From positions 1-33,196 of the forward strand of contig JAUXAN010000028.1 of NCBI GenBank assembly GCA_030619885.1: a DNA stretch of 33,196 nt, given 5' to 3'. The notes under the pieces were generated by a model. It saw only the letters and a list, made by a program, of their open reading frames with translations, was not told the DNA's origin and did not search any database. Both the position numbers and the translations under genes were made by a program. Source of the DNA: a bacterium (GTDB lineage: Bacteria; Hydrothermota; DG-26; JAUXAN01). This document shows, one piece after another, positions 1 to 33,196 of this stretch; position 1 is the first letter of the stretch, and each line of letters opens with the position of its first letter.

Positions 1-99
1 TATAGCCTTATCATAAGCTTTGAGTTCTTCATCATATCGACCAAGGTCGCCAAGTGCAACCCCTTTGCTAACCCATTCCTCAATATAATCAGGCTTTAT
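1..99 (-). pseudogene. Continuation of the TPR array beyond the amber stop
   Basis: Read in the same frame as the gene at 100-1353, these bases encode IKPDYIEEWVSKGVALGDLG and then a further canonical repeat end (RYDEELKAYDKAI), open to the window edge. The array therefore originally went on past the TAG at 102-100. It is either a genuine nonsense mutation or a base-call error near a contig end. Confidence 0.6.
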
Positions 100-1353
100 C
101 TATATCGCCTTATCATAGGCTTTGAGTGCTTCATCCTGACGACCCAGGTCGCCACATTCCACCCCTTGATTCCCCCCCACCTCTCCATAATCAGGCTTTA
201 TCTCTATCGCCTTATCATAAACTTTGAGTGCTTCATCATGACGACCAAGTTTGTCAAGTGCAACCTCTTTGTTAACCCATGCCTCAACATAATCAGGTTT
301 TATTTCTATAGCCTTATCATAAGCTTTGAGTTCTTCATCATATCGACCAAGGTCGCCAAGTGCAACCCCTTTGCTAACCCATGCCTCAATATCATCAGGC
401 TTTATCTCTATCGCCTTATCATAGGCTTTGAGTGCTTCATCATGACGACCAAGTTTACCAAGTGCAACCCCTTTGTTATACCATGCCTCAGCAAAATCAG
501 GCTTTATCTCCATCGCCTTATCATAGGCTTTGAGTGCTTCATCATGACAACCAAGTTTGCCAAATGCAACCCCTTTGTTATACCATGCCTCAACAGAATC
601 AGATTTTATCTCTACAGCCTTATCATAAGCTTTAAGTGCATCTTCATAACGACTAAGATTGCCAAGTGCAACCCCTTTGATATGCCATACCTCAGCAAAA
701 TCAGGTTTTATCTCTAATGCCCTATCAAAGGCTTCAATTGCTACCTTATATTTGCCGTTGTAATAAAAATCAATTCCCCGATTAAAATGATCTTCAGCCT
801 TTAATGGGACTCCAAATGCTTCAAGAAATCCAATTTTCTTCCCGTACTCATCCAACTTCTTTTTAATTTCCTCTGATGGAGGTTCTACAAGAGATGGATA
901 GGGAATTTCTTTTCTCATGTCGTTTACCTCTTCTTCTGTCTTTTTGATCCTTTCAACAATGGGTTTTGCTTTCTCAGCCAACTTCTTTAGCTCTTCCGTA
1001 CTTTTCTGCACTTCTTCCCTATATTTTTCTGTCCTTTGTTGTATTCTTCTTAACCGGATATATTCAAAAAATCCTAATGAGCCACCTATCACAAGTATTA
1101 ATGTTAATAACACCACCAGGATACCTATTAATGTTGCAACTATATTAAGAATGTTTATAGACCTATCGAGATTTCTCTGTGTCCTTTCTAAAATATCGCC
1201 GCGACTAACTTCACTTTTTATTGTCGGACTTGAAGGGTAACCAATACTTACTGTATCATTTTCCTGTGCCCAAACACTATAAGTCAAAAGACAGATAATA
1301 ACTATCAATAATAGCATTAAAAAATTTCTTCCTTTACTCACAATATTTACCAT
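100..1353 (-). CDS. Membrane-anchored TPR-repeat protein, cut by an in-frame amber stop
   Basis: 417 residues up to the stop. An N-terminal signal-like segment (residues about 10-30, ending WAQ) is followed by a strong membrane span (about 70-95), a charged coiled coil (about 100-150), and then 34-residue tetratricopeptide repeats from about residue 187 with the pattern KGVALGxLGRxDEALKAYDKAIEIKPD. TPRs are protein-protein scaffolds; no enzymatic domain is visible. The repeats most likely face the cytoplasm or periplasm next to the membrane (inference). The last repeat before the stop is degenerate (GEVGGNQGVECG replaces the usual AEAWYNKGVALG) and lies beside a run of seven C. The stop is TAG at 102-100, a single change from the GAG found at this place in the other repeats, and the same frame stays open to base 1. 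No Shine-Dalgarno is evident before ATG 1353; the start lies in sequence homologous to the 3' end of the methyltransferase gene at 4357. Function unknown; it lies last in the defence-type island. Confidence 0.8.
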   Translation of the reverse strand: MVNIVSKGRNFLMLLLIVIICLLTYSVWAQENDTVSIGYPSSPTIKSEVSRGDILERTQRNLDRSINILNIVATLIGILVVLLTLILVIGGSLGFFEYIRLRRIQQRTEKYREEVQKSTEELKKLAEKAKPIVERIKKTEEEVNDMRKEIPYPSLVEPPSEEIKKKLDEYGKKIGFLEAFGVPLKAEDHFNRGIDFYYNGKYKVAIEAFDRALEIKPDFAEVWHIKGVALGNLSRYEDALKAYDKAVEIKSDSVEAWYNKGVAFGKLGCHDEALKAYDKAMEIKPDFAEAWYNKGVALGKLGRHDEALKAYDKAIEIKPDDIEAWVSKGVALGDLGRYDEELKAYDKAIEIKPDYVEAWVNKEVALDKLGRHDEALKVYDKAIEIKPDYGEVGGNQGVECGDLGRQDEALKAYDKAI

Positions 1354-1356
1354 AAC

Positions 1357-1428
1357 TTAGTTTGATAATTCTTTAAACTTGAATGACTCATAAGCAATTT
1401 CAGGGTCTATTTCATACCCATTACTATC
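1357..1428 (-). pseudogene. Relic of a DNA methyltransferase C-terminus
   Basis: Reading leftward from 1419 gives GYEIDPEIAYESFKFKELSN then TAA at 1357-1359. This matches the end of the intact methyltransferase at 4357-5418 (GYELNPEIALDAVKSLKNYQ, then TKLW). At the DNA level 1347-1380 and 4357-4390 differ at only about three positions. Upstream of 1428 the frame is lost, so only the last 20 or so codons survive. The next gene (TPR, ATG 1353) starts inside this conserved tail. Confidence 0.7.
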
Positions 1429-1487
1429 CTCCTAATGTTTTATCTTAAGGAATATCAAAAATTTGTCAAGAGAAAAATGATAGGTTC

Positions 1488-1518
1488 AGTAAAAATAGGA
1501 CTGTCCACATTTTTTACT
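1488..1518. repeat. AGTAAAAATAGG palindrome, copy 1
   Basis: AGTAAAAA at 1488 pairs with TTTTTACT at 1511-1518, with inner GGA/TCC. It sits just after the stop of the TPR gene ending at 1525. Similar copies lie at 3187-3211 and 6972-6996. Confidence 0.6.
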
Positions 1519-1524
1519 ATCCTT

Positions 1525-2442
1525 CTAACTCAGAATCTTCTTGAAATCTTCATCATCCCAGAGATTTTTGAAATCTTTATCCTTCTCAGCTTCTTCTTTA
1601 TATTTAGCATCCAATTCTATTGCTTTAGATAAATCTCCAAGAGCGTTTTCTTTGTCGCCCTTTAACAAATATATAGTGGCCTTATTATACCATGTCTCAG
1701 CAAACTTAGGTTCTATATCTATAGCTTTATCAAAGGATTTGAGTGCTTCATCATAACGACCAAGTTCGCCAAGTGCAACACCTTTGTTACACCATCCTTC
1801 AGCAAAATCAGGTTTTATCTCTATAGCTTTATTAAAAGCTTCAAGTGCTTCATTATACTGACCAAGTTTGCCAAGTGTAACCCCTTTGTTATACCATGCC
1901 TCAGCGTAATCAGGCTTTAACTTCAATGCTTTTTCATAACGTTCTATTGCCTTTAAGTAATTTCCCTCAGCATATTCTACATTTCCAAGGATTAAATAAT
2001 CAGAAGCATTTCCAATAGGTTTTTTAAATCGTTCATCAATTTCATTCAACCTTTGAGCAACTATCGATGCGATGCCTTTATCAAAATCACTATATTTTTT
2101 CTCTATTTTCTCTTCTATTCTTACATCAATTGCCTCCGGAGTTATATTTGTTGCTTTCAACACTTCTGAAACAATTCTTCTTATATCTTCTTCAGTAAGT
2201 TTCTCAAAATTTTCTAATTTTTCAAGTGATTTCAACTGCGGATAAAGGGTAGTGAGCATGTCTGTAGCTTTTTCTAATTTTGCTAACCTTTCTCTAACAT
2301 CGGCTTTAAATTCCTCTTCTTCTTTCACTTTTTTTTCACTTTTTACTTTATGGTAAATCCAATACATTATAATTACACCAAATATAGCAATAATTGCTTG
2401 AACCAATACTCCCCAGTTTGCTTTAAGAAGTTCAATACCCAT
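1525..2442 (-). CDS. Membrane-anchored TPR protein with coiled coil
   Basis: 305 residues. A single N-terminal membrane span (residues about 8-30, LVQAIIAIFGVIIMYWIY) is followed by a charged coiled-coil stretch (about 30-140) and about four TPR units (about 145-285). The C-terminal tail (LDAKYKEEAEKDKDFKNLWD) is the kind of end-cap often seen after TPR arrays. No catalytic motif. The last 135 bp of the gene are nearly identical to the end of the TIR-TPR gene at 5793 (about five mismatches), so this module was copied recently between the two. The protein probably has its N-terminus at the membrane and a soluble repeat domain (inference). It follows the zinc-ribbon gene at 2570 in the same direction with a 127-bp gap. 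Confidence 0.85.
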   Translation of the reverse strand: MGIELLKANWGVLVQAIIAIFGVIIMYWIYHKVKSEKKVKEEEEFKADVRERLAKLEKATDMLTTLYPQLKSLEKLENFEKLTEEDIRRIVSEVLKATNITPEAIDVRIEEKIEKKYSDFDKGIASIVAQRLNEIDERFKKPIGNASDYLILGNVEYAEGNYLKAIERYEKALKLKPDYAEAWYNKGVTLGKLGQYNEALEAFNKAIEIKPDFAEGWCNKGVALGELGRYDEALKSFDKAIDIEPKFAETWYNKATIYLLKGDKENALGDLSKAIELDAKYKEEAEKDKDFKNLWDDEDFKKILS

Positions 2443-2569
2443 AATTAATTACCACAATTTAGAAATATAGGAACAACCCTCATATTTTATCCTTGTGATA
2501 TAGTTCAAATCCAACTGGTATGAATCCTGACTTCTTCTTTCTCCAATGGTCTCCGATAAGCCATACTTA

Positions 2570-2794
2570 CTAAATCCTTTCAAAATTTGATACGCCCCAT
2601 GCATGACATTGTGGATATCCCACTGGCTCTCCAATCTTCGCATCTCCAAAATGTTTAATTTTTACCCAGTCTGGGATTTCTGACTTGTATTCAGGCTCTA
2701 CTTCATTTGTAGCTACACAGTAAGTATAATCATTGAATTGAAAGACCAGTTCATGCCCCGTATAGCCACAATTTTTGCATTTGTAATTTGCCAT
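2570..2794 (-). CDS. Small zinc-ribbon protein
   Basis: 74 residues from ATG 2794, which has GGAGGGAG eight bases upstream; the in-frame start at 2812 lies within or before that ribosome site and is less likely. One clear zinc knuckle, CKNCGY, lies at the N-terminus. Near the C-terminus is GYPQCHAWG, which looks like a CPxC knuckle whose first cysteine has become tyrosine. With only three of four ligands, zinc binding may be impaired or may use His. No function can be named. It lies between the 90-aa protein and the membrane TPR gene, within the second restriction-modification block. Confidence 0.65.
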   Translation of the reverse strand: MANYKCKNCGYTGHELVFQFNDYTYCVATNEVEPEYKSEIPDWVKIKHFGDAKIGEPVGYPQCHAWGVSNFERI

Positions 2795-2854
2795 TTTTAT
2801 CACTCCCTCCATTTATTATTGGGTCTTTGTATATGCCTATTGATTTCATATCGC

Positions 2855-3127
2855 TCAACAAGGAGATGTTGTCCCAAATTTCCGTTTATTTTTATCCCAA
2901 TCATAATAGATTTCCATTACTCTGTTATACATCTCAGCTTCAAATTCTTCATCCCATTTATCTCTTCTCAACTTGGCATCCAGAATATTAGCTAAATGGA
3001 CTTGGGCAAAAAGTAAAAATTCTCTTCGTTTGATAACATCTGGCGGAAATGGTGTAAAATCGGGTTTATTGACTCCGAATTCATGGTCAATTTTTTTGAA
3101 TTCCTGCTCAATTTGTCTTCTATTCAT
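2855..3127 (-). CDS. 90-aa conserved small protein of the restriction-modification loci, paralogue of 7672-7920
   Basis: Well supported start: AGGAGGAAA precedes ATG 3127. It is highly similar to the 82-aa protein at 7672-7920, above all from PPDV to the DKNK end (shared REFLLFAQ, NILDAK, DKWDE, MYN, VMEIYY). It is soluble and probably helical, with no known motif. Both copies directly follow an endonuclease gene. The last nine residues (RKFGTTSPC) are not part of the family: bases 2866-2881 match the start of the 232-aa methyltransferase gene at 7643-7661, so this copy reads into a stump of a deleted methyltransferase. A restriction-modification partner or control protein is possible but unproven. 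Confidence 0.75.
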   Translation of the reverse strand: MNRRQIEQEFKKIDHEFGVNKPDFTPFPPDVIKRREFLLFAQVHLANILDAKLRRDKWDEEFEAEMYNRVMEIYYDWDKNKRKFGTTSPC

Positions 3128-3186
3128 TATTTTCCTCCTGTGTTTTTTCTACTGTTTTTTGATAACAATGCTTTTAAATCTTGGTT

Positions 3187-3211
3187 AAAAATAGGAACTG
3201 TCCCTATTTTT
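3187..3211. repeat. AAAAATAGG palindrome, copy 2
   Basis: A perfect 9-bp inverted repeat, AAAAATAGG at 3187-3195 and CCTATTTTT at 3203-3211, with a 7-nt loop. It overlaps the stop codon of the gene ending at 3204. It could act as a terminator hairpin for the minus strand, but the same sequence recurs at other gene ends, so it is treated as a repeat. Confidence 0.65.
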
Positions 3212-4346
3212 CTTGACCATTTTTCGTTGTTCTTTTAAGTAATTTATGAGTCTTCCCAATATTTTCTACATTTTCATATATCTTTTTTATTGACATGAAC
3301 TCTGAGACAGAATAATAAAAGATCATGTCCTGGATTAAGTCTTCAAGTAGGTTTATTGAAAATAAAGCGTATCTTGTTTCCTCTAAAGGACTTGCTTTTA
3401 ATGATGACCTATAAGAGCCATCTTCTTTATAATACATTTTGATCTTTTTAAACAACTCTTTAACTTTGTTAACTAATTGGGTAAGCTCATTTTGTTTTAA
3501 ATCGATTTTAGAATAAAGAAAGTCAATACAATAAACGATTCTATAGATATCTTCCAGCATAATATTTTTGCCAATATAACTCAATAGGTAGACAAGCCAA
3601 AGGTTAGCATTTTGAGGAATCTTATTTAGGTTATCCAAAATAAAGCAGACCTTGAAAAAACTATCTAAATCTTCTGGAATAATTTCTACAATTTTATTTT
3701 CATCAATTACACTTTGAAGTAGGTATGACAGTTTATCTTTATTTATATCAATTAATTCATGTTGGAAGTTAAGAATAAAATTTTTTGCATCTATTTTGCT
3801 ACAAAGATTTTTTAAGGTGGAGTCTGGTTCAAATAATTCTTCAAACTTTCCTTTTGGCACGCGAAAAGCATAACTCCGCCACGCTGGCACCATCCCGTAA
3901 TCACCATTTTTCATAATCCATTCAGGTTTAAATATCGCATATTTTAGCGAGGGTTTATGAATATAGACAAAGAATTTATTTTCAATAGGTCTTCGTTTAT
4001 TATCTTTCTTTTTAGTAACTTTAGATACCTTGAAATCATAAAACTTTAAATCCGCTTTTTCGGCATATTGGAACTCGAATTTTATCTCTTCCTTATCTAT
4101 ATCTGCAATAAAATCAGATTCGCTTGAAACTCTACCTTTTCTTAAAAACCATAAAAATTTATCTCCACCTGATTTATAAACTTTAACACGTTTCTTCGGA
4201 TACAATTGTTTTACTTTACTCCCCAACCATTTTAGCACTTCTAACTCTGCAATTGCTTTCTTCTTCATATCCTTTCGGTATTCTAAATAAGTGCGAGATT
4301 TTATATCACTGGACTGGGCGTATATTGTTTTTCCATCCAATTTCAC
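3204..4346 (-). CDS. Candidate type II restriction endonuclease partner of the adjacent methyltransferase
   Basis: 380 residues, GTG start at 4346 with AAGG upstream, 10 bp after the methyltransferase stop. I do not recognise a specific family. The region around residues 75-106 (SESDFIADID, then KFEFQYAEK, then FYDFKV) could be a PD-(D/E)xK-like core with D78, E91 and Q93, followed by FVYIHKP and PEWI stretches. The C-terminal half (200-380) is helical and low in motifs. The call rests mainly on position: one gene of this size directly behind a lone methyltransferase is the usual type II arrangement. It could instead be a specificity or accessory protein. Confidence 0.5.
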   Translation of the reverse strand: MKLDGKTIYAQSSDIKSRTYLEYRKDMKKKAIAELEVLKWLGSKVKQLYPKKRVKVYKSGGDKFLWFLRKGRVSSESDFIADIDKEEIKFEFQYAEKADLKFYDFKVSKVTKKKDNKRRPIENKFFVYIHKPSLKYAIFKPEWIMKNGDYGMVPAWRSYAFRVPKGKFEELFEPDSTLKNLCSKIDAKNFILNFQHELIDINKDKLSYLLQSVIDENKIVEIIPEDLDSFFKVCFILDNLNKIPQNANLWLVYLLSYIGKNIMLEDIYRIVYCIDFLYSKIDLKQNELTQLVNKVKELFKKIKMYYKEDGSYRSSLKASPLEETRYALFSINLLEDLIQDMIFYYSVSEFMSIKKIYENVENIGKTHKLLKRTTKNGQEK

Positions 4347-4356
4347 AGTTTTTACC

Positions 4357-5418
4357 TTACCACAATTTAGTTTGATAATTCTTCAAACTTTTAACTGCGT
4401 CAAGAGCAATCTCTGGATTCAACTCATATCCAATACCATTGCGTTTTAAATCTGACGCTGATAAAAGAGTAGTTCCAGAACCAACAAAAGGGTCAAGAAC
4501 TGTCTCACTAACATAACTAAATGCTTTTATCAACCTATAAGGAAGTTCGTATGGGAATGGTGCGATATGCTTTCGCCTATCACCACTACCTTGAGGTTTC
4601 ATTACCCAAACATCACTCTTTTTTATAGATAGCCAGAATTCTTTATCCAACTTTGACTGCTCTTTTTGTTCCTTAGTTAGATGTCCATATTTGTTGAACT
4701 CACTCTTTTCAGGTTTATTAAATTCTAAGATAAATTCATGCATATTATTTATCAAGATTCCTCCGGGGTATGGGTATGTTCCAAAATGAGCCCTTACAGC
4801 ATTTGTTTTATGCCATACTATATCTCTTTTAAAAATAAATCCTAATTTTTCGCACACATCTATTGTTCTACCTGCCAGATTCAATGTTCTAAAACTTCCT
4901 TTTTCGAGCCTTATAGGAAGATTCATAATGTTTATAAATGCCTTTCTTCCCGGTTGTAAAACTCTATAAACTTCCTTCCATACATCGCTTATTTTTTCAA
5001 ACCACTCATCAACATCATGAATATTGCCAAGGTCATTTTTAATCGGTTCTCTTGAATACATCTTTGTATCAAAATACGGCGGTGATGTAATCATTAGATG
5101 GATACTATTATCGGGCAAATCATCCATCCTCATAGAATTTTTAACAAAAACCTTCTGAATTGTCCCATTTATCTCAATAACATTTACCTTCTCAATATCT
5201 ATTTTTTCTTTTTTAGGTTTAGATTTAAGATTTTTTTCATATTTTTTTAATTCTCTTAAATCAAAACGCATCTGTCCGCTTGCAGAAACTTTCGATTTTA
5301 TAACTTGCCTGTGTGCAAGATTATGAAGCATATCTACCGATATGTTCAAATATTTAGCAGATTCAATTGCCGAGAGATATGTTCTGCTTTTATAATCCTT
5401 TGGCTCCATTTTAATCAT
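4357..5418 (-). CDS. Site-specific DNA methyltransferase with N-terminal HTH domain
   Basis: 353 residues. An excisionase/MerR-like helix-turn-helix (residues about 14-60, AKYLNISVDMLHNLAHRQVI) is followed by an amino-methyltransferase with motif IV TSPPY (111-115) before motif I DPFVGSGTT (309-317). This is the beta-class order, typical of N4-cytosine or N6-adenine enzymes. FPYELP at 288-293 fits motif X. It would methylate host DNA against the endonuclease encoded next. The start may be ATG 5418 or ATG 5409; the AAGGG sequence is better spaced for 5409. The HTH suggests the enzyme may also bind its own promoter (inference). Its 3' end is repeated as relics at 1357 and 6912. Confidence 0.88.
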   Translation of the reverse strand: MIKMEPKDYKSRTYLSAIESAKYLNISVDMLHNLAHRQVIKSKVSASGQMRFDLRELKKYEKNLKSKPKKEKIDIEKVNVIEINGTIQKVFVKNSMRMDDLPDNSIHLMITSPPYFDTKMYSREPIKNDLGNIHDVDEWFEKISDVWKEVYRVLQPGRKAFINIMNLPIRLEKGSFRTLNLAGRTIDVCEKLGFIFKRDIVWHKTNAVRAHFGTYPYPGGILINNMHEFILEFNKPEKSEFNKYGHLTKEQKEQSKLDKEFWLSIKKSDVWVMKPQGSGDRRKHIAPFPYELPYRLIKAFSYVSETVLDPFVGSGTTLLSASDLKRNGIGYELNPEIALDAVKSLKNYQTKLW

Positions 5419-5438
5419 CCCTTATTGTTTGCCCTTTC

Positions 5439-5524
5439 GGCTAACACTCGCGCATGTATCTGAAGTTGCCGACCATACGGTCCGTAGGGAATTTGGGTAA
5501 AGGCGTTAGCCTGAACCAGATACA
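5439..5524. repeat. Structured element with interleaved inverted repeats
   Basis: GGCTAAC (5439-5445) pairs with GTTAGCC (5505-5511), and TGTATCTG (5455-5462) pairs with CAGATACA (5517-5524), so the two stems interleave in the order 1-2-1'-2'. Between them lies the short palindrome TACGGTCCGTA (5476-5486). The element is 20 bp upstream of the methyltransferase start on the minus strand. Confidence 0.6.
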
Positions 5525-5576
5525 CGCTGATAATAATTAAAAGACACTTATACATAGCATTCTACTCCACAGGATC

Positions 5577-5600
5577 CCATACGGGTCTGCGACCGTATGG
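5577..5600. repeat. CCATACGG hairpin, full copy
   Basis: CCATACGG (5577-5584) and CCGTATGG (5593-5600) form a perfect 8-bp stem around an 8-nt loop. The first 20 nt recur exactly, inverted, at 10121-10140. Confidence 0.7.
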
Positions 5601-5622
5601 AGAATAATCCTAATTATAGTTC

Positions 5623-5655
5623 ACCCTGTTAGATAAATTTCATATCTAATAGGGT
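5623..5655. repeat. ACCC(C/T)GTTAGAT hairpin, diverged copy
   Basis: ACCCTGTTAGAT (5623-5634) and ATCTAATAGGGT (5644-5655) form a 12-bp stem with one G-U type mismatch. It is the same family as the perfect hairpins at 10271-10307 and 17524-17554. Confidence 0.65.
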
Positions 5656-5728
5656 AAATATACAATATAGATCAAGTTTTGTCAAGTTCAAAAGCCGAGG
5701 AGCCGAGGTTGCTGAAAAAACCCTGTGT

Positions 5729-5782
5729 GTCATTGCGAGCCCGTCCATACGGATCCATAGGGATAAGGGCGAAGCAATCTCA
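5729..5782. repeat. TGTCATTGCGAGC...GAAGCAATCTC dispersed repeat
   Basis: The ends TGTCATTGCGAGCC and GGGCGAAGCAATCTC are inverted and match a repeat type seen in many bacterial genomes. The centre holds CCATACGG (5745-5752). A second, shorter copy in opposite orientation lies at 28536-28567. Confidence 0.65.
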
Positions 5783-5792
5783 TTGCTATTTT

Positions 5793-6914
5793 CTAACTCA
5801 CAGTCTTCTTGAAATCTTCATCATCCCAGAGATTTTTGAAAGCTTTATCCTTTTTAGCTTCTTCTTTATATTTAGCATCCAATTCTATTGCTTTAGATAA
5901 ATCTCCAAGAGCGTTTTCTTTGTCGCCTCTGAAGGAGTATATCCGAGTCCTGATATACAATGCCTGAGCGAAATCGGGTTTTATCTCTATTGCCTTATTA
6001 AAGGCTTTAAGTGCATCTTCAATATTATCAATATTAGCAAGTACCAAGCCTTTATCAAACCATGCTGTAGCATTATCAGGTTCTACCTCTATTGCTTTAT
6101 CAAAGGCTTTGAGTGCGTCTTCACGACGACCGAGAAAGATAAGTGAAGAGCCTTTAAGATTCCATGCTGTAGCAAAATTAGGTTTTATCTCTATCGCCTT
6201 ATTAAAGGCTTTAAGCGCATCTTCATAATGTTCAGATTTGATAAACACACCACCTTTAGCAAGCCATGCTATAGCAAGATCAGGTTTTATCTTTATTGCC
6301 TTATCAAGGACTTTAAGTGCATCTTCATAATGTTTAAGTCCGATAAGCGCATCGCCTTTAGCAAGCCATGCCTCAGCAAGATCAGGTTTTATCTCTATCG
6401 CCCGATCAAAAGATTTAAGTGCTTCTTTAACTTTTCCTAAATCGAAGAGCAGAATTCCTCTTTTTAAGAATTCTCCCGGATCACTTTCTATTTTTATTCC
6501 TTTTCTTTCATCTTTTGATATTTCCTTTATTTCTATTATAACCTTATTAGCAAGTTCTGATTTGTTTTCAAATTCAATTTGTTGAATCTTTTCCAGTTCT
6601 TTAGTTTCGGGTTTATAAATTCTTGAATATCTACAAGGGATTATTCTTTTATCCAAATCTACTGCTTTTTTGTATTCCTTCATCACCCATTCAGAGTCCA
6701 TAGTTAAAGCTGTAATAAGAACAATGAAGTATTTACATTGAGTTAGTGCTAAATTTATTTCTTCTTCCCATTCCTTCCCTACCCTGATAGTAATATCTGC
6801 TAAAAATACTGAATGTTCCCTTTTCTCCAGCGCTTTTTTCAAATTTTCCGCATAATCTGCTCCTGTTGTACTTTCATAACATATAAAAACATCATATGAA
6901 CTCATTTCACTCAC
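5793..6914 (-). CDS. TIR-domain protein with TPR array, candidate NADase-type defence effector
   Basis: 373 residues. A TIR domain (about 6-130) starts YDVFICYES and continues VFLADITI...GKEWEEEI, then FIVLIT and SEWVMKEYKKAV. E80, the glutamate following SxW, is at the position of the catalytic glutamate of bacterial TIR NAD-cleaving enzymes. About six TPR units (146-340) and the shared end-cap (NLWDDEDFKKTVS) follow. In known bacterial systems TIR-repeat fusions sense infection and deplete NAD or make a signal nucleotide; that role is inferred here from domain and context. Start is GTG 6914 or ATG 6905; neither has a strong ribosome site. It stands 75 bp after a methyltransferase gene, and its 5' flank contains a methyltransferase-tail relic. 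Confidence 0.85.
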   Translation of the reverse strand: MSEMSSYDVFICYESTTGADYAENLKKALEKREHSVFLADITIRVGKEWEEEINLALTQCKYFIVLITALTMDSEWVMKEYKKAVDLDKRIIPCRYSRIYKPETKELEKIQQIEFENKSELANKVIIEIKEISKDERKGIKIESDPGEFLKRGILLFDLGKVKEALKSFDRAIEIKPDLAEAWLAKGDALIGLKHYEDALKVLDKAIKIKPDLAIAWLAKGGVFIKSEHYEDALKAFNKAIEIKPNFATAWNLKGSSLIFLGRREDALKAFDKAIEVEPDNATAWFDKGLVLANIDNIEDALKAFNKAIEIKPDFAQALYIRTRIYSFRGDKENALGDLSKAIELDAKYKEEAKKDKAFKNLWDDEDFKKTVS

Positions 6915-6970
6915 TACAGTTTAGTTTTAAGTTCTTTAGATTTTTACAACCAAAAGATTTATTTCATAAT
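6912..6970 (-). pseudogene. Degenerate relic of a methyltransferase C-terminus
   Basis: Reading leftward gives YEIN, then after a frame break VKNLKNLKLNC. This lines up with YELN...VKSLKNYQTKLW at the end of the methyltransferase at 4357. About 24 of 33 bases match at the 3' end by eye. The similarity is weaker than for the relic at 1357. Confidence 0.4.
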
Positions 6971-6971
6971 C

Positions 6972-6996
6972 AGTAAAAATAGGAAGTCCCTATTTC
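6972..6996. repeat. AGTAAAAATAGG palindrome, copy 3
   Basis: AAATAGG (6977-6983) pairs with CCTATTT (6989-6995), preceded by CAGTA as at copy 1. It overlaps the TAG stop of the 232-aa methyltransferase. Confidence 0.55.
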
Positions 6997-7688
6997 TTTA
7001 GTGCTTTCTGCATTATTATTAAGTATTTGAAACCTCTCAGATAGAAATTGTATTTTCTTGCCCTTTGATGCCATATAGGTGTATTTGATGTTTGATGATG
7101 TCTGGTTACACAAATAATATCAACGGGTTTAAAGTATTTTGCAAGTATAGAATAGAGTTTAAGACCCACAGGCACAAATTTTTTCTTTTTCGCTTGGTCA
7201 CCAATTAGCCATGCTATGTACTTTCCTAATTTTAAAATTCGATGCGCCTCCTTTGTGACTTTCTCTAATTCCTCAAAAAATTTTGCATTCTCACAAGAAA
7301 TGTTACCAATATTGTCAGGATGGTCATTATATTTTATGTTGTCTGAATAAGGAGAGTCAATAAAAACAAAATCTGCAACTTCACTATCTAATGGCAATTT
7401 TCTGGCATCTGCTTGTTTTATATCTGTTCTGTAAGGGACAATATCAAACCCTAAAACCTTTCGATTTTCTTCTTTGCATACATCAATAGAAGTTCCACTA
7501 CCACACATCGGGTCAACTACTAAGTCTCCTTCCTTTGTATACCTTTGAAGTAAATTCCAGATAATAAATGCAGGTGTTACGCCAGGATATTTATTATCTC
7601 CATGAGGTCTATCCCCGTAATTTTGGGTTGGAAAATCCCATAATGTTGTTGTCTCAAATTTTGGTTTATCTTTACTTATTTTTATCAC
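6990..7688 (-). CDS. DNA methyltransferase, small alpha/gamma-order type
   Basis: 232 residues. Motif I DPMCGSGT (about 59-66) comes before motif IV DSPY (111-114), the order of TRM11-like and small amino-methyltransferases. The N-terminal TTLWDFPTQNYGD and the HGDNKYPGVTP region fit the motif X end. DSPY suggests an amino (N6A or N4C) target. It starts with GTG 7688, overlapping the last 17 bp of the 82-aa gene, so translation is probably coupled; no good ribosome site is seen. Two methyltransferases in one operon suggest an asymmetric recognition site or two strand-specific enzymes (inference). Confidence 0.85.
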   Translation of the reverse strand: MIKISKDKPKFETTTLWDFPTQNYGDRPHGDNKYPGVTPAFIIWNLLQRYTKEGDLVVDPMCGSGTSIDVCKEENRKVLGFDIVPYRTDIKQADARKLPLDSEVADFVFIDSPYSDNIKYNDHPDNIGNISCENAKFFEELEKVTKEAHRILKLGKYIAWLIGDQAKKKKFVPVGLKLYSILAKYFKPVDIICVTRHHQTSNTPIWHQRARKYNFYLRGFKYLIIMQKALKK

Positions 7689-7920
7689 AATTATAATAAA
7701 TTTCCATTACTTTATTATACATCTGGGTCTCAAATCTTTCATCCCATTTATCTGTTCTTGACTTAGCATCCAAAATATTACTTAAATGGATTTGTGCAAA
7801 AAGTAAAAATTCTCTTTGTTTGACAACATCTGGAGGGTATGGTTTATCTGTTTTAGGTCTATTTTCAAAAAGTTCAAAGTCCAACTTTTGCCATTCTTTC
7901 GATAACTGTTTTTTGGTCAT
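7672..7920 (-). CDS. 82-aa conserved small protein between endonuclease and methyltransferase
   Basis: ATG 7920 is preceded by AGAGGTGA. It is a paralogue of the 90-aa protein at 2855-3127; the second half is about three-quarters identical by eye. Charged, with no membrane segment and no known motif. It lies 4 bp after the endonuclease stop and overlaps the methyltransferase start, so it belongs to the same transcript. Keeping the same place after an endonuclease in both loci suggests a role in restriction-modification (inference). Confidence 0.75.
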   Translation of the reverse strand: MTKKQLSKEWQKLDFELFENRPKTDKPYPPDVVKQREFLLFAQIHLSNILDAKSRTDKWDERFETQMYNKVMEIYYNCDKNK

Positions 7921-7924
7921 TTTA

Positions 7925-8629
7925 TCACCTCTTATTTTTCAATAATTTCCTCAAATCTTTTATAAACTTATCAAACATTTTAACCTTTTCACTTTCCTTT
8001 ATTTCTCTCATAACATAAGCTCCGTCCATATCTACTTCGCAGATAGCCCTTCCCTTTTTAGCAGGATGCTTCACAACCAAAGTGCCATCTTCATCAGTAG
8101 TTACAAAATATACCTTTATTTTTTCCGTAACCTCGCTGCCAGACAATTTCAATTTCCAATAAGCTGTTTGTGCTATTCTTTCTCTTAAGGTAATTTTACA
8201 AGATATCACTGCCACAATCTCATAATTTGACGGTTCATAAACTACAATATCAATGTCAGGTAGATGACTTCCAAATTTCCCATAGTCAATTAATAGTTTT
8301 CTTTTCACCATATCAAGTTCGTATTTCAATTTATTACTTCTTTCTAACTTATTCCCAGAGACGACCTTTAGTCCAAAACTTCTTGTCATATCTTCAATTA
8401 TATATAAGACAAGTTTTTCATAATTTTTCCCTTTAAATGCTCTCCAAGACTGTTCATGGTCTGGTATCCTTCCTTCTTTTCTTGCTTTTTCTGCTGTTTT
8501 ACTTTTTAGAAATTCTTTTTTATGTTCACTCTTAGCTTCGGCAAAAAGTTCGGAAATGTGTTTAAATGCATCATTCCTGTATTTATTCTTTTTGATTTCA
8601 TACTGTCTAACTAAATCTTTTAGTTTCAT
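7925..8629 (-). CDS. Type II restriction endonuclease, BsaWI/CCGG-like PD-(D/E)xK
   Basis: 234 residues. P124-D125 (SHLPDIDIVVY) and S143-C-K145 (AVISCKITLRERIAQTAYWK) form a PD...SxK core, directly followed by R149-E150-R151. An R-(D/E)-R element after the catalytic lysine is known in several CCGG- or CCNGG-cutting enzymes, so a CCGG-type core is a reasonable guess, not shown. The N-terminal helix FKGKNYEKLVLYIIEDM could supply the extra acidic residue. It overlaps the upstream methyltransferase by four bases (ATGA), the usual tight coupling of such pairs. Confidence 0.82.
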   Translation of the reverse strand: MKLKDLVRQYEIKKNKYRNDAFKHISELFAEAKSEHKKEFLKSKTAEKARKEGRIPDHEQSWRAFKGKNYEKLVLYIIEDMTRSFGLKVVSGNKLERSNKLKYELDMVKRKLLIDYGKFGSHLPDIDIVVYEPSNYEIVAVISCKITLRERIAQTAYWKLKLSGSEVTEKIKVYFVTTDEDGTLVVKHPAKKGRAICEVDMDGAYVMREIKESEKVKMFDKFIKDLRKLLKNKR

Positions 8630-10053
8630 CTTATTTCTCTATTTATATAATTCTTCTTTAAACCAATCACGATATACTCGACAGGATATGCTTGAGAATT
8701 TGCGTTAGCATTGCTTGCAAATCTACCTGTTTTTTCATCTCTTTTCTGGGGAAGTATTTTTGAAGGTATCTCCCTCTTTATAATCCTATCAAGTTTAAAA
8801 CCTGAATACTGTAAACTTTCGGCAAAGACCTCTGCATTTAGTATGTCTACTCCTTTTAGTTTTGTATCACCAATGACATAGCAGCATCTACCACCTGACT
8901 TTAAAATTCTAAAACTCTCGTCAAATACTTCCTGCATATCAATAAAAAATGCTTCGATTTCTTTTGCCATTTTCTTGCTTTTTGCAGACATTTCAAGAAC
9001 AATATTCTTGGCAATTTCACTCTTTAATTCTTTATTCTCGTACTTTTTGTAAGATGTTCCGATAAACTCTTTTTTATATTCTGTTAAATCGTCTGCCAAA
9101 TCAAGCCAGATCGTTGATAATTGATGCAAATCTGCGTATTCATAACTGGTGACATAAGGACTTGAACTTGCAATTAAATCAATAGTACCATTAGATACAG
9201 GCTGTCTCCTGGCATCGTTAATTATGATGTTTAAATACTCCTTCAGATTTTTTCTTACTTCCTCAGGAACTACATTATAAAAAGCATCATTCCCTCTCTG
9301 CATTTTCCTTAAATGTTTTCGCAATGCATCATAAGGTCTCACAGAGTTCTTCTTTAAATCTCTTGTTGGTTTTGTACTTCCCTGTAACCATATAGAGCAA
9401 CTTTTTAAAATATGACTGAACGCAACAAGAAAAAAATCTTTGATAATTTCATCTTCTTCGTTGTAAATCATTCTCAGTATTTTCCCCAGTTCATTTTTAT
9501 TTTCCTCAGTAAACCAGTAGTTAATCCTGTCAATGTGATTTTGAGGAATTAAAGGTTCAATTTTTTTCTCAAATAGTGATCCTTGCGATCTCAGTGATGA
9601 CAAAAATTGCTTTATTTTTCTATCAAGATAGTCGGGTTCTATTGGTATTGATTTTACTTTAGTTATCAAATGAGCAATTTTATTAATATCTGTCCCACTT
9701 GCCTTAAAACCTCTCGATATTGCGGTAACAATAGTGGTCCCACACCCCATAAATGGGTCATTTATATGAGCATCTTTATTGGGTATATATTCATCAATCA
9801 ATTTTTCAACTAACTGTGGAATGAACTTGGCGGGATAGCGATGGTAATCGTGCGTCCATTTCCCAGTATCTGATGGTTTATATCCTAAAAAAGACCAGTC
9901 ATTATCTATCTCTTTTGCACTAAATAGGCGTAAAATTTCCTCAGGCGATTTCGTTTGTTTTTGCATTATTTTGTCAGCGTCCCCCATGTAAAATGATTCT
10001 CTCCCAGGATAGTTGGCGGCTTCTTTTGTGGTATATGTGGCTTTATCTTCCAT
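8626..10053 (-). CDS. DNA methyltransferase, N4-cytosine/N6-adenine type
   Basis: 475 residues, ATG 10053 with GAAGGG eight bases upstream. HDYHRYPAKFIPQL (69-82) is the motif X-like N-terminal signature, then motif I DPFMGCGTT (99-107), a long insertion (about 135-285) that likely holds the target-recognition region, and motif IV SSPY (297-300) followed by VTSYEYADLHQLS. Motifs VI-VIII (about 380-400, LKSGGRCCYVIGD) follow. It is the first gene of the island transcript and would protect the site cut by the endonuclease it overlaps. Confidence 0.88.
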   Translation of the reverse strand: MEDKATYTTKEAANYPGRESFYMGDADKIMQKQTKSPEEILRLFSAKEIDNDWSFLGYKPSDTGKWTHDYHRYPAKFIPQLVEKLIDEYIPNKDAHINDPFMGCGTTIVTAISRGFKASGTDINKIAHLITKVKSIPIEPDYLDRKIKQFLSSLRSQGSLFEKKIEPLIPQNHIDRINYWFTEENKNELGKILRMIYNEEDEIIKDFFLVAFSHILKSCSIWLQGSTKPTRDLKKNSVRPYDALRKHLRKMQRGNDAFYNVVPEEVRKNLKEYLNIIINDARRQPVSNGTIDLIASSSPYVTSYEYADLHQLSTIWLDLADDLTEYKKEFIGTSYKKYENKELKSEIAKNIVLEMSAKSKKMAKEIEAFFIDMQEVFDESFRILKSGGRCCYVIGDTKLKGVDILNAEVFAESLQYSGFKLDRIIKREIPSKILPQKRDEKTGRFASNANANSQAYPVEYIVIGLKKNYINREIR

Positions 10054-10083
10054 AAATAACCCTTCGTTATATTATGGTTGGAC

Positions 10084-10110
10084 TTTATAATGATTTTAGA
10101 TGAATGTCAA
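10084..10110 (-). promoter_or_regulatory. Candidate promoter of the restriction-modification operon
   Basis: On the minus strand TTGACA (10110-10105) and TATAAA (10089-10084) are separated by 15 bp, which is short. The inferred start leaves about 25 nt before ATG 10053. Confidence 0.45.
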
Positions 10111-10120
10111 TTGAAAAAAC

Positions 10121-10140
10121 ACGGTCGCAGACCCGTATGG
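10121..10140. repeat. CCATACGG repeat, inverted partial copy
   Basis: These 20 bases are the exact reverse complement of 5577-5596. The left arm is shortened to ACGG. Confidence 0.7.
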
Positions 10141-10261
10141 GAGCACCACAGGTGCTGAGACGGATAAACAAGGAGTAAGAAACAGGTATGCCTGTTCCGA
10201 AAGCAGACTACAAGGGAGTTGATAGAAACAAAATTATCAAGAAAGAAATGTAGCATTTTTT

Positions 10262-10376
10262 TGACACAGATTCACCCCGTTAGATGTTTACTATCTAACG
10301 GGGTGAACACAGATGTTCACTGATTGAATATTCTTTTTATAATCTGCGGCCATCAGTGTAAATCAGTGTCTATTAA
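10262..10376. repeat. CGCAGAT/CACTGAT dispersed element with hairpin inserted
   Basis: Matches the elements at 17458-17613 and 23032-23157, including the shared stretch from GTTCACTGATTGAATATTC to the ATCAGTG repeats. In this copy CACAGAT occurs on both sides of the hairpin (10265-10271 and 10308-10314). Confidence 0.75.
10271..10307. repeat. Perfect 15-bp hairpin, TTCACCCCGTTAGAT
   Basis: TTCACCCCGTTAGAT (10271-10285) and its exact complement (10293-10307) with a 7-nt loop GTTTACT. The loop is identical to that at 17536-17542. Confidence 0.8.
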
Positions 10377-10394
10377 AATCTCTGCTTAAGCGAT

Positions 10395-12056
10395 TTATTC
10401 CATCTCCTCTTTCTTACCTGCTTTCTTGCCTGCGATGCGCAGATTTTCTTGGTTGATTTCTACCGTATATTTACCCTTCAAACTTTCTATCAAGTCTGTT
10501 TTTCTCTTCTTCCTTAACTCATCGTCTAAATCCTTCTTTACAGACCTCTTCACCTCATCAAATTCTTTTAACCTCTCAGGTTTCCTCTCAGTCACTTTTA
10601 TTATCGCATATCCATCCTTCGTCTTGATAGGGTCTGAAATCTTACCAATTCTGATTGAGAATGCCACATCTTCAATATCTGGATATCTTCCCCTTTCAAA
10701 CAATCCAAGGTCTCCCCCTCTATTTCTGGTGTAATGAGTGGACTTGTCCTTGGCAAGTTTCTCGAATTTCGTTCCCTTTCTCAGTTTTTTCACTATATCA
10801 TTCGCTTCTTCTTCCGTCTTGACGAGTATCATCTGTGCCTTTGCCTTCTCATTCTCTTTATATTTGTCTCTATTGTCCTCAAAATACTTTTTAATCTCTT
10901 CATCTGTAGCTCTTGCCTTATCTGTAATCTCTTCCTTTCTTATTCTATTGAGGATTATCCTTTCAACGGTTTGATTCAGTTTTTGCTTCACTTCTTGTGC
11001 CCTGTGGAGTCTTCTCTTATATGCTTCCTTCTGGAGAAGTTCAGTCACAATCAGGTTCTCAACTGCCCTCTTAATCACATCCGGTTTATCGAACTGTGGG
11101 GTTCCCCGCCCAAATCTATCTAATACTTCGCCGCAACTCCACTCTTTCTTATTAAACTTGACAAGAATTCTTGCTTTCTCATCATCTGTAAGGGTTGGAA
11201 GTGGTGGTGAGCCGAAGGGCCTTTTCTTTTCTTTTGGTGTCTTTTTAGCAAGTAGGTTCAAAAACTCCTCATCGAAAGAAATTCTGGCTTTTTTCTTTAA
11301 CCCATCAAGAAACTCATTCGCAAGTTTCGTCCTTTTGTTAAAGAGGAGTCTCTGTTCAATCTTCACCCTCTCTGTTTTGAACTCTCCCATTTTTCCTTCC
11401 CTTATATCTTCAACTTTAACGATATGGAAACCACGATTATCCTCCACAATCTTCACTTCATCGACCTTCATCGAAAATACGGCTTTGGAAAAATTCTCTG
11501 GAAATTTGTTCCAGGTAAAATATCCGAGGTCTCCCCCTTTAGCAGCAGTGCGTTTATTTGTAGAGCGCTCTTTGGCGAGTTCTTCAAATTTACCTCCTTC
11601 ATTTATCTCTTTCAATATCTCTCTTGCCTCTCTTTTTGTCTCAACGAGTATATCCCTTGCCTTCACCTCTTTGTTAAGCCTATCATAGTGTCTTTTTATC
11701 TCGCCCTCGGAGACTTTCGCTTTATCGAGAACGACGACTTTATAAAGATGTCTGACTGCAATGTCCTTTTCCTTATTTTCTATATCTTTCAAAAGTTCTT
11801 CATCTCTGTCGTATCCACGGGTCTTCGCCTCAAGTACCATCAATTTATCCCCAATCATTTCATCCAGCACCTTATTCTTTTCTGCAAGTTCTTCCTCTTC
11901 AGTTTCAAACCTTCTCTCTCCGAATCTCTCTTCAAAATCACCGATGGTAATTTTCTCTTTTTTAATTTTAGCAACTACTTTATCTTCCCTCTTTGCGCAG
12001 GAAAATATAGTTACCATAAAGGTTGCCAAAATCAAGAGACTGTAAACTTTTTTCAT
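10395..12056 (-). CDS. Parvulin-type peptidyl-prolyl isomerase lipoprotein with two rotamase domains
   Basis: 553 residues, ATG 12056 with GGGAGGT upstream. The signal peptide ends in a lipobox (TIFSC, Cys about 20), so it is a lipoprotein acting in the cell envelope. A SurA/PrsA-like chaperone N-terminus is followed by a first parvulin domain (about 130-222, with RDILVETK, GGDLGYF and GFHIVKVED), a linker, and a second (about 405-495, with QMILVKTEEEA, GGDLGLF and GYAIIKVTE). It would catalyse proline isomerisation and help fold exported proteins. Two rotamase domains recall SurA, which has one inactive copy; both copies here keep the GGDLG signature. Alone on its transcript. Confidence 0.92.
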   Translation of the reverse strand: MKKVYSLLILATFMVTIFSCAKREDKVVAKIKKEKITIGDFEERFGERRFETEEEELAEKNKVLDEMIGDKLMVLEAKTRGYDRDEELLKDIENKEKDIAVRHLYKVVVLDKAKVSEGEIKRHYDRLNKEVKARDILVETKREAREILKEINEGGKFEELAKERSTNKRTAAKGGDLGYFTWNKFPENFSKAVFSMKVDEVKIVEDNRGFHIVKVEDIREGKMGEFKTERVKIEQRLLFNKRTKLANEFLDGLKKKARISFDEEFLNLLAKKTPKEKKRPFGSPPLPTLTDDEKARILVKFNKKEWSCGEVLDRFGRGTPQFDKPDVIKRAVENLIVTELLQKEAYKRRLHRAQEVKQKLNQTVERIILNRIRKEEITDKARATDEEIKKYFEDNRDKYKENEKAKAQMILVKTEEEANDIVKKLRKGTKFEKLAKDKSTHYTRNRGGDLGLFERGRYPDIEDVAFSIRIGKISDPIKTKDGYAIIKVTERKPERLKEFDEVKRSVKKDLDDELRKKRKTDLIESLKGKYTVEINQENLRIAGKKAGKKEEME

Positions 12057-12076
12057 TTTTTACCTCCCTTTTACTG

Positions 12077-12119
12077 GATCCTTGTTTCACAACCCGTATG
12101 GGATGCTAGATCCTTGTTT
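12077..12119. repeat. GATCCTTGTTT direct repeats flanking a CCGTATGG core
   Basis: GATCCTTGTTT occurs at 12077-12087 and 12109-12119. Between them is CCGTATGG (12094-12101). The arrangement could be a small insertion with duplicated flanks. Confidence 0.5.
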
Positions 12120-12222
12120 GATTTTTTGCTAACTACTGAAGACTAACAACTAATTACCCTTTTCTTCTACCTCCTTTTAAGCCGCTTTCTCATACCATCA
12201 TACAGGCGAAATAATACAGACT

Positions 12223-12570
12223 TTATTTTTTCTTGGCGAGTTCGGCAAGTTTTGAAAAACTTTCTATATCTTCACTTGCTAACTCTGCTAACAATTTTCT
12301 ATTTATCTCGACCCCTTGTTTTTTTAGTCCATCAATGAATGTGCTGTATGATAGACCGTAGATTCTGCAGGCAGCATTGATTCTCAATATCCACAATCGT
12401 CTAAATTCTCTCTTTTTTCTTCTTCTGTCCCTATAGGCATACTGAAGCGATCTCATAACCGCCTCTCTCGCAGTGCGATAGAGATTACTCCTTCTACCCC
12501 AGTAGCCCTTTGCCTGTTTGAGCCATTTCTTTTTTCTTCTTCTCTTGGCTACTCCGCGTTTCACTCTCAT
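12223..12570 (-). CDS. rplT: 50S ribosomal protein L20
   Basis: 115 residues, the normal length for L20. It is very basic at the start ([20 protein letters not shown]) with the typical [20 protein letters not shown] and [15 protein letters not shown] blocks. It binds 23S rRNA and is needed for early 50S assembly; in many bacteria it also represses its own operon by binding the mRNA. AGGAG precedes ATG 12570. It follows rpmI by 8 bp. Confidence 0.97.
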
Positions 12571-12578
12571 TTTTTCTC

Positions 12579-12776
12579 CTATCTGTAAGGTAACATCCTT
12601 TTGACTTTTTTCCTCTCTGCGGTGCTTACCAGCGTTGAACTTCTCAACTTTCTTTTATTCTTCCGCGATTTTTTGGCAAGAAGATGGCTTGACCGAGCCT
12701 TCGCCCTTTTAATCTTGCCTTTCCCAGTTATTTTAAACCTTTTTGCAGCAGCTCTGCTCGATTTTATCTTTGGCAT
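12579..12776 (-). CDS. rpmI: 50S ribosomal protein L35
   Basis: 65 residues with the family pattern [20 protein letters not shown] and [10 protein letters not shown], ending KKVKRMLPY. Full length. It lies between infC and rplT in the classical order, but a 200-bp spacer holding a partial dispersed repeat separates it from infC. Its ribosome site is GAGAGAG just before ATG 12776. Confidence 0.96.
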
Positions 12777-12902
12777 CTCTCTCTCACTAATTCAGACACT
12801 GATTATTATCTCAGAATCCGTATGGACAGATACTCGTTGATCAAATATTTTTCTTATTATCTTAATTTCTTTGCCAAAATTTATCAATAATCCTACTTAT
12901 AC

Positions 12903-12973
12903 GTTTATAATCTGTGTAAACCCCGCACCAAATCATAGTCCAGTGTAAATCAGTGTCTGCTGTCTGAATCACA
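12903..12973. repeat. Partial CGCAGAT-family element between infC and rpmI
   Basis: 12941-12973 matches 23131-23163 nearly exactly (two ATCAGTG-type units followed by CTGTCTGAATCA), and 12903-12916 matches the TTTATAATCTG part. The left half is lost or diverged. It abuts the infC stop codon. Confidence 0.6.
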
Positions 12974-12976
12974 GAT

Positions 12977-13483
12977 CTATCTTTTTGGTGCCAGGGTTAG
13001 CACCATATTCTTGCCCTCTATCTTCATAGGATGTTCCACCACAGCGACAGAATTCAGTTCCTCTATCATCCTGGTCAATATCTCCCTGCCGAACTCTTTA
13101 TGAAGCATCTCTCTACCTCTGAATCTCAATATTATTTTTACCTTATTACGGTTTTCTAAAAATCCCCTTGTATGTTTGAGTTTAACCTGGAAATCGTGTT
13201 CCTCTATTTTGGGTCTCAACTTTATCTCTTTTATTTGAGTAATATGTTGATGTTTTCTTGCAAGCCTCTCTTTCTTCATTCCTTCATATTTGTATTTACC
13301 ATAATCCATAATTTTGCATACGGGCGGAGAGGTATTTGGAGAAATTTCTACAATATCAAGGTCATCCAGTTTCGCAATCTGTATCGCCTTCCATTTTGGC
13401 AAAATACCAATCTGACGTCCATCTTTACCTATGAGTCTTACCGTCGGTGAACGAATCTTTGCGTTCACTCTCAGATCTTTAAT
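12977..13483 (-). CDS. infC: Translation initiation factor IF-3, AUU start
   Basis: 168 residues if read from ATT 13483. Typical IF-3: N-terminal VNAKIRSPTVRLIGKDG, linker KYEGMKKERLARK, C-terminal IKLRPKIEEHDFQVKLKH and FRGRE. It binds the 30S subunit and rejects non-standard starts and non-initiator tRNAs. The GTG at 13468 lies 19 bases from the ribosome site, while AAGGGGGTGA (13497-13488) is four bases before ATT 13483, and the extra residues KDLRVN align with the start of other IF-3 proteins. AUU starts are known for infC and allow IF-3 to repress its own synthesis. The ribosome site includes the TGA stop of the upstream dehydrogenase, so translation is probably coupled. Confidence 0.93.
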   Translation of the reverse strand: MKDLRVNAKIRSPTVRLIGKDGRQIGILPKWKAIQIAKLDDLDIVEISPNTSPPVCKIMDYGKYKYEGMKKERLARKHQHITQIKEIKLRPKIEEHDFQVKLKHTRGFLENRNKVKIILRFRGREMLHKEFGREILTRMIEELNSVAVVEHPMKIEGKNMVLTLAPKR

Positions 13484-13487
13484 TCTT

Positions 13488-14402
13488 TCACCCCCTTAAT
13501 ATACCGACCACCTTATCAGCCGCTTCAACGCCTGCTCGTATTTGACCTTCAACCGTTGATGCACCAAGATGGGGCGTAGCGATAAAGTTATCGAGTTCAA
13601 GCAATTTACTTTCAAGAGGCGGTTCAACTTCAAAGACATCGAAAGCAGCACATTTGATCTTCTTGCTCGTTAATCCATTATAGACCGCTTCTTCATCAAC
13701 TACTCCACCTCTGGCAGCATTGATCAATACAACGCCATCCTTCATCTTTGCAATTTCTGCTTCGCTGATGATGTGTCGTGTCTGTGGAATCGCAGGAATG
13801 TGCAGGGTTATGAAATCAGAATTTTTCAAGATATCATCCATAGAAACTAATTCAACATCAATATCAGGTATCTCTTCTTTTTTCACATAAGGGTCATATG
13901 CAACGACCTTCATACCGAAACCTTTTGCCCTTTTGGCAACCTCTCTGCCAATTCTTCCAAGTCCGATTATACCAAATGTCTTGCCGTAAAGTTCAAACCC
14001 TCCCAGTTTTTTCTTTTCCCACTTTTTTTCTTTCAAAGAAGCATCTGCTCTCGTTATATTTCTTGTGCTCGCAAGCATGAGTCCAAAAGTGAGTTCTGCA
14101 ACCGAGATAGTTGTTCCACCTGGTGTATTTACAACCTTGATCCCCTTTTCCTTTGCCGCATCTAAATCAATATTATCCAGCCCCACACCAGCCCGTGCAA
14201 TAACCTTAAGATTATCTGCATTACCTATAACTTCTCTTGTAACTTTAGTTGCGCTTCTCACTATTATAGCAGCATAGTCTTTTATCGTCTTTTTAAGTTC
14301 TTCCTTATCCATACCTGTCTTCACATCTACTTCAATATCACTTTCTTTCTTTAACCTTTCGATTGCCTCTTCTGCCAGTGGGTCACTAACCAATACCTTC
14401 AT
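13488..14402 (-). CDS. serA: D-3-phosphoglycerate dehydrogenase, short form
   Basis: 304 residues from ATG 14402, which has AAGGGGG five bases upstream; the GTG six bases earlier overlaps that site. D-2-hydroxyacid dehydrogenase fold: NAD loop GLGRIG (about 148-153), ARAGVGLDNID, catalytic Arg in NAARGGVVDE, Glu in FEVEPP and His in TPHLGAS. It would oxidise 3-phosphoglycerate in serine synthesis. It lacks the C-terminal ACT domain of longer SerA proteins, so serine feedback is not expected. Other 2-hydroxyacid dehydrogenases are possible. Its stop overlaps the infC ribosome site, an unusual pairing since thrS more often precedes infC. Confidence 0.88.
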   Translation of the reverse strand: MKVLVSDPLAEEAIERLKKESDIEVDVKTGMDKEELKKTIKDYAAIIVRSATKVTREVIGNADNLKVIARAGVGLDNIDLDAAKEKGIKVVNTPGGTTISVAELTFGLMLASTRNITRADASLKEKKWEKKKLGGFELYGKTFGIIGLGRIGREVAKRAKGFGMKVVAYDPYVKKEEIPDIDVELVSMDDILKNSDFITLHIPAIPQTRHIISEAEIAKMKDGVVLINAARGGVVDEEAVYNGLTSKKIKCAAFDVFEVEPPLESKLLELDNFIATPHLGASTVEGQIRAGVEAADKVVGILRG

Positions 14403-14417
14403 ACACACCCCCTTGGT

Positions 14418-14639
14418 TTAATAGAATACCTTCCTCTCTCTGATTATATGATGAATTATCAATGTGAGACCAATATACAAGCAACTCAACCAGTTTATTA
14501 TGAAATATAGTGTTAAAATGCCCCATCCTATCAATGAATGATGTATATGTGCCGATTTGATCCTTATTTTCATATTCTTTTTATTCGCTGCTTCACAGAT
14601 AAGAACTGCTACACAAGATAAGATAATAGGTGTTACCAT
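14418..14639 (-). CDS. Small two-span membrane protein
   Basis: 73 residues, ATG 14639 with a perfect AAGGAGGT upstream. Two hydrophobic segments (about 3-18 and 36-64) flank a basic stretch with the His-rich motif SAHIHHSLIGWG. No family recognised. It ends 15 bp before the phosphoglycerate dehydrogenase start, on the same transcript, without an obvious link to serine synthesis. Confidence 0.7.
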   Translation of the reverse strand: MVTPIILSCVAVLICEAANKKNMKIRIKSAHIHHSLIGWGILTLYFIINWLSCLYIGLTLIIHHIIRERKVFY

Positions 14640-14684
14640 TTAACCTCCTTAAATCTTATTTCTCCTTAAATTTTATTTGGCTAT

Positions 14685-14712
14685 ATTTTAGTTTAGAATT
14701 AAAACTTGTCAA
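14685..14712 (-). promoter_or_regulatory. Candidate promoter for the membrane protein-serA-infC transcript
   Basis: Minus strand TTGACA (14712-14707), 16-bp spacer, TAAAAT (14690-14685). It overlaps the end of the aldehyde oxidoreductase gene, so the downstream operon can be driven separately. Confidence 0.5.
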
Positions 14713-16510
14713 GAAAAAAGAGGCCGAGTTCTTTCAACTTTTTGTCCATTGGAATTCCCTGCTCATTCCACTCTCGCAAAGCGTAGTACTCGTTCAACAT
14801 CGCATCAAGTTCGACAACCGAATTTTTCGAGTTTCCTTCATTCAATTTTTCTTCAAGAAACCTTTTTGGAAGGGTATCATCTTTTTTAGTGAATCCTTCT
14901 CTAATATTGAACATCCTTTCCAAGTTCGAGATTCTTTCTCCAATTTCGAACAGGTCGCTCCCTCTTATCGTCTCTCCAGTCACCGCTCCAAGCAACGATG
15001 CATAGTGGTCAGGGTTCAAGGCAAAAAGGGAGAAAAGACACATCCCTATCGAATCGAGTGCAGATGTAAGGTCCTGATAGAGTCTCACCAGTTCAGGTTT
15101 ACCACGGATCGAGAACCTATTTACACTACAAGGCGTAGCCAATGCCTCAGGCGAGATTAAATATGCTCTCACATGAGATGCGCCTATATTGGAAGTAGCA
15201 TATGCGAGCCCCATCCCTTTGAATCCCCTTGGGTCATACGCAGGTATTTCCAATCCTTTTACACTCATAGAAAGTTCCGGGTACCCAAATTGGGATGCCA
15301 GTCTCAAAGAACCTTTGGCCAATTCAATTCCGAAACCTTCACCCTTTCCTATCAAATCTGTCAATTTAACCACAGCATTTGCATCTCCAAATTCGAGTTC
15401 ACCCCCGATGCTTTTTCTTATCGAATGTAGTGCAGAACTGTCAAAATATCCTCTCTCAGAAAGTTCCATAGCACAGGCTATCGTGCTCCCTGCAGAAATC
15501 GGGTCGAAACCGAACTCGTTACAGTTATAGTTTGCTTCAACTATTTCTTCGAGGTCACTCACCCCGCAGGCTGGACCCAATGCCCATATCGTCTCGTAAG
15601 CTGGACCTTCCCCACCTCGAGTAGAGGTCTTCGTTGCCCTTCCACACCCCACAGGACAGTCAGTACAGGCTACATTATGTTCAAAGTAAAGTTCCTTTAA
15701 AGTCTCACCTGAAATGGAGTCTCCATCTGCAAAGTACCCCTTTTGAAAGTTTTTAACTGGAAAGGCTCCATATCCATTTATTAGCTTTATCATAAATGAA
15801 GTACCATATTCTTTCAAATCATTAATTATTGGTGCCTCACCAAGAGCGGTTGTGCATCTTTTTTTTACAGTTTCAAATTTTTCTTTATCTGCTATGGAAA
15901 CCCCATTTTTGCCATAGACCACGACAGCCTTTAAATTTTTTGAACCCATCACTGCGCCTGCGCCTCCCCTACCTACAGTCTGATTTCTTTCGTTCATTAT
16001 CGAAGCGAACAGGACTTTATTCTCTCCTGCCTGTCCTATGCATGTCACAGCCACCTTTTTATGAGTCTTCCCTATTAGAACTTCTCTCGTTCTATATGTA
16101 TTCAAGCCCCAGATTCCATCTGCATTATGAAATTCAACATTTCCGTTCTCAATCCATAGCCAACAAGGTTTTAAAGATCTGCCTTCTATTATTACAGCGT
16201 CGTATCCTGCCTTTTTAAGTTCTACCCCAAATCTATCGCCCGAGTTCGAACCCACTATGGTATGAGTAAGTGGTGATTTCGTCACAACCTCATATCTTGC
16301 TGAAGTCGGTGCAGAGGTATTATTTAATGGACAGGTCGCAAATATCAATTTATTATCTCGAGAGAGTGGTTCTATCTTTGGGGTAAGTTCATCATACAAA
16401 AATTTCGTTCCTAACCCCCTCCCACCAAGCCATTGGCGAACAATTCTATCATCCAATTCTTCAACCCTTGCAGTTTTTCTATCAAGGTCAACCCTCAATA
16501 TCTTATTCAT
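14699..16510 (-). CDS. aor: Aldehyde ferredoxin oxidoreductase (tungstopterin)
   Basis: 603 residues, full length. It has the family start ILRVDLDRKTARVEEL and WLGGRGLGTKFLYDE, and the GRGGAGAVMGSKNLKAV motif (about 180-196). The [4Fe-4S] cysteines C282, C285, C289 and C491 sit close to the positions known in archaeal AOR (288/291/295/494). It oxidises aldehydes to acids and passes electrons to ferredoxin in the cytoplasm, using a tungsten-bis-pterin cofactor. It starts one base after the aldolase stop, with AAGGA inside the aldolase end, so the two are co-translated. The exact aldehyde cannot be read from sequence; the neighbour points to acetaldehyde or glyceraldehyde 3-phosphate. Confidence 0.94.
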   Translation of the reverse strand: MNKILRVDLDRKTARVEELDDRIVRQWLGGRGLGTKFLYDELTPKIEPLSRDNKLIFATCPLNNTSAPTSARYEVVTKSPLTHTIVGSNSGDRFGVELKKAGYDAVIIEGRSLKPCWLWIENGNVEFHNADGIWGLNTYRTREVLIGKTHKKVAVTCIGQAGENKVLFASIMNERNQTVGRGGAGAVMGSKNLKAVVVYGKNGVSIADKEKFETVKKRCTTALGEAPIINDLKEYGTSFMIKLINGYGAFPVKNFQKGYFADGDSISGETLKELYFEHNVACTDCPVGCGRATKTSTRGGEGPAYETIWALGPACGVSDLEEIVEANYNCNEFGFDPISAGSTIACAMELSERGYFDSSALHSIRKSIGGELEFGDANAVVKLTDLIGKGEGFGIELAKGSLRLASQFGYPELSMSVKGLEIPAYDPRGFKGMGLAYATSNIGASHVRAYLISPEALATPCSVNRFSIRGKPELVRLYQDLTSALDSIGMCLFSLFALNPDHYASLLGAVTGETIRGSDLFEIGERISNLERMFNIREGFTKKDDTLPKRFLEEKLNEGNSKNSVVELDAMLNEYYALREWNEQGIPMDKKLKELGLFFLDKF

Positions 16511-16511
16511 A

Positions 16512-17447
16512 TTAAAAATCCTTATCCCTTCTAAACTTTTTATAGGGACAATCTCTACACTTTTTTGTATAAATTTCCCTCACCTCTCTCCGTTGTTTTG
16601 AGGTATAATTATGGGGGCAGATGGTACAGGGAATCACCCCTGCTTCAACCCATCCTTGAGCGGCGTAGTTGAGCCAGCCCATCGTAGATATTATGTTTAC
16701 AGGAGTGCTTGTGCCTATCCTGAATCTGGAAGGGGTTCTGAGTTCAATCTCTTTTGCGCCTGCATATATCAGTCTAACTACCGTCATAGCATCTTTAATC
16801 CCACCGGCAGCCTTAACCCCCATGTCTGAGCCAACCGTCTCCCGCATCAGTCTTATATGCTCAGGAAATGCACCAAATGGATCCATTCCAGTCGAGTTTT
16901 TAACAAATCGTGCTCCAGCTTCCTTTACAATTCTACATGCGAGTCTTATTTCATCCTCGGTCAGTTCCGAAGACCTGATTATCACCTTCACCCATTCTCC
17001 ATCTGCGGCAGTTACAACCGATTCAATCTCTCTTTTAGTATAGGTCGGGTCGCGCTTAAAATATCCTACATTCATAACCATATCTAATTCAACCTTACCT
17101 GATTCTCCTCTCAATCTCCTGCTTCTTCTAACAACATCCTCTGCCTGTTTCGCTTTCATTTCCACAGATAATCTTCCAAGAGGAAAGTCAATCACATAAC
17201 ATTCTTTCACATCACTTCCTCTCAACATAGGAGCCAGGCTGTCGACCTCAACAGGGTTAACACAGACCGAAGCGCAACCGTAATCCTTCGCCCAACCTAC
17301 TATCTTTGCTATCTTCTCCTCTTTTGTATCCGCCTTTAAATCGGTTACATCGCAAAAAGTTGCAATCTTTTGTGGAGTAAGAACTTCAATTATTCCAAGC
17401 AGTTCTTTCTCAGGTATATCAACGAGGACTGTCCGAGTGGTTTCCAT
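16512..17447 (-). CDS. deoC: Deoxyribose-phosphate aldolase with C-terminal tetracysteine extension
   Basis: 311 residues, longer than the usual 210-260. Aldolase residues are present: D122 (ELDMVMNVG), Schiff-base Lys 183 (FVKNSTGMDPFG) and Lys 212 (VKAAGGIKD). It would split 2-deoxyribose 5-phosphate into glyceraldehyde 3-phosphate and acetaldehyde. The IDHT start motif is altered to CDVTDLKAD. From about residue 265 there is an extra tail with C274, C277, C297 and C300 (CTICPHN...CRDCPY), suited to zinc or an Fe-S cluster, perhaps for docking the oxidoreductase (inference). No clear ribosome site precedes ATG 17447. Related aldolases of unknown substrate are possible. Confidence 0.87.
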   Translation of the reverse strand: METTRTVLVDIPEKELLGIIEVLTPQKIATFCDVTDLKADTKEEKIAKIVGWAKDYGCASVCVNPVEVDSLAPMLRGSDVKECYVIDFPLGRLSVEMKAKQAEDVVRRSRRLRGESGKVELDMVMNVGYFKRDPTYTKREIESVVTAADGEWVKVIIRSSELTEDEIRLACRIVKEAGARFVKNSTGMDPFGAFPEHIRLMRETVGSDMGVKAAGGIKDAMTVVRLIYAGAKEIELRTPSRFRIGTSTPVNIISTMGWLNYAAQGWVEAGVIPCTICPHNYTSKQRREVREIYTKKCRDCPYKKFRRDKDF

Positions 17448-17457
17448 AGTTCGATTT

Positions 17458-17613
17458 TATCCCAGATCATACATTAAACACCGAAAATCACTGAAAGACA
17501 AGAAGTATATTAGACGCAGATCAACCCCGTTAGATGTTTACTATCTAACGGGGTGAACGCAGATGTTCACTGATTGAATATTCTTTTTATAATCTGCGGC
17601 CATCAGTGTAAAT
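17458..17613. repeat. CGCAGAT/CACTGAT dispersed element with hairpin inserted
   Basis: Matches 23032-23157 from TCCCAGAT through ATTAGACGCAGAT, then is interrupted by a hairpin, then resumes GTTCACTGATTG to ATCAGTG. CGCAGAT is present on both sides of the hairpin (17515-17521 and 17558-17564). The copy ends early at its right side. Confidence 0.75.
17524..17554. repeat. Perfect 12-bp hairpin, ACCCCGTTAGAT
   Basis: ACCCCGTTAGAT (17524-17535), loop GTTTACT, ATCTAACGGGGT (17543-17554). Same loop and stem as 10271-10307. Confidence 0.8.
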
Positions 17614-17639
17614 GCCTAACTCGCCCAAGATTTCTTCAT

Positions 17640-18066
17640 TCACTTTGGTGATACGGCAAGGTCACCCAAACATATAATACCAAAACTATTCGCCAATTCC
17701 TGTTTTGCTTTCTCAGTATTCACCAAGATTATATCTACAGATTTTATGATATTCGTTTCGATACTTTTAAAAAATCTGTATATCTTCCCATCTCTTTTCA
17801 TAAATTTATGAGCGATGAGTTCTTCTGTAAGGCTTCCCTGATAATCAAAAATCAATGTTTTTTTAAAAATAGAGGCTACGATTTTTCCAATAAGAGCACC
17901 TTCGTGTAGATGGGAATGAATTGCCACAAGATTTACCTTACTCGCAGATGACATCGTATCCTGATTTTCTTAAAATCTTTGCTTCTTCATAGATTCTGAT
18001 ATGGCATCCCCTGTCAGCGAAGAAAGGGGTGAGAGCAATCATCAAAATGGATTTATGGGCTCTCAT
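17640..18066 (-). pseudogene. Broken GT4-type glycosyltransferase
   Basis: Two pieces in different frames. From ATG 18066 a 42-residue piece reads like a glycosyltransferase start (LTPFFADRGCHIRIYEEAKI, LRKSGYDVIC) and stops at 17938. In another frame, from about 17940 down to 17640, comes the next conserved part of the same fold (VNLVAIHSHLHEGALIGKIV, LIFDYQGSLTEEL, VDIILVNTEKAKQEL). About 50-60 residues normally found between these parts are missing at the junction, and the C-terminal nucleotide-sugar-binding domain is absent; a dispersed repeat lies close behind the break. So this is a decayed gene. It starts 7 bp after the cyclic-nucleotide-binding gene. Confidence 0.75.
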
Positions 18067-18073
18067 AGAGGTG

Positions 18074-18520
18074 TTATTCTAAGAGCCTTTCGTCCAGCAC
18101 TCGGATTCTTTTACAAAATACATTCGACAGAGAGAGAAGAAATTTTATACCAATTTGTGGTTCTGTTTCCAATAATTTTTTCAAAAGCGATCTGGTGATT
18201 ATTACGATCTTACAATCTTCGACTGCAACAGCGGTCGCTGAGCGTTCTCCCTCGTCGATGAGTGATATCTCCCCAAAAAATTTCGCGGGTCCCAGTTCTG
18301 CCAGAACTATCTCTTCCTCCTCAGTTTGAATGCTAATTCTTACCTTTCCTGAGTGAATCAAGTATAGACTATCCCCTAACTCACCCCTTTTACATATAAC
18401 AGAAGATTTCCTGTAGATTTTCCCCTCTGGTATCCCCCAAATCCCAGAGATTCTGGACAGTTCATCATCGGTCATATCCTCAAACAAAATAGATTTCTTC
18501 AAAATTGCTTCTATTCCCAT
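18074..18520 (-). CDS. Stand-alone cyclic nucleotide-binding domain protein
   Basis: 148 residues, ATG 18520 with AGGAGGG four bases upstream. The whole protein is one Crp-type cNMP-binding domain: beta-roll GDSLYLIHSGKVRI and phosphate-binding cassette FGEISLIDEGERSATAVA (about 88-105), then the C-helix. There is no HTH, so it does not bind DNA itself. The cassette keeps the Glu and Arg-Ser needed to hold a cyclic nucleotide. A regulator acting on a partner protein is likely; the partner is not evident. Confidence 0.88.
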   Translation of the reverse strand: MGIEAILKKSILFEDMTDDELSRISGIWGIPEGKIYRKSSVICKRGELGDSLYLIHSGKVRISIQTEEEEIVLAELGPAKFFGEISLIDEGERSATAVAVEDCKIVIITRSLLKKLLETEPQIGIKFLLSLSNVFCKRIRVLDERLLE

Positions 18521-18656
18521 AATTCCCTCCTAATATCCATATTGTATAAACTCCCTATTCTTGAAACTCACTATATTCAAGTGGAGATATTAAAAATTTC
18601 TCTTGGCCAGACAGGTAACCAGGGAATTGAATTCTCCACGCCATTGCCATGTTTTG

Positions 18657-18684
18657 ATTATAACAATCTTGAATCGATTGTCAA
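18657..18684 (-). promoter_or_regulatory. Promoter of the cyclic-nucleotide-binding gene
   Basis: Minus strand TTGACA (18684-18679), 16 bp, TATAAT (18662-18657). The leader is about 130 nt and contains a CTTGAA/TTCAAG inverted repeat near 18561-18582, a possible operator. Confidence 0.65.
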
Positions 18685-18743
18685 GGGCCAATGGTAGATG
18701 GTTCAATGCTTGGTAACTAAAGGAACAGTTTCTGTTTTTGTCC

Positions 18744-18771
18744 TTGACATTTTTCTCTCAATTAGTATAAA
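18744..18771 (+). promoter_or_regulatory. Promoter of the PIN-TRAM/ispD/der operon
   Basis: TTGACA (18744-18749), 16 bp, TATAAA (18766-18771). A strong AAAGGAGGTG ribosome site (18787-18796) follows, five bases before ATG 18802. Confidence 0.7.
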
Positions 18772-18801
18772 TGTTAAAAATTCACAAAAGGAGGTGTAAA
18801 T

Positions 18802-19782
18802 ATGAAGAAAATATTTAGGGAGATATTTATAGCTGCATTCGCTGTTATAGGATTTTTAATTGCCTGGAAGATGAATTATAATTACTTCTGGGGTGCAATT
18901 GCAGGTCTTATATGTGGCACAGTTATCGTATTAATCGAAAAGGGGCTCGCTAAAAAAACTGCGAGGGAGATTGTAGCGATATTTTTAGGACTTGCGGTTG
19001 GCCTCACAATAGCGAATCTATCAGCATTTGTATTGACTTTGATCCCTTTTTTGAAACCTCATAGACCTTTCATTTTCGCATTTGCAAATATAATGATAGG
19101 ATACCTTAGTGTTGTAGTTTCACTTAGAAGAAAGGAAGAATTCACATTTTATAACTTGTTTCTAACATCTGAAAAAGAAAGAACTAGACCAAAAATTCTT
19201 GATACAAGTGTCATCATTGATGGAAGGATTGCAGATGTCTGTGAGATCGGTTTTTTAGAAGGCACCTTTCTTATTCCAAAGTTTGTTCTTCGCGAACTTC
19301 AATATATTGCAGACTCTGCAGACCCATTGAGGAGAGTAAGAGGCAGAAGAGGATTGGATATATTGAAGAAGATGCAGAATTTAAGAAATATCGAAATTAA
19401 GATGGATGATACACCTTTTGACGAAATGGAAGTTGACGCAAAGTTGGTGAAATTAGCAAAATTGAAAAACTGCAAAATTATTACGAATGATTATAATTTA
19501 AACAAGGTCGCTTCCTTACACGGGGTTGCTGTGCTTAATGTAAATGAACTTGCCGGCGCTGTAAAACCCATCTTCTTGCCTGGCGAGGGGCTCGATATAA
19601 AATTGGTAAAGAGAGGGAAAGAAATCGGACAGGCAGTTGGATATCTCGATGATGGGACGATGGTGGTTGTAGAAGATGGAAGCATGAAGATCGGCAGAGT
19701 AGTCTCCTGTGTTGTTACTTCAATGCTACAGACACCTGCAGGCAAGATGGTATTTACAAAACTGAAAGAAGAGAGCAAGTGA
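18802..19782 (+). CDS. Membrane PIN-TRAM nuclease-fold protein (YacL type)
   Basis: 326 residues. Four membrane spans (about 7-22, 28-47, 57-78, 88-107) are followed by a PIN domain beginning PKILDTSVIIDGRI (D134), with ELQYIAD, acidic EVDAKLV and IITNDYNLNKVA, then a C-terminal TRAM domain (about 265-323, GQAVGYLDDGTMVVVEDG). PIN domains are usually metal-dependent RNases; TRAM binds RNA. The order before ispD is common in Gram-positives (yacL-ispD) and here too. Cellular substrate unknown. Confidence 0.93.
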   Translation: MKKIFREIFIAAFAVIGFLIAWKMNYNYFWGAIAGLICGTVIVLIEKGLAKKTAREIVAIFLGLAVGLTIANLSAFVLTLIPFLKPHRPFIFAFANIMIGYLSVVVSLRRKEEFTFYNLFLTSEKERTRPKILDTSVIIDGRIADVCEIGFLEGTFLIPKFVLRELQYIADSADPLRRVRGRRGLDILKKMQNLRNIEIKMDDTPFDEMEVDAKLVKLAKLKNCKIITNDYNLNKVASLHGVAVLNVNELAGAVKPIFLPGEGLDIKLVKRGKEIGQAVGYLDDGTMVVVEDGSMKIGRVVSCVVTSMLQTPAGKMVFTKLKEESK

Positions 19783-20447
19783 CGAGTGCAATCATAGTCG
19801 CTGCTGGTAGGGGTAGGAGGATTGGAAAGGAGAAGCAATGGATTGAACTTGCGGGCAAATCAGTCATCCTACACTCGTTGGAAAAGTTCGAATCCCTTGC
19901 ATCGGTAGATGAAATAGTATTCGTGGTACCGAAGGCTCGGATGGATTATGCAAAAACCCTTGCAAGAAGATTGAAGAAAGTAAGAAAGATTATACCTGGT
20001 GGGGAACGAAGGATGGATTCTGTCTATGAGGGGGTGAAGGTTTCAAAGGGTGATATAGTAGTAATACATGATGGTGCGAGACCATTTGTAGACAAAGAAG
20101 TGATTGAGAAAGGGATAGATTTATGCAAAGAATATGATGCGGTGATTACATCCGTTCCAGCGACGGATACGGTGAAGTATGTAGAGGATAATTTTGTTCA
20201 CCATACGATACCAAGAGAAAAAGTGTGGCTTGCTCATACACCCCAGTTCTTCAAAAGAAAACTTCTCATTGAAGCGTATGAAAAGTTTCACAGCTTTGAT
20301 GCTACAGATGAATCGTCTCTTGTTGAAAAATGCGGTGTGAGAGTGAAAGTTTTAAAAGATAGTTATAGGAACATAAAACTTACAACAGAAAAAGATATGG
20401 CTTTTGCAGAGGCAATTCTAATAGAGTATGGACAGGACAAGGGATAA
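19779..20447 (+). CDS. ispD: 2-C-methyl-D-erythritol 4-phosphate cytidylyltransferase
   Basis: 222 residues from GTG 19779, which overlaps the TGA of the preceding gene. N-terminal SAIIVAAGRGRRIGKEKQW is the CTP-binding loop; PGGERRMDSVYEGV, VVIHDGARPFVD, PATDTVK and HTPQFFK are family signatures. It makes CDP-ME in the MEP isoprenoid pathway. No ispF follows; instead the ADP-ribosylglycohydrolase gene overlaps the 3' end by 20 bp. Confidence 0.95.
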   Translation: MTSAIIVAAGRGRRIGKEKQWIELAGKSVILHSLEKFESLASVDEIVFVVPKARMDYAKTLARRLKKVRKIIPGGERRMDSVYEGVKVSKGDIVVIHDGARPFVDKEVIEKGIDLCKEYDAVITSVPATDTVKYVEDNFVHHTIPREKVWLAHTPQFFKRKLLIEAYEKFHSFDATDESSLVEKCGVRVKVLKDSYRNIKLTTEKDMAFAEAILIEYGQDKG

Positions 20448-21720
20448 GGCACAGGGTTGTATTGTTGGTGCGGCAATAGGCGATGCGCTGGGAATGCCTG
20501 CAGAATTTGTGACTGAGAGCGACCTGAAGCGGCACTACGGTAGGATAGAAAAATTTGAATCTCCTCTTTCAACCCACCCACTCAAAAACCTTAAACCAGG
20601 GCAGTGGACAGACGATACCCAACTGCTACTCCTCGCCGCTGACTCACTCATCGATTCCAAGGGGTTTAACATCTATGATTTTTCAGAACGACTCGGGGGG
20701 TGGTGGAGAAGATGTGAAAAGGAGAAAGGGTATAACAGGTATGCGAGTATGAACACCCTCAATGCTTGCAAAGCCTTATATCACGGCACCGACCCATATA
20801 AATCGGGTTCCAGATCCATCGAAAGCGATTCTGTGGTCAGATCTATACCAACCGGTGTCTGGTATTATAGAAGTATAGAGGATGTTGTGAAATATTCGAG
20901 ACTCTCTTCTGTTCCTACCCATAACAGTGAAGAAACCAAAGAAGCCTGCCTTGCACTTGCCCTTACCTGTACCTATCTTCTGAATGATTTAAAATCAGAG
21001 GAAGCGTTGAAGAGTTGTTTGAATTACCTATCACATAAGAAACTGATAAAGAGATTTAATATAGTTATAGATATGCAGGAAGAAGAACCCGAGAGGGTTA
21101 AGAATGTTTTGGGACTTGGCACATCTGTCATGGAGGTGGTCCCGTTCGCTTTTTACTCGTTTCTTCACTCACCAGATAATTTTGAAGATATAGTATTGAC
21201 AGCAGTCAATGCATCAGGTGACACAGATACACTTGGTGCGATTGCAGGCGCTTTGGGTGGTGCATACCTCGGTATTAGTAAAATTCCACCCGATTTCCTT
21301 GAACAGTTAGAAGCGATAAATCTTTTGAAGAACAAAGCAGTAGAATTGATAGAGAAATCCAATTATTTGAAGATAGATTTCGATTTGAAAGTCATAAAAC
21401 CTGAAGACTTGAGTATTACTGATAGATTCGATAACGAACAAGAGAAGACCAAAAAAATCATCGAAATATTAGAAAAGGAGATGAAGAAAGAGATATTGAA
21501 GGAAAACCCATCAATCCAATATTTAGGACTGGAACTTGGTAAAGAACTGGTTCATCATTATAAAGATGCTACATTAGGAGATATAGAAGTTTGTTCGATG
21601 TTGAAGATAAAAGGTAAAAAGTCTGCATTTTATGTAAGGATCGAAGATAGAGGAAGAGCATCGATGCGATTCCATAGAGCAATTGTTAAGTTCAGGGATC
21701 GTATAGAAGGAAAAGAGTGA
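20428..21720 (+). CDS. ADP-ribosylglycohydrolase family protein with C-terminal extension
   Basis: 430 residues. DraG/ARH fold: AAIGDALGMPAEF (15-27), metal ligands in WTDDTQ (60-65) and ASGDTDTLGAIAGA (262-275). Enzymes of this family remove ADP-ribose from proteins or other acceptors using two Mg/Mn ions. The catalytic part ends near 310; the remaining 120 residues (with ENPSIQYLGLELGKELVHHY and KKSAFYVRIEDRGRASM) are not part of the usual fold and are not recognised. It overlaps ispD and der on both sides, so it is co-translated with housekeeping genes. Its target is unknown. Confidence 0.9.
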   Translation: MDRTRDKAQGCIVGAAIGDALGMPAEFVTESDLKRHYGRIEKFESPLSTHPLKNLKPGQWTDDTQLLLLAADSLIDSKGFNIYDFSERLGGWWRRCEKEKGYNRYASMNTLNACKALYHGTDPYKSGSRSIESDSVVRSIPTGVWYYRSIEDVVKYSRLSSVPTHNSEETKEACLALALTCTYLLNDLKSEEALKSCLNYLSHKKLIKRFNIVIDMQEEEPERVKNVLGLGTSVMEVVPFAFYSFLHSPDNFEDIVLTAVNASGDTDTLGAIAGALGGAYLGISKIPPDFLEQLEAINLLKNKAVELIEKSNYLKIDFDLKVIKPEDLSITDRFDNEQEKTKKIIEILEKEMKKEILKENPSIQYLGLELGKELVHHYKDATLGDIEVCSMLKIKGKKSAFYVRIEDRGRASMRFHRAIVKFRDRIEGKE

Positions 21721-23024
21721 ATTCCCTGCCGATAGTCACAATAGTTGGCAGACCCAATGTAGGTAAATCAACCCTCTTCAATAGGCTTGTTGGTAAAAGG
21801 GCAGCGGTCGTTCATGATATTCCTGGGGTAACGAGGGATAGAAACTACGCTCAGAGTCTATGGAATGGTTGCTCATTTCTTCTCGTAGATACCGGTGGAT
21901 TCATCCCTTTACCTGAGGATAGAATAACAGCAGGTGTAAAAAGACAGATAGAGATAGCGCTCGCAGAATCTGATATTGTCCTATTTTTAGTCGATTTGAA
22001 AAGTGGACTCAACCCATTAGACAAAGAGATCGGACGTATAGTGAGAAAAAACGACCAACCAACCCTATTAGTAGTGAATAAAGTTGATTCAATTAAAAGT
22101 GAAGAATCGCTTTCAGAGTTTTATACACTCGGCTTTGATAACCTCATTCCTGTTTCCAGTCTGCATGGGAGAAATATTGGAAATCTTCTCGACCTCATAG
22201 TCTCAAAATTCAAACCGGCTGTCAAGTATGAAGAACTGCCCTGTATGAAATTTGCTGTCGTTGGCAGACCGAATGTCGGCAAGTCTTCTTTCGTAAATAC
22301 GATTTTAGGTGAGGATAGGGTGCTTGTGGATGATCGACCTGGAACAACACGAGATTCAATCGATACGAAGGCAACATACAGAGGTAAAGAGCTATTATTG
22401 ATTGATACAGCTGGATTACGGAGAAAATCAAAGATAAAAAGCAGTATAGAATACTATACAATTTTGCGCAGTTTAAAAGCAATTGAAAGATGTGATATAG
22501 CATTGATTCTCATAGATGCGGAAGAAGGAGTGACCATTCAGGATCAGAGGATAATTGCCCTTTCAGAGGAAAAAGGGAAGGGGATGGTTTTAGTAGTGAA
22601 CAAGATAGATAAAGTGGAAAGTAAACAAGAGACCCTTGAGATTGTAAAAAGGAAATTATTCTTCATAGACTGGATACCGGTTGTACTCACATCTGTAACG
22701 CTCAAAAAGGGTATCTTTGATGTACTCGATATCGCCATTGGTGTGTATGAAGAAGGTTTTAGACGCATTACTAAAAATGAACTCGCAACCTTTTTGAAGA
22801 GATTGACTGCACATCATTCACCACCCGTAAAAGGAAAAAGAAGGCTTGCAATAAAACGATTGGTTCAAACCCAGGTCAAACCACCTGTATTCTCATTATT
22901 TGTAAACTTTCCGGACCTTGTTACAAACAATTACCTGAAATATCTAAAAAACAGCATAAGGAGAACCTATCTATTCACGGGGGTGCCGTTTAAGATCAAG
23001 ATATGTCAATTTAAAAAGAAGTGA
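21717..23024 (+). CDS. der: Ribosome-assembly GTPase Der (EngA)
   Basis: 435 residues from GTG 21717, overlapping the preceding stop (GTGA). Two GTPase domains in tandem: first GRPNVGKSTLFNRL, DTGG, NKVD; second GRPNVGKSSFVNTI, DTAGLRRK, NKID, then a KH-like C-terminal domain ending VPFKIKICQFKKK. Der is essential for 50S subunit maturation. Full length. Last gene of the operon; a dispersed repeat begins right after it. Confidence 0.97.
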   Translation: MNSLPIVTIVGRPNVGKSTLFNRLVGKRAAVVHDIPGVTRDRNYAQSLWNGCSFLLVDTGGFIPLPEDRITAGVKRQIEIALAESDIVLFLVDLKSGLNPLDKEIGRIVRKNDQPTLLVVNKVDSIKSEESLSEFYTLGFDNLIPVSSLHGRNIGNLLDLIVSKFKPAVKYEELPCMKFAVVGRPNVGKSSFVNTILGEDRVLVDDRPGTTRDSIDTKATYRGKELLLIDTAGLRRKSKIKSSIEYYTILRSLKAIERCDIALILIDAEEGVTIQDQRIIALSEEKGKGMVLVVNKIDKVESKQETLEIVKRKLFFIDWIPVVLTSVTLKKGIFDVLDIAIGVYEEGFRRITKNELATFLKRLTAHHSPPVKGKRRLAIKRLVQTQVKPPVFSLFVNFPDLVTNNYLKYLKNSIRRTYLFTGVPFKIKICQFKKK

Positions 23025-23031
23025 ACTGATT

Positions 23032-23157
23032 ATCCCAGATTATGCAACACCGAAAATCACTGAAATAACAAGAAATACATTAGACGCAGATCTTCACTGA
23101 TTGAATATTCTTTTTATAATCTGCGGCCATCAGTGTAAATCAGTGTCTACTGTCTGA
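23032..23157. repeat. CGCAGAT/CACTGAT dispersed element, uninterrupted copy
   Basis: Interleaved inverted repeats: CGCAGAT (23085-23091), CACTGAT (23095-23101), ATCTGCG (23119-23125), ATCAGTG (23129-23135) and again ATCAGTG (23139-23145). This copy lacks the hairpin seen at 10271 and 17524. Confidence 0.75.
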
Positions 23158-23260
23158 ATCATAGTTTTTATAATCTCCTGTTATTTCGGTAGCTTCGGTG
23201 TCATTCGGTCATACGACCCGTATGGGTGTTTTCACACATTATTTCAGATTGTCTTCTTAT

Positions 23261-23449
23261 CTACTTCCCTGTCTCTCTTATCTTCGTACCAATAGATATT
23301 TCACCATTATCTATTCTCAAATGAAATCCACAGTCAGGATTGGTGCACACCCACGCCTTATACTGAATTGTAGCCCCCTCTCTTCCATAATCCGAAAGAG
23401 GAATGAGACTCCCTTCGTTGCATTTAAGACATTTTGGCAAATTTTCCAT
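23261..23449 (-). CDS. Small zinc-ribbon protein
   Basis: 62 residues from ATG 23449, with AAAGGGGG upstream; an in-frame GTG at 23458 is less well placed. Two knuckles, CLKC (N-terminal) and CTNPDC (about residue 35), make a complete four-cysteine zinc ribbon. The remainder (YGREGATIQYKAWVC, FHLRIDNGE) resembles small bacterial zinc-ribbon proteins without known role. It stands alone between der and the chemoreceptor gene. Confidence 0.7.
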   Translation of the reverse strand: MENLPKCLKCNEGSLIPLSDYGREGATIQYKAWVCTNPDCGFHLRIDNGEISIGTKIRETGK

Positions 23450-23655
23450 TCCATCCACCCCCTTTCATAAACGCTATTGTCAAATACTTGCAGAGATTTT
23501 TTAAAATCATTCTCTGTGGTTTCATAACAGCAAACACGAATAGATTTGTGTCGTTGAATAGTAATTTATTAAACCAGAGATACTTTGTCAACAAAAATAT
23601 TGCCATTTGGTAATAATTTTATTGACAATTGGTTATCAATTTATAGACTTGGTTT

Positions 23656-26600
23656 GTGATTTTAAAATTAGTTGAGACAGCCAGAGATGTTGGATATGAT
23701 GTGAAAGATCTTTCAAATGAGGTTTATAGTCTGGCATCCGAAGGAAAGGCCTACCTTTACTCAATTGAAGATATTGCTACAAGGACAAAAGAACAGTCTG
23801 ATAAACTCTTTGCGCTCGAGAAGACGATTACCAATCTCTTCGCCTCCATTCAGGTCGTTATCGAGGCGTGTGACCAGGCATTTGAGTCTCAAAGAGGGAT
23901 GAGCGAGATATTGACAAAAGGTTTGAACTCGATAGAGGATTCGATAAAGCTGACGCAAGTTGTAGCTACAACTGTTACAAAAACCTCAACAGGACTTGCT
24001 GAATTGAACGAAACCGCATCTAAGATAGTCAATATAATCAACTCGATAGTCGATATTTCAGAACTTTCTGAATCGGTTGCCAGAAATGCCGAAATAAAGG
24101 CGTTTCATGCCGGGGAACACGGGAGAGGATTTGAGGTTGTGGCAAAGGAACTCGCCTTGCTTGCCAGAAAATCAAAGAATGAGGCAGAGAATGTTCCTGT
24201 GACTATTGACAAGATTAAAACGCAGGTCAACGAGTTGGTAGGGGCTACGACCGAAATGAGGGAGAATCTCAAAAGAGTGAATGAGGATGCTAACACCATA
24301 GGAACTAACCTCTCAGAAATCCAGAAACTTGTGAAAGAGTCGAAAGGAAGATTTGAAGGAGTTAAAGAAGATTTAAAGGAACAGATAGAGTCAAAAGAAA
24401 AACTGGCATCCTTTAAAGAAGATCTCTATTACTTTCAGGAGCATATATCTATAATGACTGAAATGGCAAGCCTTGTCCAAAGTTCACAAAAAGCAATCTA
24501 TGATATTCTCAGTTCAACACACGAGAATTTGAATACTATGATCGATTCACTCCTTAACTCAATGTCTCAATCTACAGATGAAATGATAGTTGGAAACTCG
24601 AATTTTTTAATAGAATCCTCCACCCAGTTCCGTTATCAATTTGAGAATTCAGCCTTTTCGTTAAAACAACTGAATGATACATCCATCAATATCTCCAGTG
24701 AGATAAATAAAGAGAAAGCACTGGTGGAGAATATAAAAAAAGAGATAGAAGTCGTAAACCGTGCAACCATTTCTATAGATGAGAAGCACGGAAGTATTGG
24801 AGGTTCACTAAAAGATACTTTGAATGCTGTTAAGAAGATCTCAGCATCTATGAACGATATGAGGATACTTCTCGATGGTATAAAAGAGAGGCTGCAAAAT
24901 TTTTTGGGTTATCTGTCTCAGATGAACGTAGAGTTGAAGGATATTCGCTGGACAAAAGAGAGAATTGGGAAATTTGGAGAGAGTACGAGGCTTCTTTCTC
25001 TATATGGTGCGATTGAAGCTGCAAGGTCAGGAGAGTTTGAGAAAGACTTGAATGTGATAGTAAATCTAATAAGGGAACTATCCTCAAAATCGAATATTTC
25101 GATAGCTGAAATCTCAAAACTGGTAGATGAAACGAGGTCGAATGTAGTTGATGTTTTGAAACTGACTCAAGAGAGTTTGACCGCAGCTGATAAAGGTATT
25201 GGTAGTGTATCCAAGGTGGATACCTTTATTCCCCAAATAGAGACCTCAATCCAGAGTTTACAACTCGTTGTGGAAGAAATTAAACGGTCAATTGTTACAC
25301 AGAGCGGTCATATACAGAACCTCCTTAGTCTCAATGCTGAGCTATCGCAGTCGATTGAAAAGACGGAAACCGTTAATCGCAATATGATGATTTCATTAAA
25401 ATCCCAGTTGTCAAGATTTGATGAATCTTCATCAAAATTTGACGAGATTAACGAGAAATTGAAACCTATCAGAAACATCGTGACTTCAGTGAAAAGACCC
25501 AAAATAAAGTATAGGACTGAGCTCCCTTCCAATCCTACTACCTTCGACCCCAGTTATTCTGGCGATGCCACCTCGAATGAGGTAATTAGAAATATAGTGG
25601 AAGGTCTGGTTGAGTTTGGTTACGATACTAAACCCATTCCTGCAATAGCTTATGAGTGGAACATCTCCCCCGATGGTCTAAACTGGACTTTTAAGATTAG
25701 AAAAGGTGTAAAATTCCATAATGGGAAGGAATTGAAGGCAGAAGATGTGAAGTATTCTATGGAGAGGGCACTCAAAGGTCCGAATGCCTATTTCTTCGAT
25801 ATGATAGAAGGTTCACAGGATTTTATTAAGAGTACGACCGAGAAGTTGGCGGGTGTGAGGGTTATAGATGATTACACGATTGAGTTCAGACTCGAAAGGC
25901 CATATACGCCCTTTCTCTCAAATCTTGCTACTGCGGTAGGTGGGATAATACCAAAAGGTGGGCCTGAAGAATCTGATTTCTCTATCCGTCCAATCGGTGC
26001 AGGCCCATTTGTGGTAAAAGAATGGATTGCCGATGAACGGATAGTTCTTGAAGCTTTTGATGATTATTACAAGGGACATCCTTATATAGATGAAATTCAT
26101 TACTTGATACGGAATGAGAAAAAGAGAGCGGTTGACCTATTTAAAAGTAGAGAATTGGAACATATCATACTTTCAGGAGAAGATTTTGAAGAAATCAGTC
26201 GAGACCCAAAGTATAAACCATATATCACTTCAAATCCAGAATTGAATGTGCAGTATTTGGGATTTAACTGTACGAAAGCACCATTTTCTAACCGGCTCGT
26301 GAGAAAAGCACTCAATTATGCCCTTGATAAGGAAAATTATGTCAGAACATTACTGAAAAGTAGCGGAATAGCAGCAAAAGGAATCTTTCCGCCTTCCCTT
26401 GAGGCATACAATCCTGATATAAGAGGTTATCCGTACGACCCTGCCCTTGCTAAAGAACTCCTGCGGAAAGCAGGTTATGAGAATAGACTTCCGGGTACCT
26501 ACAGACTGGATGTTAGGGACGATAAGTCTTATATAGAGAGAGCAGAATTTATCAAAAAATATTTTGAAAAGGTTGGGGTCGCAATCGAGATTAATCCTGT

Positions 26601-26976
26601 TTCGTGGAAGGAATTGATCCATCTCACTCGTACTGGTGAGAGTTCCCTGTTTATAATAGGATGGGCTTCTGACAACGGTGACCCTGATAACTTCCTTTAC
26701 CCACTATTTCATTCGAGCAACTGGGGAGAGCCTGGAAACTCTTCTTTTTATAAAAATGAGCAAGTGGATCGTCTTATAATCGAGGCGATGGAAGTCAAGA
26801 GTCCCACCCATAGGATTCGTTTATATCAGAGGATAGAAGAGAAAATAGTCGATGATGCACCATGGATATTTCTTGATCACGGGCTCAGTTCCCTCTGTTA
26901 CCAACCCTATGTCCATGGTCTCAGACTCCACCCGCTTGGTCACATTAAAATTGGGGATATCTGGTTGGAGGTATGA
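23656..26976 (+). CDS. Fusion of two chemoreceptor signalling regions with a family-5 solute-binding domain
   Basis: 1106 residues. Residues 1-610 are a long coiled coil with two methyl-accepting-type signalling hairpins: tip 1 about 133-175 (AGEHGRGFEVVAKELALLAR) and tip 2 about 440-478 (STRLLSLYGAIEAARSGEFE). Both depart from the canonical QTNLLALNAAIEAARAGE tip, the first more strongly. From about 618 a SBP_bac_5 (peptide/nickel/oligopeptide-binding) domain runs to the end (NEVIRNIVEGLVEFGYDTKP, WTFKIRKGVKFHNG, LKAEDVKYSMERAL, VRKALNYALDKENYV, FIIGWASDNGDPDNFLYPLF). No signal peptide or membrane span is seen, so the whole protein looks cytosolic, which is odd for this ligand domain. GTG 23656 is the only early start and lacks a clear ribosome site; an in-frame stop lies at 23644. 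A cheW gene follows four bases later. Confidence 0.85.
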   Translation: MILKLVETARDVGYDVKDLSNEVYSLASEGKAYLYSIEDIATRTKEQSDKLFALEKTITNLFASIQVVIEACDQAFESQRGMSEILTKGLNSIEDSIKLTQVVATTVTKTSTGLAELNETASKIVNIINSIVDISELSESVARNAEIKAFHAGEHGRGFEVVAKELALLARKSKNEAENVPVTIDKIKTQVNELVGATTEMRENLKRVNEDANTIGTNLSEIQKLVKESKGRFEGVKEDLKEQIESKEKLASFKEDLYYFQEHISIMTEMASLVQSSQKAIYDILSSTHENLNTMIDSLLNSMSQSTDEMIVGNSNFLIESSTQFRYQFENSAFSLKQLNDTSINISSEINKEKALVENIKKEIEVVNRATISIDEKHGSIGGSLKDTLNAVKKISASMNDMRILLDGIKERLQNFLGYLSQMNVELKDIRWTKERIGKFGESTRLLSLYGAIEAARSGEFEKDLNVIVNLIRELSSKSNISIAEISKLVDETRSNVVDVLKLTQESLTAADKGIGSVSKVDTFIPQIETSIQSLQLVVEEIKRSIVTQSGHIQNLLSLNAELSQSIEKTETVNRNMMISLKSQLSRFDESSSKFDEINEKLKPIRNIVTSVKRPKIKYRTELPSNPTTFDPSYSGDATSNEVIRNIVEGLVEFGYDTKPIPAIAYEWNISPDGLNWTFKIRKGVKFHNGKELKAEDVKYSMERALKGPNAYFFDMIEGSQDFIKSTTEKLAGVRVIDDYTIEFRLERPYTPFLSNLATAVGGIIPKGGPEESDFSIRPIGAGPFVVKEWIADERIVLEAFDDYYKGHPYIDEIHYLIRNEKKRAVDLFKSRELEHIILSGEDFEEISRDPKYKPYITSNPELNVQYLGFNCTKAPFSNRLVRKALNYALDKENYVRTLLKSSGIAAKGIFPPSLEAYNPDIRGYPYDPALAKELLRKAGYENRLPGTYRLDVRDDKSYIERAEFIKKYFEKVGVAIEINPVSWKELIHLTRTGESSLFIIGWASDNGDPDNFLYPLFHSSNWGEPGNSSFYKNEQVDRLIIEAMEVKSPTHRIRLYQRIEEKIVDDAPWIFLDHGLSSLCYQPYVHGLRLHPLGHIKIGDIWLEV

Positions 26977-26980
26977 GATT

Positions 26981-27400
26981 ATGAAAAAAAGGGTCGTCAC
27001 TTTTAAAGTTGGTGAAGACGAATTTTGCATCGAGATAGACAGGGTAAAAGAGATTCAGGGGATCGTTGATATAGTGAGAATACCAAAGTCTCCACACTTT
27101 ATTGAGGGCATAATAAATTTGAGGGGAAATGTCGTGCCGATAATAAATTTGAGAAAAAGGTTTGGATTTTCGCCAAAACCCTTTGATGAGGATACAGGGA
27201 TTTTAATGATAGAAACAAAGGAAAAAGTCGTCGGGTTTATAGCCGACAAGGTGATTGGAATATTTGATACGACAGTTGATAAAATTGAGAAGCCACCCGC
27301 TGTTATTTCGGAAGACCTTTTTAGAGGAGCAGGGGAGGTAAATGGAAAGTTAATATTTCTATTAGATATTGAAAAGATATTAAAAATACGCGAACACTAA
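26981..27400 (+). CDS. cheW: Chemotaxis coupling protein CheW
   Basis: 139 residues from ATG 26981, with GGAGGT at 26967-26972. CheW fold: VTFKVGEDEFCIEIDRVKEI, IPKSPHFIEGIINLRGNVVPI, INLRKRFGF, ending KLIFLLDIEKIL. It links receptors to the CheA kinase. It follows the receptor fusion by four bases and is clearly co-transcribed. No cheA, cheY or motility gene is present here. It converges with the glycosyltransferase gene; the two stops overlap by four bases. Confidence 0.94.
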   Translation: MKKRVVTFKVGEDEFCIEIDRVKEIQGIVDIVRIPKSPHFIEGIINLRGNVVPIINLRKRFGFSPKPFDEDTGILMIETKEKVVGFIADKVIGIFDTTVDKIEKPPAVISEDLFRGAGEVNGKLIFLLDIEKILKIREH

Positions 27401-28311
27401 ATATTTTTTACTCTCCTCTCAAAATGTGTCAATCTTTCTCCCAAGGCAGCAATAGCCTCAACTATGAAACCTATTGCGAATAATGAGAGTCCTGCCAGAA
27501 TTAGCAGAATTATTAGATATAAGACAGGTCTGAACCCATGGTGATAAAAAACCCTCAAAATTATTGCTACTACCCCAAGTATGAATCCAATCAATAAAAG
27601 ACTTCCGCCCATCGTTCCAAAAAGAAGTAGCGGTTTCTTTGAAAAAGAGATTTGAAACTTTACAGAGAGCAAATCTAAGACTCCAACTATGATTCTACCT
27701 GCTCTACTATATTTGGGGGTCCCATACTTTCTTGGATGTAGTTTGACTTTAACCTCGCTTATCTTGTATCCTCTATCGTATGCTAAAGCGACGATATAAC
27801 GGTGCCAATCTTTTCTCAATGGGATGTCTTCTAAGACTTCCCTCTTCAACACCTTGATTGAATTCTGGTCGTGAATCGGAATTGAAAAAAGTTTTCTCGA
27901 TAAGAAGTTATAGACGGAAGATGTAAACCTCTTTTCATATTTGCCCGTTTTCCATCCAGTTACCATATCAAACCCTGTTTTCAGGTGGGCAACAAGTGTT
28001 GGTATACAGGAAGGGCTGTATTGGAGGTCTGCATCTAATAAGATGATGAGTTTACCTTTCGATGCATCAAGACCTGTAAGGATAGCTTCTGTCTTGCCGA
28101 AATTTCTCTTATGTCTCAAAATTTTCAAAAACCTATATTTTTTCTTCAGCCGACATGCCTCCTTATAAGTTTCATCCGTACTACCGTCATCCACCAGTAT
28201 GAGTTCGCATTTCAGTTTGCTATCACCCATCATTCTGTATGTCTCAGCTAATAAATCAGGGATGTTCTCTCTCTCGTTATAGGCGGGAACGATAATAGAA
28301 ATTTCAACCAT
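27397..28311 (-). CDS. Family 2 glycosyltransferase, DPM1/GtrB type
   Basis: 304 residues from ATG 28311; the longer frame to 28377 reads backwards through the tRNA and is not coding. GT-A fold: VEISIIVPAYNERENIPDLL, ILVDDGSTDET and the metal-binding DADLQ (about 93-97), then the acceptor region with DWHRYIVALAYDRGYKI. Two C-terminal membrane spans (about 230-255 and 262-290) hold it at the membrane, as in polyprenyl-phosphate sugar transferases. It would pass a sugar to a lipid carrier for cell-surface glycans. No Shine-Dalgarno is seen in the 15 nt between tRNA and ATG; it is probably transcribed from the tRNA promoter. Confidence 0.9.
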   Translation of the reverse strand: MVEISIIVPAYNERENIPDLLAETYRMMGDSKLKCELILVDDGSTDETYKEACRLKKKYRFLKILRHKRNFGKTEAILTGLDASKGKLIILLDADLQYSPSCIPTLVAHLKTGFDMVTGWKTGKYEKRFTSSVYNFLSRKLFSIPIHDQNSIKVLKREVLEDIPLRKDWHRYIVALAYDRGYKISEVKVKLHPRKYGTPKYSRAGRIIVGVLDLLSVKFQISFSKKPLLLFGTMGGSLLLIGFILGVVAIILRVFYHHGFRPVLYLIILLILAGLSLFAIGFIVEAIAALGERLTHFERRVKNI

Positions 28312-28326
28312 CAAAATCTTTTTGGA

Positions 28327-28403
28327 TGGTAGCGGGGGCTGGATTTGAACCAGCGACCTTGAGGTTATGAGCCTCACGAGCTACCAGACTGCTCTACCCC
28401 GCG
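28327..28403 (-). tRNA. Initiator tRNA-fMet (CAT)
   Basis: 77 nt including encoded CCA. It closely resembles the E. coli initiator tRNA: unpaired 1-72 (C1 and U72), the initiator-type A11-U24 pair, GGTTCAAATCC T-arm and anticodon CAT. The anticodon stem TGAGG/CCTCA keeps only two of the three conserved G-C pairs (29-41 is A-U). Confidence 0.95.
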
Positions 28404-28416
28404 TCTTTATCTTTAT

Positions 28417-28445
28417 ATTATATATATAAAACATAATCCTGTCAA
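28417..28445 (-). promoter_or_regulatory. Consensus promoter of the tRNA
   Basis: Minus strand TTGACA (28445-28440), exactly 17 bp, TATAAT (28422-28417). The expected start near 28410 lies about seven bases before the tRNA. Confidence 0.85.
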
Positions 28446-28535
28446 GTAAAAAAACACGGAAACCCCCACAGGCCAGGTCTTGCATTATTAAAACTGAAAG
28501 TGGTATCAGGTATTCGCAAAGTTGACACTGGTAAT

Positions 28536-28567
28536 GAGATTGCTTCGCCCGTATGGCTCGCAATGAC
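28536..28567. repeat. TCATTGCGAGC...GAAGCAATCTC repeat, short copy
   Basis: GAGATTGCTTCGCCC and GGCTCGCAATGAC surround a CCGTATGG core (28549-28556). It is the inverted, shorter version of 5729-5782. Confidence 0.65.
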
Positions 28568-28658
28568 ATTCTCGGTCACCCCCTGTCAATAGAATTTATA
28601 ATTTATAAGACTGACCCCAAAGGGTGCGGGGTGAATGTAATTCGTGGTTTCTTTCTTC

Positions 28659-28686
28659 TTGACAAATATAGATTTTTTGCTTTAAT
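28659..28686 (+). promoter_or_regulatory. Promoter of the PHP-murJ-scpB operon
   Basis: TTGACA (28659-28664), 16 bp, TTTAAT (28681-28686). The predicted start near 28693 leaves only about 7 nt before ATG 28700, without a ribosome site. Confidence 0.6.
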
Positions 28687-28699
28687 CAATAAGATTTTT

Positions 28700-29524
28700 A
28701 TGATAGATTACCATGTCCATCCGTATTACTCAATAGATGCGGAAGGAACCGTTGAAGAGTACTGTATCAGAGCAATAGAAATTGGTATGGAAGAGTTATG
28801 CTTCACTCCCCATTTCGATATAGACCCTGAAAGGAAAGAACTCGATGATAAGGTAAAGTTAAAAGATAAAATAGTTACGATGAAATCGAACTGGATTGAA
28901 AAATATATAGAGGATGTTGAACTCGCAAGAAAGAGATATTCACTTGAAATAAAAATTGGCATTGAAGTTGGTTACGATTCCAACATTGAAAATGAGCTCA
29001 GAAATATCCTGAAAACCTATCCCTTCGATTTTGTGTTAGGTGCTATTCACAATATTGACCATATCTCCATATCGGACAAAAAAGAATGTGGACAATATTT
29101 CAAAAACAAGAGCCCAGAGGAAGTGTGTGGATCCTATTTTACTTTGATGGAAAATGCAATCAAAAGTGGATTATTTGATGTGATTGCTCACTTCGATATT
29201 TACAAGAAGTATGGGTGGGAATATTATGGAGAAGGACTTGCCAAATCACAAAAACCATATTTAAGATCTATTTTAACACTTGTGGCAGAAAATGAAGTTG
29301 GTATTGAAGTTAACACATCTGGTTTGAGAAAACCTGTGAATGAGATCTATCCTGCGGAAGATATTCTTGAGTTGGCAAAAAAACTCGGGGTAAAGATAGT
29401 TACCATAGGTTCCGATGCACACAAGGTTGAAGATTTAGGTAAGGGACTAAAAAAGGCAGAGGAACTGATAGAAAAAACAGGGTTTGAAATTTACAGATAC
29501 AGAGGGAGAAAACCCTATAGATGA
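28700..29524 (+). CDS. PHP-domain phosphatase, histidinol-phosphatase type
   Basis: 274 residues from ATG 28700; the frame upstream to 28553 is repeat sequence. PHP metal ligands are in order: MIDYHVHPYYSID, FTPHFD, IGIEVGYD, GAIHNIDH, VIAHFD and IGSDAHK. This trinuclear metal-site family hydrolyses phosphoesters; the closest match by pattern is HisJ/HisK histidinol phosphatase, the last phosphate step of histidine synthesis, but no other his gene is nearby, so another phosphate substrate is possible. It overlaps murJ by four bases. Confidence 0.87.
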   Translation: MIDYHVHPYYSIDAEGTVEEYCIRAIEIGMEELCFTPHFDIDPERKELDDKVKLKDKIVTMKSNWIEKYIEDVELARKRYSLEIKIGIEVGYDSNIENELRNILKTYPFDFVLGAIHNIDHISISDKKECGQYFKNKSPEEVCGSYFTLMENAIKSGLFDVIAHFDIYKKYGWEYYGEGLAKSQKPYLRSILTLVAENEVGIEVNTSGLRKPVNEIYPAEDILELAKKLGVKIVTIGSDAHKVEDLGKGLKKAEELIEKTGFEIYRYRGRKPYR

Positions 29525-31122
29525 AGTATACAGAAAAAGATAGTAAGGATCCCATTCCCGTTAGGCTGGAATATAGTTTAACGAAGTCTGTGGGAAAATT
29601 CTCTGCAGCAACTTTAATTTCAAGGATATCAGGGCTTATAAGAGAGGCGGTGATTGCCGCAGTCTTTGGTGCAGGTCGGGTAACGGACGCCTTCTATGTC
29701 GCTTTCAGAATACCAAACCTCCTCCGTGACCTCTTCGCCGAAAACGCACTCTCAGCCGCCTTCGTCCCTGTCTTCACAGAATCACTCACAAAGAAGAGTA
29801 AAGAAAATGCATTTCGACTCGCCTATACAACTGTAAATGTACTGCTCATTTTCGTGGGTGGAATAGTAATCCTGGGGATGGTATTTGCTCCCTATATCAC
29901 AAAAGCGATTGCATACGGATTCACAGAAGAAGCAGGGAAACTTCAACTTACAACCACATTAACGAGACTCCTCTTCCCATTTCTCCTCTTAATATCCCTC
30001 GCTGCACTCTGTATGGGGATTTTGAACTCGTTTGGTAAATTTTTCATACCTGCACTCGCACCCACAGGATTCAATTTAGCACTGATAGCAGCAGGATTCC
30101 TTATAGCACCTCTTATGCCAAAAATCGGAGCCGAACCTATAGTCGCTATGGCAATAGGTGCGCTCATCGGTGGATTTTTGCAGATATTTATCCAGTTGCC
30201 CCAAAATTTAAACAGAGGTTTAAGATATAAACCTATTCTCGATTTAAAAGACCCTAAATTTAAGAAAATTATCTCTCTCTTCTTTCCTGTGACCTTTGGA
30301 CTCGTGGCTACAAAGGTGAATATCGCAGTCAATACATTCCTCGCCTCACTCTTAGAGGAAGGGAGCATAAGTTATCTGACCTATGCCTACCGTGTATATA
30401 CGCTCCCTTTAGGACTTTTTGGTATAGCGGTTTCTACCGTGGCACTTCAGTCTTTCTCAAAGGAGGCAGCTCTGGCAGATAAGAGTAAACTGAAGGATAC
30501 TCTCTCTCGCTCTCTCAGACTGGTTCTGTTTCTGACAATACCTGCGTCAGTTGTGCTCATTGCTTTGAGTAGACCTATAATAAAATTGATTTATGAACAT
30601 GGGGAGTTCACATCCGCATTCACCAGCGCAACCTCTGATGCACTCATCCTCTACTCCATAGGAATATTTGCAGTCTCGACTGTGAAGGTACTCGCATCTT
30701 GTTTTTATTCTTTAAAGGATGCGAAGACACCCATGCGTATAAGTTTTTTGACAGTGGCTTCAAATATTGCGTTGAACCTTCTTTTGATGAGAACTTTGAG
30801 ATTTAGAGCATTCGCTCTCTCGGCCTCAGTGGCTGCCATTATAAATGCAACTCTCCTCTTTTTTTTAATTGGAAAGAAGATTAAACTTGACAAATTACAA
30901 CTGTGCATTTATTCTATAAAAGTCGTTATTATTTCGATTGTTATGGGTTGGGTTCAATGGCTTGTTTATTGCAAACTTGAAGGAGTTCTCCAACCTGAAT
31001 TTTTATACCAGGTCATAGGATTATTTGTCAGCATATCTGTTGGGCTCATAACCTTCTTTGTCCTTTCTAAAATCTTCCGTATAGAAGAGATAAACTTGAT
31101 AGGAAAGATATGGCGGACATAA
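29521..31122 (+). CDS. murJ: Lipid II flippase MurJ
   Basis: 533 residues, ATG 29521 overlapping the previous stop. MviN/MurJ of the MOP superfamily: about 13-14 membrane spans, with the early signature LISRISGLIREAVIAAVFGA, DAFYVAFRIPNLLRDLFAEN and AFVPVFTE. It flips lipid-linked peptidoglycan precursors to the outer face of the membrane. A 29-residue hydrophilic N-terminal lead precedes the first span. It overlaps scpB by 13 bases. Confidence 0.95.
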   Translation: MKYTEKDSKDPIPVRLEYSLTKSVGKFSAATLISRISGLIREAVIAAVFGAGRVTDAFYVAFRIPNLLRDLFAENALSAAFVPVFTESLTKKSKENAFRLAYTTVNVLLIFVGGIVILGMVFAPYITKAIAYGFTEEAGKLQLTTTLTRLLFPFLLLISLAALCMGILNSFGKFFIPALAPTGFNLALIAAGFLIAPLMPKIGAEPIVAMAIGALIGGFLQIFIQLPQNLNRGLRYKPILDLKDPKFKKIISLFFPVTFGLVATKVNIAVNTFLASLLEEGSISYLTYAYRVYTLPLGLFGIAVSTVALQSFSKEAALADKSKLKDTLSRSLRLVLFLTIPASVVLIALSRPIIKLIYEHGEFTSAFTSATSDALILYSIGIFAVSTVKVLASCFYSLKDAKTPMRISFLTVASNIALNLLLMRTLRFRAFALSASVAAIINATLLFFLIGKKIKLDKLQLCIYSIKVVIISIVMGWVQWLVYCKLEGVLQPEFLYQVIGLFVSISVGLITFFVLSKIFRIEEINLIGKIWRT

Positions 31123-31616
31123 AGAGGTCCTGTGAAGCGATACTATTTACCTCGAATGAACCTGTCTCGTTAAAAAGACTGAAAGAGACAACAAAAGTGG
31201 AGACCCCAAAAATCAGAGAGGCGATCACCCAACTTAAACAAGAGTATGATAAAGAGGGGAGGAGTTTCCAGATAATAGATATAGCAGGTGGTTTTCAGAT
31301 AACGACAAGACCAGAGTATGCGGAAACAATCAAAGCATTCTTGAAAAAATACAGGACTCATAGACTTTCAAAATCTGCTTTAGAAACGGTTACAATAATA
31401 GCATACCGCCAGCCAATAACAAGAGCAGAGATAGAAAGACTGAGGGGCGTCTCTGTAGAGTGGGTCTTGAACACATTAGATGAGAAAGAATTGATACGCG
31501 TAGTGGGAAGGGAACATAAACCTGGAGCTCCTAATTTGTATGGAACTACGAAAGAATTTTTGAGATACTTCGGATTGAACAAACTAATCGACCTCCCCAA
31601 AATAGAAGGGATATAA
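31110..31616 (+). CDS. scpB: Segregation and condensation protein ScpB
   Basis: 168 residues. Two winged-helix domains: CEAILFTSNEPVSLKRL, FQIIDIAGGFQITTRPEYAE, then LSKSALETVTIIAYRQPITR, AEIERLRGV, LIRVVGRE and TTKEFLRYFGL. It is a kleisin-associated subunit of the SMC condensin that organises chromosomes. scpA, usually upstream, is not in the window; murJ takes that place. Confidence 0.96.
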   Translation: MADIKRSCEAILFTSNEPVSLKRLKETTKVETPKIREAITQLKQEYDKEGRSFQIIDIAGGFQITTRPEYAETIKAFLKKYRTHRLSKSALETVTIIAYRQPITRAEIERLRGVSVEWVLNTLDEKELIRVVGREHKPGAPNLYGTTKEFLRYFGLNKLIDLPKIEGI

Positions 31617-31656
31617 ACTGCGCTTCTCTTCCCTGTGACAGGATTAACAGGAACAC

Positions 31657-31683
31657 ATCCCATTTTTTGGGACCCAATGGGAT
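31657..31683. repeat. Inverted repeat downstream of scpB
   Basis: ATCCCATT (31657-31664) and AATGGGAT (31676-31683) pair perfectly, with an inner TTGGGACCCAA palindrome as an alternative fold. It may end the operon, though no T-run follows. Confidence 0.4.
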
Positions 31684-31715
31684 AGTCATCCAATCTCTAA
31701 TTCTCAACAAATTTT

Positions 31716-31738
31716 GGACAACCGCAAGGGTTGCCCCT
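31716..31738. repeat. GGTTGCCCCTAC-type dispersed palindrome
   Basis: GGACAACC (31716-31723) and GGTTGCCC (31729-31736) form a stem around GCAAG with one mismatch. The sequence CGCAAGGGTTGCCCCTAC is of a repeat type seen in many bacteria. Confidence 0.5.
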
Positions 31739-31761
31739 ACTGTAACCTCCGTGTTTTTCCC

Positions 31762-31788
31762 TTGACACGAAATATTATTTTATAGAAT
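31762..31788 (+). promoter_or_regulatory. Candidate promoter of the secreted-protein gene
   Basis: TTGACA at 31762-31767; TAGAAT at 31783-31788 is 15 bp away, a weak and short match. Confidence 0.35.
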
Positions 31789-31840
31789 AATAAAGACCTA
31801 ATATTTTCCCTTACATTGAGAAGAATTGAGGGTAGTGACA

Positions 31841-32817
31841 TTGAAGGTTAAATATTCGTTAATTATTTGTGTAGTATTATTGGTTTTGGTAGAGGATGGG
31901 TGGGGACAAACATACGATTCCTACTCTGACCCACAGAGGTCGGTGCCTGAGGATGATTTCCTCTACGGTGGTTGGGTCTATTTTGAGGGGAGTGGTTTTG
32001 TACCTAAGGCAAACTACAATATCGGTTATTACGATGCCAATGATAGTTTGGTCATTTCCGGAGAGATAAAAGCTTCACCCACTGGGGTATTAAGTTCACA
32101 GATCAAGTTGAACACCACTTCAGCTGGTGTATGGCATGCGGTTGTCTTCGAGGTAACTACCGACCCGCCCTTGACATACGATGCAATAATATCCTCCGTT
32201 GCTGAAGATGATTTCAATGTATATGACCCATCGTTATGGGTCGAGTTATCTCACTTTTTAGCCTTTGTTTCTTCTTGTGGGATTGTTCTCCACTGGAGAA
32301 CAGAGATTGAAGTGGATGTTTTTGAATGGCGCATAGAGCGGTCTGAGATTAAAGATGTCCATACGGACGAAGACGGAGAATACACAAGGATTGCGACCGT
32401 TAAGGCAGAAGGCGGTGGTGAATACTACTATACAGATACTGAAGTTGAATTGACTGTCACTTACTATTATAGACTTGGGGAAGTTAGCCATAATGGAGAT
32501 GTGAGATGGTATGGACCTGTTTCAATAACAGCCTGGGATATGATGCCCAACAAGGTCGAAATCAGTGCCAGTCCAAATCCCTTCCATTCGTTCACCGTTA
32601 TTCGTTATTCGCTCCTGGCCACATCACTCTGAGGGTCTATAACTCAGCAGGTAGATTGGTGAAAACTCTTGTAGATGGAACAGAATTGCCCGGTCGCCAC
32701 ACCGTATTTTGGAACAGAGAAAACGAAAATGGAGAAAGAGTTGCTTCTGGAATCTATTTCTACCGATTGACAACAGACGAATGCACATCAACAAAGAAGA
32801 TAATTGTCTTAAAATAA
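31841..32817 (+). pseudogene. Secreted protein with FlgD/T9SS-like C-terminal domain, frameshifted
   Basis: A signal peptide (KVKYSLIICVVLLVLVEDGW, cleavage after GWGQ) is followed by an acidic beta-rich part and a fibronectin-like segment (LHWRTEIEVDVFEWRIERS, YYYRLGEVSHNGD). The C-terminal sorting-type domain begins SASPNPFHSFTVIRYSL and should go on GHITLRVYNSAGRLVKTL, but it changes frame at about 32612-32616; adding one C to CTCCTGG would restore it. The second part (to 32817) ends GIYFYRL...TKKIIVLK as expected. The start is unsure: TTG 31841 or GTG 31835, after GAGGG. Such proteins are exported to the cell surface. It is a true frameshift or a sequence error. Confidence 0.75.
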
Positions 32818-32831
32818 AGAGCTCTTTTGAG

Positions 32832-32860
32832 AAAGGGTGCTTGAACAAGCATCCTTTTTG
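32832..32860 (+). terminator. Rho-independent terminator
   Basis: AAAGGGTGCTT (32832-32842), loop GAAC, AAGCATCCTTT (32847-32857) followed by more T. One G-U pair. It lies 15 bases after the stop at 32817. Confidence 0.8.
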
Positions 32861-33196
32861 TATAAGTTAAGTATTGTCAATTATATTTTTTGCCTTCTCC
32901 ATACACTTATCTATCTCAAATCAGAGCCGTTCCCCTTTTTAACTTTCCAATAATGGATGCACTCTATCCCGTCCCCTCAGAATCTGGTTAAAGAAAAAAC
33001 ATGGATAACCGCTTAGATACGGATAAACTCCTTTACTACTATATAACGGAGTGGACACAGAGTGAAATAGGGAGTCAGTGTTTTGTATTGAAAAAGTTGA
33101 GCGGGTTGCATATAATAATATTATACAATAAGTTTTGAGAACCGTCCCCGATAGATGAATGTATTTCCTTAGTTTCTTGTTAATATCTGCGTTAAT
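32861..33196. other. Gene-free right end
   Basis: No gene is seen. It contains a diverged member of the hairpin family (33027-33052, ACTCC/GGAGT followed by GGACACAG), and a promoter-like sequence pointing out of the window. Confidence 0.55.
33088..33116 (+). promoter_or_regulatory. Candidate promoter leading out of the window
   Basis: TTGAAA (33088-33093), exactly 17 bp, TATAAT (33111-33116). The -10 lies in an AT palindrome (TATAATA-A-TATTATA), a possible operator. Confidence 0.5.

Follow-up and report, generated by a model that had tools for sequence, protein, structure and literature searches.

The joining of an aldolase to an aldehyde-oxidising partner is a known principle. In systems of the DmpG-DmpF type, 4-hydroxy-2-oxovalerate aldolase forms a complex with an acylating acetaldehyde dehydrogenase. 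The gene pair analysed here resembles these systems in that an acetaldehyde-releasing aldolase is joined to a putative acetaldehyde-oxidising enzyme, although its docking is only predicted; however, it combines a deoxyribose-phosphate aldolase (DERA, DeoC), which belongs to another aldolase family, with a predicted tungsten-type aldehyde:ferredoxin oxidoreductase (AOR) in place of a dehydrogenase that depends on NAD and CoA.

Several described systems contain one or both of these enzymes. Like the present pair, the Family 4 A-domain encapsulins place DERA with other parts (PMC8346489), and for the microcompartments of Atribacteria JS1 it has been proposed that DERA condenses aldehydes inside, with aldehyde:ferredoxin oxidoreductases in the cytosol (PMC6281690); the accessible text of both does not describe DERA and AOR as a gene pair. 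Pelobacter carbinolicus, as here, unites in one organism the formation of acetaldehyde, by way of deoB and deoC, with acetaldehyde:ferredoxin oxidoreductases, but no deoC-aor linkage is described in the available part of that report (PMC3543383). The words "aldolase" and "deoxyribose" are absent from the main text, supplements aside, of a 2026 survey of 4,064 WorL neighbourhoods (PMC13328260). In the portions of the literature at hand, DERA and AOR are treated separately or joined as a pathway only (PMC8346489, PMC6281690, PMC13328260, PMC12727526, PMC10816221, PMC4725937, PMC3543383), and a search of titles and abstract openings, which covered few subscription papers and no supplements, found no report of a deoC-AOR pair or of a four-cysteine DERA tail. 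A DERA-AOR pair is thus not described in the literature that we found.

Here, we analysed a window of 33,196 nucleotides from a bacterium of the Hydrothermota, in which a deoC gene with a C-terminal extension (the tail) is followed by an aor gene. We propose, with a probability of roughly two in three, that the two genes form a module in which the tail DeoC would split deoxyribose 5-phosphate, the AOR would oxidise the acetaldehyde and the tail would dock the AOR. A defined role is given for five of 92 tungsten oxidoreductase clades in the accessible text of the 2026 survey (PMC13328260), and the pair provides one tungsten oxidoreductase group with a concrete candidate substrate and partner.

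The aldolase and its C-terminal tail

Both open reading frames lie in tandem on the minus strand at the coordinates of the sequence-only reading, and a single base (16511) separates the stop codon of deoC from the ATG of aor (Table 1). Inside the pair, two kilobases have GC contents of 0.44 and 0.43, versus 0.37 and 0.38 in the flanking kilobase on each side, which holds the gene ends; a value of 0.43 also occurs elsewhere in the window.

Table 1. Positions of the two genes and of the tail features in the window
Feature	Position	Strand	Observation
deoC: deoxyribose-phosphate aldolase with C-terminal extension, 311 aa	16512..17447	-	TIGR00126 176.7 bits; AlphaFold2 mean pLDDT 92.1; PDB matches
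aor: aldehyde:ferredoxin oxidoreductase, predicted tungsten type, 603 aa	14699..16510	-	PF02730 + PF01314; 1aor E 2.9e-168
DeoC C-terminal extension, residues 248-311	16515..16706	-	Missing from the tail-less DERAs aligned
C274, first cysteine of CxxC with C277	16626..16628 (C277 16617-16619)	-	Invariant
C297 to C300, second CxxC	16548..16559	-	Invariant
R286, AOR-associated	16590..16592	-	22/22 paired, 0/9 unpaired
W258, AOR-associated	16674..16676	-	22/22 paired, 1/9 unpaired
K309-D310-F311, C-terminus (K[DE]F-COOH)	16515..16523	-	22/22 paired, 0/9 unpaired; pLDDT < 50

The window DeoC exceeds the TIGR00126 cut-off of 117.3 bits through a match that covers residues 28-234 only, and scores 23.3 bits against the general DeoC model of Pfam, slightly below the cut-off of 23.8. 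Three residues, K183, K212 and D122, are invariant in all 19 rows of the alignment A1 of tail DeoCs; matched by motif, we take them to be the Schiff-base lysine, the second lysine and the aspartate corresponding to K167, K201 and D102 of E. coli DERA. Residue K212 aligns with the lysine substituted in 6msw (K184L). The AlphaFold2 model, built from a 19-sequence alignment, has a DERA fold: all among the 50 PDB matches listed by the structure search are DERA or DERA-like aldolases, and the ten best have TM-scores, normalised by target, of 0.91-0.94. In its barrel and active-site lysines the protein is the same as TIGR00126-type DERAs (6d33, 5dbu and 4xbs); however, the match of these structures stops at residue 234-235 of the window DeoC, beyond which lies the four-cysteine tail. 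In 31 of the 33 genomes no DERA other than the tail DeoC passes the cut-off (a second one is found in G075 and G648), so the tail protein most probably serves as the working DERA in those 31.

The four cysteines of the tail stand exactly where the sequence-only reading had placed them (274, 277, 297 and 300), and are kept in all 33 tail DeoCs of alignments A1 and A2 and 13 further loci. The tail would fold as a small domain around a metal bound by the four cysteines, probably zinc and possibly iron. Assignment to a known domain was rejected, with only weak and mixed Pfam matches, including zinc ribbons, for 20 tails in hmmscan (best E 0.0088); the window tail itself matched nothing in Pfam below E 0.015, and a tail profile yielded nothing convincing against PDB chains (best E 0.34). 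Residues 309-311 fall below a pLDDT of 50 in the model of DeoC alone, which may be as expected of a free docking end, low confidence being no proof of one.

The paired oxidoreductase

The window AOR matches AFOR_N and AFOR_C of Pfam with 263.7 and 451.1 bits, is the sole PF01314 match in its genome and is similar over its whole length to the tungsten oxidoreductases 1aor, 9mqx and 9g7j. In the clade of paired AORs, all 23 rows keep the four 4Fe-4S cluster cysteines and the positions of E313 and H448 of 1aor, the latter two presumably functional. Unlike 1aor from Pyrococcus furiosus, however, the paired AORs do not keep E332 and H383 as a pair, and they form a separate clade tied to the tailed DeoC. 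In a tree of 62 AFORs, obtained by a brief search with no bootstrap and including some long branches, this clade of 23 rows has an SH-aLRT support of 99 and excludes 37 other AFORs, all from tail-bearing genomes, and two PDB sequences; the input was one sequence of at least 400 aa per fetched locus with duplicates removed, rather than every AFOR of each genome. The clade splits into Bacteroidota and Chloroflexota, and the window AOR joins the Chloroflexota; the placement of the window DeoC in the DeoC tree is less sure (support 92/82). Both 1aor, the P. furiosus AOR, and 9mqx lie near the paired clade. The paired AOR is hence predicted from its sequence to be a tungsten-type, ferredoxin-linked enzyme close to the P. 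furiosus AOR.

The closest characterised relatives oxidise acetaldehyde, in favour of the sequence-only reading in which acetaldehyde is the shared metabolite. According to the parts of the reports available, this holds for the P. furiosus AOR (PMC13328260) and for the AFOR of C. autoethanogenum, which reduces ferredoxin in the process (PMC12727526), and acetaldehyde was the best substrate tested for the Thermoanaerobacter AOR, with a Km of 8-10 uM (PMC10816221). Wherever the acceptor of these relatives was tested, it was ferredoxin. The same reading had also allowed for glyceraldehyde 3-phosphate, and since this is an aldolase product just as acetaldehyde is, the AOR might be a GAPOR that acts on it instead. 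The GAPOR model NF040818 gives the window AOR only 36.7 bits against a cut-off of 1300, and the protein groups with the P. furiosus AOR and 9mqx, which makes glyceraldehyde 3-phosphate a highly implausible substrate.

Occurrence of the tail and the gene pair

A DeoC scan of genome contigs found 27 loci, of which 19 have the tail. With a profile of the tail alone (A2), matches were obtained in 13 of 298 genomes of Anaerolineae (the class of G062), 10 of 344 of Bacteroidales (the order of G067) and one of 147 of the window's own phylum; a wider draw of Bacteroidia (the class of G399) matched one of 395, G399 itself, and added no new member. With the window included, overlaps removed and G188 excluded (a weak match with internal stops), 33 tail DeoCs were obtained in total. 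The single match in its phylum draw is the window's own genome, which suggests that the pair was gained horizontally by this bacterium.

Of the 32 tail loci with readable context, 23 have an AOR next to deoC, downstream of it and in the same orientation, namely the window, 15 loci from the first scan, L092, L093, L095, L098, L109, L110 and L111. The other nine have no AOR in that place (L049, L050, L052, L099, L100, L101, L102, L112 and L113). The remaining locus, L037 of genome G063, has no readable context, its contig stopping 49 bases past deoC; its DeoC ends in K[DE]F, yet a paired-type AOR is absent from the G063 assembly. Most members are metagenome-assembled genomes, so absence of an AOR may reflect incompleteness. 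Beside tail-less deoC genes, no AOR match at E 1e-5 was found in 37 loci (36 distinct, L032 being contained in L055), the flanks reaching up to 1.5 kb in 29 and up to 6 kb in 8, some of them truncated where the contig ends. Among the 22 loci measured, the aor start shares one base with the deoC stop in 8; in the other 14 it comes 1 to 177 bases later, depending on the start chosen. The pair is more than a chance local arrangement. Two outcomes that would have told against a functional link were a pair confined to this genome and a tail equally common without the oxidoreductase; the first is contradicted, as the pair recurs in many genomes, whereas the second is borne out in part, since nine of the 32 loci carry the tail with no adjacent AOR, though in altered form.

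Loss of tail residues together with the oxidoreductase

Residues were counted in 31 tail DeoCs, 22 paired and nine unpaired, with the omission of L037 and of L048, which is cut at its 5' end and nearly duplicates L044 (it has an AOR and a KEF end). The terminal K[DE]F occurs in all 22 paired and none of the nine unpaired DeoCs, and so agrees with pairing in 31/31 rows (Fisher's test, 5e-8, kinship ignored). R286 and F311 are each distributed in the same way, and K309 and W258 are each present in 22/22 paired and 1/9 unpaired proteins. When the tail columns are left out of tree building, the two traits, pairing and a K[DE]F end, switch at least five times, each time together; a phylogenetic sign test gave p 0.125, with four independent contrasts on well-supported branches and five on all, where fewer than six contrasts cannot reach 0.05. 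Among columns conserved in at least 21 of the 22 paired sequences, losses in at least five of the nine unpaired ones affect 8 of the 17 in the tail versus 4 of the 104 that precede it.

The four cysteines are kept in 9/9 unpaired DeoCs, which rules them out as a partner-specific dock for AOR and indicates that the tail has some AOR-independent function. Of the earlier proposal that the cysteine-bearing tail docks the partner, the tie between tail and AOR thus stands through co-loss, but the part given to the cysteines does not. As judged from the alignments, the partner-specific part of the tail is predicted to comprise R286, tryptophans of the tail (W258 among them) and the K-x-F terminus, and the co-loss pattern points to single residues that may matter for docking.

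The K[DE]F end might owe its conservation to DNA rather than protein, given that the last deoC codons of the window (AGG GAT AAG GAT) are Shine-Dalgarno-like and stand just before the aor ATG, where they could hold its ribosome-binding site. We rejected this cause, which is very improbable: the end is kept where the aor start is about 54 to 171 bases away (L034, L038, L039, L040, L045, L046, L155 and L157), R286 and W258 sit far upstream of it, and its codons vary synonymously across 21 loci (F is encoded by TTT at 12 loci and by TTC at 9, K by AAG at 12 and by AAA at 9). The conservation over long gaps and the codon variation together argue that selection acts on the protein.

A more serious alternative keeps the pathway and dispenses with docking. 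Linkage would then serve co-expression, and the tail, which could for example regulate the aldolase by aldehyde or redox state, would drift after loss of the AOR. The C-terminal tail of E. coli DERA has a part in its own catalysis, a precedent for a tail that acts in cis; in addition, every link between the two proteins is genetic, the cysteines remain without AOR, and the C-terminal end is of low confidence in the monomer model. However, loss is concentrated on single tail residues such as R286 and F311 when set against the few conserved columns lost before the tail, and a role in cis offers no clear reason to track the aor gene. We therefore regard a tail without docking as unlikely, and prefer the docking module.

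The loss of the partner can also be followed among the AORs. Identity to the window AOR is at least 57% in 8 of the 298 Anaerolineae genomes, the next match being 49%, and these are exactly the eight with a K[DE]F-ended tail DeoC; at most four candidates were scored per genome, and in G197 the AOR is split over two contigs. Among the genomes of unpaired loci, the two with L049 and L052 lack an AFOR match, the one with L050 has two AFORs, the better of 321 bits and outside the paired clade, and the AFORs of G675 (L112) and G605 (L113) do not exceed 338 bits, versus at least 452 for whole paired AORs. One AFOR each, of 487 to 496 bits and outside the paired clade, is found in G087, G178, G155 and G198 (L099-L102). 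Four unpaired Chloroflexota genomes carry a P. furiosus-like AOR elsewhere, 44-48% identical to the window AOR, so aldehyde oxidation may continue there without docking. That this AOR replaces the lost partner is a weakened candidate, AORs of 41-49% identity being common in tail-less Anaerolineae.

Proposed coupling of the two reactions

In the proposed module, the tail DeoC would convert deoxyribose 5-phosphate to glyceraldehyde 3-phosphate and acetaldehyde, and the paired AOR would oxidise acetaldehyde to acetate with reduction of ferredoxin. This oxidation would clear a toxic product, draw the aldolase forward and save electrons at low potential. The two genes, adjacent and often with overlapping stop and start, would be inherited as a unit, and a face with R286 and W258 and the free K[DE]F end would touch the AOR, setting the maker of the aldehyde beside its user. 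More tentatively, and with somewhat less than even odds, DeoC and AOR may form a stable complex in which the aldolase would be seated on the AOR by its metal-bound tail domain and free K[DE]F end, and acetaldehyde would be handed directly to the tungsten site. Acetaldehyde channelling would then have been invented here independently, linking the breakdown of deoxyribose to the reduction of ferredoxin, and would have spread horizontally among Chloroflexota, Bacteroidota and the window's bacterium.

The possible source of deoxyribose 5-phosphate varies between genomes. A pyrimidine-nucleoside phosphorylase is present in the window's own genome (557.9 bits), where deoxynucleoside breakdown is plausible from gene content, and passes the cut-off in G075 and in 11 of 13 Chloroflexota genomes, phyla being assigned from record titles and from the class or order sampled. 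It is over the cut-off in none of the 18 Bacteroidota genomes, with weak matches in two, so deoxynucleosides are not a general source. The pair suggests how uncultured anaerobes may draw low-potential electrons from DNA sugar.

The absence of phosphorylase matches over the cut-off in the Bacteroidota would also fit a flux in the opposite direction, in which the AOR reduces acetate by ferredoxin and DeoC condenses acetaldehyde with glyceraldehyde 3-phosphate to deoxyribose 5-phosphate. The equilibrium of the DERA aldolase reaction favours condensation, in line with such a direction, but deoxyribonucleotides normally come from ribonucleotide reductase. In the available text of one report, AORs are able to run towards acetate reduction too, and the AFOR of C. 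autoethanogenum does so where CO oxidation drives the reaction and acetaldehyde is used at once (PMC12727526). However, the same text gives the acetate/acetaldehyde couple as -580 mV versus about -400 mV for ferredoxin (PMC12727526), so acetate reduction needs a strong driver. Reverse flux is accordingly improbable, and breakdown of deoxyribose 5-phosphate remains the preferred direction.

Gene neighbourhood of the pair

A larger conserved operon was rejected, because the open reading frames beyond the pair vary between loci (BLAST clustering, with functions assigned by eye). Among the Chloroflexota, the pair is preceded by a lepB-like gene, clustered in L035, L036, L047 and L051, and in some loci it is followed by genes for a 174-aa protein and a response regulator; no Bacteroidota locus falls into the lepB, 174-aa or response-regulator clusters. 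The unpaired Chloroflexota loci inspected by eye retain the surrounding gene order. In the unpaired locus L145, also by eye, lepB, deoC, the 174-aa gene and the response regulator are ordered as in L036, minus the AOR between them.

Residues associated with the paired AORs

Four AOR residues largely distinguish the paired clade, in which the AOR gene follows a tail-bearing deoC on the same strand. E234, S265 and T295 are each conserved in 22/22 paired AORs and K233 in 21/22; among the tree's other AFORs, no more than two share any one of them. They are candidates for shaping the partner side or substrate choice. No AFOR match was found in the assembly of G075, which carries the unpaired locus L049, and its tailed DeoC may function without an AOR. 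The pyrimidine-nucleoside phosphorylase genes of this genome adjoin a canonical DERA gene, at another place than the tail DeoC.

Repeats and a short ORF in the window

Features of the window
Feature	Positions	Basis
AOR residues 233, 234, 265, 295	within 14699-16510	paired AORs vs other AFORs of the tree
104-base interspersed repeat	10260-10363, 17510-17613, 23037-23140	identity to the first copy
104-aa ORF	17640-17954	Pfam search and inspection by eye
102-base repeats (34 codons)	1-875, 1581-1982, 5849-6454	repeat length

The 104-base repeat resembles a small mobile element or a REP-like one; its second and third copies are 95% and 63% identical to the first. The first two share an identical perfect hairpin, ACCCCGTTAGAT-7-ATCTAACGGGGT (10274-10304 and 17524-17554), and one of these hairpin-bearing copies lies directly upstream of deoC. 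The 104-aa ORF, which has no match in Pfam, looks by eye like a glycosyltransferase fragment. The 102-base repeats, judged on length alone, have a unit size typical of TPR proteins.

Follow-up and report, generated by a model that had tools for sequence, protein, structure and literature searches.

What can a solute-binding domain contribute to a chemoreceptor when both lie inside the cell? SBP_bac_5 domains normally work outside the membrane, and the proteins that carry them normally feed ABC importers. In the DNA analysed here (a stretch of 33,196 nucleotides from a Hydrothermota bacterium, contig JAUXAN010000028.1, referred to as the window), a single gene joins two chemoreceptor (MCP) signalling hairpins to such a domain and is followed by cheW. 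The encoded fusion is a divergent but conserved member of the chemoreceptor family, cytosolic, with a double hairpin and a fused solute-binding sensor.

Gene and Domain Layout

An earlier note on this locus had described two MCP hairpins with altered tips, a complete SBP_bac_5 domain and a cheW gene four bases further on, and this description proved exact by reading frame, Pfam and sequence (Table 1). The fusion frame is uninterrupted, and its upstream extension stays open for three codons only. Pfam matched MCPsignal in two stretches (E 4.7e-29), both of which exceeded the curated cut-off in a whole-genome scan, and placed SBP_bac_5 at residues 659-1024, where the match spans 1-367 of the 368 profile positions (E 1.8e-93). 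The in-frame ATG of cheW lies four bases past the TGA of the fusion, with a GGAGG at 26967-26971.

Table 1. Features of the fusion gene and the adjacent cheW, in window positions.
Feature	Position	Strand	Evidence
MCP-SBP_bac_5 fusion gene, 1106 aa, GTG start	23656..26976	+	ORF/translation, Pfam, homologues
Hairpin 1, aa 2-302	23659..24561	+	AlphaFold2 helices 2-151 and 153-302; MCPsignal match 23965-24405
Tip 1, aa 143-162, RNAEIKAFHAGEHGRGFEVV	24082..24141	+	Column counts, 36 sequences
Turn between hairpins (predicted), aa 303-307	24562..24576	+	AlphaFold2; non-heptad length variation; same place in second model
Hairpin 2, aa 308-610	24577..25485	+	AlphaFold2 helices 308-457 and 459-610; MCPsignal match 24892-25323
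Tip 2, aa 446-468, LLSLYGAIEAARSGEFEKDLNVI	24991..25059	+	Column counts, 36 sequences
SBP_bac_5 domain, aa 618-1106	25507..26973	+	Pfam; solved-structure sequence matches; fold matches, TM-score up to 0.91 on target
Asp1006, counterpart of DppA ligand-amine Asp	26671..26673	+	Alignment to 1dpp; 35/36 sequences; literature
cheW, 139 aa	26981..27400	+	Sequence; Pfam CheW E 1.1e-36

Cytosolic Location and Reality of the Join

The highest 19-residue Kyte-Doolittle mean of the fusion protein is 1.36, and the protein therefore has no visible membrane span and no visible signal peptide. A membrane span was likewise not found in 35 fusion homologues, among which the highest mean was 1.68, and neither the window protein nor these homologues showed an export signal or lipobox. 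The earlier statement that both signal peptide and span are missing is upheld by these hydropathy values, and the protein appears, as far as its sequence can tell, to sit wholly in the cytosol; this location and the pairing with cheW are supported by the homologous loci as well.

Two findings had been named as capable of overturning this picture, namely a membrane sensor encoded upstream and two genes joined by misassembly. The former was looked for in all frames and was absent: no receptor-like frame was found in the 630 bp 5′ of the fusion, where all three frames contain stops and nothing appears to be coding, and a missed sensor was ruled out. Promoter-like sites upstream of the fusion numbered 8, against 3.0 in shuffles. 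The latter fails because the join recurs, co-linear, in dozens of divergent and independent genomes, which rules out an assembly join or frameshift. No evidence was found for reading the gene as an artefact (frameshift, missed start or assembly join), the only points to record being the GTG start and the differing lengths of the homologue N-termini, and with the recurrence and the lack of upstream coding sequence against it we give this explanation practically no weight.

Homologues and Distribution

A co-linear fusion was tallied from the search listing in 46 of the 150 genomes searched, the genome of the window included, and in 10/10 genomes of a second, Edwardsbacteria-type phylum. In named MAG records it occurs at 36 loci, most of them labelled WOR-3, Stahlbacteria, TA06, Cloacimonadota or Edwardsbacteria. 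Identity ranges over 24-35% across the genomes searched, and in the family alignment it is 24-33% relative to the window protein. The contigs of the named records were scanned with tip-1 patterns as query and the best 80 of 467 relatives were kept, so that MCP-SBP_bac_5 fusions with ordinary tips could have been missed elsewhere. No published description of this architecture was found in the open-licence literature.

In a tree with 21 standalone SBPs of these genomes, a well-supported branch (98/96) separated the fused SBP domains from the standalone ones, and a single clade of this kind fits a single fusion event. Most standalone SBPs whose start is clear carry a hydrophobic or lipobox-like leader at the N-terminus, as judged by eye. 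Some standalone SBP_bac_5 genes adjoin membrane HAMP-HisKA sensor kinases (L157 1215-4684; L156 1383-5817; L161 3-4300), and these genes include the standalone SBP most closely related to the fused domain.

Variant forms of the fusion were also observed. A second paralogue in Stahlbacteria-type genomes (L053 5773-8922; L054 11475-14738) keeps the length and the SBP domain without the tip-1 motif, and the gene that follows it encodes a coiled-coil-looking protein. A form of 1035-1038 residues (L092 9656-12772; L056 11628-14738; L064 10324-13431) retains the tip-1 core RN[AS]EI[KR]A and has no adjacent che genes.

The SBP_bac_5 Sensor Domain

The SBP part gave its best sequence and fold matches to GbpA, DppA and their relatives, of predicted type II SBP fold. 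The Asp by which DppA contacts the amino group of its ligand (according to the literature, D436 of the precursor and D408 after maturation) has its counterpart in Asp1006, which is kept. The DppA Arg that binds the carboxylate is not a general feature of the 36 fusion sequences; a free-amine ligand is therefore plausible and a plain dipeptide less certain. Inferred from these residues and without binding data, the most likely ligand would be an amine-bearing small solute of the cytosol. That this solute is a peptide, and that its binding drives CheA, are inferences for which there are no binding or kinase data.

The same residues bear on whether the domain still senses at all, or has become a structural or docking part of a protein that is mainly an array scaffold. 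Frequent loss of the carboxylate-binding Arg, variation of some tips and pocket positions, and one paralogue group that keeps the SBP domain with both tips degenerate or lost would all suit a scaffold; yet the SBP half of the fusion is conserved better than the hairpin half in the family alignment, retains the amine-binding Asp in all but one sequence, and is predicted with its three-domain fold intact, and we consider loss of sensing improbable. Fainter still is the possibility that the domain takes solute from, or belongs to, a transporter, and that the fusion reports transport instead of free cytosolic solute. Importers are the usual clients of SBP_bac_5 proteins, and standalone SBPs adjoin permease genes in relatives (L158), but the genome of the window yielded neither an OppC-type permease nor an SBP_bac_5 besides the fusion, which makes a transport role unlikely, and the fusion has no membrane segment. 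The lack of an export signal or lipobox further indicates that it does not belong to the periplasmic transport SBPs.

The earlier note had set this intracellular domain against solute-binding domains at large, which normally work outside the membrane and touch receptors as separate proteins. The cytosolic location stands, but the arrangement is not unprecedented, since SgrR-type regulators have such a domain; a match of the fusion to the SgrR model was found as well.

Two Different Tips

The receptor dimers of known arrays consist of two identical chains in different positions, one toward the trimer axis and one toward CheW/CheA. Columns of the fusion tips were counted over 36 sequences and are given in Tsr numbering. 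Tip 1 invariably has R380 and N381 (36/36) and replaces E385 with K or T in every sequence (Glu kept in 0/36), while position 388 is mostly H and G393, G395 and F396 of the GRGF motif are kept. Tip 2 carries Y381 and keeps E385 in 36/36, retains R388 in 28/36 and has lost GRGF. Neither tip matches the canonical LNAAIEAARAGExGRGFAVVA, and this deviation is invariant across the family; in the remaining four MCPs of this genome the tips are canonical or nearly so. As both tips miss the canonical motif, the protein is filed as a divergent MCP only through its domain match and che linkage.

In receptor trimers, dimers are locked together by the ionic pair E385-R388′ (PMC8144572). On the column counts, the two tips of the fusion are specialised differently and look partly complementary. 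Assigning trimer contacts to tip 2, and to tip 1 a position facing CheW/CheA, is an inference without binding data. The earlier guess that the tips are unequal is strengthened by these counts, the two deviating differently and invariantly.

Overall Shape of the Receptor

AlphaFold2 predicted four arms of about 150 residues for the window protein (mean pLDDT 88.5, pTM 0.70; turn at residues 303-307) and four arms of about 140 residues for a 29%-identical homologue (mean pLDDT 85.5, pTM 0.65; turn at residues 310-312), with the tips at the expected places in both models. The stretch around the turn varies in length among the homologues by 5, 10, 11 or 15 residues, and does not do so in heptads. 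Together, the mid-chain turn in two models and the non-heptad variation favour an intrachain four-helix bundle over a rod like that of DosM, and formation of a four-helix pseudo-dimer by the two hairpins of one chain is fitting, although inferred from these models, in which the helix packing was not inspected.

DosM (V. cholerae VC1403) belongs to the F9 class of cytoplasmic arrays and has two tandem signalling domains with a tip at each end of the rod; its partner CheW is a triple-domain protein, and 98% of its homologues have no sensory domain (PMC7534058, PMC9321776). A bridge of this type would make helices 2 and 3 of the fusion continuous, with the tips at opposite ends of the rod, two CheA/CheW baseplates spanned and the SBP domain near the middle. 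The precedent itself, and the shared presence of two tips on one cytosolic receptor chain, keep such a bridge under consideration. We nevertheless regard it as unlikely, given the turn predicted midway in two divergent members, the non-heptad length variation there, and the presence of a sensory domain, which DosM homologues almost always lack. Moreover, the CheW of the fusion is a single domain of 139 residues (about 140 in relatives), and without a triple CheW the fusion is not an F9/DosM system.

Operon and Genome Context

Directly 3′ of the fusion stands cheW in 27 of 35 homologous loci, and all 23 cheW-linked loci with enough downstream sequence share the order fusion-cheW-cheY-cheA-cheC-long TPR-(often DUF4388)-TPR/roadblock. 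The fusion thus usually heads a full chemosensory operon in the WOR-3 and Edwardsbacteria lineages; in some lineages che neighbours are absent beside it. The pairing with CheW described in the earlier note holds up and is refined by the finding that most relatives have the full cheW-cheY-cheA-cheC-TPR-roadblock operon. No CheR or CheB was found in the fusion operon, and an expectation that CheR would be missing from genomes with this operon was wrong, CheR being present elsewhere in 17 of 18 such genomes.

In the genome of the window, the fusion and cheW stand alone ahead of a convergent glycosyltransferase gene, and cheA is unlinked to them. Contig 58 groups genes for CheY, a 514-residue CheA, CheC, TPR, DUF4388 and roadblock proteins, divergent from a pilB-type ATPase gene, and contig 5 carries a conventional set of membrane MCP with CheW, CheA, CheR and CheB. 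The contig 58 CheA stands nearer to the operon CheAs (35-48% among its best hits) than that of contig 5 does (30-38%); a CheW tree, tried for the contig 58 CheA, did not resolve the partner CheA of the fusion. FliG was not found in this genome, which makes a flagellar output unlikely, and several PilB/PilT-type (type IV pilus) ATPases are encoded.

Two further arrangements were observed in this genome. On contig 60 (L058 3933-6972), the gene for a membrane MCP whose tip is canonical is flanked by that of an NMT1-type SBP, anchored by a hydrophobic N-terminus, and by a gene containing cheW; binding protein and receptor are thus also paired as separate proteins in this genome. Within the window (20428-21720), an ADP-ribosylglycohydrolase-family gene overlaps both of its neighbours, which were judged by sequence to be IspD-like and Der-like GTPase genes.

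Proposed Mechanism

The explanation that we prefer, and hold to be rather more probable than its failure, is a cytosolic pseudo-dimer receptor whose SBP domain senses an amine solute and which signals through CheW/CheA, the output probably being type IV pilus or gliding polarity. Briefly, the two hairpins of one chain would fold back together into a four-helix bundle, a pseudo-dimer with two specialised tips, and the single SBP domain would be mounted at the end of the bundle far from the tips. There it may close on a small cytosolic solute that has a free amine, such as a short peptide, and closure would be transmitted along the bundle to the tips. These would engage CheW and CheA; the contig 58 CheA is the probable one in this genome, a partner that is inferred, as are the direction of the signal and any array. 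CheW and CheA would then set the phosphorylation of CheY, with CheC as the likely phosphatase, and roadblock, TPR and DUF4388 proteins would probably convey the output to pilus or gliding polarity, an output inferred from the lack of FliG and the many type IV pilus ATPases.

A more specific version is offered only tentatively, its chance falling somewhat short of even: a dimer contained in one chain with its roles split, tip 2 serving the trimer and tip 1 CheW and the kinase, in which an internalised DppA-type domain samples a cytosolic solute and which serves a chemosensory operon found phylum-wide as its dedicated receptor. A natural one-chain receptor with two invariantly different tips would make the roles of the dimer chains separately testable by mutation. 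The fusion also carries a hint that internal nutrient sensing steers motility on surfaces, and it assigns a function to a conserved block of genes in candidate lineages that are known chiefly through metagenomes.

Comparison with Known Systems

Like DosM, the fusion is cytosolic and carries two tandem signalling domains on a single receptor chain; it differs in its C-terminal SBP domain, single-domain CheW, deviating tips and predicted mid-chain turn. With H. pylori TlpD and R. sphaeroides TlpT it shares the absence of a membrane span, the MCP hairpin and the route via CheW/CheA. Cytosolic chemoreceptors of the TlpD/TlpT type have a single hairpin and other sensor domains, and no SBP_bac_5 domain was found on other cytosolic chemoreceptors. 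Arrays of cytosolic chemoreceptors have been described (PMC3964821).

The transcription factors SgrR and DsvR resemble the fusion in placing a C-terminal SBP_bac_5 domain on a cytosolic signalling protein, but their output is a DNA-binding HTH, whereas that of the fusion is a pair of chemoreceptor hairpins. The periplasmic proteins DppA, GbpA and OppA are its closest likenesses in sequence and fold, down to the ligand-amine Asp; unlike them, the fusion has no signal peptide and no permease partner in its genome, is joined to a receptor and does not keep the carboxylate Arg as a rule. In SBP-activated membrane chemoreceptors, such as E. coli Tar with maltose-binding protein, the SBP gives the MCP its ligand recognition (PMC9602780). 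Those receptors span the membrane and meet their SBP as a separate protein on its outer side, whereas here the SBP is part of the same chain and no membrane is spanned; the fusion also extends the cytosolic chemoreceptors by a solute-binding sensor.
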